NCBI GenBank assembly: GCA_039980135.1
Contig: JBDXCV010000007.1
Coordinates: 62,001-126,000 of the forward strand
Origin: Alphaproteobacteria bacterium
GTDB lineage: Bacteria; Pseudomonadota; Alphaproteobacteria; UBA6615
DNA length: 64,000 nucleotides
Reading direction: 5' to 3'
Positions 1-64,000 of this stretch are shown here, piece after piece. The position numbers were made by a program, and so were the translations under genes. Below the pieces are notes generated by a model. That model saw nothing but the letters and a program-made list of their open reading frames with translations, did not search any database and was not told the origin of the DNA. Numbering within the stretch: the stretch's first letter is position 1; each line of letters opens with the position of its first letter.

Positions 1-56
1 ATGATCCCGGCCAGTACATCCGACCACCAGCCGATGCCGACGATGCCGACCCGCAT
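1..56 (-). CDS. Gfo/Idh/MocA family oxidoreductase, N-terminal fragment (runs off the left edge)
   Basis: Only the first 18 codons lie in the window; they read MRVGIVGIGWWSDVLAGI. The beta-strand followed by G-x-G-x-W is the start of an NAD(P)-binding Rossmann fold and closely matches the N-terminus of the complete Gfo/Idh/MocA gene at 22425 (MINAGIVGLGWWGKVL). The ATG (56-54) overlaps the TGA (58-56) of the upstream hydrolase gene as TGATG, so the two genes are translationally coupled and co-transcribed. The substrate is unknown. Confidence is limited by the short fragment. Confidence 0.7.
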   Translation of the reverse strand, partial: MRVGIVGIGWWSDVLAGI

Positions 57-865
57 CAGATCTTGTCCTCCCACTTCGCGAGGAACGGACCGACGATCCC
101 GGCCCATTGCTCGGGATGGCGGCGGTATGAATAGTGGCCACCTTCCTCTACGAGGACGAGCTCCGACCCTTCGATCGCTTCGTGAAGATCTTCGGAGAAG
201 TAGAACGGCACGGTTGCGTCGTCGCGGGTACCGACGACAAGTGACGGGTTCTTGATCTGGGTGATCTCGCTGAGCCGGTCATGGTTCAGGGTCATATCGA
301 TGCGTGCGGCCAGGATCTCCGGCTCCGCGATGGTCTCGAGCGAGCGCTTCTCCAGCTCCATGACCTTGTCGAGGTTGTGACGGAACTGCATGCAGCCGTT
401 GGTGAACAGGGAGCTGACCCGCACATAGGCTTCCTTGCCCTCGGCCAGGGCGATCTCCCGGCGTGCCGTCTGCACCCGCCGGATATATTCGTCGGCCTTG
501 GTCCAGGTGTTCGAGAAGATGCAGCAGCGGAACCGTTCGGGATGGTCGATTGCGAGATTCTGCAGGATGGCGCCGCCGGTCGAGGTGCCCAGCACATGTG
601 CTTTCTCAATTTCCAGCGTGTCCATCAGCGCGATGACGTCATCGGCGATGTGCTGGGTCGAATAGCCGTCGGGTCCGGGAAAATCGCTGTCGCCCGAGCC
701 GCGGTGATCGAAGGAGATGCAGCGATAGCGATCCGAGAAAATCTTTCGCTGATAGTCCCAGGAATTCATCACACCCACGAGGCCGGGGATGAAAATGAAT
801 GGCGGGCCGTCACCCATCTGGTCCACGTTGAGTGTGATCCGTCCGACATCAATTCTTTCGGCCAT
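56..865 (-). CDS. alpha/beta hydrolase
   Basis: 269-residue soluble alpha/beta-hydrolase-fold protein. Visible are the oxyanion strand F-I-P-G-L near residue 27, the D-H-R-G-S-G-D-S block, a nucleophile elbow G-T-S-T-G-G (Ser nucleophile), a late acidic residue in G-T-R-D-D-A-T-V-P, and the catalytic His in E-E-G-G-H-Y. This is the MhpC/3-oxoadipate enol-lactonase/esterase type; the substrate cannot be fixed. I start it at MAERIDVGRI (865), because the reading frame extended to 931 adds 22 residues unlike the family and lacks a ribosome-binding site. It overlaps the following oxidoreductase by one base, which suggests a shared catabolic operon. Confidence 0.85.
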   Translation of the reverse strand: MAERIDVGRITLNVDQMGDGPPFIFIPGLVGVMNSWDYQRKIFSDRYRCISFDHRGSGDSDFPGPDGYSTQHIADDVIALMDTLEIEKAHVLGTSTGGAILQNLAIDHPERFRCCIFSNTWTKADEYIRRVQTARREIALAEGKEAYVRVSSLFTNGCMQFRHNLDKVMELEKRSLETIAEPEILAARIDMTLNHDRLSEITQIKNPSLVVGTRDDATVPFYFSEDLHEAIEGSELVLVEEGGHYSYRRHPEQWAGIVGPFLAKWEDKI

Positions 866-1121
866 TTTTTGAAATCCCTTCGTCTTTCCGCATGTCGCGG
901 TTGATCCAAATTCGCGCGGAGTTTCCCACATCCGCCCATGGGGTACACCTGTTCAGGGTGAATGGCTCTTGCGACATAAGTTCACGGATCAATCGACGCT
1001 GCACGGGGTTGAGAAAAGCCGGTTTAACCGTTGCCTTCGATAATTTGACGGGTGGCCGCCGGGCCTGAAATACTCTCAAAGATTGAAGTGATCCTCGGTA
1101 TCGACGGCGGATTGTAGAAAC
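866..1121. other. intergenic region between divergent genes, no gene seen
   Basis: About 255 bp separate the hydrolase start (minus) from the membrane protein start (plus). It must hold two divergent promoters. I see no convincing sigma-70 hexamers, strong dyad or conserved small reading frame. Confidence 0.5.
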
Positions 1122-1949
1122 ATGGAATTCACTGCGGTGCAGTTTGTCGAATTGGGAATTGCGATCGTTTTCCTTGCCTTGGGCTTTCTGCTGGCCGTGG
1201 TTGCGGTCAGAGCGCTCAAATTCGACAACAACACGGTGTTGGCGGCGCTCATCGTCGTGCCGGTAATCATTTATCTGCTGATCTCGGGCAGGTTGACCGA
1301 TTTCAGCGCCTTCGGAATCGAAGCAAAGTTCAAATCCGAGGCGGGACGCGCCATCGGCAAGATTGCGATCGCGAGCGATTTGGCGGTCTCGAATGAAGAA
1401 GCGAATGAGGGCAATTTCAGCCGAGATGCATTGTGGCAGGAATGTCGTCCCTACATTCTGGTGACACCGGAGAATGTGCCGGACTCAAACTCACCAGCAT
1501 TCGCGTCGCGCATGGAGGCTGTGGCGAATGTGTTGCGGAGTTCGATCCTCTGCAACCGTTTGCTTGCTGTCGTTGTTCTGGACGAACGTGACAAGGTGAT
1601 CGGTTTTTTCGAGCCCGCATTGTTTCTGGAGACCCTTCGAATTCCGCTTGTTCGCTATGGCGCGACTTCTCTTCCCGATGTCGAGACCGAATTGCGCATG
1701 TCAGAACTTGGCGTGGTGCTGAGCAACCCGATAAGGCGCGCGGAAAGCCCGGATGCATTGCACCTTTTTCTTTCCGAGAATATGGATGCCGTCTCCGCGT
1801 TGAAACGCATGCAGGACGCAAGTCTGAACGTGGCCGTCGTTACGAACTCCGCAGGCGAGTTTCGCGGCGTTATGTCCCGTCAGGTGGCGGCGGAATCAAT
1901 TCTTGGTGCCGTGACAAAGGCACTCTCGTCGTCGGGCACTTCGCACTAG
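1122..1949 (+). CDS. membrane-anchored protein of unknown function with a CBS-like C-terminus
   Basis: 275 residues. Two hydrophobic segments (about 8-30 and 38-55) form an N-terminal hairpin anchor; the rest is soluble and probably cytoplasmic. Near the C-terminus the pattern N-V-A-V-V-T-N-S-A-G-E-F-R-G-V-M-S resembles the second half of a CBS domain, but I cannot find a full CBS pair. No catalytic motif is visible. The upstream ribosome-binding site is weak. The stop codon overlaps the stop of the convergent CoA-transferase gene by a few bases. Function unknown; a sensory or channel-associated role would be a guess. Confidence 0.7.
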   Translation: MEFTAVQFVELGIAIVFLALGFLLAVVAVRALKFDNNTVLAALIVVPVIIYLLISGRLTDFSAFGIEAKFKSEAGRAIGKIAIASDLAVSNEEANEGNFSRDALWQECRPYILVTPENVPDSNSPAFASRMEAVANVLRSSILCNRLLAVVVLDERDKVIGFFEPALFLETLRIPLVRYGATSLPDVETELRMSELGVVLSNPIRRAESPDALHLFLSENMDAVSALKRMQDASLNVAVVTNSAGEFRGVMSRQVAAESILGAVTKALSSSGTSH

Positions 1950-3148
1950 ATCGCTCCGGCGTCCCGCAGGGCGGCGATCTCGTCCTCGGATTTGCCCAGC
2001 GCGATCAACACTTCATGTGTATGTTCACCGAGGGTCGGAGGCGCGCGCCGAACAGCGGCCGCTGTGTCGGAAAAGCGGAACGGAATGCCGGGGAGCGTGA
2101 TTTTACCCTCGGTCGAATGCTCGGCCTCGGTCACGAGTTCACGCGCGATCGTATGATCCGCCGTCAATGCCTGTTCGACCGTATTGATCGGCGCGCAGGA
2201 GACCTTGGCGGCCAGCAGTTTCTCGATCCACTTGTCTGTATCGTCCGTTCGGAACAGGTCCGAGATCATGCCGTCGCACGCGCCGCGATTTTCCACCCGG
2301 TCCCGGTTGCGGGCGAATTTTTCATCGTCCGCCCATTCGGCCTTGCCGACCGTCTCGCAGAAGGTCCTGAACTGGCCGTCATTGCCGATCGACAGCGCAA
2401 TCATGCCGTCGCGGGTGGGGTAGGCGTTGTAGGGCACGATGTTGGGATGCCCGTTGCCGTACCGCCCGGCCGGATTTCCCGAGGCCAGGAAGTTCGCCGC
2501 CACATTGGCCAGCAGTGAAACACCGGTGTCATACAGCGAGACCTCGACATACTGGCCCTTGCCGGTCCGGTGGCGCGCCTGCAAAGCTGCCAGGATAGAC
2601 GACAGGGCATACATGCCCGTGCCGATATCGACGATGGCCACGCCGAGTTTCATCGGGTCGCCGTCGGCCTCGCCGGTGATGCTCATGAGGCCGCTTTCGG
2701 CCTGAAGCAGGAAGTCATAGCCGGGCAGGCCCGCGCGTGGGCCCGTCGAGCCATAGCCGAGGATCGAGGCGCGCACGATCTGTGGCGCATTCTCCTCGAA
2801 CCAGGCGTCGTCGAAGCCGAAACGAGCCAGGGTGCCAAGTTTGAAATTGTCGATGACGACATCGGCGTCCGACAGCAGTTCCGCCAGGACCGCGCGCGCG
2901 GCGGGTTCCTTCAGGTTGAGCGTGATGCCGCGCTTGTTGCGGTTCACACCCAGATAGTAGGCGGATTCCTCACCCACGAACGGCGGTCCCCAGGCGCGCG
3001 TATCGTCGCCGCGCCCGGGCTGTTCCACCTTGATCACATCGGCGCCCATATCGCCCAGCGACATGGCACAGAAGGGCCCCGCAAGAACCCGGGTCAGGTC
3101 GATGACCCGGATTCCCTCGAGCGCACCGGGAGCGGTCGGTTCGATCAT
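1946..3148 (-). CDS. CaiB/BaiF family (class III) CoA transferase
   Basis: 400 residues, the usual length. The N-terminus has L-E-G-I-R-V-I-D-L-T-R-V-L-A-G-P and G-A-D-V-I-K-V-E typical of the formyl-CoA transferase/CaiB fold; Asp174 in V-A-I-V-D-I-G-T-G is at the position of the aspartate that carries the acyl-anhydride intermediate, followed by T-G-K-G-Q-Y-V-E-V-S-L-Y-D. It moves CoA between carboxylic acids in the cytoplasm; donor and acceptor are unknown. It lies 8 bp downstream of the crotonase gene on the same strand, so the two probably act in one acyl-CoA degradation route. A GAGGCAG ribosome-binding site supports the start. Confidence 0.92.
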   Translation of the reverse strand: MIEPTAPGALEGIRVIDLTRVLAGPFCAMSLGDMGADVIKVEQPGRGDDTRAWGPPFVGEESAYYLGVNRNKRGITLNLKEPAARAVLAELLSDADVVIDNFKLGTLARFGFDDAWFEENAPQIVRASILGYGSTGPRAGLPGYDFLLQAESGLMSITGEADGDPMKLGVAIVDIGTGMYALSSILAALQARHRTGKGQYVEVSLYDTGVSLLANVAANFLASGNPAGRYGNGHPNIVPYNAYPTRDGMIALSIGNDGQFRTFCETVGKAEWADDEKFARNRDRVENRGACDGMISDLFRTDDTDKWIEKLLAAKVSCAPINTVEQALTADHTIARELVTEAEHSTEGKITLPGIPFRFSDTAAAVRRAPPTLGEHTHEVLIALGKSEDEIAALRDAGAI

Positions 3149-3156
3149 GGTCTGCC

Positions 3157-4032
3157 TCAGCCGGACTTGAGCTGGTTGCGGTTGTTGTTCAGATCATCGA
3201 GATACTGATCGACGATCTCCTTGTTCTTCATGCGGAACTTCATGAAGTCCGGCTTGCGCTTGTCGAGGAAGGCCTGCATGCCCTCGATCGATTCCTCGCT
3301 GCCCCAGACATGGGCCAGCAATTCCATGCCGTGCTGCCACGAGGCGTAGAGCTCGTCGGACTCATGGTTGAGAGACTTCTTCGTCATGCGGATGGTTTGT
3401 CCGCTGTGACCCTTGATGGTCTCGCACCATTTTTCGGTCTCGGCGCGCAGATCGTCGTGCGGCACGACCTTGTTGATCAGACCGATGTCGACGGCTTCGG
3501 CGGCCGTGAACGTACGTGCCAGGAAGATCATCTCACGGGCCAGACGCTCGCCGATAATGCGCGGGATGTACTGGGTCGCACCGACGGTCGGACAGGCGCC
3601 GACTTTTGCGCCGGATTGTCCGAAATGGGCGCGGTCGGATGCGATGACCATGTCGCACCACAACGCGAGTTCATGGCCGCCCCCCATGCACCAGCCATTG
3701 ACCATCGCGATAACCGGGATCGGCAGGCCGCGGATCGTCATCGCGGTGGCGAGCATGCGGTCGTTCCAGTGATAGGCATTGGTCCAGTTCAGCTTCATCA
3801 TGGCGCCGAAATCACCGCCGGCCGAGAAGGATTGATCACCGGCGCCGGTGACGACAGCGCAGGCAATCGAGGCGTCGTTGCGGGTCGATTTCAGCGCGTG
3901 GACCAGCTCGTCCAGCGTGTGTTCACGAAAGGCATTGCGTGACTTGGGTCGGTTGATGGTGACCCAGGCGACATTGTCTTTGACCTCGAAGAGGATGTCT
4001 TCGAAGTCATCCGAAGTGGGCATATTGGACAT
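3157..4032 (-). CDS. enoyl-CoA hydratase/isomerase (crotonase) family protein, BadI/MenB-like
   Basis: 291 residues starting MSNMPTSDDF, preceded by GGGGAG seven bases upstream; the longer frame to 4155 adds non-homologous sequence. Crotonase hallmarks are present: I-N-R-P-K-S-R-N-A-F-R, F-S-A-G-G-D, and the oxyanion-hole stretch N-G-W-C-M-G-G-G-H-E-L. The N-R-P-x-x-x-N-A-F-R style and the E-K-W-C-E segment resemble 2-ketocyclohexanecarboxyl-CoA hydrolase (BadI) and naphthoyl-CoA synthase rather than classical hydratases, so a ring-opening hydrolysis or hydration is possible. First gene of an operon with the CoA transferase; divergent from the dehydrogenase at 4230. Confidence 0.9.
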   Translation of the reverse strand: MSNMPTSDDFEDILFEVKDNVAWVTINRPKSRNAFREHTLDELVHALKSTRNDASIACAVVTGAGDQSFSAGGDFGAMMKLNWTNAYHWNDRMLATAMTIRGLPIPVIAMVNGWCMGGGHELALWCDMVIASDRAHFGQSGAKVGACPTVGATQYIPRIIGERLAREMIFLARTFTAAEAVDIGLINKVVPHDDLRAETEKWCETIKGHSGQTIRMTKKSLNHESDELYASWQHGMELLAHVWGSEESIEGMQAFLDKRKPDFMKFRMKNKEIVDQYLDDLNNNRNQLKSG

Positions 4033-4128
4033 GGTTGGCTCCCCTAAATATCCGTTCCTGGTTTGCGTAATCGGTATGGGCGTCACGTGCAATGCATGAA
4101 GCGCCCACATTCGCGATGCTGGCCGGTT

Positions 4129-4138
4129 TGTCCGGACA
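4129..4138. promoter_or_regulatory. perfect palindrome TGTCCGGACA in a divergent promoter region
   Basis: A 10-bp perfect palindrome followed by the AT-rich run TATATACA sits in the 197 bp between the crotonase operon (minus) and the 3-hydroxyacyl-CoA dehydrogenase operon (plus). Its spacing and T-G-T/A-C-A ends resemble GntR-type operators. The TATATA next to it could be part of a -10 box. No regulator gene is adjacent, so the assignment is inferred. Confidence 0.35.
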
Positions 4139-4229
4139 TATATACAGTCGCGCAAGTATCGACAATCGCGTCGGGCGCGATGCGCCCCGGCCGGAAATGT
4201 CGGTTAGGGACTCTACTGCGAAACGGGAA

Positions 4230-5162
4230 ATGATGAACGACAAGGCACCAATTCAATCGGTATTGATCGTCGGCTACGGCGTGATGGGAAAAGGGGTTTC
4301 GGCGACCTTCGCGGCCGCTGGTTTCGACACCATGATCAAGAGCAGCCGCGCCGCGGCGCTTGACGATCTGCCCCCCGGCGTGAACGCGACCGCTGATTTT
4401 CCCGCGGCGGCGCCGGATCTGGTGATCGAATTCGTGCCCGAGGATGTGGGTATCAAGCGGCAGGTTTTCGCCGGTATCGAGGCCGCGTGGCCCAACGATG
4501 ATGTGATCATCGCCACCGGCACGTCCGGCATGTCGCTGGATGTGCTGGCCGAGACGCTCAACAAACCCGAACTGTTCACCGGTATTCACTATTTCATGCC
4601 CGCTGATACCACGGCCGTCGCCGAAGTGATGGCCGGGCCGGGCGCCCCCGCGGAGGTCGTGGACGCCGTCGCGGATGCCGTGCGCCGCACGGGTAAAGAG
4701 ATCGTGACCCTGTACAAGCCGATTGTCGGATTTCTGATCAACCGCCTGCAGCACATCATTCTCCACGAGGCCTATTACCTGGTGGAGGAAGGGGTCGCGA
4801 CACCTGCGGATATCGATATGGCGGCCCGCAAGATGCTGGCGCCGCGCATGTGCCTGAATGGCCTGATCGAACAGAAAGATACGTCGGGCCTTGAAATTCA
4901 TGCGCTGGCACAAAGCTCCATCGTGCCGGAACTGCATCCGGTAGACACACCCAACCCGCTGATCCAGGACATGGTCGCGCGCGGCGAAGTCGGACTCTCT
5001 GCGGGCAAGGGTTTTTATGATTGGGAAGGCTGCGACGTGGATCTCGTTCGCCGGCAATCGTCAGAACGCTTGCGCAAACTCTCGAAATTCCTTGATGATG
5101 AGGTTTCGGAATATGCGCCGGGCACGAAGCCGAAGGCACGCGAGTTGAAACGCGGCCGCTGA
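4230..5162 (+). CDS. 3-hydroxyacyl-CoA dehydrogenase, NAD-binding
   Basis: About 310 residues. The Rossmann motif is G-Y-G-V-M-G-K-G; the catalytic His lies in G-I-H-Y-F-M-P with the partner Glu in V-A-E-V-M-A-G; the C-terminal dimerisation domain has G-F-L-I-N-R-L and the end motif G-K-G-F-Y-D-W. These match single-domain L-3-hydroxyacyl-CoA dehydrogenases and the related L-gulonate/carnitine dehydrogenases. The start is uncertain: ATGs at 4230 and 4233 follow a weak GGGAA, and an upstream ATG at 4197 is also in frame. Next gene downstream is the enolase-superfamily enzyme (52 bp). Confidence 0.88.
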   Translation: MMNDKAPIQSVLIVGYGVMGKGVSATFAAAGFDTMIKSSRAAALDDLPPGVNATADFPAAAPDLVIEFVPEDVGIKRQVFAGIEAAWPNDDVIIATGTSGMSLDVLAETLNKPELFTGIHYFMPADTTAVAEVMAGPGAPAEVVDAVADAVRRTGKEIVTLYKPIVGFLINRLQHIILHEAYYLVEEGVATPADIDMAARKMLAPRMCLNGLIEQKDTSGLEIHALAQSSIVPELHPVDTPNPLIQDMVARGEVGLSAGKGFYDWEGCDVDLVRRQSSERLRKLSKFLDDEVSEYAPGTKPKARELKRGR

Positions 5163-5214
5163 ACATGCCGACCCTGACCACGAAGCCCGACTGAAAACCG
5201 AACGGAGACAGTCA

Positions 5215-6309
5215 ATGAAGATCACAAAAATCGAGCCGATGACCGCCTACCTGCCGTTGTTTCGGCCCTTCAAGATGTCCGGCGTTGAAATCGCGACCTC
5301 CGAGAATGTGTTTGCGCGGGTGGAAACCGACGATGGGCTGGTCGGCTGGGGAGAAGCTTCTTCGTCCCCTTCCATGACGGGCGAAACTGTCCAGAGCATG
5401 ACGGCGGCGATCGAGTTTCTTGCGCCTTTCATGATCGGTCGCGACCCGGCAGCATTTGAGGAAAATCTCGCCGAGATGAACTGGCGCATGTACGGCAATG
5501 CGAGCGCCAAGACCGTGCTGGAGATGGCGTTTTACGATGCGGCCGGCAAGGCGCAGCAAAAATCCATGGCCGAACTCCTTGGCGGTGTCCGCCGTACCCA
5601 GGTTCCGGTGCTCTATATGCTCGCGACCGGTGATATCGATGTGGATGTCGCCGAGGCAAGTGAACGCGCCGCGGCCGGGGTCTCCCATATGAAAATCAAG
5701 GTCGGGGGCAAACCGGTCGAGAAGGATATCGAGCGGACCAACGCCATTCGCAAGGCCGTCAATGGAGGCGTGCAGCTCTCGGCCGACTGCAACCAGGGAT
5801 GGACCCGCGAAGAGGCCTTGAAATTCGCGGCGGAGGCCAGTGAGTCTCTTGATTTCCTCGAACAGCCGGTCATGGGTCATGATGTCGAATGCATGGCGGA
5901 AATATCGGCGGCGGCGGCCTGTCCGGTCGGTGCGGACGAAGGTCTGCACAGTTTCGACGATGTGCGGAAGCACCATGCGCTGGGTGCGGCCCAGGGCGGC
6001 AGCGTCAAGATGATCAAGCTCGGCGGCGTGACTCGCGCATTCCAGGCGACCGAGTTGTTCGATGAACTCGGGATGCATGTGAATCTGGCCGGCAAGATTG
6101 CGGAAACCAGCGTGTCGAGCGCTGCCGTACTGCAGATTGCGGCAGCCGCACCGTCGATCGAGTGGGGGGTCAGCACCACGGCCCAGTATTTGAAAAAGGA
6201 TATTGCGAAGAACCCGGTCGAAGTGATCAACGGGCGCGCCGATGTGCCGTCCGGGGCCGGTCTCGGAATCGAGGTTGACGAAGACGCGCTGGCCGAGTTC
6301 GTCCGCTAG
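5215..6309 (+). CDS. mandelate racemase/muconate lactonizing enzyme family protein (enolase superfamily, MLE subgroup)
   Basis: 364 residues: N-terminal capping domain (1-125) and TIM barrel. Metal and acid/base residues are recognisable: K-I-K at 160-162 (MLE-type KxK), metal ligands D191, E216 and D241, and the opposing lysine K265 in V-K-M-I-K-L-G-G. Enzymes of this group catalyse cycloisomerisation, dehydration, epimerisation or o-succinylbenzoate synthesis after proton abstraction; the substrate here is unknown. A GGAGA ribosome-binding site precedes the ATG. It is cotranscribed with the hydroxyacyl-CoA dehydrogenase, suggesting a ring or branched-acid catabolic pathway. Confidence 0.92.
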   Translation: MKITKIEPMTAYLPLFRPFKMSGVEIATSENVFARVETDDGLVGWGEASSSPSMTGETVQSMTAAIEFLAPFMIGRDPAAFEENLAEMNWRMYGNASAKTVLEMAFYDAAGKAQQKSMAELLGGVRRTQVPVLYMLATGDIDVDVAEASERAAAGVSHMKIKVGGKPVEKDIERTNAIRKAVNGGVQLSADCNQGWTREEALKFAAEASESLDFLEQPVMGHDVECMAEISAAAACPVGADEGLHSFDDVRKHHALGAAQGGSVKMIKLGGVTRAFQATELFDELGMHVNLAGKIAETSVSSAAVLQIAAAAPSIEWGVSTTAQYLKKDIAKNPVEVINGRADVPSGAGLGIEVDEDALAEFVR

Positions 6310-6327
6310 ACGACGGCCTGGCGGGTA

Positions 6328-6343
6328 TTTCACGCCCGTGAAA
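6328..6343. repeat. short perfect inverted repeat after the MLE-family gene
   Basis: TTTCACG and CGTGAAA, separated by CC, 18 bp after the stop codon. A loop of two bases is tight for a hairpin, so this may be a protein-binding dyad rather than a terminator. No U-tract follows. The rest of 6310-6558 holds an AT-rich stretch (about 6485-6545) that is the likely promoter region for the next gene, without clear hexamers. Confidence 0.35.
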
Positions 6344-6558
6344 ATTCGAGCGCGCGGACGAACCTGACTTCCGGGTCAACGCTGTCTTCCATTGCATGGA
6401 TGTTTGAGGTGAAGCGTCGTGTTTTGATGGCGGTTCCCACGCGAACCGGCGCAGACAGATCGCTGCCCGAGAGAAGCGTTCCGGTAAATTAAAATACACG
6501 TAAAAATAGAATCAGGAATATAATGTCACTCTAATAGATAGTTACTTGGGGTGCGTTG

Positions 6559-6990
6559 ATGTCGCGAATGTCAAATCCTGAAACTGCGCAATCTGCAACG
6601 CGGTTGCTCTATTTCGATGAGCAACCGGCCTCATGCATGCGTGCGATCGAAGCCGCCGATGACATCGATCTTTCCATCCAGACCGCTTCCCATCCCGAAG
6701 CCCTGTATGAGGCATGCCGGACGTTCGGCCCCTCGGCGGTGCTGGCGGTGTTGCGCCCGGGAGACATGCAGGCACTGCGGGTCGTCGCCGTGATCTCCAC
6801 AGCCAGACCGCAGATACCCGTCCTCATTGCGGGTGACAGGGATATCAGCCTCGACGGAACAATGGGCACGAAAGTGAAGTCGCTGGGCCTGGATGTGCGC
6901 GGCAGTGTGCGGTTGGGCGCGAGCTTGCGCGACCTGCAACTCGCCCTGCTTTGTGCAATCGCCGGTCTGGGCGGGGATCATATCGCCTAG
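6559..6990 (+). CDS. small receiver-like protein lacking the phosphoacceptor site
   Basis: 143 residues starting at the ATG 6559, with GGGGTG seven bases upstream; a TTG in frame just before and an ATG at 6568 are alternatives. The pattern of short beta strands and helices (R-L-L-Y-F-D-E, V-L-A-V-L-R-P-G-D, I-P-V-L-I-A-G-D, and a final helix with D-L-Q-L-A-L-L-C-A-I) resembles a CheY-like receiver fold, but the conserved Asp-Asp pair, the phosphorylated Asp and the lysine are not identifiable. Function unknown. It stands alone between two enzyme genes. Confidence 0.6.
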   Translation: MSRMSNPETAQSATRLLYFDEQPASCMRAIEAADDIDLSIQTASHPEALYEACRTFGPSAVLAVLRPGDMQALRVVAVISTARPQIPVLIAGDRDISLDGTMGTKVKSLGLDVRGSVRLGASLRDLQLALLCAIAGLGGDHIA

Positions 6991-7088
6991 GACATCCGGC
7001 CCGTTCGCTTTACAGCCAAATGCGAATGTCCCTAAGCTTCGCGATCAAACAAGGACAACGCCGAAACAGGCGTGGTGAAGGGGGCGAG

Positions 7089-8318
7089 ATGAGTTTTCCA
7101 CCAGGTGATAGCTACACTTCAAATATCGACGTCATCGGATATGACGACGTCGATGGCCGCCCGGCGTTCAAGCTGGCGTTGCATAAATCCGGTGATCGCT
7201 GGTTCCTGTATGCCGGCCAGTTCTGGTGCTCGGGCTTTTCGATCATCGAGGTCACGGACCCCGCCAACCCGCGCTTCGTTCGTTATATCGAGGGCCCCCC
7301 CAACACATGGACTCTGCAGGTCCAGGTTGCCGACAACATGCTCGTCACGTCCCAGGAAAAGATCATGCCTGGCTGGGGCCATGTCGAAGGCCAGCCCTGG
7401 GGCGAAGGCTTCCTGCTCTGGGACCTGACCGATCCCGAGAATCCGGAATTATTGAGCCATTGGAAGACCGGCGGCTATGGCACCCATCGCAACTATTACG
7501 ACGGCGGGCGATACGTGTACGCAACCGGCCTGCCCGAAGGCTACGAAGGCAATATTCTCCAGATCGTCGATATTGACGATCCGCGCAACCCGGTCGAGGT
7601 CGGGCGCTGGTGGATGGAAGGCCAGCATGTCGGCGGCGGCGAGGGTGGCGCCAAGCCGGGAACGATGCTGCATGGCGGCGCCTATGTGAAAGGCGATCTG
7701 GCCTATCTGCCTTACAGCGCCGGTGGGTTTGTCGTGCTCGATATTTCCGACAAGACAAATCCAACACTGGTTGGCGATTTGCCCTTCTCACCGCCGTTCC
7801 AGACCTTTATCGCCGTTCACACGGCTGTTCCGCTGCAGGAGCGCGATCTCGTGATCGTAAATTCCGAGGCGATTGCGGAAAACTGTGAGGAACCGTTGGG
7901 ATACGCGGGCATCGTCGATGTCAGCGACAACGCGAAGCCGCGCCTGATGTCTCTGTTCCCGTTGCCGGTTCCGCCACCCGAGGCACCCTATGCGACCTTC
8001 TGCGCGCGCGGCGGCCGGTTTGGCCCGCACAACCAGCATCAACCGCAATATCAGGACATCCTCTATCAGGGCGAGGATCTGTGCTTCCTGACCTATTTCA
8101 ATGCCGGTTTGCGCGTGTATGACATCTCGCAAGCCGAACAGCCCCGCGAGGTGGGTTATTTCCTGCCGCCCGATCCGCTGGAGCGGCGCGGGTTGCTGCC
8201 GGCATCCAAACTCGTCGCCCAGAGCGAGGACGTGATCGTCGATGCGCGCGGCAACATCTTCGTGTCGGACAAAAACCACGGAATTTATGTGTTGCGTTAT
8301 GACGGGCTGAACCCGTGA
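7089..8318 (+). CDS. LVIVD-repeat beta-propeller-like protein
   Basis: 409 residues starting MSFPPGDSY, with the strong site AAGGGGG upstream; the longer frame to 6951 overlaps the previous gene and is not homologous. Several copies of a blade pattern appear: F-S-I-I-E-V-T-D-P-A-N-P, F-L-L-W-D-L-T-D-P-E-N-P, L-Q-I-V-D-I-D-D-P-R-N-P, F-V-V-L-D-I-S-D-K-T-N-P, A-G-I-V-D-V-S-D, and L-R-V-Y-D-I-S. This is the LVIVD repeat of bacterial surface and lyase-associated propellers. No signal peptide is evident, so it is probably cytoplasmic. No catalytic residue can be assigned. Confidence 0.82.
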   Translation: MSFPPGDSYTSNIDVIGYDDVDGRPAFKLALHKSGDRWFLYAGQFWCSGFSIIEVTDPANPRFVRYIEGPPNTWTLQVQVADNMLVTSQEKIMPGWGHVEGQPWGEGFLLWDLTDPENPELLSHWKTGGYGTHRNYYDGGRYVYATGLPEGYEGNILQIVDIDDPRNPVEVGRWWMEGQHVGGGEGGAKPGTMLHGGAYVKGDLAYLPYSAGGFVVLDISDKTNPTLVGDLPFSPPFQTFIAVHTAVPLQERDLVIVNSEAIAENCEEPLGYAGIVDVSDNAKPRLMSLFPLPVPPPEAPYATFCARGGRFGPHNQHQPQYQDILYQGEDLCFLTYFNAGLRVYDISQAEQPREVGYFLPPDPLERRGLLPASKLVAQSEDVIVDARGNIFVSDKNHGIYVLRYDGLNP

Positions 8319-8339
8319 TAACCGCGTGGTCTCAGAAAG

Positions 8340-8357
8340 TGATCGATTAAGCGATCA
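8340..8357. promoter_or_regulatory. inverted repeat TGATCG-N6-CGATCA upstream of the luciferase-like pair
   Basis: Six-base arms around ATTAAG, preceded by AAAG, 72 bp upstream of the first luciferase-like gene. A very similar dyad (AAAGTGATC ... GATCAC) lies upstream of the BMP transporter at 58521. Operator function is inferred only from position and similarity. Confidence 0.35.
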
Positions 8358-8429
8358 TATGCCCCGCTGGCACCAAAAAGGGGCTCTAATACATCAGGAT
8401 TCCGTCATTCGAGGTTCCGAAGGATGAGT

Positions 8430-9479
8430 ATGAAATTTGGATTGTTCGGCGGCGCACAAGCCGTACCCGGTGACGTCGTTACCGAAGCCGCGCTCGGTTA
8501 TCACGAGTATGGCGATTATATCAAAACGGCCGAGAACCTGGGCTATTCGAGCGCCTGGCTCGTGGAGCATCATTTCACTGGCTTCTCGCAGCTTTCCGCG
8601 ACGCTCAACTATATCTCCTACCTGGCCGGGATCACCTCGAAAATCCGGCTGGGAAACGCGGTCGTGGTGGTGCCGTGGCACAACCCGATTCTGCTTGCGG
8701 AGCAGGTGGCGACGATCGATCAGCTGTCGAACGGTCGATATGATTTCGGCGTCGGTCGCGGGTACCGGGCGAACGAGTTCTTCGGCTTCGGGATCGATAT
8801 GGAACAGGCGGGAGACATCTTTCAGGAATCTATGGAGATCATCAAACGCGCATACACGGAGACCGGGCGATGGGACTACAAGTCGGATCGCTGGACCTTC
8901 AACCAGATCATCGTCGAGCCACCGACTGTGCAGAAACCGCATCCTCCCATATGGGTGGGGGCCGGGAGCGAGAATTCGATCCGGGCTGCGGCGCGTGACG
9001 GGAACAATCTCCTGCTCGACCAGATGTCGCCATTCGACAGGATCGGTGAACGCATCGAGTTCTACCGGGACGAGCTGGAAAAGGTCGGCAAGCCCTACGA
9101 CCCATACTCGATCGGTGTGACGCGCGGCCTGATGGTGGCGAACAACGACAACGAGCGAAACGACGCACATGTCTTGCGTGGCAAGTTTATCTCTGAAACC
9201 CAGGTGCTCGCGACCGACGAGAGATTTCAGGCGAAGGCCTATAATCCGATCAACGACTACCGCGGTGACCGCAGCGATACAGTTGCCGTGTCGGAAAACG
9301 GTGCCATCATCGGGAATACCGATGAGATGGGTGAGCGTGTGCAAAGACTCTACGATATGGGAGTGCGGAATATTCTTGTGCACGATCTCAGTGGCAATCT
9401 GGAGGCGCTTCACCAGTTTGCCGAGGAAGTCATGCCGGCGTTCCTGAGCAAGAAAGACACTGTCGCCGCCGCAGAATAG
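8430..9479 (+). CDS. luciferase-like flavin monooxygenase (LLM class), copy 1
   Basis: 349 residues. LLM-family signatures: E-H-H-F near residue 44, N-Y-I-S-Y-L-A-G-I-T-S-K-I-R-L-G, V-P-W-H-N-P, A-E-Q-V-A-T-I-D-Q-L-S-N-G-R-Y-D-F-G-V-G-R-G, and the late D-L-S-G-N. Such enzymes use reduced flavin (FMNH2 or F420-type relatives) to oxidise small organics; the substrate is unknown. I choose the ATG at 8430 rather than 8424 because GAAGG lies six bases upstream of it and because it then matches the N-terminus MKFGLFGGAQ of the adjacent paralogue. It is followed 64 bp later by that paralogue. Confidence 0.9.
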   Translation: MKFGLFGGAQAVPGDVVTEAALGYHEYGDYIKTAENLGYSSAWLVEHHFTGFSQLSATLNYISYLAGITSKIRLGNAVVVVPWHNPILLAEQVATIDQLSNGRYDFGVGRGYRANEFFGFGIDMEQAGDIFQESMEIIKRAYTETGRWDYKSDRWTFNQIIVEPPTVQKPHPPIWVGAGSENSIRAAARDGNNLLLDQMSPFDRIGERIEFYRDELEKVGKPYDPYSIGVTRGLMVANNDNERNDAHVLRGKFISETQVLATDERFQAKAYNPINDYRGDRSDTVAVSENGAIIGNTDEMGERVQRLYDMGVRNILVHDLSGNLEALHQFAEEVMPAFLSKKDTVAAAE

Positions 9480-9543
9480 GCGCGCTGGCTTTGATTAGAC
9501 GATTATACGAGCGCGATCGCGGCCGATACGAAGTGAGGAAGCA

Positions 9544-10593
9544 ATGAAATTCGGTTTGTTTGGCGGCGCCCAGGCGGTGCCCGGGGAAGTCATTACCGAG
9601 GCGGCCCTCGGTTATCACGAGTATGGCGAATACATTCAGGCGGCTGAGCGGCTCGGATACAGCAGCGCGTGGCTGGTGGAGCATCATTTCACGGGCTTTT
9701 CGCAACTCTCCGCTACACTCAACTACATTTCCTATCTCGCGGGCATCACCTCGAAGATCCGCCTCGGCAGCGCGGTCGTGGTGGTGCCCTGGCACAATCC
9801 GGTTCTGCTCGCCGAGCAGGTGGCGACCATCGACCAACTGTCCAAGGGCCGCTACGACTTCGGCGTCGGCCGCGGATACCGGGCGAACGAATATCACGGG
9901 TTCGGCCTGGAGATGGCCGATGGTCAGGACATCTTCGAGGAATCGATCAACTTCATGCGCCGCGCGTTCACCGAAACCGAGCGCTGGAGCTACAAGTCGG
10001 ACCGCTACTCGTTTAACGACATCATCGTCGAGCCGCCGGTTGTCCAGAAGCCTCATCCGCCGATGTGGGTCGGGGCGGCGAGCGAGGGTTCGATCCGGGG
10101 CGCGGCGCGAAACGGCTACAATCTGCTGCTCGCGCAGGTGCCGTCCTTCGAGACCATCGCGGAGAGCGTGAATTTTTACCGCGACGAGCTCGACAAGATG
10201 GGCGAGCCGTTCGACCCTTACCGGATCGCCGTTACGCGCGGGCTCATGGTTGCCAACAATGACGCCGAACGTGCGGAGGCACATGTCCTACGCGGCAAGT
10301 TCCTGACAGAGGTGCAGGTGCTGGCCACCGATCCGCGGTTCCAGTCGAAATCCTTCATTCCCGCGGCGCGCCACAAGAACAGGGGAGACCCGGCCGAGAC
10401 GTCCGAGGCCGGCGCGATCATCGGGAATTCCGAGGAAATGATCGAGCGGATCGAGCGGCTCTATGAAGCCGGGGTGCGCGACGTGGCGCTGCACGATCTG
10501 AGCGGCAATTTTGAAGCCCTCGCACAGTTTGCGGAAGAGGTAATGCCGCACTTCGCGGGTCGCGACGATGACGTGGTGAAGGCCGCGCAGTAA
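9544..10593 (+). CDS. luciferase-like flavin monooxygenase (LLM class), copy 2
   Basis: 349 residues, a tandem paralogue of the gene just upstream: the first 130 residues are nearly identical and the central and C-terminal parts diverge moderately. The same family blocks are present (E-H-H-F, N-Y-I-S-Y-L-A-G-I-T-S-K-I-R-L-G, D-F-G-V-G-R-G-Y-R-A-N-E). AGGAAG precedes the ATG. The two may form a heterodimer, as in bacterial luciferase LuxAB, or be isozymes with different substrates. No flavin reductase gene is adjacent. Confidence 0.9.
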   Translation: MKFGLFGGAQAVPGEVITEAALGYHEYGEYIQAAERLGYSSAWLVEHHFTGFSQLSATLNYISYLAGITSKIRLGSAVVVVPWHNPVLLAEQVATIDQLSKGRYDFGVGRGYRANEYHGFGLEMADGQDIFEESINFMRRAFTETERWSYKSDRYSFNDIIVEPPVVQKPHPPMWVGAASEGSIRGAARNGYNLLLAQVPSFETIAESVNFYRDELDKMGEPFDPYRIAVTRGLMVANNDAERAEAHVLRGKFLTEVQVLATDPRFQSKSFIPAARHKNRGDPAETSEAGAIIGNSEEMIERIERLYEAGVRDVALHDLSGNFEALAQFAEEVMPHFAGRDDDVVKAAQ

Positions 10594-10693
10594 GAACAAT
10601 CCGCCGTCGGATGCGAATATTTCTGTTACGTGCCCGGTGTGTGCGTGCCTGCTAGGCTGGCGTGCGAGACATTTGTTTAAGGGGAAAACTCCC

Positions 10694-13027
10694 GTGGAAG
10701 ATACGATTTTCGGCACCGGCCCGTACGCCGTCAGCCAACCCGTCGCCCGCACCGAGGATCCGCGTCTGCTGCGTGGGGACGGCGTCTATACCGACGACCG
10801 CAACCTGGATGGACAGGCCTATGCGGTGTTCCTTCGCGCGCCGGTGGCCCATGGCGAGATCACCGCGCTGGATGTCACTGCGGCGAAGTCCGCACCGGGG
10901 GTGCTGGCCGTTTTCACCCACGCGGATATCGAGGCGGCGGGGCTCGGCAGCTTGCCGAACAATCTTCCGGTCAAAAGCCGCAATGGCTCTCCGCTGATCA
11001 AGCCCACACGGCCGATCCTGGCGACCGGCCGCGTCCGGCATATCGGTGAGCCCATCGTCGCCGTGATCGCCGAAACCGTGGCGCAGGCGCGCGACGCTGC
11101 GGAATTGGTTGAACTCGAGATCAAGGCGCTGCCGGTCGTGACCGGGCTGGACGCGGCCGTGACCGACGGCGCGCCGCTCCTGCATGACGAAGCAGCCGGG
11201 AATGTCTGTCTCGATTTCCAGATGGGCGATGCCGAGGCGACGGCGGCGGCGTTTGAAAAGGCGGCGCATGTCACACGTTTGCATCTGGTCAACAATCGCT
11301 GTTTCGTCTCGGCGATGGAGCCCCGCGCAGCCGTGGGTGACTATGACGGTGATGCGGATCGTTATCTGCTCTACGTCTGTTCCCAGGGTGTCATGGGCAT
11401 GCGGAATATCCTCGCGAATGCCATCTTCAACTGCGCACCCGAAAAAATCCGCGTGATCACGGGCGAGGTGGGTGGCTCCTTCGGCATGAAGGCGATGCCC
11501 TATCACGAATATCCGGTGATCATGCTGGCCGCGCAGCAGCTCGGTCGCCCGGTCAAATGGACGGCGGATCGCAGCGAGAGTTGCGTGTCAGACCATCAGG
11601 GCCGCGCCAGCCAGTTCGATGCCGAACTCGCACTCGATGCCGATGGCAAGTTCCTCGCCGCCCGCGTCACCGGGCTCGCCAATATGGGCGGCTATCTGAC
11701 GGGCACGGGCCCGCTCGCCCAGTCCGTCAACGTCGGCAAGAACCTGCCTTGCATGTACGCCACGGCGGCAATCGACGTGAACATGAAATGCGTGTTCACG
11801 AACACGGTCTATGTGGGTGCATATCGCGGCGCGGGGCGCCCCGAGGGCAATTTCATCATGGAACGCCTTGTGGATACGGCCGCCCGGGAGATGGGCATCG
11901 ACCGGATTAAATTGCGCCGGCGCAATCTCGTGCCGCCTTCGGCCATGCCTTTCACGGCGGCGAGCGGCCAGGTTTATGACAGCGGTGACTTCGAACCGAT
12001 GCTCGACAAGGCGTTGGCCGCGTCCGATTGGGCCGGGTTCGCCGCCCGGAAGGCGGAGTCCGAATCGCGTGGTTTGAAACGTGGTCTCGGCGTCTGCTCC
12101 TATCTGGAAGTCACGGCACCGCCCGGCAAGGAGAATGGCGGTATTCGGTTTGGCGACGATCGCCGGGTCACGATGGTGTCGGGCACACTGGATTATGGCC
12201 AGGGGCATCGCGCCACCTTTGGTCAGATCGTCAGCGCACGGCTGGGCATTCCATTCGAGGCGTTCGACCTGCTACAGGGCGATTCTGACGAATTGCTGGT
12301 CGGCGGCGGCACCGGCGGATCACGGTCTGTCATCGCGGCGGGTGGCGCCTTCTATGAAGCCGCTGCGGCGGTCATCGAAAAGGGCAAGACGGTCGCCGGC
12401 CATGTGCTCGAAGCGGCGATCGAGGATATTGAGTTTGTGGACGGCGCGTTTCGCATTTCGGGCACGGACCGCACGATCGGTCTTCTGGATCTCGCGGCCC
12501 GGACCCGTGAACTGGGGGGCGTGGACGGGCTGCCGGAAAGTCTCGACGTCGATCTGATCCATGACACCGCGCCGTCCTCGTTCCCGAACGGCGTGCATGT
12601 TGCGGAGATCGAGGTCGATCCCCAGACCGGCGAAACCGAAGTTGTGAAGTACACGGTCGTCGATGACTTCGGCAACGTCATCAACCCTTTGCTGGCGGCC
12701 GGGCAGGTGCATGGCGGCGTGGTGCAGGGGATTGGACAGGCGTTGATGGAAGATGTCGTCTACGACGGCGACGGTCAGCTCATCACTGGCTCGTATATGG
12801 ACTACGCGTTGCCGCGCGCCGACCAGGTGCCGGACATCGTCTTCGATGAGCACCCGGTCCCGGCGAAAACCAACGTGCTGGGCGCCAAGGGTGCGGGTGA
12901 GGCTGGCGTCAGCGGCGCGCTACCGGCGGTGATGAACGCTTTGGCAGATGCCCTGGCCGAGTATGGAGTCGACAATATCGACATGCCGGCAACCCCTGAG
13001 AAGGTCTGGCGCGCCATTCATGGATAG
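10694..13027 (+). CDS. xanthine dehydrogenase family, molybdenum cofactor-binding large subunit (form-II CoxL-like)
   Basis: 777 residues from a GTG start at 10694 with AAGGGGA seven bases upstream. Begins with the a/b hammerhead domain (R-T-E-D-P-R-L-L-R-G-D-G-V-Y-T-D-D), followed by the Mo-pterin-binding domain. The active-site loop A-Y-R-G-A-G-R (376-382) is the form-II signature rather than the A-Y-x-C-S-F-R of true CO dehydrogenases, and the catalytic Glu is E736 in G-A-G-E-A-G. It would hydroxylate an aldehyde or heterocycle. No FAD (CoxM) or Fe-S (CoxS) subunit gene is adjacent, which is unusual. The next gene starts immediately after its stop. Confidence 0.9.
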   Translation: MEDTIFGTGPYAVSQPVARTEDPRLLRGDGVYTDDRNLDGQAYAVFLRAPVAHGEITALDVTAAKSAPGVLAVFTHADIEAAGLGSLPNNLPVKSRNGSPLIKPTRPILATGRVRHIGEPIVAVIAETVAQARDAAELVELEIKALPVVTGLDAAVTDGAPLLHDEAAGNVCLDFQMGDAEATAAAFEKAAHVTRLHLVNNRCFVSAMEPRAAVGDYDGDADRYLLYVCSQGVMGMRNILANAIFNCAPEKIRVITGEVGGSFGMKAMPYHEYPVIMLAAQQLGRPVKWTADRSESCVSDHQGRASQFDAELALDADGKFLAARVTGLANMGGYLTGTGPLAQSVNVGKNLPCMYATAAIDVNMKCVFTNTVYVGAYRGAGRPEGNFIMERLVDTAAREMGIDRIKLRRRNLVPPSAMPFTAASGQVYDSGDFEPMLDKALAASDWAGFAARKAESESRGLKRGLGVCSYLEVTAPPGKENGGIRFGDDRRVTMVSGTLDYGQGHRATFGQIVSARLGIPFEAFDLLQGDSDELLVGGGTGGSRSVIAAGGAFYEAAAAVIEKGKTVAGHVLEAAIEDIEFVDGAFRISGTDRTIGLLDLAARTRELGGVDGLPESLDVDLIHDTAPSSFPNGVHVAEIEVDPQTGETEVVKYTVVDDFGNVINPLLAAGQVHGGVVQGIGQALMEDVVYDGDGQLITGSYMDYALPRADQVPDIVFDEHPVPAKTNVLGAKGAGEAGVSGALPAVMNALADALAEYGVDNIDMPATPEKVWRAIHG

Positions 13028-13987
13028 ATGCGGTCCGGCGGCATGACGCTGGCATCCCTCAACGAACGGATCGTGGCCATACCCGCCACAGTCCGCGGTC
13101 TCCTGTTGGTTGTGCTGGCGAGCGCGTTCTTCGCCAGCATGCACAACACGATCCGGTTCATGACCCAGACATCGGATATTCACCCCTTCGAGATGGCCTT
13201 CTTTCGGGTCGCCTTCGGGTTGATCGTGTTCATCCCGTTCTTTGTCAGGTCCGGGGTCGGCATTCTGCGGACCGAGAAACTGAGCTGGCATGTCGGGCGC
13301 GCGTTCATCAACGCGACCTCGATGCTGTCCTGGTTCATGGCGCTGAAGTTGATGCCGGTTGCCGACGCGACCGCCGTCAGCCTGATCGGCCCTGTTTTCG
13401 TGGCTATTCTGGCGATGATTTTCCTGGGTGAGCATGTCGGCCGCATGCGCTGGTTGGGTATTTCCCTGGCGATCATCGGCGGGTTGATCGTCGTTCGGCC
13501 CGGTTTCACCGAAATCAGTTCCGGGGTCTGGCTGGTCCTATTCTCCGCCGTCGCGGTTTCCAACTCCAAGCTGATTGCCAAGATCCTGACCCGCCATGAT
13601 GGCCCGACCACGATCGTCGCCTATATGACGATCCTGATGATCCCGATCACCTTCGTGCCGGCTTTTTTCGTCTGGGAGACGCCAACCGTGGATCAACTCG
13701 GTTTCATGGCGCTGATCGGGGTCTTCGGGACCCTCGGGCATCTCTTGTTTGTCCAGGCCTATAAGCTGGCGGATATGAGCCTGGTCGAGCCCGCCATGTT
13801 CACCCGCATGATCTGGGCGGCGTTGATCAGCCTAGTCCTGTTTTCTGAGTTTCCCACACCGTGGACCTGGGCCGGTGCGGGGGTGATTGTCGTCGGCACG
13901 ACATTGCTGGCGCGCAGGGAGGCGCGGCGCGAACCTCGCCGGGCTGATCCGAATGCGTCTACGGTCGATCCCAGTCCCGGCGACTGA
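13028..13987 (+). CDS. EamA/DMT-family permease
   Basis: 319 residues with about ten hydrophobic segments in two EamA repeats (roughly 20-150 and 165-300), for example S-A-F-F-A-S-M-H-N-T-I-R-F and A-D-A-T-A-V-S-L-I-G-P-V-F-V-A-I-L-A. Inner-membrane drug/metabolite transporter, probably an exporter. The ATG at 13028 abuts the preceding stop codon; an in-frame ATG at 13043 is an alternative. The C-terminal tail is Arg/Pro-rich. Substrate unknown. Confidence 0.9.
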   Translation: MRSGGMTLASLNERIVAIPATVRGLLLVVLASAFFASMHNTIRFMTQTSDIHPFEMAFFRVAFGLIVFIPFFVRSGVGILRTEKLSWHVGRAFINATSMLSWFMALKLMPVADATAVSLIGPVFVAILAMIFLGEHVGRMRWLGISLAIIGGLIVVRPGFTEISSGVWLVLFSAVAVSNSKLIAKILTRHDGPTTIVAYMTILMIPITFVPAFFVWETPTVDQLGFMALIGVFGTLGHLLFVQAYKLADMSLVEPAMFTRMIWAALISLVLFSEFPTPWTWAGAGVIVVGTTLLARREARREPRRADPNASTVDPSPGD

Positions 13988-14073
13988 TGGCTGGATTGAC
14001 GGTGATTGATTGGGCGTGTGGAAAAATCCCTGTAAGGTGCGCCGGTTCGCGGACGGTTTGAGAAGGTCACGCA

Positions 14074-14706
14074 ATGCGTAAGTTGAACAAAGGCTTGTTG
14101 GGTGCAACGCTGTTACTGGGCGCGTGTGTCGCCATGCCCGGCCCACATCAGGCATTGGCCCAGCGCCAATCCCAACCGGGATTCGACGTTCCGATATGTG
14201 AGGGCGAAATTTCGACATTCGTGCTCGGCGATGTGCCGACCGGTCCGCAATACTGGGTCGATATCTTCGACAAGACGGACGAAGCCTTGAAGTTCCGCGA
14301 AATTTTCCTGGCAACGGTTCGGAGTTCGGGCCGCGGCACCGGCAAGGACGGCCAACTGGTCTTCACGTTTGAATCCCAGTCGAATTTTCTGGGGTTGGTG
14401 CCACGATCGAGCGCCAGCCGGTTCACCAGCGACAGCAGAGGGACCAAGGATTCCGGGTCGGAAGTCGGTGTCTCCGATCTCCGCGACACGATACGCAGGG
14501 ACGAGACGGGCCGCGGGGCCCGCGCCGCTGCCGGACAGGTCATCGACGCCAAGGTGGAACTACGTGACCGGGCGACGGGACGGGTGGCCTGGCTTGCGAC
14601 GGTCAGTTGCCGGCCACTCACCAGTGATCGGACACTCCTGATGGAGTTTGTGTCGAGGGTGATCGTGGATAATTTGGCGCGCGAGGGTGGCAAAACATCC
14701 TTCTGA
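14074..14706 (+). CDS. exported protein of unknown function, possible lipoprotein
   Basis: 210 residues. The N-terminus has positive residues (M-R-K-L-N-K), a hydrophobic core and the lipobox-like L-G-A-C with Cys18; a signal-peptidase-I site A-L-A|Q near residue 29 is an alternative. The mature part has no recognisable catalytic motif; it contains strands such as V-D-A/I-D-A-K-V-E-L-R-D-R-A-T-G-R-V-A-W-L-A-T-V-S-C seen in envelope proteins that measure or display surface antigens. GAGAAGG precedes the ATG. Function unknown. Confidence 0.7.
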   Translation: MRKLNKGLLGATLLLGACVAMPGPHQALAQRQSQPGFDVPICEGEISTFVLGDVPTGPQYWVDIFDKTDEALKFREIFLATVRSSGRGTGKDGQLVFTFESQSNFLGLVPRSSASRFTSDSRGTKDSGSEVGVSDLRDTIRRDETGRGARAAAGQVIDAKVELRDRATGRVAWLATVSCRPLTSDRTLLMEFVSRVIVDNLAREGGKTSF

Positions 14707-14749
14707 GCGACCGATAATCAATAATTCAAGAAATTCGGAGAGAAGAAAA

Positions 14750-15889
14750 ATGGCAGATAAAAAGCAACTCGGTCTGGCGATCGTGGGCTGTGGCGTCGTC
14801 GGACGCATGCGTGCGGAACTGGCAAGGGATTTTCCGGGCATTGGCTGGATCGGTCTGAGCGACGTCAACGAGAAGGTTATGGACCAGTTGGGGAAGGATA
14901 TCGACGCGGATTTCACCACCAATGATTTCCGTGAGCTGATCAAGCGTCCCGAGGTCGATGCGGTGATTGTCGCGACCTCGACCTGGGCCCATGTGGAGCC
15001 TACCCTCGCGGCGGTTGAGCAGGGCCATATGCTGTTCATCGAGAAGCCGCTGGCGACCGACGCGCGTGAATCCGCGCAGATTCTCGCCGCGATCGAGGCG
15101 GCGGGTGTGGATGCGGTCGTCGGCTACACCCAGCGTTTCCGTCGCCGCTTTCTTGCGGTCAAAGAACGGATCGAAAGCGGTCAAATCGGCGAATTCACGG
15201 CCGCCGTTGTGCGCGCCTTCATGAACCGGATGGCGCCGACCGGCGAGACTCGCCTGACCCAGGACCGGCGCTTTCTGTCGCCGATGGTCGTGTCGGGCAC
15301 CCATAGCCTCGATATGGCGTTCTGGCTGATGGGCGATGCCGGCAATCCGGTCTCGGTCTATGCGAAATCGACCGACAAGATATTGCACGACGAACTCGGC
15401 ATCAAGGATGCGACATTCGGAGTGTTCCAGATGGCGGACGGGTCGATGTTCTCCATGAACATCTGCTGGGCGCTGCCGAAGGTCTGGCCTGGCGCCGTGT
15501 ACGGCCTCGAGATCGGCATCGTCGGCACCGAGGGCATCCTCGATATTGAGGATACCCATCGCGATGTCGTCTTCGCCTCCGATCATCATGCACAGGGTCC
15601 GGCCTATCAACCCGACGGCCTGACCATCGAGGCGCAACGCAGCGTGGAATTCATGACCAGTTTCCCGCCTGGTGATACCCATGGCGGCGAGTTGTGGGGA
15701 CCCATGCGCGAGGAAACAAACACCTGGTTCCAGCGCATCTACAACAAGAAGAACACGCCCCATGCCACGGCGGCCGAGGGTCATCGCAATCTGATGCTGA
15801 CCATGGCGATGGATCTGTCAGCCAAGACCGGCAAGGAAATCAAGCTCCCGATTTCGCCGGAAGATTTGATGGAAGGCCTTGAGGCATAG
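14750..15889 (+). CDS. Gfo/Idh/MocA family oxidoreductase
   Basis: 379 residues starting MADKKQLGLAIVG, with GGAGAGAAG upstream; the frame upstream of 14750 overlaps the previous gene. N-terminal Rossmann motif G-C-G-V-V-G-R-M, the dinucleotide-binding/catalytic E-K-P-L-A-T motif (Lys), and a C-terminal alpha/beta domain with G-T-H-S-L-D-M-A-F-W. Typical NAD(P)-dependent sugar or cyclitol dehydrogenase, cytoplasmic, substrate unknown. The hydratase gene follows 28 bp downstream and may be co-transcribed. Confidence 0.9.
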   Translation: MADKKQLGLAIVGCGVVGRMRAELARDFPGIGWIGLSDVNEKVMDQLGKDIDADFTTNDFRELIKRPEVDAVIVATSTWAHVEPTLAAVEQGHMLFIEKPLATDARESAQILAAIEAAGVDAVVGYTQRFRRRFLAVKERIESGQIGEFTAAVVRAFMNRMAPTGETRLTQDRRFLSPMVVSGTHSLDMAFWLMGDAGNPVSVYAKSTDKILHDELGIKDATFGVFQMADGSMFSMNICWALPKVWPGAVYGLEIGIVGTEGILDIEDTHRDVVFASDHHAQGPAYQPDGLTIEAQRSVEFMTSFPPGDTHGGELWGPMREETNTWFQRIYNKKNTPHATAAEGHRNLMLTMAMDLSAKTGKEIKLPISPEDLMEGLEA

Positions 15890-15917
15890 GCCGGCCCTGC
15901 GTGGCGGGAGCTTGTAG

Positions 15918-16772
15918 ATGAGTGAAGACCTGCAAGATTGGGTCGGTCGCACTGAGACGCGACAGGACATGATCGGTGTCGAACGCTGCGTGGCGATGCA
16001 GGCCATGCTCGACGATGGCGATACAGCGCTCGCGGGTGGCGATGCGCTACCACCACTCTGGCACTGGCTCTACTTCTGGGACATCGCACCGCGTTCGGGG
16101 CTGGGCCGTGACGGTCACCCGGCGCTCTCGGGCGATTTCCTGCCGCCGGTCGGCCCCGCCCGGCGCATGTGGGCCGGCAGCCGGGTCTCGTTTCCGGGAG
16201 ACTTGCGGCTGGGTGAGCCGGCGACCCGGGTCTCGACTATCGACAGCATCACCGAGAAAACCGGGCGCTCGGGCCGACTGGTCTTCGTGACGGTTTGCCA
16301 CGAGATTTCGGGCGGCGAGGGCCTCGCCATCGTCGATGAACACGACATCGTCTACCGCGAGGACACCGGCGAGCCTGGCGCGACTGCCCGGCCCGGCGAG
16401 CCCGCGCCGGACGACGCGGAATGGACCGAACGGGTCGATCCGAATCCGACGTTGCTGTTTCGCTATTCGGGGCTGACCTTCAACGGCCACCGCATTCACT
16501 ACGACCGGGACTATGCCCGCGACGTCGAGGGTTATGACGGCCTGGTGGTCCACGGCCCGCTGCTGGCGACACTCATGGTCGGCCTGGCGGATCGTTCATG
16601 GCCCGAACGGCGGATCACCGGCTTCGAGTTTCGCGGGCACCGACCGGTGTTCGACATCGAGACCTTCACCGTGTGCGGCCGGTCCGCCGAAGGTGTCGAG
16701 GACACGATGGATGTCTGGGTCGCCAACGGCGACGGGCATCTGGCGATGAAGGGTCGAACCACGTTCGGTTAG
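15918..16772 (+). CDS. MaoC-like / FAS1-type dehydratase, mesaconyl-C4-CoA hydratase-like
   Basis: 284 residues. N-terminal FAS1-type dehydratase half (L-P-P-L-W-H-W-L-Y-F-W-D, D-G-H-P, F-L-P-P-V-G-P-A-R-R-M-W-A-G-S) and C-terminal hotdog half (L-L-F-R-Y-S-G-L-T-F-N-G-H-R-I-H-Y-D-R-D-Y-A with the catalytic D/H pair, then G-L-V-V-H-G-P-L). This architecture and length match HTD2-like hydroxyacyl dehydratases and mesaconyl-C4-CoA (3-methylfumaryl-CoA) hydratase, which forms citramalyl-CoA. The Mct-like gene at 56396 and Mcd-like gene at 54629 would supply its substrate. Assignment to that substrate is inference. Confidence 0.78.
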   Translation: MSEDLQDWVGRTETRQDMIGVERCVAMQAMLDDGDTALAGGDALPPLWHWLYFWDIAPRSGLGRDGHPALSGDFLPPVGPARRMWAGSRVSFPGDLRLGEPATRVSTIDSITEKTGRSGRLVFVTVCHEISGGEGLAIVDEHDIVYREDTGEPGATARPGEPAPDDAEWTERVDPNPTLLFRYSGLTFNGHRIHYDRDYARDVEGYDGLVVHGPLLATLMVGLADRSWPERRITGFEFRGHRPVFDIETFTVCGRSAEGVEDTMDVWVANGDGHLAMKGRTTFG

Positions 16773-16799
16773 ATTCTCAGGCATTTCAAAGCCTTCTTT

Positions 16800-16890
16800 C
16801 GTCATGCCCGCGCAGGCGGGCATCCATAGACACCTGTGTAAGCCGGGATGGTTTCATGGTTATGGGTTCCCGCCTTCGCGGGAACGACGA
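16800..16890. repeat. paired extragenic palindrome (REP/MITE-like)
   Basis: Two palindromes in opposite orientation: ATGCCCGC..GCGGGCAT at 16804-16823 and TTCCCGC-CTTC-GCGGGAA at 16867-16884, with outer ends GTCAT and ACGAC roughly complementary. It lies between the convergent hydratase and reductase genes and may serve as a bidirectional terminator. Similar paired elements recur at 35.6-38.7 kb and 56.3 kb. Confidence 0.75.
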
Positions 16891-16907
16891 GTGAGGGTGT
16901 TCGGTGA

Positions 16908-17936
16908 CTAAATCGCGACCAACTCGCGGATCAGATCCATGTTCGACGGGTCGGGTGCGATCTCACCGGCGTGAATCCGCCGCGTCACCTCGACAATCGC
17001 ATGACTGGCGGGTGCGGCTTGTCCCGCTGCTGCAAGCGTCTCCGCGACCAGGCCATTGATGGCGTCCGTCTCGCTCATCCGGCCTTTCGCATGGTCCTGC
17101 AACACGGTCGTCGGGGTATCCGGCAGGGTGAAGGTCTCGAGCTTTTCAATCAGCAGTTCGAGAACGTGGTTCGAGTTCTCGATCTCGGACTGATCGAGAC
17201 CCACAATGGGCACCGGCTTGTGGCCGCGCACGGCACCGGCGGCGAGCGCCTCGGCACCGGCCTTGAGCATTAGGCCGCGCATACCCGGAATCTCGTAGGA
17301 TTCGTTCAATCCCATGCCCAGCAACCCGGCGGTGGCGAGCGTCATCGCGTTCATCACCAGCTTCATCCATTTTGCCGACTGGATGTCAGGCACGACCTCG
17401 ACCACACCCACGTGGCGGAGCAATTCCGCGACCTCTTCCTCGCGGCGGTCCGTCGACGGATCGATGCTGCCGAGCGCGAACCATGATCCCGCATCCGGCG
17501 GCGAGCGCCGGATCACGACACCCGGGCCTTCGAGTTCGCCCGCCAACTCGATGACGCAGGGCAGGGTGCGTTCAGCGCCGACCACGTCGGCAATGGTCTC
17601 GGCGGTCATCCCGTTCTGGACGCCGATCAGCAGGCCGTCGTCGGCCATATGGGGTTTGATTAGTTCGGCCGCCCAGCGGGTGTCGTAGGCCTTGAACAGC
17701 ATCAGCACCACGTCGAACGGTTCAGTGAAGGTTGCGATGTCGCACAGATGATAGGCGTCGACGTCGGCATGAACGGTCTCGTCGGGCATTTTGACAGTCA
17801 CGCCGCCCGCGCGCATGGCCTCCACATGGGCCGGCCATTGGTCGATCAGCTTCACGTCGAGCCCGGCGCGGGTCAGGTCCGCGCCGATGGCGCTGCCGTT
17901 GGCGCCCGAACCCAGAATGGCGATGCGTTGGGTCAT
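16908..17936 (-). CDS. ketopantoate reductase (ApbA/PanE) family protein
   Basis: 342 residues starting MTQRIAILGSGANG. N-terminal Rossmann fold G-S-G-A-N-G; the catalytic lysine lies in S-A-K-W-M-K-L-V-M-N-A; the substrate-binding E is in R-M-S-E-T-D-A-I-N-G. PanE reduces 2-dehydropantoate to pantoate with NADPH, but many paralogues act on other 2-oxo acids, and the usual second Asn after the K-x-x-x-N helix is not clear here. It starts 4 bp after the stop of the YCII gene, so it is the third gene of the GST-YCII operon. Confidence 0.82.
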   Translation of the reverse strand: MTQRIAILGSGANGSAIGADLTRAGLDVKLIDQWPAHVEAMRAGGVTVKMPDETVHADVDAYHLCDIATFTEPFDVVLMLFKAYDTRWAAELIKPHMADDGLLIGVQNGMTAETIADVVGAERTLPCVIELAGELEGPGVVIRRSPPDAGSWFALGSIDPSTDRREEEVAELLRHVGVVEVVPDIQSAKWMKLVMNAMTLATAGLLGMGLNESYEIPGMRGLMLKAGAEALAAGAVRGHKPVPIVGLDQSEIENSNHVLELLIEKLETFTLPDTPTTVLQDHAKGRMSETDAINGLVAETLAAAGQAAPASHAIVEVTRRIHAGEIAPDPSNMDLIRELVAI

Positions 17937-17940
17937 CTGC

Positions 17941-18636
17941 TTATGCAAGCGACTTCCCGAACCGCCAGCGGTGGATGTTGATTTCACGGAATACGCCGCC
18001 CTGGGTCATCGGTTCGTTGGCGACAAGGAGTTCCGCTGTGTTCCGGTCGGCGACCTCGATGAGGAACAGGCTCCCGAGCAGACCCTTGCCGTCATCGTTG
18101 CGTAGCGGGCCGTGGGCCATGTAGCGCTCGATGAGCGAACCCTGATAGTCGTGATGGTCGGCCGCGGTCTTGGGACGCAGGGTCGCGGCGTCGGGCCCGT
18201 CGAGGCATTCGCACACGAACAGTTGCAAATCTGGGTCGGGCGCGCGGTCGAAATACTTCAGGCGCTTGGAGCTGACGAAACGCGTGATCGTCGGCGGTTC
18301 GAGCATCCCAGCTTTCGCGAAGCCGTCGCCGAAAACATACGCCTCGGCCGTGGCTCGGTCGGGAAGCTCGATGATGCACATGGTGCCGAGCGGTGACGAT
18401 CCGTCGTCGGTCAGGATCGGCCCGGCGAAATGCATGAACTCCCGATATTTGGCCTGATGGGCGAGATGCGGTTCCATCGCCGCCTCGCGTTTTTCGGCCG
18501 CGCCGGGGGCATACATGGACCGGATGAACCACTGGGGCGGCTGGGCCAGGTAATAATCCTGCAGCGCCTGACCCGACAGCCCGTAGCGCGGGTCGTCGGG
18601 CCGGTAGCCGCCTGGATTGTTGGGGTCGCCTGACAT
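17941..18636 (-). CDS. double YCII-domain protein
   Basis: 231 residues made of two YCII-like ferredoxin-fold units (about 38-120 and 138-228). Each has the pattern H-L-x-Y-x/H-x-x-x-Y..., A-G-P-I-L-T-D-D-G or H-G-P-L-R-N-D-D-G, then G-S-L-F-L-I-E-V-A-D-R-x-x-A-E, characteristic of the family. Single YCII domains are common; a fused pair is less so. The biochemical role of the family is poorly defined. It is separated from the upstream GST stop codon by two bases, so it is translationally coupled to it. Confidence 0.82.
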   Translation of the reverse strand: MSGDPNNPGGYRPDDPRYGLSGQALQDYYLAQPPQWFIRSMYAPGAAEKREAAMEPHLAHQAKYREFMHFAGPILTDDGSSPLGTMCIIELPDRATAEAYVFGDGFAKAGMLEPPTITRFVSSKRLKYFDRAPDPDLQLFVCECLDGPDAATLRPKTAADHHDYQGSLIERYMAHGPLRNDDGKGLLGSLFLIEVADRNTAELLVANEPMTQGGVFREINIHRWRFGKSLA

Positions 18637-18638
18637 TC

Positions 18639-19331
18639 TTACTCGGCAGCGACCGTGTTCTCGAAGAAGTCCCGCGCGTAAAGCTCGCGCCGGTGCAGGT
18701 TGCCGATGAACTCCGCTTCGAAATTGTCCGGCACGGCGCCGGTTACGCGCGCGTCGGCCATCAGCGTTTCGGCCCAGGCGCGGATCAGCGGGAAGTCCTT
18801 GAGCACATCATTCTGCAGGCCTTCGTCGATCAGCAGGTAACGCTGCAGGAAGGGCGCAAAGGCCGCGTCCACCAGCGACAGGTCAGGCCCGTTGAAGAAC
18901 GGCCCGTCATTGCCCCGTCCGGCGAGGGCTTTCTCCACCTTCGCAAGAACCTCGGGCGCGGCCTCGACCGCCGCCTCCATGTCTTCGCGGGTCTTGGCGT
19001 AGTGGATCTTGCTCAACGCGCCGGCGAAGGTCGCGGTGAAGTCGGTCCAGGCGCGGTTCTTGGCCCGGGCGATCGGGTCTTCCGGGTGCAGGCGCGGCGG
19101 CACCATCTCGTCGAGAAACTCGGCGATGGCGTTGGACTCGAAAAGGATTTCGTCGCCGACCTTGAGGACCGGGACCTTGCCGTGGGGTGAGATTTCGAGG
19201 AACCAGTCGGGCTTCTCACGCAGATTGATATAGGTGACGTCGAACTCGACTTCTTTGGCGCGCAAAAGGATCACGGCGCGCTGGACCCATGGTCAGGTGA
19301 ACGAGCTGATCAGATGATATTTGGCGGTCAT
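18639..19331 (-). CDS. glutathione S-transferase with in-frame TGA at the catalytic cysteine: candidate selenoprotein
   Basis: Read through, this is a 230-residue GST: MTAKYHLISSFT-[TGA]-PWVQRAVILLRAK, thioredoxin-fold domain 1-80 (cis-Pro in K-V-P-V-L, E-S-N-A-I glutathione contact at 65-69), then an all-helical domain. The ATG at 19331 has AAGGGGA seven bases upstream. Codon 13 is TGA (19295-19293), at the position held by the active-site Cys of C-P-W-V-Q-R-type GSTs. A hairpin 12-35 bases after the TGA fits bacterial SECIS rules. Starting instead at the GTG at 19274 would remove the first strand and the active site and has no ribosome-binding site. First gene of an operon with YCII and ketopantoate reductase-like genes. 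Alternatives are a nonsense mutation or a sequencing error. No sel genes lie in this window. Confidence 0.75.
19258..19281 (-). promoter_or_regulatory. candidate bacterial SECIS hairpin inside the GST gene
   Basis: On the minus strand, 12 bases after the TGA, GCGCGC pairs with GCGCGC across a 12-base loop CGTGATCCTTTT. The loop starts 17 bases after the TGA, has a G (followed by T) as its second base, and is 12 bases long. These values fall inside the published general rule for bacterial SECIS elements (loop 3-14 bases with a G in the first two positions, 16-37 bases from the UGA). Hairpins are frequent in GC-rich DNA, so this is supportive and not decisive. Confidence 0.5.
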
Positions 19332-19488
19332 TGTTTTCCCCTTTGTCTGGTCCAAATCATAGGGCCGGGACGGGCGCCGGTCAAAATGCGCGTGCGGGGT
19401 TGCTGACGATGTTGTGAGCGGCCCGGCGATTGTCCGCGTCGCGCCGCGCCGGTAGTTTTCAAGCAACAGAAACCCGCGAGAGAAGATC

Positions 19489-20349
19489 ATGAAAAAGAGC
19501 CTGAAACCGGCGCTGGTCGGCGCGTTTACTGCCATCGTCACGACTGCAGTGCTGCCCGGGGTGGCGAGCGCGCAGCAGATATCCAGCGTTGCCGACGGCA
19601 TCCATGTCATTCAGGGGCAAGGCGGCAATATCGGCGTGTCCGTCGGCGGCGACGGGGTTTTCATGATCGACGATCAGTTCGCGCCTGCAACGCCAGCCAT
19701 CCTCGACCAGATCAAGACCGTCACCGACCAGCCGGTGCGGTTCCTGGTCAACACCCACTTCCATCGCGATCACACGGGCGGCAACGAGAATCTCGGCAAG
19801 GCCGGGGTTTTGATCTTCGCTCATGACAATGTTCGTGCGCGCCTGCTCAGCGCCGATGCGCCGAAGGCGGCGCTGCCGGTCGTCACCTTCAACGACGCGA
19901 CCACATTCCATATGAACGGCCAGACGGTGCGGGTGTTCCACACGGCCAACGCCCACACCGACGGTGACGCGATGATCCATTTCCAGGAGGCCGACGTCAT
20001 CCACATGGGTGACACGTTCTTCAACGGCTTCTACCCCTTCATCGACGCCCGGTCTGGTGGTTCGGTCGAGGGCGTGTTCGCCGCGATCGATACGGTTCTC
20101 GCGCTGGCCGATGACGACACGGTCATTATCCCGGGCCACGGCCCGGTCGGCAATCGCGCCGACCTGATGGCCTATCGCGACATGCTGACCAAGGTGCGCG
20201 ACAGCATCAGTCCCTTGATTGCGGACGGGAAGTCGGTCGAGGCCATCGTCGCCGCGAAGCCGACGGCCGAGTTCGATGCCGAGTGGGGTGGCGGATTTCT
20301 GAATCCCGAGCGCTTTCTGCGGGTGATGCACGCGGCGTTGACCAAGTAG
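19489..20349 (+). CDS. exported metallo-beta-lactamase-fold hydrolase
   Basis: 286 residues. Signal peptide with K-K-S-L-K, hydrophobic core and A-S-A|Q cleavage near residue 28, so periplasmic. Zinc site: H90, H92, D94, H95 in N-T-H-F-H-R-D-H, then H156, D175 and H217 (P-G-H-G). The spacing is that of the MBL superfamily (cyclase/quinoprotein-relay type), not obviously a true beta-lactamase. AGAGAAG precedes the ATG. It is divergent from the GST operon with about 157 bp between them. Confidence 0.9.
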   Translation: MKKSLKPALVGAFTAIVTTAVLPGVASAQQISSVADGIHVIQGQGGNIGVSVGGDGVFMIDDQFAPATPAILDQIKTVTDQPVRFLVNTHFHRDHTGGNENLGKAGVLIFAHDNVRARLLSADAPKAALPVVTFNDATTFHMNGQTVRVFHTANAHTDGDAMIHFQEADVIHMGDTFFNGFYPFIDARSGGSVEGVFAAIDTVLALADDDTVIIPGHGPVGNRADLMAYRDMLTKVRDSISPLIADGKSVEAIVAAKPTAEFDAEWGGGFLNPERFLRVMHAALTK

Positions 20350-20373
20350 GGCCGCCGCCCGGTCCAGCAAAGT

Positions 20374-21270
20374 CTAGCCGTCGTCGGAGCCCGGCGGTTC
20401 ATCCCGCGGGATGCCCGCCATATGCTCCAGCACGGCGAGAATTGATGCCGCATCCTGCTGCTGGCGGCCCTGGGATGCCGCGGCGATATAATAGGGCATG
20501 GCCGCGTCGAACATCGGCGTCGGGCAGTCCAGCGCCGCCGCGAATTCGCGGATCACGTCCTTGTCCTTGAGTTGGATCGCCAGCTCCGCAGTCGGGTCGT
20601 CATAGTTGCCGGTGATCCATTTTTCGGCGCGGATCTCGAAGATCCTGGAGTAGGCGGCACTCTCCATCACCGCATCCGCCATCGTTTGCAGATCGACCCC
20701 GGCCTTTCGGGCCAGCAGGAAGGCCTCGGCGCAGGCCATGTTGTGGATCGAAATGATCAGGTTGAGGATGTATTTGATCTTGGCCGATTCCCCGAACCCG
20801 CCGACATGGATTACGCTGCGACAGAAGCTTTCGAGCGCGGGCCTGGCTCGCCTGAACGCGTCTTCGCTGCCGCTGACGAGCATGGCCAGGTCACCGGACT
20901 GCGCCTGGGGGCGCGCGCCGCTCACCGGGCAATCGAGCAGGTCGATACCCGCCCGCAGGAGCTCGTCATGGGCGCCTTGCTTCTCGGCGATCGGAAACGT
21001 GCAGAGATCGACGACGACCAATCCCCGCCGCCCGCTGGCCGAGATTGCGGCCAGTGTGGCCCGCCAGGCGGCCATGGTGGCGACGGCCAGTACGATCAGG
21101 TCGGTCCGCGCCGCGACATCCGCCGCATCCGCCGCCGCTTCAGCGTTTGCCGCGGAAATGCGTTCGGGGTCGGTGTCGTAACCGATGACCCGGTGACCGG
21201 CGGCCGCGAGATTCTTCGCCACACCGCCGCCGATATTGCCCAGGCCGATGACGCCGGCTGTGAGCGCCAT
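20374..21270 (-). CDS. 3-hydroxyisobutyrate dehydrogenase-family NAD(P)-dependent oxidoreductase, copy 2 of a tandem pair
   Basis: 298 residues. Rossmann motif G-L-G-N-I-G at 9-14, substrate motif D-C-P-V-S-G-A-R near 113, catalytic Lys about residue 166 with Asn170 in A-K-I-K-Y-I-L-N, then the all-helical dimerisation domain. Family members reduce or oxidise beta-hydroxyacids (3-hydroxyisobutyrate, tartronate semialdehyde, glycerol-type substrates). Its start codon overlaps the stop of the paralogous upstream gene (TAATG), so the two are coupled. Confidence 0.88.
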   Translation of the reverse strand: MALTAGVIGLGNIGGGVAKNLAAAGHRVIGYDTDPERISAANAEAAADAADVAARTDLIVLAVATMAAWRATLAAISASGRRGLVVVDLCTFPIAEKQGAHDELLRAGIDLLDCPVSGARPQAQSGDLAMLVSGSEDAFRRARPALESFCRSVIHVGGFGESAKIKYILNLIISIHNMACAEAFLLARKAGVDLQTMADAVMESAAYSRIFEIRAEKWITGNYDDPTAELAIQLKDKDVIREFAAALDCPTPMFDAAMPYYIAAASQGRQQQDAASILAVLEHMAGIPRDEPPGSDDG

Positions 21271-22199
21271 TATTTTTTCTTGCGCCTGGACCGCGCGCGT
21301 TTCGTGCGCGGGATACCGGCCAATTGCTCGTAGATACGTGTGACAACACCGGGGTCTTCCTGGCCGAACCCCTGGGCCAAAGCCGCGTAGGCGCTGAACA
21401 TGCTCGCCTGAAACACCGGCACCGAGGCGTTGTTGTTCTTGGCGTAGTCCTCGATCAGATTGTTGTCCTTGATCATCACCGTCAGGTCGGCGGTCTTGAC
21501 CTTCGGGTCGGCATACTCGTCGGCCAGCATGAGCGGTCCGCGATACTCGATGACCCGCGAATTGCCGGCCGACCGTGTGAGCACATCCCCGAACACGTCG
21601 AGATCGATCCCCGAGGCGCGTGCCAATGTGATCGCCTCGGCGAACGCGGCGCCGTGTACGCTGATCAGCATGTTGATCAGCATTTTCAGCTTCATCCCGT
21701 CGCCGAAGGGACCCACGTGATACTGGATCATGGTGAAGGCGGGCAGGATTTCCCTGACCGTGTTGAAGTCCTTCTTGGTGCCGCTGACCATGATCGTGAT
21801 TTCGCCGACGGCGGCCTGTTTTCCGGCGCCGCTGACGGGGCTGTCCATCAGGCTCGCACCCTTTTTGGCCAGAGCGGCGCGGGCGCGTTCCTTGTCGTCG
21901 ATGCCGAGGGTCGATGTCTCCATGACGATCAGACCCTTGCGGGCACCGGCGAGAAGGCCATCCTTGCCCGAGATGACCGCGTCGAGGATGGCCGGCGAGG
22001 TGAGGGAGGTGAGTACCACGTCGGATTTGCGGGCCACGTCGGCCGCGCTCTTGCCGGCCTTGCCGCCGGCCTTCACCAGCGCGTTCACCTTGGATTTGAC
22101 CGGGTCGTAGCCCGTGACCTGATAACCGCCCTTGACCAGGTTGGCGGCGAACGCGCCCCCCATGATCCCCAGGCCGACGACGCCGACGCGCAATGCCAT
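21270..22199 (-). CDS. 3-hydroxyisobutyrate dehydrogenase-family NAD(P)-dependent oxidoreductase, copy 1 of a tandem pair
   Basis: 309 residues starting MALRVGVVGLGIMGG, with GGAGAAGGA upstream; the longer frame to 22256 lacks support. Rossmann motif G-L-G-I-M-G, substrate motif D-S-P-V-S-G-A-G, catalytic Lys in G-M-K-L-K-M-L-I-N. The C-terminus ends in a strongly basic tail (K-R-A-R-S-R-R-K-K-K) that the paralogue lacks; its role is unknown. Operon with the gene at 20374. Confidence 0.88.
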   Translation of the reverse strand: MALRVGVVGLGIMGGAFAANLVKGGYQVTGYDPVKSKVNALVKAGGKAGKSAADVARKSDVVLTSLTSPAILDAVISGKDGLLAGARKGLIVMETSTLGIDDKERARAALAKKGASLMDSPVSGAGKQAAVGEITIMVSGTKKDFNTVREILPAFTMIQYHVGPFGDGMKLKMLINMLISVHGAAFAEAITLARASGIDLDVFGDVLTRSAGNSRVIEYRGPLMLADEYADPKVKTADLTVMIKDNNLIEDYAKNNNASVPVFQASMFSAYAALAQGFGQEDPGVVTRIYEQLAGIPRTKRARSRRKKK

Positions 22200-22361
22200 G
22201 TTCCTTCTCCCCGAATGTTGTTTTGCCGCGACGCCGGACGCATCGCCATGTTGCACCGACTATAGCCGCTGGTCGGAATGCCGCCTACATCTGTGCCGCG
22301 CGACAATGGCGAACGGGTATCTCAAAAACGTCGTTCCGGAGCAGACAAGACCCCGGCCAGC

Positions 22362-22375
22362 CCGTAATATTACGG
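22362..22375. promoter_or_regulatory. perfect 14-bp palindrome CCGTAATATTACGG
   Basis: Lies 49 bp upstream of the Gfo/Idh start in the 225-bp region between divergent dehydrogenase genes. A perfect palindrome of this length centred on an AT core is typical of a homodimeric repressor site. No regulator gene is adjacent, so the cognate protein is unknown. Confidence 0.45.
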
Positions 22376-22424
22376 CCAAGGCGCGCGAGAGTTCGTTGAA
22401 TTGGCGTCGATCAGGGGGATTTAC

Positions 22425-23435
22425 ATGATCAATGCAGGAATTGTCGGCCTCGGCTGGTGGGGCAAGGTTCTGGTCGGCTCGGTCCAGGGAAAGTCCGACG
22501 CCATCCGCTTCTCGCACGGGGCAACGCGTACCCGTGCAAAGGCCGAGGAATATGCCGGAGAGCAAGGCTTCGACCTTGTCGAGACCTATGACGAGCTGCT
22601 CACTGTCGAAGAGCTGGACGCCGTCGTGCTGGCCACGCCGCACTCGAGGCATCTCGAACAGATTCAGGCGGCCGCCGCGGCGGGCAAGCATGTTTTCGTC
22701 GAGAAGCCGATCACCTTGACCAGGGCCGACGCGGAGGCGGCAATCGGGGCGTGCCGTGACGCTGGCGTCGTCTGTGCGGTCGGGTTCAATCGCCGTTTCC
22801 ACCCCGCGATCGCCGAGGCGAAGAAACTCATCGACGACGGTACGCTCCAGACCCCGATGCATGTCGAGGGTTCCATGTGCGCGCCCAACGGCATGTTTCT
22901 CGCGCCCGACGCGTGGCGCGCCGACAAGAACGAGACCCCGGTCGGCGGGCTCACGCCCATGGGCGTCCATGTCATCGACGTCTACATCAACCTGTTCGGC
23001 GAGATCGATGAGGTCTATTGCCAGTCGTTCCGCCGCGCAGTGCCGAACGACACCGACGACACATCGTCGATCCTGTTCATGTTCAAGAACGGCATGTCGG
23101 GCTATATGGGCAACATGTTGGCCACGGCGCCGAGCTTCCGGCTTCAGGGCTACGGGCTCGGCGGATCGTTCGAGATCCGAAAACCGGACCTGTCGTCATT
23201 CGAGTTCGTGCCCAACGGAGACGGGCCGATCACGGGCGCTACCGGCGAGAACAAGACGGTGACCAAGGACTTTGCCGGTTTCGATATGGTGAACGCGGAG
23301 CTGGAGGCCTTCGCGGCCGCCTGCTCGGGGGGTGACGCCTATCCCGTGCCCGACACGGATGTGATTCACGGCATCGCGGTCCTCGAGGCCATTATCAAAT
23401 CGGCCGAAAGCGGAACGCCGCAGAAAGTCGGCTGA
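22425..23435 (+). CDS. Gfo/Idh/MocA family oxidoreductase, tandem copy 1
   Basis: 336 residues starting MINAGIVGLGWWG, with AGGGGGA upstream. N-terminal Rossmann fold with G-L-G-W-W-G, catalytic-region motif E-K-P-I-T-L (Lys), C-terminal domain with G-G-L-T-P-M-G-V-H-V-I-D-V-Y-I-N-L-F-G (the conserved His). Its N-terminus resembles the partial gene at the left window edge. 24 bp upstream of a paralogue with the same domain plan. Acts on a sugar- or inositol-like alcohol with NAD(P); specific substrate unknown. Confidence 0.9.
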   Translation: MINAGIVGLGWWGKVLVGSVQGKSDAIRFSHGATRTRAKAEEYAGEQGFDLVETYDELLTVEELDAVVLATPHSRHLEQIQAAAAAGKHVFVEKPITLTRADAEAAIGACRDAGVVCAVGFNRRFHPAIAEAKKLIDDGTLQTPMHVEGSMCAPNGMFLAPDAWRADKNETPVGGLTPMGVHVIDVYINLFGEIDEVYCQSFRRAVPNDTDDTSSILFMFKNGMSGYMGNMLATAPSFRLQGYGLGGSFEIRKPDLSSFEFVPNGDGPITGATGENKTVTKDFAGFDMVNAELEAFAAACSGGDAYPVPDTDVIHGIAVLEAIIKSAESGTPQKVG

Positions 23436-23459
23436 ATACCAAACGGAGGAGTTTTTCAA

Positions 23460-24449
23460 ATGCTTGCAGCAGGAATCGTGGGGGTCGGCCGGTGGGGCCA
23501 GAATCTGGTCAATGCGTCGGCCGGCGCGGAGAATATCGAATTTATCGCCGGTGCCGTCCGCAACCCGGACAAGGTCAGGGAGTTCGCGGACGAGAAGGGG
23601 ATGACTCTCCACACCAGCCTTGAAGCAATGCTGGATGAGGCGGACCTGGATGCGGTCGTGTTGGCGACACCCCATACATTGCATGTGGAGCAGATGCTGA
23701 CGGCGATCGAAGCCGGCAAGCATGTTCTCAGCGAGAAGCCGTTCACCATGACGAAGGCGGATGCCGAGAAGGTCCTCGACGCGGCCGATGCCGCGGGCGT
23801 CACCGTGGTGGTGGGACATAACCGGCGTTTCGTACCGTCGATGACGGAGCTCCGAAAGCGGATCGCTGACGGTTCATTCGGGACGCTGCTGCATGTCGAG
23901 ATGACCGAGACCGGCCCGGCGGCGATTTTCCTGCCCAAGGACAGCTGGCGATTGCAGCGATCCGAGTGGCCCGCCGGCGGCATGACCCCGATGGGTGTGC
24001 ACATGATCGACAACATGGTCGACCTGTTCGGTACGGTGGAGAGCGTCACCGCCCAGGCCGTGAACCGCGCCATCGAGGCGGATATCGACGACACCACCTC
24101 GGTTCTGTTGAAGTTTTCGAGCGGCATGACCGGCTATCTCGGCGTGATGGTGGCGGCGCGGCCGGATTTCCTCGCGTCGATATATGGCCGGGATGCGACT
24201 GCCCGCATGATCGGGCGCATGTATGACAGCTTCGAGTTCGCGCCGCGCGAAGGCGACGAACCCGAGCAGTTCAAATATGATTTTGGCCGCGATACCGATG
24301 CGCTGACCGCCGAACTGGATGCCTTCGGAGCCGCCGCTATGGGCCAGGAAGCCTATCCGATATCACGGGATGAGATCATCCATGTGGTGGCGGTCCTGGA
24401 AGCCATCATCAAATCCGCAGCAAGCGGTGCAGAAGAGAAGGTCGGCTGA
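23460..24449 (+). CDS. Gfo/Idh/MocA family oxidoreductase, tandem copy 2
   Basis: 329 residues, paralogue of the preceding gene. Motifs: G-V-G-R-W-G, E-K-P-F-T-M, G-H-N-R-R-F, G-G-M-T-P-M-G-V-H-M-I-D-N-M-V-D-L-F-G, and the same C-terminal I-I-K-S-A-x-S-G-x-x-x-K-V-G ending. CGGAGGAG precedes the ATG. The pair probably acts on related substrates or as a heteromer. The quinone oxidoreductase gene follows within 43 bp, giving a four-gene operon to 25950. Confidence 0.9.
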   Translation: MLAAGIVGVGRWGQNLVNASAGAENIEFIAGAVRNPDKVREFADEKGMTLHTSLEAMLDEADLDAVVLATPHTLHVEQMLTAIEAGKHVLSEKPFTMTKADAEKVLDAADAAGVTVVVGHNRRFVPSMTELRKRIADGSFGTLLHVEMTETGPAAIFLPKDSWRLQRSEWPAGGMTPMGVHMIDNMVDLFGTVESVTAQAVNRAIEADIDDTTSVLLKFSSGMTGYLGVMVAARPDFLASIYGRDATARMIGRMYDSFEFAPREGDEPEQFKYDFGRDTDALTAELDAFGAAAMGQEAYPISRDEIIHVVAVLEAIIKSAASGAEEKVG

Positions 24450-24491
24450 CCACACTGTGTGGCACAATCCGGAGCGAAGGGGAGAAAGCAG

Positions 24492-25532
24492 ATGAAAGCC
24501 GTTGTGATGAGCGCCTTCGGGGACCCGGATGTCCTCGAATATCAGGATGTCGACACGCCGGAACTGGCCCCCGACGATGTGCTTGTCGAGGTCCACGCGG
24601 TCTCGATTAACCGGACCTTCGACCTGTTCATGCGTGAGGACAAATACGCCTATACCCCCGACCTGCCACATATCCTCGGCGTCGATCCATCGGGCGTAAT
24701 CACGGCGGTGGGCGAGAACGTCACCGACCGCAAGGTCGGCGACCGGGTGTTCTGCTCGATCTTCGTGCCGACCAAGCGGCCCGACCCGTATATGGCGATT
24801 CCCGGCCTGGGTCCGGTCGATTTTCTGGGCGTCACGGTCTGGGGCGGTTATGCGCAGTATGTGCGCACGATGGCGTCACGCACGGTGCCGATCCCCGACA
24901 ATCTGACGTTCCACGAGGCGACGGTGATTGGCCGTCACCTCGGCACCGCCGTTAATCAGGTCGAAAACATATTGAAGGCGAAGGAGGGCGATACGGTCCT
25001 CGTGATGGGCGCGACGGGCGGCCTTGGCGCGGCCTGCATTCAGGTCGCCAAATGGTCGGGCGCCATGGTTATCGCCGCAGCCGGCGCGGATGCGCGGGTC
25101 GCGGCGACCCTCGAACTGGGCGCGGATCATGGCATCAACTACCGGACCCAGGACCTGACGGAAGAAATCCTGAAATTGACCGACGGTCAGGGCGTCACCG
25201 GTGTCTGCGACAGCGTGGCCGACCCCGAGACCTTCAATCAGGTCATTCACGGCATGGCGCGGGGCGCCACGCTGGTGACGGCGGGCAACGCGTCGGGCGC
25301 GCCCGACGTCCCGTTGAGTGTGCGGCGGCTGTATCTCTACATGCTGCACATCGTGGGCGAGCCGCGCGAAGCTCCTGGCGGGCTTGAGGAGGCCTTCGTG
25401 CGCGCCGGGAAGGGCGGGGTAAAGGTTCTTATCGATCAGGTGATGCCGCTGAGCCAGGCGGCGGACGCGCATCGGCGCGTGGAATCCCGCAAGGGTACCG
25501 GCAAAGTGGTTCTGGACCCGACCCTCGACTGA
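24492..25532 (+). CDS. zinc-independent MDR-family quinone oxidoreductase/alcohol dehydrogenase
   Basis: 346 residues starting MKAVVMSAFGDPDVLEY, with GGGGAGAAAG upstream. GroES-like N-domain, then the cofactor domain with V-M-G-A-T-G-G-L-G-A-A (NADPH-binding, A-x-x-G-x-G-G style). The structural zinc cysteine cluster is absent, consistent with the quinone oxidoreductase subgroup. Cytoplasmic NADPH-dependent reductase of quinones or enoyl compounds. In a run with two Gfo/Idh genes upstream and a DUF1761 gene downstream. Confidence 0.88.
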   Translation: MKAVVMSAFGDPDVLEYQDVDTPELAPDDVLVEVHAVSINRTFDLFMREDKYAYTPDLPHILGVDPSGVITAVGENVTDRKVGDRVFCSIFVPTKRPDPYMAIPGLGPVDFLGVTVWGGYAQYVRTMASRTVPIPDNLTFHEATVIGRHLGTAVNQVENILKAKEGDTVLVMGATGGLGAACIQVAKWSGAMVIAAAGADARVAATLELGADHGINYRTQDLTEEILKLTDGQGVTGVCDSVADPETFNQVIHGMARGATLVTAGNASGAPDVPLSVRRLYLYMLHIVGEPREAPGGLEEAFVRAGKGGVKVLIDQVMPLSQAADAHRRVESRKGTGKVVLDPTLD

Positions 25533-25542
25533 GGAACAGGAA

Positions 25543-25950
25543 ATGGCATTCGGAGAAATCGACTGGATCGCGTTGATCGCCGCCGTCGTGGTGAGTTACG
25601 TCTTCAGCGCGGTCTACTATATCACGCTGAACAAGCCGTGGATGGCGGCGGTCGGCAAGACCGAAGACGAGATCAAGGCCGGTGCAAGTCCCGTGTCTTA
25701 CATCATCGCCATCATCGGGCATGTCCTGATCGCGTACATGCTTTCGGTGGTATTGATGACCATCGAGCCCGGATCAATCGCCGGCGGAGTCATGATCGCG
25801 CTGTCGATGTGGCTGGCCTTTGTGATCTCGACCATGACCATCAACCATCGTTTCCAGCAATCGTCATGGGCGCACACGATCATCGATGGAGCTCATTGGT
25901 TGGGCGTCTTTGCAGTCCAGGCCGTGGTGATCGGGTTGGTGGCCAGATAG
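25543..25950 (+). CDS. DUF1761-family small membrane protein
   Basis: 135 residues with four hydrophobic segments (about 8-28, 53-75, 80-100, 113-133). The pattern V-S-Y-V-F-S-A-V-Y-Y near the N-terminus and the W-A-H-T-I-I-D-G-A-H-W-L C-terminal block are typical of DUF1761. Function unknown. Starts 10 bp after the oxidoreductase stop with a GAGGAACAGGA ribosome-binding region, so co-transcribed. Its end lies 3 bp from the convergent CoA-transferase stop. Confidence 0.85.
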   Translation: MAFGEIDWIALIAAVVVSYVFSAVYYITLNKPWMAAVGKTEDEIKAGASPVSYIIAIIGHVLIAYMLSVVLMTIEPGSIAGGVMIALSMWLAFVISTMTINHRFQQSSWAHTIIDGAHWLGVFAVQAVVIGLVAR

Positions 25951-25953
25951 ACT

Positions 25954-27078
25954 CTAGTCCGTGAACTCCGCGCGGATGGATGCGCCGTGGGCATCCAACG
26001 CGGGTACCGGACCCAATTTCGGGTCTTCGTCGTTGATCCGTGCCGGCGGCGCGATCATCACGAGCGGGCCTTCGGGCGTTTCGATCTCGACCTTCTGCAG
26101 TTGCGGGTGCGCGGCGAAGTCCGCGACATTGTTCACCGCGCCATGGGCGATTTTCGCCGCAAGCAGCCGGGCGACGATTTCGTCGCGGGGTAGGGGTCCG
26201 AAGACCTTATCGATCTCGGTATCGAGCGCGGGTCTGTTTGAAACCCGTGCCACGTTCTCGTGGAAGTCCGGATGGTCGGCGAGGCCGGGGTTCCGCAACA
26301 CGTCCTCACAAAGGCGCCGCCACTCGCGCTGGTTCTGGATGGCGATCACCACCTGTTTGTTGTCTCCGGTACCGTAGGCGCCATAAGGCGCAATAGACGG
26401 GTGGTGCAGGCCGGCACGTTCGGGTGCCTTGCCACCATAGACATCCTGCAGATAGGGCACCGTCATCCAATCGGCCATGCCGGCGAACAACGAGGCGCTG
26501 ATGGCGCGGCCTTCGCCGGTACGCACGCGATGATAGAGCGCCTCCAGGATGGCGGCATGGGAGGCCATGCCGCAGGCGATATCGCAGACCGAAACGCCCA
26601 CGCGGCCGGGCCCGTCGGGTGTGCCCGTGACCTCGCACAGGCCGCTCTCCGCCTGGACCAGAAGATCGTAGGCGCGCATGTCCCGGTAGGGGCCGGTATT
26701 GCCGTAGCCGGAGATATCGCAAGTGATGAGCCTCGGAAATTCACGGCGAAGCTCGGTGGAGTCGAACCCGGCGCGCGCGGCGGCTCCGGGAGCGAGGTTC
26801 TGGATGAAGACGTCGGCCTTTGCGATCAGGCGGTGCAGCAGCGCACGGTCGTCAGGTGTTTTGAAATCCAGCGCGATGGATTCCTTGCCGCGGTTGAGCC
26901 AGACGAAATAGGCGCTCTGGTCTTTTGCAGCCCGGTCGTAGCTGCGCGCGAAATCGCCTTCGGGGCGCTCGATCTTGATGACGCGGGCACCCGCATCGGC
27001 CAGACGAGACGCGGCATAGGGGGCCGCGACGGCCTGCTCGATGCTGACGACAAGGATTCCATCGAGGGCGTTGTTCAT
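25954..27078 (-). CDS. CaiB/BaiF family (class III) CoA transferase
   Basis: 374 residues. N-terminal L-D-G-I-L-V-V-S-I-E-Q-A-V-A-A-P-Y, G-A-R-V-I-K-I-E-R-P, then Y-D-L-L-V-Q-A-E-S-G-L-C-E-V-T-G and the catalytic-Asp region V-G-V-S-V-C-D-I-A-C-G-M. AGGAGAAG precedes the ATG. It shares style with the gene at 1946 but is shorter and diverged. Substrates unknown. Divergent from the flavoprotein at 27165, with an 86-bp shared promoter region. Confidence 0.9.
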   Translation of the reverse strand: MNNALDGILVVSIEQAVAAPYAASRLADAGARVIKIERPEGDFARSYDRAAKDQSAYFVWLNRGKESIALDFKTPDDRALLHRLIAKADVFIQNLAPGAAARAGFDSTELRREFPRLITCDISGYGNTGPYRDMRAYDLLVQAESGLCEVTGTPDGPGRVGVSVCDIACGMASHAAILEALYHRVRTGEGRAISASLFAGMADWMTVPYLQDVYGGKAPERAGLHHPSIAPYGAYGTGDNKQVVIAIQNQREWRRLCEDVLRNPGLADHPDFHENVARVSNRPALDTEIDKVFGPLPRDEIVARLLAAKIAHGAVNNVADFAAHPQLQKVEIETPEGPLVMIAPPARINDEDPKLGPVPALDAHGASIRAEFTD

Positions 27079-27164
27079 GATCTTCTCCTGCGGGCCTTCG
27101 GCTAGGCCAAGGTCAGACGCGATGTTATGATAACCGTGAACAAAAGACCCTTGGGAACCTCGTC

Positions 27165-28565
27165 ATGTCAGAACAGGCCATTGCGGAGAATAACGCCGTC
27201 TCTGCCGTACTCGCCGCGCTGGAGGCCTTGCTCGGCGACCGCGTAACGACGTCGATGGCGGTGCGCGAGCATCACGGGCGCGGCGAGGACTACTTCAAGC
27301 CCGTCCCATCCGACGCCGTATGCTTTCCGCACTCGACCGAGGAAGTGGCCGAGATTGTCAAAATCTGCGCCGTCCACAAGGTCCCGGTCATTCCGTTCGG
27401 CACGGGCACCTCACTGGAGGGCCATGTCACGGCACCCCATGGCGGCATCACCATCGATCTGATGCAGATGAACAACGTCCTGGAGGTGCATCCGGAAGAC
27501 ATGGATTGCCGGGTGCAGGCCGGGGTGACCCGCAAGCAGGTCAACGAGTATCTCCGTGACACGGGCATGTTCTTTCCCATCGATCCCGGCGCCGACGCCT
27601 CCATCGGCGGCATGGCCGCGACCCGCGCCAGCGGCACCAACGCCGTGCGCTACGGGACGATGAAGGAGAATGTGCTCGGGCTCACGGTGGTGACGGCCGA
27701 TGGCCGGATCATCAAGACAGGCGGCCGGGCCAAGAAGTCGGCGGCTGGATACGATCTGACGCGCATTTTCATCGGGTCGGAAGGCACGCTCGGCATCATC
27801 ACGGAAGTCCATCTCAAGCTCTACGGTATCCCGGAGAAGATCGCGTCTGCGGTCTGCCAGTATCCGTCCCTCGAGGACGCGGTGAACAGCGTCATCCTGA
27901 CGATCCAGACCGGGGTCCCGATCGCGCGCATCGAGTTGCTCGACAGCCTGATGATGGAGCGCTCGATCGCCTATTCCGACCTCAAGGGTTACGAGGCGAA
28001 ACCGACCCTGTTCTACGAGTTCCACGGCACCGAGGCCGGGGTCGAGGAGCAGGCGCAGCTGGTCCGAGAAATCGCCGACGATTTCGGCGGCTCGGCGTTC
28101 CAGTGGACGGTCGATACCGAGGAACGAAACCATCTCTGGCAGGCGCGCCACGATGCCTACTATGCGGGGATCGCGGCGGAACCCACCAAACTGGGCATGT
28201 CCACGGATGTCTGCGTACCGATCTCGCGGCTGGCGGAGTGTATTCTCGCCACGGAGCAGGACACCAAGGGTTCCGGATTTGATTGCCCGATCGTCGGCCA
28301 TGTCGGGGACGGAAACTTCCACGTGCTCTTTATGCTCGATCCCGATGACGCAGACGAGGTGCGCCGGGTCAAGGATTGCAACCGGCGCATCGTCGAGCGG
28401 GCGATTGCCATGGGAGGGACCTGCACCGGTGAACATGGCGTTGGCGTTGGCAAGATGGATTATCTCGAAGACGAGCATGGCGAGGCGGTCGATTTGATGC
28501 GCACCCTGAAGCGGGCATTCGACCCCGAGAACATCATGAACCCCGGCAAGATGGTCCGGATATGA
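27165..28565 (+). CDS. FAD-linked oxidase, glycolate/D-lactate dehydrogenase type (GlcD-like)
   Basis: 466 residues. PCMH-type FAD domain (about 45-220: V-I-P-F-G-T-G-T-S-L-E-G-H, D-P-G-A-D-A-S-I-G-G-M-A-A-T-R-A-S-G-T-N-A-V-R-Y-G) and FAD-oxidase C-terminal domain with G-E-H-G-V-G-V-G-K near the end. Such enzymes oxidise glycolate or D-lactate and pass electrons to the quinone pool or cytochrome c. The usual glcE and glcF genes are not adjacent, which favours a single-subunit D-lactate dehydrogenase-type enzyme. The nearby haloacetate dehalogenase (30849) would make glycolate, so glycolate is a reasonable substrate guess. Confidence 0.88.
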   Translation: MSEQAIAENNAVSAVLAALEALLGDRVTTSMAVREHHGRGEDYFKPVPSDAVCFPHSTEEVAEIVKICAVHKVPVIPFGTGTSLEGHVTAPHGGITIDLMQMNNVLEVHPEDMDCRVQAGVTRKQVNEYLRDTGMFFPIDPGADASIGGMAATRASGTNAVRYGTMKENVLGLTVVTADGRIIKTGGRAKKSAAGYDLTRIFIGSEGTLGIITEVHLKLYGIPEKIASAVCQYPSLEDAVNSVILTIQTGVPIARIELLDSLMMERSIAYSDLKGYEAKPTLFYEFHGTEAGVEEQAQLVREIADDFGGSAFQWTVDTEERNHLWQARHDAYYAGIAAEPTKLGMSTDVCVPISRLAECILATEQDTKGSGFDCPIVGHVGDGNFHVLFMLDPDDADEVRRVKDCNRRIVERAIAMGGTCTGEHGVGVGKMDYLEDEHGEAVDLMRTLKRAFDPENIMNPGKMVRI

Positions 28566-28578
28566 GAATGGTTTGGCG

Positions 28579-28676
28579 CATGCTTTGAGATGCGCATTTG
28601 CAATGCGCGCCTCAGCATGAGGCAGGTTTTCGAACCTCGCTCTAAGGAGCCCGCAATGCGGGTGTCTCGAAGGGTG
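28579..28676. repeat. two adjacent hairpins, REP-like element
   Basis: First hairpin 28579-28619: inner stem GCGCATT-TGC-AATGCGC and outer arms CATGC/GCATG with TGAG/CTCA. Second hairpin around 28650-28662: CCCGC-AAT-GCGGG, flanked by CTAAGGAG and GTCTCGAAGGG. The wording of the second matches a palindromic repeat widespread in alphaproteobacterial intergenic DNA (GAGG-hairpin-GTCTCGAAGG). It sits between the flavoprotein and the aldolase and may end or attenuate transcription; no U-tract follows. Confidence 0.6.
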
Positions 28677-28704
28677 ACTTGGAAAAAGAGCAGGAGAACA
28701 GAAA

Positions 28705-29481
28705 ATGAGCTCGAATGTGGTGCAACTGCGGGACGTCCCGTCCGTTCGCGATCAGGTGAGCCCCGAGGAGTGGCAGGTCCGCGTCGATCTCGCCGCCGCC
28801 TACCGGCTGGCGGACATCTACAACTGGGCCGACAGCATCTACAATCATATCTCGATCCGGGTGCCCGACGAGCCGGATTTCTTCCTGATCAAGGCCCATG
28901 AACTTCTCTATGAGGAGGTGACGGCGTCAAATTTGGTCAAGGTCGATTCCCGTGTCGAAGATGTCGATGAGTCCCAGCATGTGAACAAGCCGGGTTTCAC
29001 CCTTCATGGGGGCCTAATGCTCGCGCGGCCGGATATCAACGCCGCCTATCACACCCATATTCCCGAATGCATCCTCGTGGCGAACCAGCCCGACGGCTTG
29101 CTCCCCCTGGCACAGACGGCGATGCAGTTCTGGGGCAACATCGGCTACCACGATTATCAGGGCATCACCGAGAATCTCGATGAGCGCGCGGCCATCGCAG
29201 CCGGTCTCGGCGACAACCACACGCTGATGATGCGCAATCACGGCGTGGTCACGGTGGGCAAGTCCATGCGCGATGCCTTCGTCCTGATGCGCGATCTCGA
29301 GACGTCCTGCAAGATGCAGCTGCAGCAGCAGGCGGCGGGCACGCGCTTTGCGATGCCCTCTGAAGCGGTGCTCGAGCAATACGCCGCCCAGCGCAAGACG
29401 CATAATGCGGGGCGTGGCTCGGCTGATTGGCCGGCCTGGTTGCGACGTCTCGACCGTATCGATCCGTCTTACGCGCAGTAG
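28705..29481 (+). CDS. class II aldolase/adducin family protein
   Basis: 258 residues. Zinc ligands in Y-H-T-H-I-P-E and the third His in M-M-R-N-H-G-V-V-T-V-G; the active-site segment F-F-L-I-K-A-H-E-L-L-Y-E-E-V precedes them. Family members are fuculose- or ribulose-phosphate aldolases/epimerases and decarboxylase-like enzymes; this subgroup, without sugar-phosphate context, is often of unknown substrate. AGGAGAA precedes the ATG. The alpha/beta hydrolase gene starts 23 bp downstream. Confidence 0.88.
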   Translation: MSSNVVQLRDVPSVRDQVSPEEWQVRVDLAAAYRLADIYNWADSIYNHISIRVPDEPDFFLIKAHELLYEEVTASNLVKVDSRVEDVDESQHVNKPGFTLHGGLMLARPDINAAYHTHIPECILVANQPDGLLPLAQTAMQFWGNIGYHDYQGITENLDERAAIAAGLGDNHTLMMRNHGVVTVGKSMRDAFVLMRDLETSCKMQLQQQAAGTRFAMPSEAVLEQYAAQRKTHNAGRGSADWPAWLRRLDRIDPSYAQ

Positions 29482-29504
29482 CCCCGGGACGGGATTCACC
29501 GTCG

Positions 29505-30506
29505 ATGTTCCGCCTGATCCGGTATGTGATCTTCGCCGCACTCGCCTTCATGGTCGCGGTCTGGATCAGCGGTCAATCGCGCGCCGATGCCGGCATCGAA
29601 CGGATAATTGTCGTCGATCCCGTGTCCGGGGTGCAGGCGCCGACGGTCGTCGTCTATCCGACCGACGCTGAAGCAAATCAGATAACGCTGGGGCCTTATA
29701 ACATTCAAGCGCTGCGGGGCGCGGTGCCGGCCGAATCCGCGCGCGGATTGATCCTCGTCTCGCATGGGGCCGGTGCCAGCGCACTGGCGCATATATCGGC
29801 GGCCGTGGCGCTGGCCGAGGCCGGTTTCGTGGTCGCGGCACCGCAGCATCCGGGTGACAATTTCACCGATTTCACACGTCAGGGAACCTGGCAGGTTTAC
29901 GCCGGCCGACCGAAGACGCTGTCGGCCGTGATCGATGCATTGTCGGCCGATGATCGTTTCGCCGGTATGCTCGAGGGCAAGCCCGTGGGTGCGTTCGGCC
30001 TGTCGATGGGAGGGTACACGGTTCTCGCGCTTGCGGGCGCGCAACCCAGCCTTGCCCGTCTCGGCGAATTTTGTGCGCGGCATGCGACGGATGCGGCCTG
30101 CGTCCTGGGCATTTCCCGTCCGTCGCGCCACCAGCGCGACAGGCCGCTGGCCGCCCTCGCCGATCCGCGGGTGGGAGCGGCACTCGTCATGGCCCCGGCG
30201 ACGGCCATGTTCGCGACCGACGGACTTGCCGGGATCGGTATCCCGGTCCGGTTTTATACGGCCGGCCGGGATGGCATCGTGCATCCCGATCTTCACGCAG
30301 AACCCTTTCGGTCGCATTTTCCGGCGGCGTTCGAGTATGTGCGCGTCGAGGATGCGGGGCACCTGTCATTTGCGACCCCGTTGCCACCGGATATTGTGCG
30401 ACTATTGCCGCCATATCTGCACGATCCCCCGGGTTTTGACAGGGCCGCGTTTCAGGCGCGTCTTGACGCCGAAATCGTGGCATTTTTTACCCGCACCCTG
30501 CGTTAA
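29505..30506 (+). CDS. exported alpha/beta hydrolase (dienelactone-hydrolase-like)
   Basis: 333 residues starting MFRLIRYVIFAALAFMV, a signal peptide or anchor with cleavage near S-R-A-D-A; the longer frame overlaps the aldolase. Hydrolase features: L-V-S-H-G-A-G (oxyanion), the nucleophile elbow G-L-S-M-G-G, an acidic residue in F-Y-T-A-G-R-D-G, and a late His in E-D-A-G-H-L-S-F. Periplasmic esterase- or lipase-like; substrate unknown. The ribosome-binding site is weak, so it is probably translated in coupling with the aldolase. Confidence 0.82.
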   Translation: MFRLIRYVIFAALAFMVAVWISGQSRADAGIERIIVVDPVSGVQAPTVVVYPTDAEANQITLGPYNIQALRGAVPAESARGLILVSHGAGASALAHISAAVALAEAGFVVAAPQHPGDNFTDFTRQGTWQVYAGRPKTLSAVIDALSADDRFAGMLEGKPVGAFGLSMGGYTVLALAGAQPSLARLGEFCARHATDAACVLGISRPSRHQRDRPLAALADPRVGAALVMAPATAMFATDGLAGIGIPVRFYTAGRDGIVHPDLHAEPFRSHFPAAFEYVRVEDAGHLSFATPLPPDIVRLLPPYLHDPPGFDRAAFQARLDAEIVAFFTRTLR

Positions 30507-30518
30507 AGGAGAGAGTTC

Positions 30519-30839
30519 ATGATCATCGACCATCGCACCTATTACACCCAGGCCGCGCGCACGGGTGATTTCCTTGCCCTGTGGGAGCGCATGGCGCTGC
30601 CTTATCAGATGAAATATCTGGAGAACTTCGTCGGCATGTTCACTTGCGATGTCGGCGACCTCTCCCAGGTTCTGCATATGTGGCAATTCGAGGATCAGGG
30701 CGACCGCGAACGCCGCCGGGACGCCATGTATCAGGATCCGGGCTGGCTCGAATATGTCACCGAACTCAAGAATTCCGGCCTGATGGTGCGGATGGAGAAC
30801 AAGATCCTCCGGCCGGTTCCGTTCTCGCCGATGCAATAG
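30519..30839 (+). CDS. NIPSNAP family protein
   Basis: 106 residues. Family pattern: M-I-I-D-H-R-T-Y near the start (consensus hExRxY), then Y-x-x-x-x-x-N-F-V-G-M-F-T, V-L-H-M-W-Q-F-E-D, and a late M-E-N-K-I-L-R-P. NIPSNAP domains form dimeric alpha/beta-barrel ferredoxin-like folds often found beside hydrolases and dehalogenases; the molecular role is not established. GGAGAG precedes the ATG. In the operon between the exported hydrolase and the dehalogenase. Confidence 0.88.
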   Translation: MIIDHRTYYTQAARTGDFLALWERMALPYQMKYLENFVGMFTCDVGDLSQVLHMWQFEDQGDRERRRDAMYQDPGWLEYVTELKNSGLMVRMENKILRPVPFSPMQ

Positions 30840-30848
30840 GGGCGGCCG

Positions 30849-31745
30849 ATGGCCGATCTTTTCCCCGGGTTCGAGAGCACCTCCATCGCCGGCGACGGCG
30901 CGGACATCTTCTGCCGCGTCGGCGGCGAAGGCCCGCCGCTGTTACTGCTGCACGGGTATCCCCAGTGTCACGCGACCTGGCACCGGGTGGCACCAGCGCT
31001 GGCGGGTTCGTTCCGCTGCGTCGTTGCCGACCTGCGCGGATATGGACAGAGTGGCATCGCCGGAACAGTTCCGGGCCATGAGGCCTATTCGAAGCGCGCG
31101 ATGGCCAATGACTTCGTCGCGGTTATGCGCGAACTCGGCCACGAAAAATTTGCGGTGCTCGGCCATGACCGTGGCGCGCGGGTGACCTACCGGTTGGCGC
31201 TCGACCACCCGGACAGGGTGACACGCGTCGGCATCGTCGATGTGGTGACCACCCACGACATGTGGGCCAGCTTCGATGCCGAAATGGCGCTCAAGGCCTA
31301 TCACTGGCCGATGCTCGCCCAGCCGGACCCGGTCCCCGAGAAGCTGATCTCGGCCGACCCGATCTGGTATCTGGAACACACGCTGGCCTCCTGGACGAAG
31401 GGCAAGACGCTTGACGCGTTCCATCCCGACGCGCTGGCCATGTATCGAGACGCCTTCGCCCAGCCCGAGCGGGTCCACGCGATGTGTGAGGACTACCGGG
31501 CGGGTGCGACCTTCGACCGAGCGCTCGACGCCGCGGACCGGGAGGCCGGGCGGAAGCTCGCCATGCCGATGTATTTCCTGTGGGGTGCCATGGGCTTTCC
31601 CGCCCAGACGGGCGATCCGCTCGGATTCTGGCGCAACTGGGCGGACGACGTGACCGGGACGGTGCTCGACTCCGGGCATTTCGGGCCGGAAGAAAACCCC
31701 GGCGCGATCATCGAGGCGGTCACGCCGTTTTTCGCGGCGGCTTAG
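30849..31745 (+). CDS. fluoroacetate/haloacetate dehalogenase-like alpha/beta hydrolase
   Basis: 298 residues, close throughout to the Rhodopseudomonas fluoroacetate dehalogenase as I remember it. All functional residues are present: nucleophile D107 with R108 and R111 (G-H-D-R-G-A-R) for carboxylate binding, D131 relay, halide-pocket H152 and W153 (Y-H-W-x-x-L-A-Q-P) and Y215 (C-E-D-Y-R-A-G), and catalytic H276 (S-G-H-F). The reaction hydrolyses a haloacetate to glycolate plus halide in the cytoplasm. Defluorination as opposed to dechlorination cannot be decided from sequence. Fourth gene of a co-directional run from 28705. Confidence 0.88.
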   Translation: MADLFPGFESTSIAGDGADIFCRVGGEGPPLLLLHGYPQCHATWHRVAPALAGSFRCVVADLRGYGQSGIAGTVPGHEAYSKRAMANDFVAVMRELGHEKFAVLGHDRGARVTYRLALDHPDRVTRVGIVDVVTTHDMWASFDAEMALKAYHWPMLAQPDPVPEKLISADPIWYLEHTLASWTKGKTLDAFHPDALAMYRDAFAQPERVHAMCEDYRAGATFDRALDAADREAGRKLAMPMYFLWGAMGFPAQTGDPLGFWRNWADDVTGTVLDSGHFGPEENPGAIIEAVTPFFAAA

Positions 31746-31762
31746 TCCTGTCAAAAACGGCT

Positions 31763-31828
31763 GGGTTTGAAACCCACCCCTACAAGTTTGCAATCCAATG
31801 TAGGGGCCGGTCTGCGAACCACCCGCCT
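31763..31828. repeat. paired inverted palindrome, family B
   Basis: Left half GGGTTTGAAACCCACCCCTAC, right half GTAGGGGCCGGTCTGCGAACC in inverted orientation. The same design recurs at 41255-41325 and 57635-57737 with GTAGGGGCGGGTTT-type halves. It lies between the convergent dehalogenase and EamA genes and may terminate both. Confidence 0.65.
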
Positions 31829-32759
31829 AACCTGCTGGGACCGTCCGGCCCCGTGTCATCAGATAGACACCGCCCACGACGAGCACGAGGCCGAACAGGT
31901 GGAAGGCCTCGAAAGCCTCGCCGAGGAGCAGTACGGCGAGTATCGCCGTGAACACGACCCGCATGTAGTTCGAAATGCTCGCCTTGTTGGGCCCAAGCTG
32001 GCGGATGGCGGCGTTGGTCAGCCCGACCGCGACGGCGGTGACGGCGATCCCGACCCAGAGCAGCGCCATGACGGACTCACCGGTGAACGGGACCGGCCGG
32101 ATGAAGATTGTCTCTGCGATGTAGAGCGGCGTGGCGACGACCAGTCCGAAAAGCTGGACGATGACCAGAAGCTGGGGAATGGTAATCGTGCGCGGCACCT
32201 TGCGGACCAGTACGTTATGTAATGCCACACCGCTGATCGAGACGATGATCAGCATGTCTCCGATGTTGAACTGGAGTGCCATGATCGTGGCCGGGTCGCC
32301 GCGCGCGATGATTGACAATACGCCGGTGGCAGCGACGAGGATGCCGACGCCCTGTTTCCAGTTGATCAGGTCGCGGAACAGCAGCGCGGAGAGCAACACC
32401 GTGACGGCCGGTTGCCCCGCCGACACGACAGCGCCGTTGATCGCGGTGGTGAAACCGTAGGCGGCGTAGATCAGCCCGTTGCCGAGCGGCACGAAAAGAA
32501 AGCCCATCAGGGCGAACAGTTTCCAGTGCCTGAGGATGAGACCGCGTTGCGCCAGCAGACCCGTTGCCGCGAACGGCAGCAGGATGCACGCGCCGATCAC
32601 CATGCGCCAGAACACGAAGCCCATGGGCGGGATCACCCCGCCCAGATGGCGCGCGATGATGTGATTCGACGCGAAGATCAGCGACGCACCGGCGATGATC
32701 AGATAGGGCCAGGCGTCGGACAGCCCGGAAGTGCCCGTGTCCGGGCGCGCGGGCGTCAT
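31827..32759 (-). CDS. EamA/DMT-family permease
   Basis: 310 residues starting MTPARPDTGTSG; the longer frame to 33020 runs antisense-like through cinA and is not homologous. Ten predicted membrane segments in two EamA halves (S-L-I-F-A-S-N-H-I-I-A-R, G-N-G-L-I-Y-A-A-Y-G-F-T-T-A-I-N-G-A). Inner-membrane metabolite exporter, substrate unknown. It begins 7 bp after the cinA stop without a clear ribosome-binding site, so translation is probably coupled to cinA. Confidence 0.9.
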   Translation of the reverse strand: MTPARPDTGTSGLSDAWPYLIIAGASLIFASNHIIARHLGGVIPPMGFVFWRMVIGACILLPFAATGLLAQRGLILRHWKLFALMGFLFVPLGNGLIYAAYGFTTAINGAVVSAGQPAVTVLLSALLFRDLINWKQGVGILVAATGVLSIIARGDPATIMALQFNIGDMLIIVSISGVALHNVLVRKVPRTITIPQLLVIVQLFGLVVATPLYIAETIFIRPVPFTGESVMALLWVGIAVTAVAVGLTNAAIRQLGPNKASISNYMRVVFTAILAVLLLGEAFEAFHLFGLVLVVGGVYLMTRGRTVPAG

Positions 32760-32766
32760 GTGCGGG

Positions 32767-33966
32767 TCAGTCCAGCCGCTTGCGCAGCAGATCGAGCAAG
32801 GTGATGACCGCATAGGCGCGCATCCGGCTGAGGACGCCGGGCAGGGAGACGGTCTTTGTATGATCGCCGCCGGGCAGCGCCACGCCGGCAAATACCGTGC
32901 CGGGCGGGTGGGCCTCGGGATCGCGGGGACCGATGACGGCGATGCCGATATCCGTGCCGATGGCCTCGCGCGCCGAATGGGCCGCCGCGATCGCGCCTTC
33001 CTCGCCGTCGGCCCTGTCATCTCCGGGTGATATGACCGCGCCCCTGAAGGTTTCCATCTTCGGGTCGAGTGCGGTGATCCGGGTGGACAGAATACCGCCG
33101 GTCAGGCTCTCGCCCGCCGCGACGGTCAGGCCGCGTTCACGCAACATGGCGAGCACGACCGATTCCATGGTCTCGTCGTCATAGCCGAAGATGTAGTCGC
33201 CGAGGCGCTCGCGGATAAGCGCGACTTCGGCCGCGATGATTTCCTCCGCCGCCGCGTGGCTCGGGGCCTTGGCCGTTACCCGGACCTTGATGCCCTCGAT
33301 ACCGCTCGCCTGAAACGCGATGGTCGCGTGGCCGCTCTCGTCCAGCGCATCGACATGCTCGGCCAGGGTTTCGGCGAGGGCCGACTCGCCATAGCCCCAG
33401 GTGCGGATCACCCGCGAATGGATGACCGAGGTCTCGCCCGACCGGCGGCGCAGATCGTCGAGCACCGAGCCTTCCATCATCTCGCGCATCTCGTGGGGTA
33501 CGCCCGGCACGGCATAGATGACCTTATCGACGCCATCGATTGAAACCGGACAGACCAGTCCCGGCGCGGTGCCCGGCATCTGGGCGATGGTCGTCGCGCC
33601 GGCCGGCACATCGGCCTGACGGAGGTTGTTCTCGGGCATGGGGCGTCCGCGGCCTTCGAAGATGTTGCGGATATGGTCGGCGATCGCGTTGTCGCGGACC
33701 ATCTCTACCCCCATGATCTTGGCGATCACGTCGCGGGTGATGTCGTCCTGGGTGGGGCCCAGCCCGCCGCAACAGATCACCGCGTCGGATCGTTCAAGCG
33801 CCTGACGGATGGTCGCCTCCATGCGACCGAAATTGTCCCCGACCTTTACCTGGTAGAGAGAGTCGATCCCGATCAGGGCGAGTTGCTCGCCGATCCAGGA
33901 GGAATTGGTGTCCACGATCTGGCCGAGCAGCAACTCGGTGCCGACGGCGACGACTTCACAACGCAT
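32767..33966 (-). CDS. cinA: CinA-like protein with an atypical C-terminal domain
   Basis: 399 residues. N-terminal MoaB/CinA domain 1-170 with A-V-G-T-E-L-L-L-G-Q-I-V-D-T-N and G-G-L-G-P-T-Q-D-D-I-T, typical of the COG1058 ADP-ribose-type pyrophosphatase. The C-terminal PncC-like domain starts near 257 and keeps A-G-E-S-L-T-G-G (E286), but the following Y-x-N-x-x-K segment is replaced by S-P-G-D-D-R-A-D and the usual T-G-x-A-G-P loop reads I-G-P-R-D-P. The domain is also a little short. NMN deamidase activity may therefore be lost. GGAG precedes the ATG. Upstream in the operon is the oxygenase gene. Confidence 0.88.
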   Translation of the reverse strand: MRCEVVAVGTELLLGQIVDTNSSWIGEQLALIGIDSLYQVKVGDNFGRMEATIRQALERSDAVICCGGLGPTQDDITRDVIAKIMGVEMVRDNAIADHIRNIFEGRGRPMPENNLRQADVPAGATTIAQMPGTAPGLVCPVSIDGVDKVIYAVPGVPHEMREMMEGSVLDDLRRRSGETSVIHSRVIRTWGYGESALAETLAEHVDALDESGHATIAFQASGIEGIKVRVTAKAPSHAAAEEIIAAEVALIRERLGDYIFGYDDETMESVVLAMLRERGLTVAAGESLTGGILSTRITALDPKMETFRGAVISPGDDRADGEEGAIAAAHSAREAIGTDIGIAVIGPRDPEAHPPGTVFAGVALPGGDHTKTVSLPGVLSRMRAYAVITLLDLLRKRLD

Positions 33967-33990
33967 GGGGAAACTCCGGGAAGGGGCGGT

Positions 33991-34974
33991 TCAGGCGACT
34001 TTGCGCGGCCAGATGGAATCGAACCGGTGGGAGAGAAATTTCCCCACATGGACCGGCTCGAAGCGTGGCGGGTTGTCGGCGCTCACGAACTCGGGAAAGG
34101 GTTCGACGAGCGCGTCATAGTCCGGATTCAGAAAATACGGGATGGAGTAACGCTCGTTGCCCGACCGGTTGACCACCCTGTGCTTGATCGAGATAAACCG
34201 ACCGTTGGTCCAGTTTTCGAGCATATCGCCGATATTGATGACGAAGGTGCCCTCGATCGGCGTGGCCGCGACCCACTCGCCCGAGCGTGCCTCGACTTCC
34301 AGTCCGCCATTCGTGTCCTGCAGCAGGATCGTAAACGCGCCGGTGTCGGAGTGGATACGCGCGCCCATAACGCCGTCGTCGAGATTGGGCGGCGGCGGCG
34401 GATAGTGCAATAGGCGCAGCTGGTTGAGCGCGTTCTTGTAGTAGCGCAGGAAATAGTCTTCCGGGAAATCGATCCCGATCGCGAAGGCGCGATGCAGCCG
34501 GTCGGCCAGTTCGCCCATCGCGGTGTGGTAGGCGAGCATGACGTCTTTCAGTTCCGCCGGTCGGTCCGGCCACTGGTTGGGTCCGGCCAGGGTCTTGCCC
34601 GCCGGGGCCTCGGGGTCCCCCTCGGGTCGTTCCTCGCCCATCTGGAATGCCTCGAGAAAATTGCGTTGGGTCGAGTCGGAGCCTTTGGAATCCAGCGGCA
34701 GGTAACCGCGATAGCAGGTCGAGGTCTCGAGGCCGATCTGCAGCTTCTCGTCTGCCGGCAGGGCGAAGAATGACGCGGCGGTGGTGAACACGCCGTCGAT
34801 GAGTTCCCGGGGCACGCCGTGATTGGCGGCATAGAAGAAGCCGGTGTTTTCGGCCGCGTGGGCGATCTCGGCCGAGACGCGTTTCTTCGCGGCCGCATCA
34901 CCATCGATCAGCGCGGAGAGATCGATCACGGGAATTTCGCTCGGGTCGGCCTGGCGTACGGGGTCGATGGTCAT
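33991..34974 (-). CDS. 2-oxoglutarate/Fe(II)-dependent dioxygenase (isopenicillin-N-synthase family)
   Basis: 327 residues. N-terminal DIOX_N region with I-P-V-I-D-L-S and G-F-F-Y-A-A-N-H-G-V-P; iron ligands in I-H-S-D-T-G (HxD) and S-I-K-H-R-V (distal His); 2-oxoglutarate-binding R-x-S in R-Y-S-I-P-Y-F-L. Hydroxylates or desaturates a small molecule; the substrate is unknown. GGAGA precedes the ATG. Probably co-transcribed with cinA (24 bp) and with the DinB gene upstream (36 bp). Confidence 0.9.
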   Translation of the reverse strand: MTIDPVRQADPSEIPVIDLSALIDGDAAAKKRVSAEIAHAAENTGFFYAANHGVPRELIDGVFTTAASFFALPADEKLQIGLETSTCYRGYLPLDSKGSDSTQRNFLEAFQMGEERPEGDPEAPAGKTLAGPNQWPDRPAELKDVMLAYHTAMGELADRLHRAFAIGIDFPEDYFLRYYKNALNQLRLLHYPPPPPNLDDGVMGARIHSDTGAFTILLQDTNGGLEVEARSGEWVAATPIEGTFVINIGDMLENWTNGRFISIKHRVVNRSGNERYSIPYFLNPDYDALVEPFPEFVSADNPPRFEPVHVGKFLSHRFDSIWPRKVA

Positions 34975-35010
34975 GGGGTTCTCCGTGGTGCGTGCGGACA
35001 GATCGGCAGG

Positions 35011-35538
35011 TCAAACTGGCATCGGCGGCAGGCCACCTTCGCGCAGGGCGCGTTCATAGACCGGGATGTCAATGATCGGTTGGGCGGCACCGGCCTGGCC
35101 GAACATGTCGGAAATCCAGCCCCTGTGATAGGCGCCGTGGATCGCCAGATGGGTCAGGCACATGGCCCGCGAGAGTGAACCCGAATTGCCGCCGATCAGC
35201 TCGTAGTCGATGATCTCTTCCAGGTCTTCGGCGCTCAGCCCGTCCACATAATCCTGCAGGGTCTTGTCCATCGCCCGGCGCGCGGTCCACAGCGCGTCGA
35301 GAGTCTCGTGCTTTACATCCCGCAGCGTCTTGTAGTCATGGCCCTTGCCGGTCATGTGACCCATCCACATCACGTCGACGTTCCACAAATGGTGCATGCT
35401 GACGAAGATCGAAACCAGCGGTGTGGGCCGTTCTTTCGTCACCTCCTCGGGCGGCAACTCGGAGACCTTCTGGTACATCTCCTCATTGGCCCAGGCGTTG
35501 AAGTCGATCAGCGTGCGCAGGTAGGTCTTGTCGTGCAT
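35011..35538 (-). CDS. DinB-family protein
   Basis: 175 residues starting MHDKTYLRTLIDFNAWAN, with GGGAGC upstream; the longer frame enters the repeat region. Four-helix DinB fold with metal-ligand histidines: one in S-M-H-H-L-W-N-V-D and a second pair in T-H-L-A-I-H-G-A-Y-H-R-G. Members of the group are thiol-dependent metalloenzymes (for example mycothiol or bacillithiol transferases) or stress proteins; the specific role is unknown. Confidence 0.88.
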   Translation of the reverse strand: MHDKTYLRTLIDFNAWANEEMYQKVSELPPEEVTKERPTPLVSIFVSMHHLWNVDVMWMGHMTGKGHDYKTLRDVKHETLDALWTARRAMDKTLQDYVDGLSAEDLEEIIDYELIGGNSGSLSRAMCLTHLAIHGAYHRGWISDMFGQAGAAQPIIDIPVYERALREGGLPPMPV

Positions 35539-35606
35539 TGGTATTGCTCCCTTGGGGCGAGAATACGCTGTGGTGGCCAGTCCCGACAATGCGTCATACG
35601 CGGGAA

Positions 35607-35760
35607 ATAAGATGCCCGGGTCGAGCCCGGGCATGACGGACGAGCGGAACGCAGCCGTCTCCACCCCATATCGTCATACCCGGACTTGATCCGGGTATCC
35701 ATTCATCGGACCGGCGCGGTATTGAGACGTGGATGGCCGGATCAAGTCCGGCCATGACGT
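35607..35760. repeat. family A paired palindromes (MITE/BIME-like), three units
   Basis: Three palindromic units: 35612-35634 (ATGCCCGGG..CCCGGGCAT), 35676-35698 (ATACCCGGA..CCGGGTAT, preceded by CGTC) and 35732-35759 (GATGGCCGGA..CCGGCCAT followed by GACG). The last two form one inverted pair with outer ends CGTCAT and ATGACG. The 222-bp region between DinB and the GIY-YIG gene contains essentially nothing else. Confidence 0.8.
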
Positions 35761-36030
35761 CTAAGTCTGTGCGCCCGCCTTCAGCCTCGCTTTGAATACC
35801 CGGTCCCGCTTGATCGCGGTCTCCCGGCGCAGTGCGTCGCCGTGGGGCAGGGGGCCTTCGGTGTGGATGACGGCCCAGGGGCCGCGCCCTCGGGTGAATT
35901 TCGCGCCGTTGCCGTCATTGTGGGTGGCGAGCCGCGCGGCGACATCCTTGGCGATGCCGGTGTAGGTGGTGCCGGCGTCGTTGCGCAGCACGTAGACGTA
36001 GAAATCCGCCTGGGCGCTCCCGTCGGGCAT
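35761..36030 (-). CDS. GIY-YIG nuclease-domain protein
   Basis: 89 residues, the normal size of the UPF0213/YhbQ type. Motifs: Y-V-Y-V-L-R-N (the GIY strand as V-Y-V), T-Y-T-G-I-A-K-D (YIG as Y-T-G), and R-L-A-T-H-N-D-G-N-G-A-K-F-T, with a final R-E-x-x-I-K-R helix carrying the Glu. Likely a small DNA endonuclease-fold protein of unknown cellular role. It starts MPDGSAQADF, two bases after the slyX stop codon, so it is coupled to slyX. Its stop abuts a repeat element. Confidence 0.88.
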   Translation of the reverse strand: MPDGSAQADFYVYVLRNDAGTTYTGIAKDVAARLATHNDGNGAKFTRGRGPWAVIHTEGPLPHGDALRRETAIKRDRVFKARLKAGAQT

Positions 36031-36032
36031 TC

Positions 36033-36242
36033 TTAGTAATGCGGCGGGGGCGGTTCGTCGGGGCCCTTGCCGGGGACGGTGTCCTCGACATGACCCATCC
36101 GATCGGTCAGCCGCCGTAGCTGCTCGCGGAATAGGTCGATGACACGCGCTTGTTCGGCGACCACGCCCGACAATTCGTCGAGGGTGTGTTCCTGATGCGC
36201 AAGCCGCGATTCCAGATCGGCGATTATTTCGGCGTCGGACAT
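36033..36242 (-). CDS. slyX: SlyX family protein
   Basis: 69 residues: a heptad-rich coiled coil (L-E-S-R-L-A-H-Q-E-H-T-L-D-E-L, then V-x-x-Q-x-R-V-I-D-L-F-R-E-Q-L-R-R-L) followed by the family's proline-rich end P-P-P-P-H-Y. Function in bacteria is not well defined. First gene of a two-gene operon with the GIY-YIG gene. No strong ribosome-binding site. Confidence 0.9.
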   Translation of the reverse strand: MSDAEIIADLESRLAHQEHTLDELSGVVAEQARVIDLFREQLRRLTDRMGHVEDTVPGKGPDEPPPPHY

Positions 36243-36286
36243 AGCGTGAAAGTAGCAAATCGACGTGAGTCTGGATCAACCAAACT

Positions 36287-36362
36287 CGTCATGCCCGGAC
36301 TTGATCCGGGCATCTATCCGAGACTGCGCGAGAGATACGCGGATCAAGTCCGCGTATGACGG
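36287..36362. repeat. family A paired palindrome
   Basis: CGTCATGCCCGGACTTGATC-type left half at 36288-36312 and an inverted right half ending CGCGTATGACG at about 36335-36361, so the outer ends CGTCAT and ATGACG are inverted repeats about 75 bp apart. It lies between slyX and the thiolase gene. Confidence 0.8.
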
Positions 36363-36372
36363 GAATGTTGCG

Positions 36373-37611
36373 CTACCGCCCCAACACCGTGACCACCGTC
36401 GCGGCTTCCTCGATGCCGAAGAAGCCGCCGCCGTTTTCTGCCGCCGCGATGCGCGCGCCCTCGACCTGGCGCTTGCCGGCCTCGCCGCGCAGCTGCGTGA
36501 CCAACTCGTGAATCTGGATCGCGCCCGTGGCACCGATGGGATGACCCTTCGACAGCAGTCCGCCGGATGTGTTCACCGGAGTCTTGCCGCCGAGTTTCGT
36601 TTCGCCGCGCTCGGCGAGGCTGCCGCCTTCGCCGCGCTCACAGAAGCCCATATTCTCGACCTGCACGATCTCGGCATAGGCCGACGCGTCATGCACTTCG
36701 GCCACGTCCACATCGCCCGGGCCGACACCGGCCTGCTCGTAGGCGCGCTCGGCCGCCATGCGACCGATATGATGCTCGAAATCAGCCGGGTCGCGGTCCA
36801 TGCCGCTGACCACGGCCGTGCCGAGGACCTTCACCGCGCGGGCCTTGTCGAACCGGTCGATGGTGTCGCCGGTCGCCAGCACCAGCGCGCCCGCGCCGTC
36901 GGATAGCGGCGCGCACATGGAGCGGGTCAGCGGCCAGGAGATCAGCCGGTCGGCCATCACCTCGTCGACGGAGAAATCCTTCTGGTACTGCGCCAGCGGG
37001 TTGAGCGTCGAATGGAAGTGGCTCTTGGCCGCTGCGGCTGCGATCTGCCGCTGGGTGGTGCCGAAATGCTTCATGTGCTGGCGTGCGAGTGCGGCGTAGA
37101 TATCCATGAACACGCTGCGCTCGCCTGAGTCTTCACCGGCCTCGGGTGGCAGGGCGAGCCCTTCGCCGAGTGACAGCAGCCGCGCCTCGGTCTCCGCCTG
37201 GGTGTGCACATCCCAGCCGCCGCGAAACGCCTGAAACATCAGTTCGCGCTTTTCGGGATAGAACATCTTCTCCGATCCCGCGACCAGCGCCACCCCGGCC
37301 ATGCCCGCCTTGAGATAGGCGAACGCCTGGTTAAGCCCGGTGGAGGAGGAGCAGCAGGCGTTCTCGACATTTACGATCGGGATCGACTGGAAACCCATGG
37401 AGCGTAGTGCACATTGCCCGCGCACGGTGTTCTGCCCCTCCATCATCCCCTGGCGGGTATTGGAAAACCACGCGGCCTCGATGTCTTCCAGTTTCGCGCC
37501 GGCGTCGGTCAGCGCCGTGTTCACCGCGTCGTCGGTGAGCTGCTTGACGCTCCGGTCGGGAAATTTGCCGAGTGGCGTCATGCCGATGCCGACGATGTAG
37601 ATGTCCGTCAT
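36373..37611 (-). CDS. thiolase-family protein (SCP2/acetyl-CoA acetyltransferase-like)
   Basis: 412 residues. Nucleophilic Cys in N-A-C-C-S-S-S, catalytic His in V-H-D-A-S-A-Y-A-E and K-G-H-P-I-G-A-T-G; the last thiolase motif appears as E-N-G-G-G-F-F-G rather than the C-x-G of degradative thiolases, as in SCP-x-like and non-decarboxylating members. It probably cleaves or modifies beta-ketoacyl-CoA or a sterol-type side chain; substrate unknown. AAGGAACG precedes the ATG. Confidence 0.88.
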   Translation of the reverse strand: MTDIYIVGIGMTPLGKFPDRSVKQLTDDAVNTALTDAGAKLEDIEAAWFSNTRQGMMEGQNTVRGQCALRSMGFQSIPIVNVENACCSSSTGLNQAFAYLKAGMAGVALVAGSEKMFYPEKRELMFQAFRGGWDVHTQAETEARLLSLGEGLALPPEAGEDSGERSVFMDIYAALARQHMKHFGTTQRQIAAAAAKSHFHSTLNPLAQYQKDFSVDEVMADRLISWPLTRSMCAPLSDGAGALVLATGDTIDRFDKARAVKVLGTAVVSGMDRDPADFEHHIGRMAAERAYEQAGVGPGDVDVAEVHDASAYAEIVQVENMGFCERGEGGSLAERGETKLGGKTPVNTSGGLLSKGHPIGATGAIQIHELVTQLRGEAGKRQVEGARIAAAENGGGFFGIEEAATVVTVLGR

Positions 37612-37729
37612 GGTCGCGTTCCTTGTTGGGAGACCGAATAGTGCCCGGTTCCGTTGGGTTGCGCCACATTCGGGGATGATCCGCCCGCCCCGTAAGACAG
37701 GTTGGTGGTCCCCGCTCCAAACTGCTCGG

Positions 37730-37818
37730 CGTCATGGCCGGACTTGATCGGGCCATCCACGTGGAAATGTCACGTGACCCAGTGACGTGGATGCCTGCAA
37801 CAAGTGCGGGCATGACGA
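37730..37818. repeat. family A paired palindrome
   Basis: Left half CGTCATGGCCGGACTTGATC and right half ending GCGGGCATGACG, in inverted orientation 89 bp end to end, with an inner CACGTG-rich dyad (CCACGTGG around 37757-37764 and GTCACGTGAC around 37769-37778). It lies between the thiolase and racemase-like genes; 37612-37891 holds no gene. Confidence 0.75.
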
Positions 37819-37891
37819 AAAGTATGGAAAGTCGCTGTCTCAGGGTGTCTAAGCGCCTACACTGTTCACGACAAGAAACAGGGGGAGCGTT

Positions 37892-38548
37892 TTGAAGCCA
37901 GCACGTATCGGGGCGGTGTCGCCCATGGACAACGCCATGGAGGCCATCGGCGAGGCGTTCGCTGAACTGTGGCCCGAGGCCGAGCTTTTCCATGTGCTCG
38001 ATGAGTCTCTCTATCTGGATTTCGCCGGCGGCAGGCCCCAGACCGAAGAGACCGGCGAGCGGGTCTCGAAGCTGTTGCACTACGCCGCCGACTGCCATGC
38101 CGACGGGTTGCTGTTTACCGGCTCGGTCTTCGGCCGCTGGGTCGAGGTGGCGCGCGCGGACATGGACATTCCCTGCCTGACGTCTCACGAGGCGATGATC
38201 GAGGAGGCGTTCGAACTGGGCTCACGGCTGGGGATTCTCACGACCGCGCCGGGATCGCTGAAATGCCTGGTCGAGGATATCGACCGCTATTCCAAGGAAC
38301 TGGGTAAGCCTGTCACGATCACCGACCATATCGAGGACGCGGCGCGACCGATCATCCTGGCCGGCGATGTCGAGACGCATGACAAGATGGTCGCGGCCGC
38401 CGCCGACAATATGACCGACTGCGACTGCCTGATGCTCGGCCAGTTTTCCATGACCGGCGCGATCAGCCTGTTCACCGACTTGCCCGACCGCCCGGTGCTG
38501 ACCTCGGCCCACACGGCGGTGCGCAAGCTCAAGCGGCTGCTGGGGTAA
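37892..38548 (+). CDS. Asp/Glu racemase-fold protein, copy 1, catalytic cysteines missing
   Basis: 218 residues from a TTG start at 37892 with GGGGGAG four bases upstream; this start aligns exactly with the ATG of the paralogue at 38718 (M-x-x-x-R-I-G-x-V-S-P). The two-lobed Asp/Glu racemase fold is recognisable (L-L-F-T-G-S-V-F-G, D-C-L-M-L-G-Q-F-S-M), but the positions of both catalytic Cys are Thr and Gln here. A normal two-base racemisation is therefore unlikely. Function unknown. Confidence 0.82.
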   Translation: MKPARIGAVSPMDNAMEAIGEAFAELWPEAELFHVLDESLYLDFAGGRPQTEETGERVSKLLHYAADCHADGLLFTGSVFGRWVEVARADMDIPCLTSHEAMIEEAFELGSRLGILTTAPGSLKCLVEDIDRYSKELGKPVTITDHIEDAARPIILAGDVETHDKMVAAAADNMTDCDCLMLGQFSMTGAISLFTDLPDRPVLTSAHTAVRKLKRLLG

Positions 38549-38590
38549 CAGTCCGTGATGTTAATCACAGGGCGGTTGCCTCAAACTCTC

Positions 38591-38677
38591 TCGTCATACG
38601 CGGGCTTGACCCGCGTATCTCCTGCGCCATGCATAGCCGGGGGGTTGAGATGCCCGGATCAAGTCCGGGCATGACGA
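38591..38677. repeat. family A paired palindrome
   Basis: Left half CGTCATACGCGGGCTTGACC and inverted right half ATCAAGTCCGGGCATGACG, 87 bp end to end, between the two racemase-fold paralogues. The position suggests insertion into the spacer after the gene duplication, or spread of the element through this neighbourhood. Confidence 0.8.
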
Positions 38678-38717
38678 ACTTGGACAGGATGATGAAGCTT
38701 CAGAAAATGGGGCAATC

Positions 38718-39392
38718 ATGACCGCCTTCCGCATCGGCGTGGTCTCACCGACGGAAGTGGCGTTCCCGACCGTGCGCGCCGCGTTTGCCGAACTCTGGCC
38801 CGAGGCAGAAATCGCCTGCCAACTCGACCAGTCGCTCTATCTCGACTTCATCAATGCAGACATGACGGTGCCCGACCCCATGCCGGTTGAGGCCTATGAC
38901 CGGATCGCGGCGGTTCTCCGCTACAGCCTGGATTGCCGGGTGGATGGCATCATCTTCTGCGGTTCGGTGTTCGGCCGTCTGGTCGAGGCGGGGCGCGACG
39001 GCATCGACGTGCCGGTGCTGACCTCCTATGAGGGGATGATCGAGGCGGCGTTCGCGAATGGCCCGCGCATGGGCATCCTGGCGACGACCCAAGGGACCGT
39101 CGATTGCTTGTCCGGTGATATCGAACGCCATGCCGAGGCGCACGGGCTCGACTACAGCGTCGCGGGGACCGTCGCCGAGGGCGCGTTCCAGACGTTGCTT
39201 GACGGAAACCGCGACGGCCATGACGAAATCGTCGTCGCGGCTGCCGAAACCGTGACCGATTGCGACAGTCTTCTGCTCGGCCAGTTCTCCATGGGGTTGG
39301 TGCCACAGAAGATCACGCCCGTCGGGGGCCGGCCGGTTCTCACGGCACCGCATACCGCCGTTGCGAAAATGCGCGCACTGCTTTCGGACTGA
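38718..39392 (+). CDS. Asp/Glu racemase-fold protein, copy 2, one catalytic cysteine retained
   Basis: 224 residues, paralogue of the gene at 37892. The first Cys position is kept (I-I-F-C-G-S-V-F-G), the second is replaced (L-L-L-G-Q-F-S-M). Relatives with a single Cys include arylmalonate decarboxylases and maleate isomerase-like enzymes, so a decarboxylation or isomerisation is possible, not proven. GGGG lies 8 bases before the ATG. Confidence 0.84.
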   Translation: MTAFRIGVVSPTEVAFPTVRAAFAELWPEAEIACQLDQSLYLDFINADMTVPDPMPVEAYDRIAAVLRYSLDCRVDGIIFCGSVFGRLVEAGRDGIDVPVLTSYEGMIEAAFANGPRMGILATTQGTVDCLSGDIERHAEAHGLDYSVAGTVAEGAFQTLLDGNRDGHDEIVVAAAETVTDCDSLLLGQFSMGLVPQKITPVGGRPVLTAPHTAVAKMRALLSD

Positions 39393-39407
39393 CAGGGCAA
39401 CCCACCT

Positions 39408-40331
39408 ATGGCCAAGACAAGCAGCCTGCGCATGACCCCGCTCGAGTGGGTTTTGCTCATTATTCTGGGCGGTTTTTGGGGTGCCACCTTCTTCTTTAAC
39501 GCCATAGCGCTGCCGGAATTGCCGCCGCTTACCGTGATCCTGGTGCGTGTCGCCATCGCATCGGTGATTCTCTGGGTCGTCGTGTTCGCCAGCGGTGTCG
39601 CCGTGCCCAGAAGGCGTGATATCTGGCTAGCGTTGTTGTTCATGGGGTTAGCGAATTCGGCGCTGCCGTTTTTCCTGATCGCCTGGGGGCAGGTACATAT
39701 TCCCAGCGGGCTGGCGTCGATCCTGATCGCCAGTTCGCCGCTCTATGCGGTGATCGCGGCGCACTTCATGACTCAAGATGAGGGGCTGACCCGGGGGAAG
39801 GTCGCCGGTGTGCTGACCGGTCTTGCCGGTGTGGTGATATTGATCGGGCCCGGGTTCCTGAGAGATATCGGGACCAACCTTCTGGCCCAGCTATCCGTGA
39901 TCGGCGCCGCGGTGCTTTACGCCTTGTCCGCGATTTACGGGCGCCTGTTCGCGCGGCGTGGCGTGGCACCACTGGTCGTGGCGACGGGTCAGATTTCCAT
40001 GTCGGCGCTTCTGCTGCTCCCGTTCGCCATCATCATTGACCGGCCCTGGACGCTGCCGAACCCGAGCCTCGAAGCCTGGGGTGCCGTGCTGGGCCTCGCG
40101 GTCTTGTCCACGTCAGTGGCCTACCTGATCTATTTCCGTATCCTGGCCACCGCAGGCGCGATCAACATTCTGCTTGTGAATTTCCTGGTCCCGGTCAGCG
40201 CGCTGTTGCTGGGCATTTTCATTCTCGGCGAACAACTGACATTGGAACAAATGATCGGGATGGGCTTTATTGTCGGGGGGCTGCTCCTCATCGATGGACG
40301 GCTGCTGAGCCGATTTCAAGTGACGGGATAG
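39408..40331 (+). CDS. EamA/DMT-family permease, tandem copy 1
   Basis: 307 residues, about ten membrane segments in two EamA repeats (L-L-I-I-L-G-G-F-W-G-A-T-F-F-F-N-A-I-A-L and V-P-V-S-A-L-L-L-G-I-F-I-L-G-E). Inner-membrane exporter. The downstream gene is a close paralogue with the same start K-T-S-x-L-R-M-T-P-x-E-W. Probably co-transcribed with the racemase-fold gene (15 bp). Confidence 0.9.
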   Translation: MAKTSSLRMTPLEWVLLIILGGFWGATFFFNAIALPELPPLTVILVRVAIASVILWVVVFASGVAVPRRRDIWLALLFMGLANSALPFFLIAWGQVHIPSGLASILIASSPLYAVIAAHFMTQDEGLTRGKVAGVLTGLAGVVILIGPGFLRDIGTNLLAQLSVIGAAVLYALSAIYGRLFARRGVAPLVVATGQISMSALLLLPFAIIIDRPWTLPNPSLEAWGAVLGLAVLSTSVAYLIYFRILATAGAINILLVNFLVPVSALLLGIFILGEQLTLEQMIGMGFIVGGLLLIDGRLLSRFQVTG

Positions 40332-40336
40332 GGACG

Positions 40337-41251
40337 ATGTCAAAGACCAGCGGTTTGCGTATGACGCCGGTTGAGTGGGGAATGCTTCTGATCCTGTCCG
40401 TGCTCTGGGGGGGCGCCTTTTTCCTGATCGAGATCGCATTACGCGATCTGCCGCCCTTCACCATCATGATCCTGCGTGTTGGCGGCGCATCGTTGTTTCT
40501 GTGGACCATCGTACTCATCCGCGGTGCAGCATTTCCCAGAGGGCTTGGCCTCTGGTCGGTACTGACCGTCATGGCAGTGTTCAATTCCGCCTTGCCGTTC
40601 TCGCTGATCGCGTGGGGGCAGGTCCAGATCACCAGCGGGCTCTCCTCGATCCTGATCGCGATGACGCCGTTGTTCGCTGTGATAACGGCGCATTTCTTCA
40701 CCGAAGACGAGGCCTTCACGCGGATGAAGGGGCTCGGGGTGCTGTCTGGCCTGGCGGGCGCGGTTATCCTCATCGGGCCGGAGTTTCTGCGTGACATCGG
40801 GGCCAATTTTTTCGCGCAACTGGCCGTACTCGGCGGGGCGGTGTCCTACTCCATCGCGGCCGTGTTCGGCCGGCGTTTCGGCCGCCGCGATATTTCGCAA
40901 ATCTCGGTTGCGGCAGGGCAGGTGACCATGGCGATCGTGCTGCTGGCGCCCTTCGTCCTGATATTCGATCGGCCATGGACGCTCGACGTGCCCAGCCTGG
41001 CAGGCATTGGCGCGGTTGCCGGCCTCGCCCTCGGCTCCACGGGCGTTGCTTACCTGATCTATTATCGGGTGCTGGCCACGGCGGGCGCGACCAACCTGAT
41101 GCTGGTCAATTTCCTGGCGCCCGTCAGCGCGCTCATCCTCGGCATATTCGTGCTGGGCGAGGTGCTCAGCATCGAACAGTTAATCGGCATGTGTTTTATC
41201 GCCCTGGGGCTCGCCCTGATCGACGGCAGGCTGTTTCAGGGGCGCACCTAG
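40337..41251 (+). CDS. EamA/DMT-family permease, tandem copy 2
   Basis: 304 residues, tandem paralogue of the previous gene (5 bp apart, AGGGA site before the ATG). The same ten-segment layout; P-V-S-A-L-I-L-G-I-F-V-L-G-E near the C-terminus. The two may work as separate exporters or together. Substrate unknown. Confidence 0.9.
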   Translation: MSKTSGLRMTPVEWGMLLILSVLWGGAFFLIEIALRDLPPFTIMILRVGGASLFLWTIVLIRGAAFPRGLGLWSVLTVMAVFNSALPFSLIAWGQVQITSGLSSILIAMTPLFAVITAHFFTEDEAFTRMKGLGVLSGLAGAVILIGPEFLRDIGANFFAQLAVLGGAVSYSIAAVFGRRFGRRDISQISVAAGQVTMAIVLLAPFVLIFDRPWTLDVPSLAGIGAVAGLALGSTGVAYLIYYRVLATAGATNLMLVNFLAPVSALILGIFVLGEVLSIEQLIGMCFIALGLALIDGRLFQGRT

Positions 41252-41254
41252 GAC

Positions 41255-41325
41255 GGGCGGGTCGCAGACCCGCCCCTACATGGGTAGGCGTTTATCCCGT
41301 AGGGGCGGGTTTCAAACCCGCCCAC
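41255..41325. repeat. paired inverted palindrome, family B
   Basis: GGGCGGGTCGCAGACCCGCC followed by CCTAC, then GTAGGGGCGGGTTTCAAACC with CGCCC in inverted orientation. It lies between the convergent EamA and FAH genes, in the place of a bidirectional terminator. Confidence 0.75.
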
Positions 41326-41361
41326 ATTGGGCTAGCCCGTGATGCCTGAGTGCCCATCGAT

Positions 41362-42216
41362 CTATCCTTCAGCGATCCCGTTCACCAGGGTGCCGATCTT
41401 CTCGATGCGGATTTCGCAGCTGTCGCCGATCTGCATGAAGATCTGCGGTTCACGGGACTGGCCGACGCCGGACGGTGTGCCGGAGGCGATGACGTCGCCC
41501 GGTTGCAACTCGGAGATATGCGAGACGTAGGAGATGATCGTCACCACGTCGAAAATCATGTCCTTCGTGTTGGCCGACTGGAGGGTCTCGCCGTTGAGGA
41601 CCGTCGAGATGTCGAGGACCTGCGGATCGGGGATCTCGTCGGCGGTCACCATCCAGGGACCGAAGCCGCCGGTGCCCTGAAAATTCTTGCCGGGTACGAC
41701 CTGGGCCGTGTGGTACTGCCAGTCGCGAGCGCTGGCCTCGTTGAAGCAGGAATAGCCCGCGACATGGTCGAGCGCATCTGCCTTGCTGATATACCGACCC
41801 GCCTTGCCGATAATCACGGCCAGCTCGCACTCATAGTCGAGCTTGTTGACGACCGGCGATTTGAGCAACGGCTGGTTGTGCCCGACAAGCGTGTCGGCGT
41901 AGCGGCCGAAGATCATCGGATGTTCGCTCTTGGATCGGGGCAACCCGGCGTCGATCGCTTCCTGCAGGTGATCCATATAGTTCACGCCGACACACCAGAT
42001 ATGGTCCGGGTCGGGGATGACCGGCAAGTAGGTGACGCCGTCGAGCGCGTGATCAGGGGTTTCACCCGAGAATTCCGCCATGTCCGAAACCCGGTTTTCG
42101 GTAATGACTTCGCGCAGGGATGTCACCCCGGCGCGGGTGGTTAGGTCGATTATGCCGTCTTCTGTGGCGAGGCCGACACGGGCGCCGGATCCGGCATCAT
42201 AGGTGAGTAGTTTCAT
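41362..42216 (-). CDS. fumarylacetoacetate hydrolase (FAH) family protein
   Basis: 284 residues starting MKLLTYDAGSGARVGL. Metal-binding acidic residues are in Y-E-C-E-L-A-V-I-I-G-K and F-N-E-A-S-A-R-D-W-Q; the C-terminal G-D-V-I-A-S-G-T-P-S-G-V-G is diagnostic. It hydrolyses or decarboxylates a 2-oxo- or 4-oxo-acid (fumarylpyruvate, acylpyruvate or oxaloacetate types). It is 51 bp downstream of the TPP enzyme gene on the same strand, so they may act in succession. Confidence 0.92.
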   Translation of the reverse strand: MKLLTYDAGSGARVGLATEDGIIDLTTRAGVTSLREVITENRVSDMAEFSGETPDHALDGVTYLPVIPDPDHIWCVGVNYMDHLQEAIDAGLPRSKSEHPMIFGRYADTLVGHNQPLLKSPVVNKLDYECELAVIIGKAGRYISKADALDHVAGYSCFNEASARDWQYHTAQVVPGKNFQGTGGFGPWMVTADEIPDPQVLDISTVLNGETLQSANTKDMIFDVVTIISYVSHISELQPGDVIASGTPSGVGQSREPQIFMQIGDSCEIRIEKIGTLVNGIAEG

Positions 42217-42267
42217 CGGTTTTCCAATCCTTGTGGTGCGTGATGGCACCGCTTGTCAGCACACGCG

Positions 42268-44031
42268 TCAGGCGATGCGGTCACCCTTCTTGATGGGGGC
42301 GGTACGGTTGTCGACACCGGGCAACATCTTGCCGGCGTCGCGGGTCACGACGATGTCGATGACGTTCGGTTTGTCGCGGTTCTCCAGCGCGGTGCGGAAG
42401 GCATCCGCCAGCTGGTCGGGGTGCTCGACGCGGATGCCGCGACAACCCAGATGTTCGGCAATCGCCGCATAGTTTAGATCGGACAAATCGGCCGACTGAT
42501 ACTTGCCGCCGAACATCGCGTGCTGCAGCGCCTTGATGTAGCCCGATGCGGCGTTGTTAACGACGAGGATTGTCACCGGAACACCGAGCCGTGCGGCGGT
42601 CTCCAGATCGCCGAGGGTCATGTTCAGCCCGCCGTCTCCGGTGAGCGTGAAAACCGGGCGGTCCGGCGCGGCCAGTTGGGCGCCGATACCGCCGGAGACG
42701 CCGTAACCGATCGAGGCCATGCCGCGGTCGACGATGAAGCCACGCCCGGCGCGCTTGGTGTCATACAGAAGCCCGGTCCAGTGCGCGGCAAAACCGCCGT
42801 CGGCGACGAGGATCGCGTCTTCCGGCAGGATATTGTTCAGCTCGTGGACCATGCGCGCCATGTTGACGGGTACCTCTTCGGAGGTAAGGCGTTCGTCCAC
42901 CTCTGCGCGCCACTTGGCCTTGCCGGCGCCAGCCTCGTCGAGATAGGCGGCGCGCGCATCGCGGCGCGCCTCGGCGCCGTCGGCCAGCGCATCGCGAAGA
43001 TCGGCGAGACCCTCGCGTGCATCGCCGCACAGGGCGATGTCGGTCTGGGCCCAGCGGCCGATTTCCTCGGGCAGGATATCCAGATGGATGATCGGAATGC
43101 CGGGCCGCGGGATCGTGTAGCGCTTGGTGGCGATTTCGCCCAGCTTGCAGCCGACCACGAGGATCGCGTCGGCCGTATCGAGCAAGCCATTGGCGGTTCG
43201 GTCATAGCGGCCGAACAGGCCGAGCGACAAATCATGGGTGCAGGCGATCGCGCCCTTGCCAGAAAGCGTGTGCGCGACGGGGATGGCCTGTTCCTCGGCG
43301 AACGACGTGAGGACATCCTGCGCCCCGGAGATATGGACCCCGCCGCCAGCCAGGATAACCGGACGTTTGGCATCGGCGAGTAACGTGACGGCCCGTTCGA
43401 TATCCGCGCGTGCCGGCCGCGTACGCCGCGATGGAGCATGGGTGGTCGCCGGATCGGCATAGAGTTCGCTCGCCGCAAACTCGAACATGCTGTGGCTGAT
43501 ATCCTCCGGCACATCGATGAGGACCGGGCCGGGACGGCCCGACGTGGCCACGGCATAGGCGCGGCGCACATGCTCGGGAATACGTTCGCCGACTTCCACG
43601 CGGATCACTTCCTTGACCGCCGGGCGCAGCATTTCGACCTGCCGGGTCTCCTGGGTCATGTTCTTCCAGGCGTGGGTCCGGTTCGCGTCGCCGGCGATCG
43701 CGATGATCGGAATACCGGCGTTGAGAGACTCCGTGAGCGAGGTGAGCAGATTGGTGGCGCCCGGACCCAATGTCGCATCGCAAACGCCGGGCTGGCCGGT
43801 TACGCGGGACCAGGCGTCGGCCATGAAGGCGCCGCTGCGTTCGTCATTGATCAGCGTATGGGCGAGGCCCAACTCGCGAATGGCGGCATAGAAGGGTAGG
43901 AGCTGAAAGCCGGCCATGCCGAACATCGGCCCGACCTCGTGGAGCTGAAGCATCTTTGCGATGGCTTCGCCACCGGACATCTCGACAGTGACATTATCGC
44001 CCGTGCCGGTGCTGGTTGCCTTACCGCTCAT
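42268..44031 (-). CDS. thiamine-pyrophosphate enzyme, acetolactate synthase/benzoylformate decarboxylase-like
   Basis: 587 residues in the three-domain TPP fold. Catalytic Glu64 in N-D-E-R-S-G-A-F-M-A; central domain 200-350; TPP-Mg motif G-D-G-G-L-N-M-T-L ... N-N-A-A-S-G-Y about 470-505. FAD-binding residues of a true acetolactate synthase are not clearly recognisable, and no small regulatory subunit gene is adjacent, so a decarboxylase, sulfoacetaldehyde-type or carboligase reaction is equally possible. GGGGGA precedes the ATG. Upstream of the FAH gene in the same operon, divergent from the luciferase-like gene. Confidence 0.86.
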   Translation of the reverse strand: MSGKATSTGTGDNVTVEMSGGEAIAKMLQLHEVGPMFGMAGFQLLPFYAAIRELGLAHTLINDERSGAFMADAWSRVTGQPGVCDATLGPGATNLLTSLTESLNAGIPIIAIAGDANRTHAWKNMTQETRQVEMLRPAVKEVIRVEVGERIPEHVRRAYAVATSGRPGPVLIDVPEDISHSMFEFAASELYADPATTHAPSRRTRPARADIERAVTLLADAKRPVILAGGGVHISGAQDVLTSFAEEQAIPVAHTLSGKGAIACTHDLSLGLFGRYDRTANGLLDTADAILVVGCKLGEIATKRYTIPRPGIPIIHLDILPEEIGRWAQTDIALCGDAREGLADLRDALADGAEARRDARAAYLDEAGAGKAKWRAEVDERLTSEEVPVNMARMVHELNNILPEDAILVADGGFAAHWTGLLYDTKRAGRGFIVDRGMASIGYGVSGGIGAQLAAPDRPVFTLTGDGGLNMTLGDLETAARLGVPVTILVVNNAASGYIKALQHAMFGGKYQSADLSDLNYAAIAEHLGCRGIRVEHPDQLADAFRTALENRDKPNVIDIVVTRDAGKMLPGVDNRTAPIKKGDRIA

Positions 44032-44152
44032 GAATCCCCCGGCGTATCAGACTTGCTTTTTTGGGTGCGCGGGCAGGAACCGCGACCCGGTTCCAGTGCG
44101 CATTTGATGCCAATGTTCTTCATGCGTGACGGACAGTCAATGTCGCGACGTT

Positions 44153-44169
44153 GTCTCAAATAATGAGAC
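44153..44169. promoter_or_regulatory. inverted repeat GTCTCA-AATAA-TGAGAC between divergent genes
   Basis: Perfect 6-bp arms in the 221-bp region between the TPP enzyme (minus) and the luciferase-like monooxygenase (plus). The GTCTCA/TGAGAC design resembles operators of dimeric regulators of the IclR or related families. The regulator is not encoded here. Function is inferred. Confidence 0.4.
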
Positions 44170-44252
44170 CGTAGCGCAAACCCAAACAATGGCACCGCCT
44201 CAGTTCGTAAATTCGGTACAACAGTTCGAAATCAGATATTGAGGACAGACCC

Positions 44253-45341
44253 ATGGAACTCGGTTTTTTCACCATGCCGCTTCACCCGGCTGACCGCCCG
44301 TTGACCGAGACCCTGAATGAAGACCGGGAAGCGTTCATCCTGGCCGATGAGCTGGGTTACTCGGAAGCCTATATGGGCGAACATGTGACCGACAGCTTCG
44401 AGCCGGTCCCGAATTCGATGATGTTCCTTTGCTGGGTGGCACGCGAGATCAAGAATATGACCCTCGCGACCGGGACGGTGAATCTCGGCCACCATCATCC
44501 TGCGGCGGTGGCCGCCGAGGCGGCGATGCTGGACCATATGCTCGAGGGCCGGTTCATGCTGGGGGTCAGCCCGGGCAATCTGCCGTCGGATTCCGAAGTG
44601 TTCGGCACCCTCGATATCGACCGGAACGAGAAGTTCATCGAGACGCTCAACCAGATCATCGAGATATGGACGACGGACCCGCCCTACGACATCAAGGGAA
44701 AGTACAACTCGATTTCGACCGTGAAGCACTATCATGAGCGTCTCGGTCAGGGCGTCATCATGAAACCGTACCAGAAGCCGACCCCGCCGATCTTCGGGAC
44801 GGTCGTGGCGCCCTTTTCAAAAGGCATCATCGGACTCGGCGAACGCGGCTGGATTCCCGTTTCGGCCAACTTTCTGCAACCGAAATGGGTGGCGACTCAT
44901 TGGCCGAATTATGCCGAGGGTTGCGCGAATGTGGAACGCGAGGCCGATCCGTCCGTGTGGCGGGTGGCACGCTCGATCTTTGTCGCCGACGACGACAAGG
45001 TTGCAGAAGAATACGGCAAGGGTCCGCAATCGCCCTACCGGTTCTACTTCTACCAGCTTGGCAACAAGCTCAGGAACGGCGGCAAGCTTGGCCTCTTTAA
45101 AACCGAGCGCGACCAGCCGGACGAGGAAATTACGGACGATTTCATGGTCAATTCTCTCGTCATCGCAGGCACCGTCGACAAGGTCGTGGACGAGATCCTG
45201 GCGTTCCGCGAGGAAGTCGGAGACTTCGGAACCCTGGTCTATGCCGGCCATGACTGGGTGGACTCCAAGCTCGGCAAACGCTCGATGGAACTGATGGCGA
45301 CGGAAGTGATGCCAAGGGTCAACAAGGCCATCGGCGCCTGA
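44253..45341 (+). CDS. luciferase-like flavin monooxygenase (LLM class)
   Basis: 362 residues. N-terminal M-E-L-G-F-F-T-M-P-L-H-P, A-Y-M-G-E-H (catalytic-pocket His), A-T-G-T-V-N-L-G-H-H-H-P, M-L-E-G-R-F-M-L-G-V-S-P-G. This resembles limonene/alkane monooxygenase-type LLM enzymes more than the pair at 8430-10593. GAGGA precedes the ATG. No flavin reductase gene is adjacent. Divergent from the TPP/FAH operon. Confidence 0.9.
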   Translation: MELGFFTMPLHPADRPLTETLNEDREAFILADELGYSEAYMGEHVTDSFEPVPNSMMFLCWVAREIKNMTLATGTVNLGHHHPAAVAAEAAMLDHMLEGRFMLGVSPGNLPSDSEVFGTLDIDRNEKFIETLNQIIEIWTTDPPYDIKGKYNSISTVKHYHERLGQGVIMKPYQKPTPPIFGTVVAPFSKGIIGLGERGWIPVSANFLQPKWVATHWPNYAEGCANVEREADPSVWRVARSIFVADDDKVAEEYGKGPQSPYRFYFYQLGNKLRNGGKLGLFKTERDQPDEEITDDFMVNSLVIAGTVDKVVDEILAFREEVGDFGTLVYAGHDWVDSKLGKRSMELMATEVMPRVNKAIGA

Positions 45342-45462
45342 CGTTGCTTGGCGTCGCCATTTTCGGACAAAGGCAGGACCACGCTTTACCGAACGGGGAC
45401 GGCGGGTAATACTTCTCAAAACGGGTGCCGGCAAACGCGCACCGTCATAGGGTCGAGGGGGA

Positions 45463-46470
45463 ATGCCTGTGTCCAGCAATCTGGCCAATGAACCGGCGCG
45501 CGTCGTCGAGATGTTCCGCAAGATGCTGCTGATCCGCGCCTTCGAAGAGGCGGCCGGAGAGGCATTTCACGCCGGCCATGTGCGCGGCTCGGTGCATCAG
45601 TATATCGGCGAGGAATCCATTGCGGTCGGTGTCTGCGCGAACTTGCGCGATGACGACTATCTGACCAGCAATCATCGTGGCCACGGGCACTCCATCGCGA
45701 AGGGCGCGGACCCGCGCGCGATGATGCTCGAACTGTTCGGGCGCGTGGGCGGCACCAGCGACGGCAAAGGCGGATCGATGCACATCGCCGATTTCTCGGT
45801 AGGCATGCTCGGCGCCAACGGTGTGATCGCCGACGGGTGCACAATCTCGGTCGGCGCGGCCCAGGCCATCCGGCTCCTCAATCAGGACCGTATCGTCGTG
45901 AACTTCATCGGCGACGGCGGCATCAATCGCGGACCCTTCATGGAGGCCCTGAACTGGGCCAAGGTCTATGAGCTACCGGTTCTGTTCATGTGCGAGAACA
46001 ACCAGATCGCCGCGTCGACGACCACACGTCTGGTCACCGCGGGAGAGGGGATCGCCAAGCGGGCCGAGAGCTTTGGCATCCCGGCCACCACCATCGATGG
46101 CAACGATCTGTTCGAGGTCGACAGCACCGCCGCCCGCATGGTGGCTGAAATTCGTAATGGCAGCGGGCCGCAGCTGATCCAGGCGATGACCTATCGCCTG
46201 CGCGGACATTTTGCCCATGACCCCGCCGGCTACCGGGACCCCGAAGAACTCGAAGCCGCGCTGGGGCGCGAGCCGATGGCCCGTACCGAATCTTGGTTGC
46301 TGGAGAACGGCGTCGGCGCCGACGAGATCGCGGCCCTGAAGGCGCAGGTCGATGGCGAGATCGCCGGGTATGTGGACGAGGCAATGAACGCGCCGTGGCC
46401 CGACGGGAGTCTTGCCTTCACCGATGTGCAGGATGTTGGCGCGCCGGCGTTTCCGGGAGAAGGCCGATGA
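45463..46470 (+). CDS. thiamine-dependent dehydrogenase E1 component, alpha subunit
   Basis: 335 residues. TPP-Mg motif G-D-G-G-I-N-R-G (150-157) through E-N-N-Q (178-181); the Y-R-L-R-G-H-F-A-H-D-P phosphorylation-loop region follows near residue 245. Acetoin, pyruvate or branched-chain 2-oxo-acid dehydrogenase type. Start is ambiguous between ATG 45463 and GTG 45469; GAGGGGG fits the GTG spacing better. The E1 beta gene overlaps its stop by ATGA. No E2 or E3 gene follows. Confidence 0.9.
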   Translation: MPVSSNLANEPARVVEMFRKMLLIRAFEEAAGEAFHAGHVRGSVHQYIGEESIAVGVCANLRDDDYLTSNHRGHGHSIAKGADPRAMMLELFGRVGGTSDGKGGSMHIADFSVGMLGANGVIADGCTISVGAAQAIRLLNQDRIVVNFIGDGGINRGPFMEALNWAKVYELPVLFMCENNQIAASTTTRLVTAGEGIAKRAESFGIPATTIDGNDLFEVDSTAARMVAEIRNGSGPQLIQAMTYRLRGHFAHDPAGYRDPEELEAALGREPMARTESWLLENGVGADEIAALKAQVDGEIAGYVDEAMNAPWPDGSLAFTDVQDVGAPAFPGEGR

Positions 46471-47432
46471 CCGAAATGACCTACGCGCAGGCCGCCCGGC
46501 TCGGTCTTCAGGAAGAAATGGCGCGCGACCCCAAGGTCTGGGCACTTGGCGAGGATCTCGGCTATGAGGGCGGGATGGCAGGGCAGTATAGCGATCTACA
46601 GGCCGAGTTCGGCCCGAATCGGATTGTCGATACCCCGATATCGGAGAATACCATCATGGGGGCGGCGGTCGGTGCCGCCCTGGCGGGCACACGGCCGGTC
46701 GCCGAGATGCGTTTTTCGGACTTCGCCATGTGTTCGGTCTCCGAGCTGGTCAATCAGGGCGCAAAGGCGCGCTACATGTTCGGCGGTCAGGCGCGCGTAC
46801 CCATGGTCGCGCGCATGCCGATCGGAATTCGCGGTGGCATTGCGGCCCAGCATTCTCAGTCGCCGGAGGCCTGGTATGCCCATACGCCGGGCCTTGTGGT
46901 GGTGACCCCGGCGACACCGGCGGACAATCGCGGACTCCTGAAGGCGTCGATCCGCTGTGATGATCCTGTGGTCTATATGGAACATAAGGGGCTCTGGGGC
47001 ATGCTCGGTGAGGTCGATGAAAACGACCAGGAGCCGGTTCCCCTCGGTGTCGCGGCGACCGTGCGCGCGGGGAGCGATATCACCATTGTGAGTTGGGCCG
47101 CCCAGGTTGGCGTCGCAGCGGAGGCTGCCGATTTGCTGGCAGCGGACGGGATGTCGGCAGAGGTCATCGATCTGCGTACGCTCTACCCCTGGGATCGTGA
47201 AACGGTCATGGCTTCGGCCGCCCGGACCGGGAGATTGCTTGTGGTGCACGAGGCCGTGCGGGTCGGCGGATTCGGCGGCGAGGTGGCGGCCGAGGTGGCC
47301 GAAACGCTCGGTGTGCCGGTCGCGCGTCTCGGCGGAGAGCGCATTCCGATCCCGTTCTCGATCCCCCTGGAAGAAGCCTACAAAATCAAGGCAGAGCGGA
47401 TTGCAGGCCGGGTCAAGGAGATGCTCGCCTAG
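46467..47432 (+). CDS. thiamine-dependent dehydrogenase E1 component, beta subunit
   Basis: 321 residues starting MTEMTYAQAARLGLQEEM; it overlaps the E1 alpha stop (ATGA). Motifs: D-L-G-Y-E-G-G-M, D-T-P-I-S-E-N-T-I-M-G-A-A-V-G-A-A, F-S-D-F-A-M, and the transketolase C-terminal domain with D-L-R-T-L-Y-P-W-D. Forms an alpha2beta2 E1 with the upstream gene; the oxo-acid substrate is unknown. The lipoyl-carrying E2 and E3 must be encoded elsewhere, or the enzyme acts with another acceptor. Convergent overlap with the gene at 47429. Confidence 0.92.
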   Translation: MTEMTYAQAARLGLQEEMARDPKVWALGEDLGYEGGMAGQYSDLQAEFGPNRIVDTPISENTIMGAAVGAALAGTRPVAEMRFSDFAMCSVSELVNQGAKARYMFGGQARVPMVARMPIGIRGGIAAQHSQSPEAWYAHTPGLVVVTPATPADNRGLLKASIRCDDPVVYMEHKGLWGMLGEVDENDQEPVPLGVAATVRAGSDITIVSWAAQVGVAAEAADLLAADGMSAEVIDLRTLYPWDRETVMASAARTGRLLVVHEAVRVGGFGGEVAAEVAETLGVPVARLGGERIPIPFSIPLEEAYKIKAERIAGRVKEMLA

Positions 47433-48229
47433 CGCTTTGCGGCGGTCATCAGTTGCACGAAATCCAGGCAGGTCATGCCAGGGACGGCGCCGGATTTCCG
47501 TGCGGTGTCGTTTACGTGGGAAATGATGCCGTCCTCGTGGGTCGACCTGGCATCGCCGATCCGTGCGCTTTCGGCAGAGACGGTCGCACCCGCAATCCCT
47601 CTCAAGTCCAGATCGGGCAGCCGGGTCGGCAATGCCGATCCGGCGTCATTGAATACGGCCGCCAACACGTCCGGCCGGTTGCCCCAGCTAGGTGCCCCCT
47701 TCAGCAGCGCGCCATGGGAGGCTGTGATGACGATATCGCCGGCATCGTCCGGACCGACGAGGGATACGGAATCGCACCCAATAATGCGCGGCAGGCCGTC
47801 GGTGTCACGAATGAGGAAACGTGCTTCATCGAGGGGCGGTGGCTTGCCGGTGCATCCGGGTGCAGCGTGCATCGCGCGGGCGCATGCCATGGCCGTCTGG
47901 CCGATGGTGCAACCGGCGGCCCGCGCGGTTTCGTTCACATGGCTGATGCGACCGGTTTTGGCCATCGACGCACCGTCGCCTATTCTGGCGCTGTGGTGAT
48001 CGACGGTCGCGGCGGCGACCCCAAACGCATCAAGATAGGGCAGGGAATTGATACCCGCGCCGTCACGGCCGATTCCGGCATCGTGCAGGATGATGCCTCG
48101 CAAGCCCGCACGCGCGCCGAGATATCCGGCATAGATCGCGCCATGGGACGCGGCGATGGCGATTTTTCCGGGCGAATCGGGGCCGAACTTGGTTGCGGAG
48201 TCCAAAACGAGAATCTCGGATTCACTCAT
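47429..48229 (-). CDS. protein of unknown function with an internal duplication (SHGA...SARIGD repeat)
   Basis: 266 residues made of two homologous halves (about 20-115 and 165-262). Each half has A-S-H-G-A near its start, then (I/F)-x-(H/N)-D-A-G, L-x-x-L-D-x-x-G-(V/I)-A-(A/G)-A-T-V, S-A-R-I-G-D, and G-x-I-S-H-V-N-x-T-A-R. The motifs are strongly conserved between halves, so this is a true duplication, probably folding as a pseudo-dimer. I do not recognise the family. No signal or membrane segment; the conserved His and Asp could bind metal. It overlaps E1 beta tail to tail. Confidence 0.8.
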   Translation of the reverse strand: MSESEILVLDSATKFGPDSPGKIAIAASHGAIYAGYLGARAGLRGIILHDAGIGRDGAGINSLPYLDAFGVAAATVDHHSARIGDGASMAKTGRISHVNETARAAGCTIGQTAMACARAMHAAPGCTGKPPPLDEARFLIRDTDGLPRIIGCDSVSLVGPDDAGDIVITASHGALLKGAPSWGNRPDVLAAVFNDAGSALPTRLPDLDLRGIAGATVSAESARIGDARSTHEDGIISHVNDTARKSGAVPGMTCLDFVQLMTAAKR

Positions 48230-48268
48230 GGTCTGTTTCCTTCAGGCCCACCGGCGGTTGCTAATCTC

Positions 48269-48454
48269 GTGTTTACGATGGTTAGCAAAATGTTAATGTT
48301 TCGCGTGTGAAACTTTCCCGGCAGGCTGGAAATACCATGCCTGCCGTGGGGTAACGTCAGTTTTGAAAGTCTTCGTTAAATTCGTGTTTAGGTTGTAAAT
48401 ATTAGTTACATAAACACGTTAGTGCCTATCCCTAAAACATTGTAAAATATACCT
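48269..48454. promoter_or_regulatory. promoter/operator region with three CGTGTTTA copies and a long dyad
   Basis: CGTGTTTA occurs at 48268-48275 and 48383-48390, and inverted (TAAACACG) at 48411-48418. The last two are the outer arms of a dyad whose inner arms are TGTAA (48394-48398) and TTACA (48406-48410). Another hairpin, GGCAGGC/GCCTGCC, spans 48320-48345. This is the AT-rich region upstream of the two-kinase operon, with a weak ribosome-binding site before its ATG at 48455. An operator for autoregulation is plausible. Confidence 0.45.
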
Positions 48455-50434
48455 ATGTCTACTGTTTTGGTGATCGACGACCGGGTGACTAACCGCCATG
48501 TGCTCAGCCGTTTGGCGAGTCAGGCGGACGAGGACGCCGTTGTGCACACATTCGCCGATCCGCGCGATGCGATCGCGTGGGCGACCGAGAACACCCCTGA
48601 CCTGGTTGTGACAGACTATAAGATGCCCGGCATGGACGGCGCGGAGTTTACCCGCCAGTTCCGGGCGCAGCCGCTTTGCTATGACGTTCCGGTGATCGTG
48701 GTGACGATCTATGAGGATCGTTCGTTCCGATATCGCGCGCTTGATGCCGGTGCAACGGATTTCCTGATCAGCCCGGTCGATCATCAGGAGTTCAAGGCGC
48801 GCGTGCGAAACCTGCTGCGCATGCGCAATCAGCAGAAGATCATTCACCGCCGGACCCGTTCGCTGGAGCGGCGATTGGCAAACGACAATTTGGTCCACGA
48901 AGAGCAGCTGCGTGAATCACGCGAGCTGCTGCGCCAGGTCATTGACGGGGTGCCGGCGCTCGTATGCGCGACGGATGAAGACGGGAAGGTTCTGTTCGCA
49001 AATTCGAGTGCTGCGAACCGGCTCGGCATTTCCTCGGCCGAAGCGGTCGGGATGGATCGCGCGGACGGTCTCATTGCGGCTGATTTCAAGCGGCACATGA
49101 TGCTGGACAAGCGTCTTTACAGCGGGACGGACGAAGTTCTGACCTTCGAGGAAGAGCTCACCGCACCCAACGGAACGAGCGGCACCTATCTGACGGTAAA
49201 GTCTGCGCTGCGCGGCGCGGATGATGACATCCAGGGTGTGGTTACGGTGGCGATCGACATCACCGACCGCAAGGAGGTCGAGCGGGTCGCCCAGCGCCAG
49301 CGCAATCATCTGAGCGTCGTCATCGACAATATTCCGGATTGGATCTACGCAACCGACGAGAACCACCAGATCACTCTCGCCAACCTTGCATTTGCGCGGG
49401 CTTTCCACACGACACCGGACGAAATGGTGGGCAAGACCCTCTCGGACTTCGTGGAGAATGGCGATCAGGTCGAGGATGACCGCCGCGCGAGCATCGATGT
49501 GTTGCGTTCCGGAAAGCCGGAGCATTTGCCGGAGGTGTGTACAGCGGATGTGTTCGGCGAGCGTCAATGGCTGCAGACGGTTAAGCTTCCGTTCGTCAGT
49601 TCTACCGGCGAAATCGAGGTCCTGAACGTCACGACGGAAGTCTCTGCGCATCGGAAGGCCGCGGAAGTATTGCGCGAAGCCAAGGACCAGGCGGAAGCGG
49701 CGAACCGAAACAAGACCGAGTTTCTGGCGAACTTGAGCCACGAATTACGTACGCCGCTGAATCACATCATGGGATTCGCGCAGGTCATGGCCGAGGAAAG
49801 CTACGGCCCGCTGAATGACGAGCGATATCGTGAGTATGCCAACAATATTCATGAGAGCGGCAAGCATCTGCTCGCGATCCTGAATGATATTCTCGATGTT
49901 TCCCGGCTTGAGACGGGTGTGTGGCAACTCGTCGAACGTGGTGTCGATCTCAATCGTGTCATCGATTCCGTTGCGCGAATGGTGCGTGACCGTACGACGC
50001 AGGCAGGGCTGACTCTGGATGTTGCCTGCGATCCGGGTTTGTCCGAAGTGCTGGCCGATGAACGCATGGTCCGCCAGATGCTCCTAAATCTGCTGTCGAA
50101 TGCGGCGAAGTTCACGCCCGAGGGCGGCACAATCTCCGTGCAAAGCCTGCGCAATAACGCGGGCGAGATGATCCTCCAGGTGCGCGATACCGGGGTTGGT
50201 ATCGCGGCGGAAAACTTCGAGAAAATTCTGACCCCTTTCGGTCAGGTCGAAAACGCGATGAGCCGGTCAACCAGCGGGACCGGACTTGGGCTTTCGCTGG
50301 TCAAATCGATGATCGAATTGCATGGCGGGGAAATACGGATCGAAAGCACCCCCGACGAAGGCACATGTTTCTCACTGGTGTTCCCGGCCGCGCGCGTTGC
50401 GGGATCCAGAGCCGACGGCCAGGCTGCCGAATAG
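48455..50434 (+). CDS. soluble hybrid sensor histidine kinase: receiver, two PAS domains, HisKA, HATPase
   Basis: 659 residues, no membrane segment. Receiver 1-120 with phospho-acceptor D54 (T-D-Y-K-M-P-G) and conserved T84, but the receiver Lys is Ser106 (L-I-S-P-V-D). PAS 1 about 161-272, PAS 2 about 283-398, HisKA with H429 in N-L-S-H-E-L-R-T-P-L, HATPase with N-L-L-S-N-A-A-K-F, D-T-G-V-G-I and G-T-G-L-G-L. A receiver ahead of the sensor suggests phosphorelay input as well as a small-molecule signal. The RpfC-like kinase gene starts 31 bp downstream, so they form one operon. The ribosome-binding site is weak. Confidence 0.92.
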   Translation: MSTVLVIDDRVTNRHVLSRLASQADEDAVVHTFADPRDAIAWATENTPDLVVTDYKMPGMDGAEFTRQFRAQPLCYDVPVIVVTIYEDRSFRYRALDAGATDFLISPVDHQEFKARVRNLLRMRNQQKIIHRRTRSLERRLANDNLVHEEQLRESRELLRQVIDGVPALVCATDEDGKVLFANSSAANRLGISSAEAVGMDRADGLIAADFKRHMMLDKRLYSGTDEVLTFEEELTAPNGTSGTYLTVKSALRGADDDIQGVVTVAIDITDRKEVERVAQRQRNHLSVVIDNIPDWIYATDENHQITLANLAFARAFHTTPDEMVGKTLSDFVENGDQVEDDRRASIDVLRSGKPEHLPEVCTADVFGERQWLQTVKLPFVSSTGEIEVLNVTTEVSAHRKAAEVLREAKDQAEAANRNKTEFLANLSHELRTPLNHIMGFAQVMAEESYGPLNDERYREYANNIHESGKHLLAILNDILDVSRLETGVWQLVERGVDLNRVIDSVARMVRDRTTQAGLTLDVACDPGLSEVLADERMVRQMLLNLLSNAAKFTPEGGTISVQSLRNNAGEMILQVRDTGVGIAAENFEKILTPFGQVENAMSRSTSGTGLGLSLVKSMIELHGGEIRIESTPDEGTCFSLVFPAARVAGSRADGQAAE

Positions 50435-50465
50435 AACGAAACTGATTAGGTTGCGTTTCGAGCCC

Positions 50466-53261
50466 ATGACGGATGATTCCCTAGACGACGGGCAGGTTTC
50501 CGCTGATACCGGCCCTCAAACGAACAGCCGCCTCGCGCGCCGATTCCGCCTGTCTGCGTTGCTGGTCGCCATATCGACATTTGTCACGGCCGGTGGTTAC
50601 GCCGCGTTCACGTTGCCGTCGATCGACACAAGCATCCCGCTATGGTGCGCCTATGCGCTGTTTGGGGCACTGCTTCTGGCGCCGAACTGGCTCGCTGCCC
50701 ATGCGACGGTATTAGGCCTGGATGCTGCGCGTGCGCGCCTTGCCGGTCGCCCGGACAGCGAGCACGAACAGATCCTGCTCCGGGTCGCGCTGGTCGCGAT
50801 AATCCTCATCTATCTGCACACGCTGGAGGTTTACGTACCGGAAACGGGGAATATTGCATTGTCGGGCGTCGTGATGTCGGCAGGCATGGTGATTTCCTGG
50901 CTGTTTCTGATTGCCATATGGCATCGCCCGGCGCCGTCTGTGCCGCGGCGTATCCTGGCGAATGTCGCCGATGTGAGCATCCTCTCCGCGTTGCTCCATC
51001 TGAGCCCCCAAGTGATGGCGCCCTGGTACCTGATCTACCTGTGGGTCACCTTCGGCAACGGCTTTCGTTATGGCGAACGTTATCTTTTCGTCTCGGCCGG
51101 GATAAGCGCCATCGGGTTTGCCGCCGTCGTGGCGACGACACCGTTCTGGTCGGACAACCTGCTTCTCTCCATCGGTCTTCTGGTCGCACTGCTCGTTCTG
51201 CCTGCCTATGTCTCGACCCTGATTACAAAACTCCGGTTGGCGATCGAGTCAGCCGAGGAAGCCAACCGGGCGAAGACACGCTTTCTTGCGGCCATGAGCC
51301 ATGAACTTCGTACGCCGCTGAACGCCATTATCGGTACGGGTGATCTCCTGCGTGAGACTCCGCTGGATGCCGAACAATATGATATGGCGCGCACCGTCAG
51401 GACGGCGGCCCGGAGCCTGTTGTCGCAGGTCAACGAGATTCTGGATTTCTCGAAAATCGAGGCGGGCCGTGTCGATATCGCAGACCGGACATTCGACCTC
51501 TACGGCGCGGTGGCCGGAGTCGAGGCCATCATGCGACCGCAGGCGGTCGCCAAGAACATCCGGCTCGATGTCACCGTCGCACCGGCCATTGCCCCGGATT
51601 TGATGGGGGACCCCGAGCATATCCAGGAAGTGCTGGTGAACCTTGTGGCGAATGCCGTGAAGTTCACGGAAACCGGAAGCGTCGGTCTTCGGGTCAGCCC
51701 GGTCGAGACAACCGCCGACAGCCACCGCCTGCGTTTCGAGGTGGTCGATACGGGAATCGGCATCGCGCAGGACCAGATCGCATCGATTTTTGACAGCTTT
51801 AACCAGGCTGACAACTCGATAACTCGACGGTATGGCGGCACGGGGCTCGGCCTGACGATATCGCGCCAACTGGTCGAGCATATGGGCAGCGAGATCCACG
51901 TCGAATCCGAGAACGGACGTGGCAGCCGGTTCTGGTTTGACCTGGAATTGCGGCGCGCGCCGCTCGAGGAGGTCGAAGAAGTCACTTTGTCGTTCGATCC
52001 CGACCAGGTTTTTCTCCTGTCGCCGGAAATCGAGAAGTTTTCCGGGCTCGACATGGCCATGATGCGCTGGGGCGTCCAGGTCGCCGCCATCGAATCCGCA
52101 GACGAGGCGGTGGCGCGACTGTTGAACGGCCTTTCCCGCGGTGCCCGCCGCCCGGTCATACTTCTGGACGCCGGCTGGTCGGAGGCTGAATCCGCGATCA
52201 CGAAAATCAGGGCGGAATCCGGAGACCGCGAGCCTGTCCTGATTTATCTGACGAGCGCGGATGTCACCCGATCCCACGCATTGCCCGCACCGCTGGCCCG
52301 GCTTCGGACGCCGGTCGATGAATCCATGCTGTTCCGCAGTCTTCGTTTGGCGCAGACGATCGTCGGCTCCGCCGGTCACGCCGCGGCGGAAGAAGAGCGA
52401 AGCTTGCTGGAACGCAAGGGTGCTATTCGCGATCTCTCGGTGCTCGTCGTCGAAGACAACATCGTCAACCGGAAGGTGATCAACAAGATCCTCACGCGCG
52501 CCGGTCATCGCGCTTTCGTCGTCGACAATGGCGATGCGGCACTGGACGCGCTGGACACCAACATTTTCGATGTCGTCCTGATGGACGTGAACATGCCCGG
52601 TATCAGCGGACCCGACGCGACCAAACATTACCGGTTTGCCCATATTGACGAGCAGCATCTTCCGATTATTGCGTTGACCGCGGATGCCACCCTGGAGACA
52701 CGCGAAGAATGTCTGGAGGCAGGCATGGACGCGGTCATCACGAAACCGGTCGAGGCCCGGACACTGCTCGAAATACTCGACGCAATGGTCGCGAAGTATG
52801 GCCGGCGCGCAGAAGTCACCGACGAATATGATGAGGAACTGGACTCGGTGCGCCCGAAAATCGTCGCGCATCCCCATTTGAAGGTTGTCGCGGAGGCACC
52901 GGTAGATCAACGGGCGATTTCCAGCCTGCGGGCGTTGGGGGGAGACGACACGTTTTTTGCGGGTGTTATCGCCGACTTCCTTATGGATGGTCAGGCGATC
53001 ATCCAGTCGCTCGATCACGCCATCGATCTCGGCCATGTGGGCAGCGTGCGAGAACATTCGCATGCGCTTCGCAGCAGCGCGGCCCATGTTGGTGCGACCC
53101 GGCTGCACTCGGTGACTCGTGATCTCTATGATTTGGGCCCCGAAGAACTCAAGGGGCGGGGGCGCGATTTGCTCGAACTTCTGCGTACCGAATTCGAGGT
53201 GGTGCGAGAGGCGCTCGAAGAGGCTGTTGCCTCTGTTGGCGACGCGGACCGGTCACACTAG
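50466..53261 (+). CDS. rpfC: RpfC-like hybrid sensor kinase (DSF receptor type)
   Basis: 931 residues starting MTDDSLDDGQ. N-terminal membrane region to about 255 (several hydrophobic segments) with the RpfC-type block L-W-V-T-F-G-N-G-F-R-Y-G; HisKA H279 (A-M-S-H-E-L-R-T-P-L-N-A-I-I-G); HATPase to 495 (G-G-T-G-L-G-L-T); a degenerate receiver-like segment 510-630 without acceptor Asp; a good receiver with D707 (L-M-D-V-N-M-P-G) and K760; and a C-terminal HPt with H866 (S-H-A-L-R-S-S-A). In Xanthomonas RpfC senses DSF fatty acids and relays to RpfG. Here it faces the rpfF homologue tail to tail, the same layout. No rpfG is in the window. Confidence 0.85.
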   Translation: MTDDSLDDGQVSADTGPQTNSRLARRFRLSALLVAISTFVTAGGYAAFTLPSIDTSIPLWCAYALFGALLLAPNWLAAHATVLGLDAARARLAGRPDSEHEQILLRVALVAIILIYLHTLEVYVPETGNIALSGVVMSAGMVISWLFLIAIWHRPAPSVPRRILANVADVSILSALLHLSPQVMAPWYLIYLWVTFGNGFRYGERYLFVSAGISAIGFAAVVATTPFWSDNLLLSIGLLVALLVLPAYVSTLITKLRLAIESAEEANRAKTRFLAAMSHELRTPLNAIIGTGDLLRETPLDAEQYDMARTVRTAARSLLSQVNEILDFSKIEAGRVDIADRTFDLYGAVAGVEAIMRPQAVAKNIRLDVTVAPAIAPDLMGDPEHIQEVLVNLVANAVKFTETGSVGLRVSPVETTADSHRLRFEVVDTGIGIAQDQIASIFDSFNQADNSITRRYGGTGLGLTISRQLVEHMGSEIHVESENGRGSRFWFDLELRRAPLEEVEEVTLSFDPDQVFLLSPEIEKFSGLDMAMMRWGVQVAAIESADEAVARLLNGLSRGARRPVILLDAGWSEAESAITKIRAESGDREPVLIYLTSADVTRSHALPAPLARLRTPVDESMLFRSLRLAQTIVGSAGHAAAEEERSLLERKGAIRDLSVLVVEDNIVNRKVINKILTRAGHRAFVVDNGDAALDALDTNIFDVVLMDVNMPGISGPDATKHYRFAHIDEQHLPIIALTADATLETREECLEAGMDAVITKPVEARTLLEILDAMVAKYGRRAEVTDEYDEELDSVRPKIVAHPHLKVVAEAPVDQRAISSLRALGGDDTFFAGVIADFLMDGQAIIQSLDHAIDLGHVGSVREHSHALRSSAAHVGATRLHSVTRDLYDLGPEELKGRGRDLLELLRTEFEVVREALEEAVASVGDADRSH

Positions 53262-53297
53262 AAAACTTGATACCTCAATAGTTTGCGACGTTGTCGC

Positions 53298-53336
53298 GGC
53301 GACGCCTGCCGGAGGCGGTGGCAGACGTCGCCTTTT
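53298..53336 (+). terminator. Rho-independent terminator after the kinase operon
   Basis: Stem GGCGACG (53298-53304) with CGTCGCC (53326-53332), inner stem CTGCC (306-310) with GGCAG (320-324), followed by TTTT at 53333-53336, 36 bp after the stop codon of the rpfC-like gene. Confidence 0.75.
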
Positions 53337-53412
53337 CACATACCCGCGTTCGGACGGAGTCAGACTCCGCCCATCTTCCGGCATCCTGTTGCTGGCATGC
53401 CCGGAACTGCGC

Positions 53413-54387
53413 TTAGCTCTGTTTCGCCCACCGGCGATCCTGCGCAGCGGCAAGTCGCTCCATTCGGCTCAGGTCGTCCTCGCCGATCGACATTGCCGCA
53501 TCCACCCACACATCGGTAATCTGCGCCATCTCGTCATAGGTTATCGGGTTCACGATGCCGCGCACCTTGTAGATCGACCGGTGAGACACGAACTGACGGC
53601 CGTGCTTGATGATGTGGTCATACAGCGCCTGTTCGCCGGTGCCATCCTCGACGACGGCGTCAATCACCCCGGATTCGAGCAACTCGTCGGCGCTGAAAAT
53701 CTGACCGCTCAGGAGCATGCGCTCCGCCTTGGCCGGATCGATCCGCCGGGCGAGGAACGTGTAGGCACCCATGCCGGGGAACAGGTTGAACAGCACCTCG
53801 GGCAGTCCGAATTTCGCGCTTTTCTCGGCGATGATCAGGTTGGACGACAAGGCGGCTTCGAACCCGCCGCCGAGCGCATCACCCTGAACCACCGAGGCCG
53901 TGACCAGTGGCAGATCGAGGCTGTCCGAATTGGCATGGATGACATCAATCGACAGGCGGGAATAGCGCTCCAGCGCGTCGCGATCGCGTTCGCGGATTAG
54001 TTGCGCGAACAGGGCCAGGTCGCCACCCAGATTGAAGATGCCGGGCATCCGTGAGCTGAGCGCCATATAACGAATCGGCGGGTCGGTCGGGTTGTTATGG
54101 GCATCGAAAATCGTCCGCACGAGAGCCTGCAGGCGCTTGATATCATGCATCAGGCCGACGGTGGCGCTGGGACGTGACACGGGCGACATGAAGTACCAGA
54201 GAATTCGCTCGTGGATGTCGAATTCGATCGTCAGTTCTTCGTAGGTCTGGGATTCAAGAATTTCCTTGATTTGTTCCGGGGCGAGTGGACCAACCGGCAG
54301 TGCCGGCCCGGTCGGCGCGTCGCTGCGCGAGACCGGTGCGTCGTCCACGCGGGACCGAAAATTCGAAACGTTGGTGAGTGTATTCAT
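53413..54387 (-). CDS. rpfF: RpfF-like DSF synthase (crotonase fold)
   Basis: 324 residues. Crotonase fold with the RpfF signature: F-N-L-G-G-D-L-A-L-F, then D-A-L-G-G-G-F-E-A-A-L-S-S and G-L-P-E-V-L-F-N-L-F-P-G-M-G-A-Y. E177 and E197 are 20 residues apart, as are the catalytic glutamates E141/E161 of Xanthomonas RpfF. It should make a cis-2-unsaturated fatty-acid signal from acyl-ACP by dehydration and thioester cleavage. A strong GAGGAGG ribosome-binding site precedes the ATG. Convergent with the RpfC-like kinase. Chain length of the signal cannot be read from sequence. Confidence 0.92.
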   Translation of the reverse strand: MNTLTNVSNFRSRVDDAPVSRSDAPTGPALPVGPLAPEQIKEILESQTYEELTIEFDIHERILWYFMSPVSRPSATVGLMHDIKRLQALVRTIFDAHNNPTDPPIRYMALSSRMPGIFNLGGDLALFAQLIRERDRDALERYSRLSIDVIHANSDSLDLPLVTASVVQGDALGGGFEAALSSNLIIAEKSAKFGLPEVLFNLFPGMGAYTFLARRIDPAKAERMLLSGQIFSADELLESGVIDAVVEDGTGEQALYDHIIKHGRQFVSHRSIYKVRGIVNPITYDEMAQITDVWVDAAMSIGEDDLSRMERLAAAQDRRWAKQS

Positions 54388-54437
54388 AATAGCCTCCTCG
54401 GATGGAGCACCCAGGGGGTGCTTAAAATATGGTTAAT

Positions 54438-54464
54438 GAAACAACACTGACCATTTAGTGTTTC
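54438..54464. promoter_or_regulatory. inverted repeat in the rpfF upstream region
   Basis: AACACT (54443-54448) and AGTGTT (54457-54462), extended on the outside by GAAAC and TTTC, about 55 bp upstream of the rpfF ATG (minus strand). The 241-bp AT-rich spacer to the acyl-CoA dehydrogenase gene has no reading frame of note. Its role is inferred from position. Confidence 0.35.
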
Positions 54465-54628
54465 ACTGACAAGGCAGAAGCCTTTTGGTCTCCGGTACTT
54501 AGTCCAAAGTATGGGGGCAATAAGGGGCATACTAGTGCGTGTATGAATAGGTAAATAGAACCGTATAAGTAGAGTATTGATCTAAAATTCTCGGCTAAAT
54601 CGCTGAAATATTATGGAAAATCAGGGGG

Positions 54629-56287
54629 TCAGGCGGGGCGGTTCGGGCGCCCGAGGAGGCCGCGCGCAATAATACCAGCCTGAATTTCGGCCGCGCCCTC
54701 GAAGATGTTCAAGATTCGGGCATCACATAAAACACGGCTGATGTTGTATTCCTCGGCATAGCCATTGCCGCCGTGGATCTGCAGCGCGTTGTCCGCATTC
54801 GACCAGGCGACGCGCGCACCGAGGAGCTTCGCCATGCCGGCTTCGATGTCACAGCGCTGATCGGAATCCTTTTGCCGGGCAGCAAAATAGGTGAGTTGGC
54901 GGGCCATCATCGTTTCCGTGGCCATCCAGCCAAGTTTGCCGCCGACGCGCGCAAACTCCACGATCGGCTTGCGAAACTGTTCGCGGTCCTGGGCATAGCC
55001 AAAACCCAGTTCGAGGGCATTCTGCGCTACCCCGTTGGCGCGCGCCGCCGTCTGGATGCGCGCCGTCTCGAAGCAGGTCATGAGTTGCTTGAAACCATCG
55101 CCTTCTCGGCCGCCGAGCAGTCCGTGGGCGGTGACCTCGAACCCGTCGAAGCCGAGTTCATATTCCTTCATGCCGCGATAGCCGAGCACACGAATCTCAG
55201 AACCGGTCATGCCGTCAGCGGGGAAGGGGTTGTCTTCCGTGCCGCGCGGCTTGTCCGCAAGGAACATGCTGAGGCCCCGATAGCCGTCATCGTCCGGAGC
55301 GGTCCGCGCCATGAGGGTCATCATGTCCGTCCGTGCGGCGTGCGTGATCCAGATCTTGTTCCCCTTCACCCGGTAGACATCGCCTTCGCGCGTCGCGCGC
55401 GTGCGAATACGTGCCAGATCCGACCCATGGTTGGGTTCGGTGAAGACCGCCGTCGGCAGGACGGTGCCCGCGGCGATAGGCGCGAGATAGTGGGCCTTCT
55501 GGTCCGGCGTGCCGTTGAGGCGGATGAGTTCGGCCGCGATTTCGGACCGCGTGCCGAGCGACCCGACCCCGATATAGCCGCGCGACAATTCTTCCGTGAC
55601 GACGCACATTGATACCTTGCCCATGCCCAGCCCGCCATCGGCCTCTGGGATGGTCAGGCCGAAGACACCCAGTTCGGCCATGTCCGAAATCACGTCCATC
55701 GGAATGAGTTCATCACGCACATGCCAGCCATGGGCATCGGGAGTGACACGTTCGTCGGCAAACCGATGAAACTGATCGGCGATCATCGTGTTGGTTTCGT
55801 CGTGGTCGCGATCGCCGAAATCACCGCTGCGATCACGCAGGCATTCCGCGATCGACTGGCGCACGGAAATGGCGTTGCCGCCGGCCATCAGCCGGCGGGC
55901 GGCGGCGCCGTTGAAATATTCGCGCTCGTCGAGGCTGAGATCACCGGGCCGGACAAACTCGTCCTGGCTCATGGCGATGCCGTATTTGAGCTGGTTGAGA
56001 TATGCGCCGAAGCCGGCCGACAGCATCAGGCGCTCCAGATCGCCCAGCCGCCCGACGCTGTCGAGGCGTTCAGCCCAACCCAGCAATTGTTCGAGTGCGG
56101 CCGCATAGGTCGCCATCCAGGCAAAACCGTGGACGGCGTATTGATGCTGTTCGAGCAGGGCAGGCTCCACCGGGCCGCCCGGGGCAGCCAGCGCCGCTGC
56201 CGCGCGATGCCCGGCATCGCGAAAGGCGAACACATCATCAAGCGATTCCCGGCACAGGCCGAGCAGTTCTTCTGTGGTTTCCGTCAT
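54629..56287 (-). CDS. acyl-CoA dehydrogenase, (2S)-methylsuccinyl-CoA dehydrogenase-like
   Basis: 552 residues starting MTETTEELLG (AGGACG upstream; ATG at 56305 is an alternative). A roughly 150-residue N-terminal helical extension precedes the normal ACAD fold. FAD and substrate blocks: F-T-E-P-N-H-G-S-D, W-I-T-H-A-A-R-T-D, V-L-G-Y-R-G-M-K-E-Y-E-L; the catalytic Glu is in G-N-G-Y-A-E-E-Y. Length, extension and the M-K-E-Y-E-L block resemble methylsuccinyl-CoA dehydrogenase (Mcd) of the ethylmalonyl-CoA pathway, which makes mesaconyl-CoA. A generic long-chain ACAD with extension is the alternative. Confidence 0.75.
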   Translation of the reverse strand: MTETTEELLGLCRESLDDVFAFRDAGHRAAAALAAPGGPVEPALLEQHQYAVHGFAWMATYAAALEQLLGWAERLDSVGRLGDLERLMLSAGFGAYLNQLKYGIAMSQDEFVRPGDLSLDEREYFNGAAARRLMAGGNAISVRQSIAECLRDRSGDFGDRDHDETNTMIADQFHRFADERVTPDAHGWHVRDELIPMDVISDMAELGVFGLTIPEADGGLGMGKVSMCVVTEELSRGYIGVGSLGTRSEIAAELIRLNGTPDQKAHYLAPIAAGTVLPTAVFTEPNHGSDLARIRTRATREGDVYRVKGNKIWITHAARTDMMTLMARTAPDDDGYRGLSMFLADKPRGTEDNPFPADGMTGSEIRVLGYRGMKEYELGFDGFEVTAHGLLGGREGDGFKQLMTCFETARIQTAARANGVAQNALELGFGYAQDREQFRKPIVEFARVGGKLGWMATETMMARQLTYFAARQKDSDQRCDIEAGMAKLLGARVAWSNADNALQIHGGNGYAEEYNISRVLCDARILNIFEGAAEIQAGIIARGLLGRPNRPA

Positions 56288-56299
56288 CGTCCTAAAGTC

Positions 56300-56383
56300 C
56301 GCCATGCGCGGACTTGATCCCCGCACCTTGTTCACGGTTTTCATGCGGGTGAAGAGATACCCGGGTCAAGCCCGGGTATGACG
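56300..56383. repeat. family A paired palindrome
   Basis: Left half around GCGGACTTGATCCCCGC (56307-56323, degenerate) and right half ATACCCGGGTCAAGCCCGGG with TATGACG at 56358-56382, in inverted orientation. It lies between the acyl-CoA dehydrogenase start and the CoA-transferase stop. Confidence 0.7.
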
Positions 56384-56395
56384 AGGGACTATTGA

Positions 56396-57625
56396 TCATC
56401 GGGGCCCGGCGACCACGCCGGCGTCATGCAGTTTTCCGATCTCGTTGTCCGACAGGCCAAGCTCGCCGGCGAGGATCGCGTCGGTATGCTCACCCAGCAC
56501 GGGTGCCCGTGGCACCTCTCGGCGGACGGCGGTGAAATTGTTGGGCGTACCCGGTGCGAGATAGCGGCCGATCCCGGGTTGCTCGATCTCCCGGAATAAC
56601 GGGTTCTCTGTCGAGGCGCGGGGGTCCTCGGCCACCATCTGCCGGAAGGTCTGATATGGCCCCCAGCAGACATTATGTGTGTCGAACACAGCGCGGATGT
56701 CCTCGAGGCCGTGGGCGGCACACCAGGCACCAATATGGACGTTGATGGCATCGCGCGCGGCGAAGCGATGCTCTTCACGTGTGAAGTCCAGATTCAGTTC
56801 CGCCTCCAGAGCGGCCATCTCGTCTCCGGTCCCGGTGGCCTCGACCAGCTTCTTCCACTGGGACACCGTGACGGCGATGATCATCACCCGGCGGCCGTCC
56901 GACGTGGGGAAGTCACGCCCGTAGCTGCCATAGACGTCGTTGCCGATATTGGGTCGTGACTCGCCGTTGATCTGCACCTCGCCGATGTAGCCGAGATTAC
57001 CGACGGTGGCGAAGGCCATGTCGGCCAGCGACAACGAGACATACTGGCCCTCGCCGGTGCGCCGCCGATGGCGCTCGGCGCCCAGCAGGCCCGTCGCGGC
57101 GGCATAGCCCGTCGAGACATCCCAGCCGGGGAACACATGGTTGACCGGGTCGGTCTCGCCATCCCCGTTTTCTTGAGGCTGCCCGGTCACGAAGGGAAAT
57201 CCAACCGCGGCGTTGACCGTGTAGTCGACCGCGACGGAACCGTCCGGGTTGCCGATGATGTTGAGTGCGATCAGGTCGTCGCGTTTCGTTTTCAGGGTTT
57301 CGTATGAAAGCCAGCCGCGCATCGGGAAGTTGGTGAGCAGAATGCCACGATCCTCACCCGGTTGAGTGATGAGCGCGGTCAGTATCTCCTGGCCCTCGGG
57401 CTTGCGGAAATCCACCGCCAGGGAGCGTTTGCCCTTGTTCAGTCCGGCCCAGTAGATCGAGTTGCCGTCGCGGGTAACCGGCCAGCGCCGATAATCGATT
57501 CCACCACCGATCATATCGAAACGAATGACATCCGCCCCCATCTGCGCCAGCGTCATGCCCGCGGTCGGGGCCGCGACGAAGGCCGAGCCTTCGATCACGC
57601 GCAAACCATCCAAAACGCCGCTCAT
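56396..57625 (-). CDS. CaiB/BaiF family CoA transferase, 2-methylfumaryl-CoA isomerase (Mct)-like
   Basis: 409 residues starting MSGVLDGLRVIEGSAF; the frame up to 57796 is repeat-derived. N-terminal block G-S-A-F-V-A-A-P-T-A-G-M-T-L-A-Q-M-G-A-D-V-I-R-F-D and G-I-D-Y-R-R-W-P-V, then L-N-K-G-K-R-S-L-A-V-D. This differs from the other two CaiB genes in the window and matches the style of intramolecular mesaconyl-C1-CoA to mesaconyl-C4-CoA transferases (Mct). The neighbouring Mcd-like dehydrogenase and the Meh-like hydratase at 15918 fit that reading. A general CoA transferase remains possible. Confidence 0.78.
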   Translation of the reverse strand: MSGVLDGLRVIEGSAFVAAPTAGMTLAQMGADVIRFDMIGGGIDYRRWPVTRDGNSIYWAGLNKGKRSLAVDFRKPEGQEILTALITQPGEDRGILLTNFPMRGWLSYETLKTKRDDLIALNIIGNPDGSVAVDYTVNAAVGFPFVTGQPQENGDGETDPVNHVFPGWDVSTGYAAATGLLGAERHRRRTGEGQYVSLSLADMAFATVGNLGYIGEVQINGESRPNIGNDVYGSYGRDFPTSDGRRVMIIAVTVSQWKKLVEATGTGDEMAALEAELNLDFTREEHRFAARDAINVHIGAWCAAHGLEDIRAVFDTHNVCWGPYQTFRQMVAEDPRASTENPLFREIEQPGIGRYLAPGTPNNFTAVRREVPRAPVLGEHTDAILAGELGLSDNEIGKLHDAGVVAGPR

Positions 57626-57634
57626 CGTAAAGGC

Positions 57635-57737
57635 CGGGCGGGTTTGAAACCCGCCCCTACGGAGTACTGGACAGACGCAGAAAAGCCGTAAGCCACGTCG
57701 CAGCCGGATGCAGGGGCGGGTCTGTGACCCGCCCGCT
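57635..57737. repeat. paired inverted palindrome, family B
   Basis: GGGCGGGTTTGAAACCCGCC followed by CCTAC at 57636-57660 and CAGGGGCGGGTCTGTGACCC with GCCC at 57711-57734, inverted relative to each other. It fills the spacer between the divergent CoA-transferase and RraA genes. Confidence 0.75.
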
Positions 57738-57846
57738 TGATCGGAATTTGCAATCGGATGGTTTTCACACCGTCTCTCTCTATGATCAGCGCGCATTCGG
57801 CGTCTACACTACCCGCCCACCATATCATTTATAGGGATAGTCACGC

Positions 57847-58491
57847 ATGGCCCAGCCTGGGGAACTCACACCGGAATTGCTTGCCGAGGCGGCGAAGATC
57901 GCGTCCTCGACCATCCACGAGGCCGCGGGGCGCATCGGCGCCCTGCCGTCCGCGATCAAGGCCGTCGCACCCGGCATGAAAATCTGCGGCCCGGCCTTTC
58001 CCGTAAAGGGTCCGCCGCTCGACAATCTCGCACTGCATTTCGGCATCGATGAAGCCGAGCCCGGTGACGTAATCATTGCCGATGTCGGCGGACATTATGA
58101 GGGCGGCTACTTCGGCGAGGTGATGTGCACGTCGGCCCGCGCGCGCGGGCTCGGTGGGCTCGTGATCGACGGTTGCGTGCGTGACGGCGCGGAGTTGGCG
58201 CAGATGGGCTGGCCGGTGTTTTCCCGAGGGCTCGCCATGCGCGGCACCCTGAAGGATTTGAACGGAGATTTCCGGATCAACGAGCGTATCGCCATCGGCG
58301 AGGCCATCATCGAGCCTGGCGATCTTGTCGTCGGCGACACGGACGGGGTGGTGGTTATCCCCAAGGCCATGGCAGCGGCGACCATAGAAGCATCGATCGC
58401 GCGCGAAGCGAATGAGGCGGAAGCCATGGAAATTCTAGCCAAGGGCGAGACGACCCTGGTGAAAATGCGGGGCTGGACGCGGGGTGGATAA
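57847..58491 (+). CDS. RraA-like / 4-hydroxy-4-methyl-2-oxoglutarate aldolase family protein
   Basis: 214 residues. Class II pyruvate-aldolase/RraA fold: P-G-D-V-I-I-A-D, then G-G-x-x-x-G, the catalytic R-D in D-G-C-V-R-D, and G-D-L-V-V-G-D-T-D-G-V-V-V-I-P. Such proteins cleave 4-hydroxy-4-methyl-2-oxoglutarate or 4-carboxy-4-hydroxy-2-oxoadipate, or bind RNase E (RraA). Presence of R-D and the D-x-D metal region favours aldolase activity. It is not in an obvious operon. Confidence 0.88.
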   Translation: MAQPGELTPELLAEAAKIASSTIHEAAGRIGALPSAIKAVAPGMKICGPAFPVKGPPLDNLALHFGIDEAEPGDVIIADVGGHYEGGYFGEVMCTSARARGLGGLVIDGCVRDGAELAQMGWPVFSRGLAMRGTLKDLNGDFRINERIAIGEAIIEPGDLVVGDTDGVVVIPKAMAAATIEASIAREANEAEAMEILAKGETTLVKMRGWTRGG

Positions 58492-58783
58492 CAATATGCT
58501 GGCGTCTGGGTGCTTAAAAAGTGATCATGAATCGATCACGGCGCCTTTGTGTTGCACATTAATTAGGCACTTTTGATCCGGTTCAGCATCAGGATGGTGT
58601 CGATGAAAAATGAAGTTACTAAATATAACGTATAAACAAAGGGTTATGAGGAAATTCGGACGCAAGCGGTTCTGGCACATGCATTGCTAATGAGTCCTTA
58701 AACTGTGCGCGGCCGGCACTCGTCTCCGGCTATCAAAACGATTGTCCGGTCAAACAGTGATCCGGTCACAGAAAGGGAATGAC
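58492..58783. other. intergenic region upstream of the BMP transporter
   Basis: 292 bp, partly AT-rich (58600-58640), with no convincing gene. It contains the dyad at 58521-58539 and should hold the promoter of the transporter operon. Confidence 0.6.
58521..58539. promoter_or_regulatory. inverted repeat GTGATCATGAATCGATCAC
   Basis: Arms GTGATC and GATCAC around a 7-base centre, preceded by AAAAA. It resembles the dyad at 8340-8357 upstream of the luciferase-like pair. A shared regulator is possible but not shown. Confidence 0.4.
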
Positions 58784-59896
58784 ATGTCCAAATTCAAACT
58801 ATCGCGGCGCGATTTCGTCAAAACTTCGATTGCGGGGGCGGCCGGGCTCAGCGCATTGGGAATGCCGACAATGGCGTCTGCCGCCGGGCTGACGGTGGGC
58901 ATCGTTTATGTCGGCCCGCGCGATGATTTTGGCTGGAACCAGGCCCATGCCGCCGCCGCGGCGGTGCTGAAAAAGGTTCCCGACGTGACGGTGGTCGAGG
59001 AAGAGAGCGTTCCCGAGACGATCGCGGTGGCCAAATCGATGGAATCGATGATCAATCTCGATGGCGCCAAGATGATTTTCGCTACCTCGTTCGGCTACTA
59101 CAAACCCTTCGTTCTGGATACCGCGGTGAAGCACAAGGATGTCGAGTTTCGCCATGCCGCACCGCTGTGGACCGACGCCGACCCGAAGAATGCGGGTTCC
59201 TATTTCGGCTACCTCGACCAGGCCCACTATGTGGACGGCGTCGCGGCGGGTCTTGTGACCAAAACAAACAAACTGGGTTTTGTTGCCGCCAAGCCCATCG
59301 GCACGGTGCTGCGCAACATCAACTCGTTCCTGATTGGCGCCCGCAAGGTCAACCCGGACGTGGTCGTCCAGGTGATTTTCACCGGCGAGTGGTCGCTGCC
59401 CGTGCGTGAGGCCGAGGCCACCAACGCGCTCGTCAACGCCAATTGCGACGTCATCACCTGCCATGTGGACAGCCCGAAGGTCGTGATCGAGACGGCGGAA
59501 GGGCGCGGGGTCAAGACCTGCGGCCATAACGCGTCCCAGGCGCCGTTGGCGCCCAAGGGCTTTATCACCGGTGCGGAGTATAAATGGTCTACCATTTACA
59601 CCGGTTTTGCCGCCGATCTGGCCGCCGGCAAGGCGCTGCCGAATTTCGTCGGTGCCGGATTTGATCAGGACTTCGTGCAGAACACGGCCTACGGCGCCGG
59701 TGCGACCCCCGCGGCTATCGCGGCAGCGGATGCGGCGCGCGCGGAGGTCAAGGCCGGCAAGCCGATCTTCGCCGGCCCGATCAAGAAGCAGGATGGCACG
59801 GCGCTCGTCGGCGCAGGCGCGACGTTGGACAATTACGACCCCATGCTCGATCGCACGGACTTCCTGATCGAAGGTGTCATCGGATCGGTCACCTGA
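58784..59896 (+). CDS. BMP-family ABC transporter substrate-binding protein (Tat-exported)
   Basis: 370 residues starting MSKFKLSRRDFVKTS, with GAAAGGG upstream. The twin-arginine motif S-R-R-D-F-V-K and a hydrophobic stretch ending M-A-S-A-A mark Tat export to the periplasm. The mature part has the BMP/Med start L-T-V-G-I-V-Y-V-G-P-R-D-D-F-G-W-N-Q and G-Y-Y-K-P-F. BMP proteins bind nucleosides, purine-like or other small N-compounds. The two permeases and ATPase follow in the operon. Confidence 0.9.
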   Translation: MSKFKLSRRDFVKTSIAGAAGLSALGMPTMASAAGLTVGIVYVGPRDDFGWNQAHAAAAAVLKKVPDVTVVEEESVPETIAVAKSMESMINLDGAKMIFATSFGYYKPFVLDTAVKHKDVEFRHAAPLWTDADPKNAGSYFGYLDQAHYVDGVAAGLVTKTNKLGFVAAKPIGTVLRNINSFLIGARKVNPDVVVQVIFTGEWSLPVREAEATNALVNANCDVITCHVDSPKVVIETAEGRGVKTCGHNASQAPLAPKGFITGAEYKWSTIYTGFAADLAAGKALPNFVGAGFDQDFVQNTAYGAGATPAAIAAADAARAEVKAGKPIFAGPIKKQDGTALVGAGATLDNYDPMLDRTDFLIEGVIGSVT

Positions 59897-59954
59897 TTTG
59901 GCTGGGCCGGGTTCGCCCGGCCCACGCCACACCCGTTCGGGGCGAGAGACAATC

Positions 59955-61055
59955 ATGACGGAACTGGCCGGGCCCGCATCCGGGATGCAGGGCGAATTGA
60001 TTTCGCGTCTGAAGCGTTCGGGCGAGTATGTCCTGATGCCCGCGGCGGCGATTCTGATCTCCGGCATCCTGTTTGCGGTATTTCTGCTCTTTCTCGGCAA
60101 ATCGCCTGTCCAGTTTTATGAACTGCTTTGGCGTGGCGGTTTCGGCACGTCGTTCTCTTGGCAGAACACGCTTATTCGCGCATCCCCGTTCATGCTCACC
60201 GCGCTGTGTGTGGCCATCCCCGCGCGGCTCGGAATGGTCGTCATCGGCGGCGAGGGAGCGCTTATCATGGGCGGGTTCGGGGCGGCGGTCGTTGCCATCC
60301 CCCTAATCGGCTGGGCGCCGCCGTTCGTGGTGATTGGCACGATGGTGATTGTCTCCGCCATTGCGGGCGGAATCTGGATGGGGATCGTCGGTGCCGTGCG
60401 GCATTATCGCGGGGTCAATGAAACCATTTCGAGCCTGCTGCTTTTCTATATCGCGGTCTCGATACTGAATTTCTTTGTCGAGGGCATGCTGCGCGACCCG
60501 TCGGACCCCAACAAGCCGTCCACCATGCCGATCGGCAAGGAAAACATGATCGGCAATATTCCCGGCACGGATGTCCACTGGGGCCTGATCGTCGGCATTG
60601 TCCTGTGCGTGGTCCTGTACTTCCTGATGAACCGGACGACGTTCGGGTTCGCCGCCCGGATCACCGGCGGCAATCTGCGCGCCGCGCAGGCGCAGGGACT
60701 GCCGGTCGGCAAGCTGATCCTGGTCTCTTGTGTCATCGCGGGTGCGGCGGCCGGTCTGGCCGGCTTCTTCGAAGTGGCGGCCATTCACGGCAAGGCGAAT
60801 GCATCGCTGATTGCAGGCTATGGCTTCACCGGAATTCTTGTCTCCTTCCTGGCGCGCCACAACCCGCTGGTTATCATCCCGATCGCGATATTCCTGGGTG
60901 GAATTGCGGCGTCGGGCGGATTGATCCAGCGGCGTATGGACCTGCCGGATGCCACGGTGCTGGTGTTGCAGGGACTGATCTTCGTGGTCCTCTTGGCCTC
61001 GGAAACCCTCTATGGACGTTTCAGGGTATTCCAGCTTGAGGATTCGACATCATGA
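59955..61055 (+). CDS. ABC transporter permease, BMP-type (first of two)
   Basis: 366 residues starting MTELAGPASGMQ; about nine membrane segments (for example 35-57, 80-105 and further to the C-terminus). Blocks such as A-I-P-A-R-L-G-M-V-V-I-G-G-E-G-A-L and G-A-A-A-G-L-A-G-F-F-E-V-A-A belong to the BPD_transp_2 nucleoside/branched-chain permease family. Its stop overlaps the next permease start by ATGA. Confidence 0.9.
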   Translation: MTELAGPASGMQGELISRLKRSGEYVLMPAAAILISGILFAVFLLFLGKSPVQFYELLWRGGFGTSFSWQNTLIRASPFMLTALCVAIPARLGMVVIGGEGALIMGGFGAAVVAIPLIGWAPPFVVIGTMVIVSAIAGGIWMGIVGAVRHYRGVNETISSLLLFYIAVSILNFFVEGMLRDPSDPNKPSTMPIGKENMIGNIPGTDVHWGLIVGIVLCVVLYFLMNRTTFGFAARITGGNLRAAQAQGLPVGKLILVSCVIAGAAAGLAGFFEVAAIHGKANASLIAGYGFTGILVSFLARHNPLVIIPIAIFLGGIAASGGLIQRRMDLPDATVLVLQGLIFVVLLASETLYGRFRVFQLEDSTS

Positions 61056-61975
61056 GTGACGGCGGCTCCTTGGCGACGGTCCTGCTGGCGATGTTCGCCG
61101 GCGCCATTCGTGTGTCCACGCCCTTTCTCTTCGTGAGCCTCGGTGAATGCCTGACCGAGAAATCCGGCCGCATCAATCTCGGCCTCGAAGGCACCCTCGT
61201 GTTCGGTGCGATGACGGGCTATGCGCTCTCGCTGCACACCGGTTCACCCTGGCTGGGCGTCCTGGCCGCCGGCGTCGTCGGCAGCCTGTTCGGAGCAATT
61301 CACGGCTATTTGTGCAAGCTCCCCAAGGTCAACGACATTGCCATCGGCATTGCGTTGATGCTGTTCGGCACCGGGACGGCGTTCTTCTTCGGCAAGGCCT
61401 ACATCCAGCCCCAGGCGGCCCGGTTGCCGTCAATCGAATTCGGCGGCTGGTCGGAAAATCCCGCCATCCAGCAGGCTCTGGAGATCAACCCGCTGTTCAT
61501 TCTCGGCTTCCTCTTGGCGGTCGCCATGTGGTGGGCGTTCAAGAACACCCGCTGGGGCCTGATCGTACGCACCACGGGCGACAGCACGCCCGCCGCGGTC
61601 GCCCTGGGGATCAACGTGGACCTGGTGCGTTTATACGCGACGACGGTGGGCGGGTTTTTCGCCGGAGTCGGCGGGTCGTTCCTGTCCCTGTCGTATCCGG
61701 GCAGTTGGACCGAGGGGCTTTCGTCCGGACAAGGGCTGATGGCAGTCGCACTCGTCATCTTCGCGCGCTGGAACCCGTTGGCCTGTTTCCTCGCGGCCAT
61801 TCTGTTCGGCGCCGCCGGGGCGCTCGGCCCGGCCCTGCAGTCGGTCGGCATCAGTGAGGGCTATCACTTCTTCAATGCGGCACCGTATATTTTGACGCTC
61901 GGTATCCTGATCGTCAGCGTATCGCCGAAGCGCTCCCTGCGCGGCGCACCGGCCGAACTCTCGATCACCAAGTAA
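61052..61975 (+). CDS. ABC transporter permease, BMP-type (second of two)
   Basis: 307 residues, BPD_transp_2 family, overlapping the first permease by four bases. Family blocks: L-G-E-C-L-T-E-K-S-G-R-I-N-L-G-L-E-G-T-L, N-D-I-A-I-G-I-A-L-M-L-F-G-T-G, and G-G-F-F-A-G-V-G-G-S-F-L-S-L. Forms the inner-membrane heterodimer with the previous protein. The amidase gene starts 8 bp later. Confidence 0.9.
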   Translation: MSDGGSLATVLLAMFAGAIRVSTPFLFVSLGECLTEKSGRINLGLEGTLVFGAMTGYALSLHTGSPWLGVLAAGVVGSLFGAIHGYLCKLPKVNDIAIGIALMLFGTGTAFFFGKAYIQPQAARLPSIEFGGWSENPAIQQALEINPLFILGFLLAVAMWWAFKNTRWGLIVRTTGDSTPAAVALGINVDLVRLYATTVGGFFAGVGGSFLSLSYPGSWTEGLSSGQGLMAVALVIFARWNPLACFLAAILFGAAGALGPALQSVGISEGYHFFNAAPYILTLGILIVSVSPKRSLRGAPAELSITK

Positions 61976-61983
61976 CGGAGGCG

Positions 61984-63003
61984 ATGATGAACGGATTGGG
62001 TGGACTGAACAAATCGGCCGAAGGCGTCGTCCTCGGCATGGTCCAGCTTCAGCTCCCGGTGGTTGCCACGCCGGAAGACCTCGCGGCGCAGACCGACGTC
62101 ATCGTCGAGATGGTGGGCAAGGCGCGGCGCAACCTGCCGACCATGGATCTGGTCGTGTTTCCGGAATATGCCCTGCACGGGCTGTCGATGGACACCAGTG
62201 ACGAGATCATGTGCAGCCTCGACGGTCCCGAAGTTGCGGCGTTCAAGGCGGCGTGCGCAGAGCACGACATCTGGGGCTGCTTCTCGATCATGGAACGCAA
62301 CCCCGGCGGCAATCCCTACAATTCCGGTCTGGTGATCGACAATCATGGCGAGCTGCAACTCTACTATCGCAAGCTCCACCCATGGGTGCCTGTCGAGCCA
62401 TGGGAGCCGGGCGATATCGGCATCCCGGTGATCGACGGCCCGAAGGGGGTGAAGCTCGCCCTGATCATCTGCCATGACGGGATGTTCCCCGAAATGGCCC
62501 GCGAATGCGCCTACAAGGGCGCGGAGATCATGATCCGCACGGCGGGCTATACAGCGCCGATCCGCGACAGCTGGCGGTTTACCAATCAGGCCAACGCGTT
62601 TCAGAACCTCATGGTCACCGCCAATGTGTGCATGTGCGGCACCGACGGCAGTTTCGATTCCATGGGCGAGGGGATGATCGTCAACTTCGACGGCACGGTT
62701 CTCGCCCACGGCACGAACGGCCGTGCGAACGAAATCATCACCGCCGAGGTGCGGCCCGACCTGGTGCGCGAAGCGCGGCTGGGATGGGGTGTGGAGAACA
62801 ACATCTATCAGCTCGGCCATCGCGGCTATGTGGCGGTGAAAGACGGTGCGCAGGACTGCCCCTACACCTTCATGCAGGATCTTGTTGCAGGCGAATATGC
62901 ATTGCCCTGGGAGGGCGAGGTTGCCGTGACCGACGGCACGTCCTGTGGTTTCGATGCCCCGACCCGGGTATATGGCGCCAAGGTCGATGAGGCGGCGGAG
63001 TAG
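61984..63003 (+). CDS. amiF: formamidase-like nitrilase-superfamily amidase
   Basis: 339 residues, close to Helicobacter AmiF in length and layout as I remember it. Catalytic triad E61 (F-P-E-Y), K130 (Y-Y-R-K-L-H-P-W) and C163 (I-I-C-H-D-G-M), plus E139 (V-E-P-W-E-P-G-D). AmiF hydrolyses formamide to formate and ammonia; related aliphatic amidases prefer larger amides, so the substrate is inferred. GGAGG precedes two adjacent ATGs. Located inside the ABC importer operon, so the import and cleavage of the same or a derived amide is likely. Confidence 0.85.
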
Positions 63004-63007
63004 CGGT

Positions 63008-63742
63008 ATGAGCGCCAGCAGCCAATCCGACGAACAGGTGGCCTCGAACGAGGGGCCGGTCGCGGCCGACCCCTATCCCTGGCCCTTCGACGGTGATCTG
63101 CGCCCGGCGAATACCGCATTGCTGATCATCGACATGCAGACCGATTTTTGCGGCGTCGGCGGTTACGTGGATTCCATGGGTTACGACCTGTCGCTCACGC
63201 GCGCGCCGGTCGAGCCCATCTCGCGGGTGCTGTCGGCGATGCGCGGCGCGGGTTTTCATATTCTCCATACCCGCGAGGGCCATCGCCCCGATCTGGCCGA
63301 CCTGCCGGCCAACAAGCAATGGCGTTCGCGCCGCATCGGTGCCGGGATCGGCGATATCGGCCCGTGCGGGCGTGTGCTTGTGCGCGGTGAGCCGGGCTGG
63401 GAAATCATCCCCGAGCTGGCGCCGCTGCCCGAAGAGGCGGTGATCGACAAGCCGGGGAAAGGCTCCTTCTACGCCACCGATCTGGAGCTCATTCTGCACA
63501 CGCGCGGCATTCGCAATATCGTGCTGACGGGGATCACGACAGACGTCTGTGTGCACACGACGATGCGTGACGCGAATGATCGCGGCTTCGAATGCCTGCT
63601 GCTGGAAGATTGTTGCGGCGCGACCGATCGCGGCAATCACGATGCGGCGATCCACATGATCAAGATGCAGGGCGGCGTTTTCGGCGCCGTTTCAAACAGC
63701 ACAGACTATCTGGCCGCGCTTGACCGCGCCGGTCTGGCATGA
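63008..63742 (+). CDS. biuH: biuret hydrolase-like cysteine hydrolase (isochorismatase family)
   Basis: 244 residues starting [10 protein letters not shown], 4 bp after the amidase stop. Matches Rhizobium biuret hydrolase BiuH as I remember it, including the N-terminal D-P-Y-P-W-P-F-D-G. Catalytic triad D42 (I-I-D-M-Q-T-D-F-C), K148 (I-D-K-P-G-K-G-S-F) and C181 (T-T-D-V-C-V-H), with the E-D-C-C-G-A-T-D end. BiuH cleaves biuret to allophanate and ammonia. Ureidoacrylate-type amidases are the main alternative. No allophanate hydrolase gene is in the window. Confidence 0.85.
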
Positions 63743-63749
63743 GGGCGGT

Positions 63750-64000
63750 ATGACATCCACGGCGGAAATCGAACGGGAACCGCGCGGCATCGGGGTCGAG
63801 ACCTTCGTGATGACGAAGAAGTTTGGTTCCCTGGTGGCCCTCGACGATGCGTCCATCAAGGTGCGGCCGGGCAGCTTTCATGCGCTTCTCGGAGAGAATG
63901 GCGCCGGCAAGTCGACCCTCGTGAAATGCATCATGGGAGTCTACAAGCCGACGTCCGGCCAGATCATGGTCGATGATCATGAAGTTGAAATCGCGAGCCC
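63750..64000 (+). CDS. ABC transporter ATP-binding protein, N-terminal fragment (runs off the right edge)
   Basis: 83 complete codons visible, starting MTSTAEIEREPRG. Walker A is G-E-N-G-A-G-K-S-T near residue 53, and I-M-G-V-Y-K-P-T-S-G-Q-I follows, as in the duplicated ATPases of sugar/nucleoside importers. It is 7 bp after the biuH stop and completes the BMP importer; the signature motif and Walker B lie outside the window. Confidence 0.88.
   Translation, partial: MTSTAEIEREPRGIGVETFVMTKKFGSLVALDDASIKVRPGSFHALLGENGAGKSTLVKCIMGVYKPTSGQIMVDDHEVEIAS

Follow-up and report, generated by a model that had tools for sequence, protein, structure and literature searches.

An in-frame TGA at the catalytic position of a GST gene

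Does the single TGA that interrupts a glutathione S-transferase (GST) gene encode selenocysteine (Sec), or does it mark a broken gene? We addressed this question in a 64,000-nucleotide stretch of alphaproteobacterial DNA (the window), for which an earlier note had proposed a Sec-containing GST on the minus strand. The frame from 19331 to 18639 translates as MTAKYHLISSFT-TGA-PWVQRAVILL...VAAE-stop, with the TGA at codon 13 as its only in-frame stop, and a Shine-Dalgarno-like AAGGGGA is found a few nucleotides 5' of the ATG; these observations confirm the claim of a frame open from a ribosome-binding site and ATG to its stop apart from that codon. Both Pfam GST domains, GST_N and GST_C, scored above their cut-offs. 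Standard ORF calling yields two pieces in place of the gene, a 105-aa fragment that stops at the TGA and a 211-aa ORF with a GTG start (19274-18639), the latter without the catalytic segment. It had also been argued that a random nonsense mutation would have about a 1 in 230 chance of hitting this codon. That argument is weak by itself; its message that the TGA is non-random held, and the comparative data given below make the argument needless. Features of the locus are listed in Table 1.

Table 1. Coordinates of the predicted Sec-GST gene, its putative signals and the neighbouring genes in the window
Feature	Position	Strand	Basis
Predicted GST selenoprotein gene (omega-like Cys-type, 230 aa, Sec13)	18639..19331	-	16 orthologues in sampled relatives retain the frame and the TGA
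Codon 13, TGA (UGA), very probably read as selenocysteine, aligned with the catalytic Cys of homologues	19293..19295	-	TGA versus TGC/TGT in homologues
Probable ribosome-binding site, AAGGGGA region, 5' of ATG 19331	19339..19345	-	Sequence
Putative SECIS hairpin, 6-bp stem 19281-19276 / 19263-19258, loop 19275-19264 starting CGUGAU	19258..19281	-	Near-invariant synonymous positions in TGA genes only; pairing; one compensatory pair
YciI-like protein, tandem YCII domains, 2 nt 3' of GST, probably co-transcribed	17941..18636	-	ORF call, Pfam; adjacency in close relatives only
Ketopantoate-reductase-like (ApbA/PanE) protein overlapping the YciI ORF	16908..17987	-	ORF call, Pfam; adjacency in nearest relatives

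Selenocysteine machinery and its co-occurrence with the gene

The assembly that holds the window (3.76 Mb, 98.8% complete) contains selA (583 bits), selB (467 bits), selD (284 bits) and tRNA-Sec (71 bits; ARAGORN concurs, with anticodon TCA), all scoring above curated cut-offs. The four genes lie within about 17 kb, at 827-844 kb of contig C3, and the GST gene lies on contig C7. The genome search suggested in the earlier note thus returned the complete set, and the lack of Sec machinery that it had named as a refutation did not occur. Across 385 sampled genomes of the class, selA was present in 11 of the 12 genomes with a TGA-GST versus 45 of the 373 others (Fisher P = 3 × 10−9). The exception is G034 (77% complete, TGA-GST at locus L031), in which we found no selA, selB or convincing tRNA-Sec; this may reflect missing sequence, or else the machinery may have been lost and the gene may have decayed afterwards.

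Several further observations concern the surroundings of the sel genes and other candidate Sec proteins. The selD gene (L079:4900-7122) is fused to a pyridine-nucleotide-disulphide oxidoreductase domain and adjoins the tRNA-Sec gene, with selA-selB about 12 kb away. A second, Cys-type GST (SSCPFAQR, 37% identical) is encoded on contig C3 at L079:2775-3467, about 18 kb from selA. Ten genomes of the family encode this Cys-type GST on the contig that bears selA, some 9-30 kb away. Its counterpart frame in G009 contains several stops. This GST may be connected to selenium metabolism. Formate dehydrogenase alpha is a common bacterial Sec client. We discarded it as a further client in this genome, in which its gene (L176, G000:C9:38925-40979) has no in-frame TGA.

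TGA and cysteine codons in homologous genes

Among 60 genomes sampled for close orthologues, including the genome of the window itself, 17 carried the GST (62-100% identical), and codon 13 was TGA in 17/17. The 16 orthologues from outside this genome were 62-95% identical and all had the TGA, and the sole other stop in the set of 17 was one TAA that ends a slightly shorter frame. In most of the next-nearest homologues, with identities of about 35-40%, this position is Cys. We then scanned 85,000 species genomes, which yielded 203 relatives, and analysed the best 80; one of the two scan seeds was a Cys-containing peptide pattern, so that any bias would be toward Cys genes. In these best 80 of 203 homologues, which came from alphaproteobacterial and some gammaproteobacterial metagenome-assembled genomes (MAGs), codon 13 was TGA in 64, TGC or TGT in 16, and any other codon in none. 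Assemblies made independently from other species have the identical TGA, and this agreement takes the place of the read-depth check suggested in the earlier note. Directly 5' of it, Thr is encoded in 68/68 TGA genes by way of four codons, and Pro is encoded directly 3' of it in 68/68, again by way of four codons; both sides of the TGA are thus under selection at the protein level.

The earlier note had placed the TGA at the catalytic Cys of related GSTs and had taken the intact remainder of the protein as an argument against an old pseudogene. Both points stood: the homologue alignment that it proposed shows TGA or Cys at codon 13 and frames that are otherwise intact, and the scattered stops and frameshifts that would speak against it are absent. 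A pseudogene, a nonsense mutation or a sequencing error at codon 13 would look just like this in one genome, as a GST frame normal but for a single TGA, but the orthologues refute it and it is scarcely credible for a codon shared by 16 other sampled genomes and 64 wider-scan loci whose frames are otherwise open, under strong purifying selection on both sides. That UGA might be read as another amino acid, by genome-wide reassignment to Trp or by near-cognate readthrough, would be compatible with a frame that is open whatever TGA means. This is extremely improbable, however, given that TGA terminates 5 of the 15 neighbouring ORFs checked, that Trp is encoded by TGG in the GST gene, that Cys and in no case Trp occurs at position 13 of the best 80 homologues, and that the full Sec machinery is present; genome-wide reassignment was rejected from the orthologues together with the neighbouring stop codons.

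We built a tree of the Sec and Cys forms without residue 13. It requires four Sec/Cys changes, at least three of them forced by well-supported branches, compared with 14.9 expected with shuffled labels, and Sec and Cys have therefore replaced each other several times in this GST family, in one direction or both; the Cys rows nearest the outgroups may be misplaced by long branches.

The TGA-GSTs L125, L127, L129, L133, L138, L141, L142, L145, L159 and L160 come from MAGs named Gammaproteobacteria (or its orders) and sit at two places within the alphaproteobacterial tree, a placement that suggests inter-class transfer or misbinning. In L024 (genome G021), the in-frame ATG is absent at the usual start and an out-of-frame ATGACC seems to be present, which suggests a small indel or an assembly error. 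A search for viral copies of the GST found none, and the plasmid copies found were distant ones only (<60% identity).

A putative SECIS hairpin downstream of the TGA

When the 17 close orthologues are compared, synonymous conservation over five-codon stretches of the gene is highest at codons 17-21 (+4 to +8 relative to the TGA), with 0.91 identical codons among same-residue pairs versus 0.49 overall. The motif CGCGCCGTG at +16 to +24 (CGC GCC GTG, codons +5 to +7 after the TGA) was identical in 66/68 TGA genes and occurred in 0/16 Cys genes, including 0/7 of those that encode the same Arg-Ala-Val (Fisher P = 2 × 10−15 for all genes and 2 × 10−8 for those with the same residues; the sequences are related, and these P values are only indicative). 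The motif supplies the greater part of the 5' strand of a predicted 6-bp helix and the beginning of its loop; the pairing partner, GCGYGC, lies farther downstream. Across 60 distinct sequences, 99.2% of cells in this helix pair, and sliding controls pair worse. At the outer pair, 56 of these sequences have G-C and 4 have A-U; in the four A-U cases, which fall on two separate branches of the tree, Gln CAG changed to CAA together with a change of Ala to Val, and this is the only helix pair with a double (compensatory) change. The helix is intact in 66/68 TGA genes versus 4/16 Cys genes. The hairpin of the TGA-GST in G034 deviates and has an alternative stem.

We compared the hairpin with the published bacterial SECIS model, which specifies a stem of 4-16 bp, a distance of 16-37 nt from UGA to loop, a G in the first two loop positions, an apical loop of 3-9 nt and a minimum free energy of at most -7.5 kcal/mol. 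The 6-bp stem, the 17 nt from UGA to loop and the loop start C-G-U (GU at positions 2-3) all fit. The common minimal loop is 12 nt, against 3-9 nt in the model, with inner pairs possible in some members that would shorten it. For the 42 nt from the UGA of the window gene, the free energy is -13.6 kcal/mol, below the threshold of the model, and the mean for the hairpin segment across the 68 TGA genes is -9.5 kcal/mol. The hairpin was no more stable than shuffled sequence (z = +0.94) and stability did not differ between TGA and Cys genes, so we dropped thermodynamic stability as evidence; the case for a putative RNA signal rests on conservation and covariation.

Protein fold and class

An AlphaFold model of the protein gave a confident GST fold (mean pLDDT 90), and a fold search returned GST crystal structures at Z of about 21-23. 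Sequence profiles ranked Leishmania TDR1 and GST omega 1 first, followed by SspA, DHAR, tau and lambda GSTs, and in the structure comparison the Z scores of tau-class GSTs, TDR1, omega GSTs and DHAR differed by no more than about 2 units, with tau leading or tied. We describe the product as a probable omega-like, Cys-type cytosolic GST; tau-class GSTs match equally well, so that the fold does not discriminate between the classes. Its best profile matches are omega-class and related Cys-type GSTs (human GSTO1, Leishmania TDR1, plant DHAR and bacterial SspA), and they include the Cys-Pro-(F/W) motif with which helix 1 begins; it differs in that Sec would replace the Cys and in being only about 25% identical. 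In alignments with Cys-type GSTs, Sec13 falls on their catalytic Cys, and Y5, S9, T12, P14 and W15 are among the invariant residues near it. P54 and E65-S66 are invariant in the 17 orthologues and may have the cis-Pro and Glu-Ser roles in glutathione binding, by analogy with the family.

The model also bears on whether the UGA is simply bypassed, with a 211-aa GST starting from GTG 19274 and the 5' part serving as a leader or selenium-sensing attenuator. Mechanical ORF calling does produce this GTG ORF, and a UGA near the 5' end could act as a selenium switch. Against this, codons 1-12 and 14-19 vary synonymously while their amino acids are retained, the GTG corresponds to Val20 inside helix 1 of the modelled fold, where a start would drop strand 1 and the catalytic residue, and the Cys homologues have the full-length frame. 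We regard bypass as very unlikely.

Probable selenocysteine decoding and predicted catalysis

Because the Sec machinery is complete, orthologues share the TGA, the RNA signal is specific to TGA genes and selA co-occurs with the gene, we conclude that UGA13 is very probably decoded as Sec by way of a bacterial SECIS element and that this is a true selenoprotein gene, as the earlier note had proposed. The basis is comparative (codon conservation, Sec/Cys exchange, the RNA signal and the machinery), and from it we infer the actual incorporation of selenium. SelA would convert Ser-tRNA-Sec and selenophosphate (from SelD) to Sec-tRNA-Sec, which SelB would bring to ribosomes at UGA13 by binding the downstream SECIS hairpin. 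In the resulting motif T-U-P-W-V-Q-R, the selenol would take the place of the catalytic thiol. By analogy with Cys-type GSTs, it may form a mixed selenide-sulphide (Sec-SG) with glutathione, followed by reduction or thiol transfer, and the enzyme probably acts on small molecules that are oxidised or electrophilic. A glutathione-dependent thiol (selenol) transferase or reductase acting through this Sec-SG intermediate is the activity that we favour, with some reserve.

The main rival for catalysis is a glutathione peroxidase-like hydroperoxidase in place of a thiol transferase or reductase. Artificial seleno-GSTs (rat GST T2-2 and human GST Z1-1), which likewise combine a GST scaffold with an active-site selenol, gain strong GPx activity when the active-site Ser is converted to Sec (PMC9944854). 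In those enzymes, however, the Ser-to-Sec change is chemical, whereas the present Sec-GST is predicted to be naturally encoded; their scaffolds are theta and zeta GSTs, while the natural protein is nearest by profile to the Cys-type TDR1 and omega; and its Sec exchanges with Cys in natural evolution. A peroxidase therefore seems unlikely to us, though less so than any alternative reading of the UGA itself.

Gene order was considered as a further clue to the substrate of the predicted transferase or reductase. With its start at 18636, the YciI-like ORF follows the GST stop by 2 nt and overlaps the ApbA-like ORF by 47 nt, which bears out the tight coupling of the downstream genes described previously. 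The YciI-like adjacency is limited to close relatives, and we set it aside as a clue. Among the best 80 of 203 relatives, no neighbour cluster was common to more than 9 of the 80 loci; therefore gene order gives no firm indication of substrate.

Relation to known selenoprotein GSTs

The earlier note had named GST as a selenoprotein family reported from marine metagenomes, and correctly so. In the passages of the two surveys that deal with this family, GST is named as a new selenoprotein family in Sargasso Sea data in 2005 (4 sequences; PMC1088965), and 12 Sec-GST sequences are given for the Global Ocean Sampling data in 2008 (PMC2398784). The family is listed again in reviews of 2022 and 2026 (PMC9312934, PMC13188914), the latter describing such selenoprotein families as largely uncharacterised. 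The present gene therefore adds to an already known family, so that the selenoprotein reading of the note stands while the novelty it implied is lower. As described in those passages, the marine sequences are also GSTs (COG0625/PF13409) from marine bacteria, in which TGA/Cys pairing together with a bacterial SECIS led to the prediction of Sec; our match to them is by family name and description. The family presented here differs in being found in assembled genomes with sel genes, with an RNA signature specific to TGA genes and a Sec/Cys tree. A search of the open-access literature found no functional study of a natural Sec-GST.

Mechanical ORF calling cuts the Sec-GST to 211 aa without its active-site residue. 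We tentatively propose, as a possibility that falls short of a probable one, that these genes form a subfamily in which most members use Sec as the normal catalytic residue, the SECIS is fixed and family-specific, and Sec and Cys have been swapped several times, and that the product may be a natural selenol-glutathione enzyme with an activity that is poor in the Cys forms. What had been a list entry of metagenome selenoproteomes becomes a concrete gene family with machinery, an RNA signal and matched natural Cys variants, and this Sec/Cys GST family would be a good test case for the use of selenium over sulphur in glutathione chemistry.
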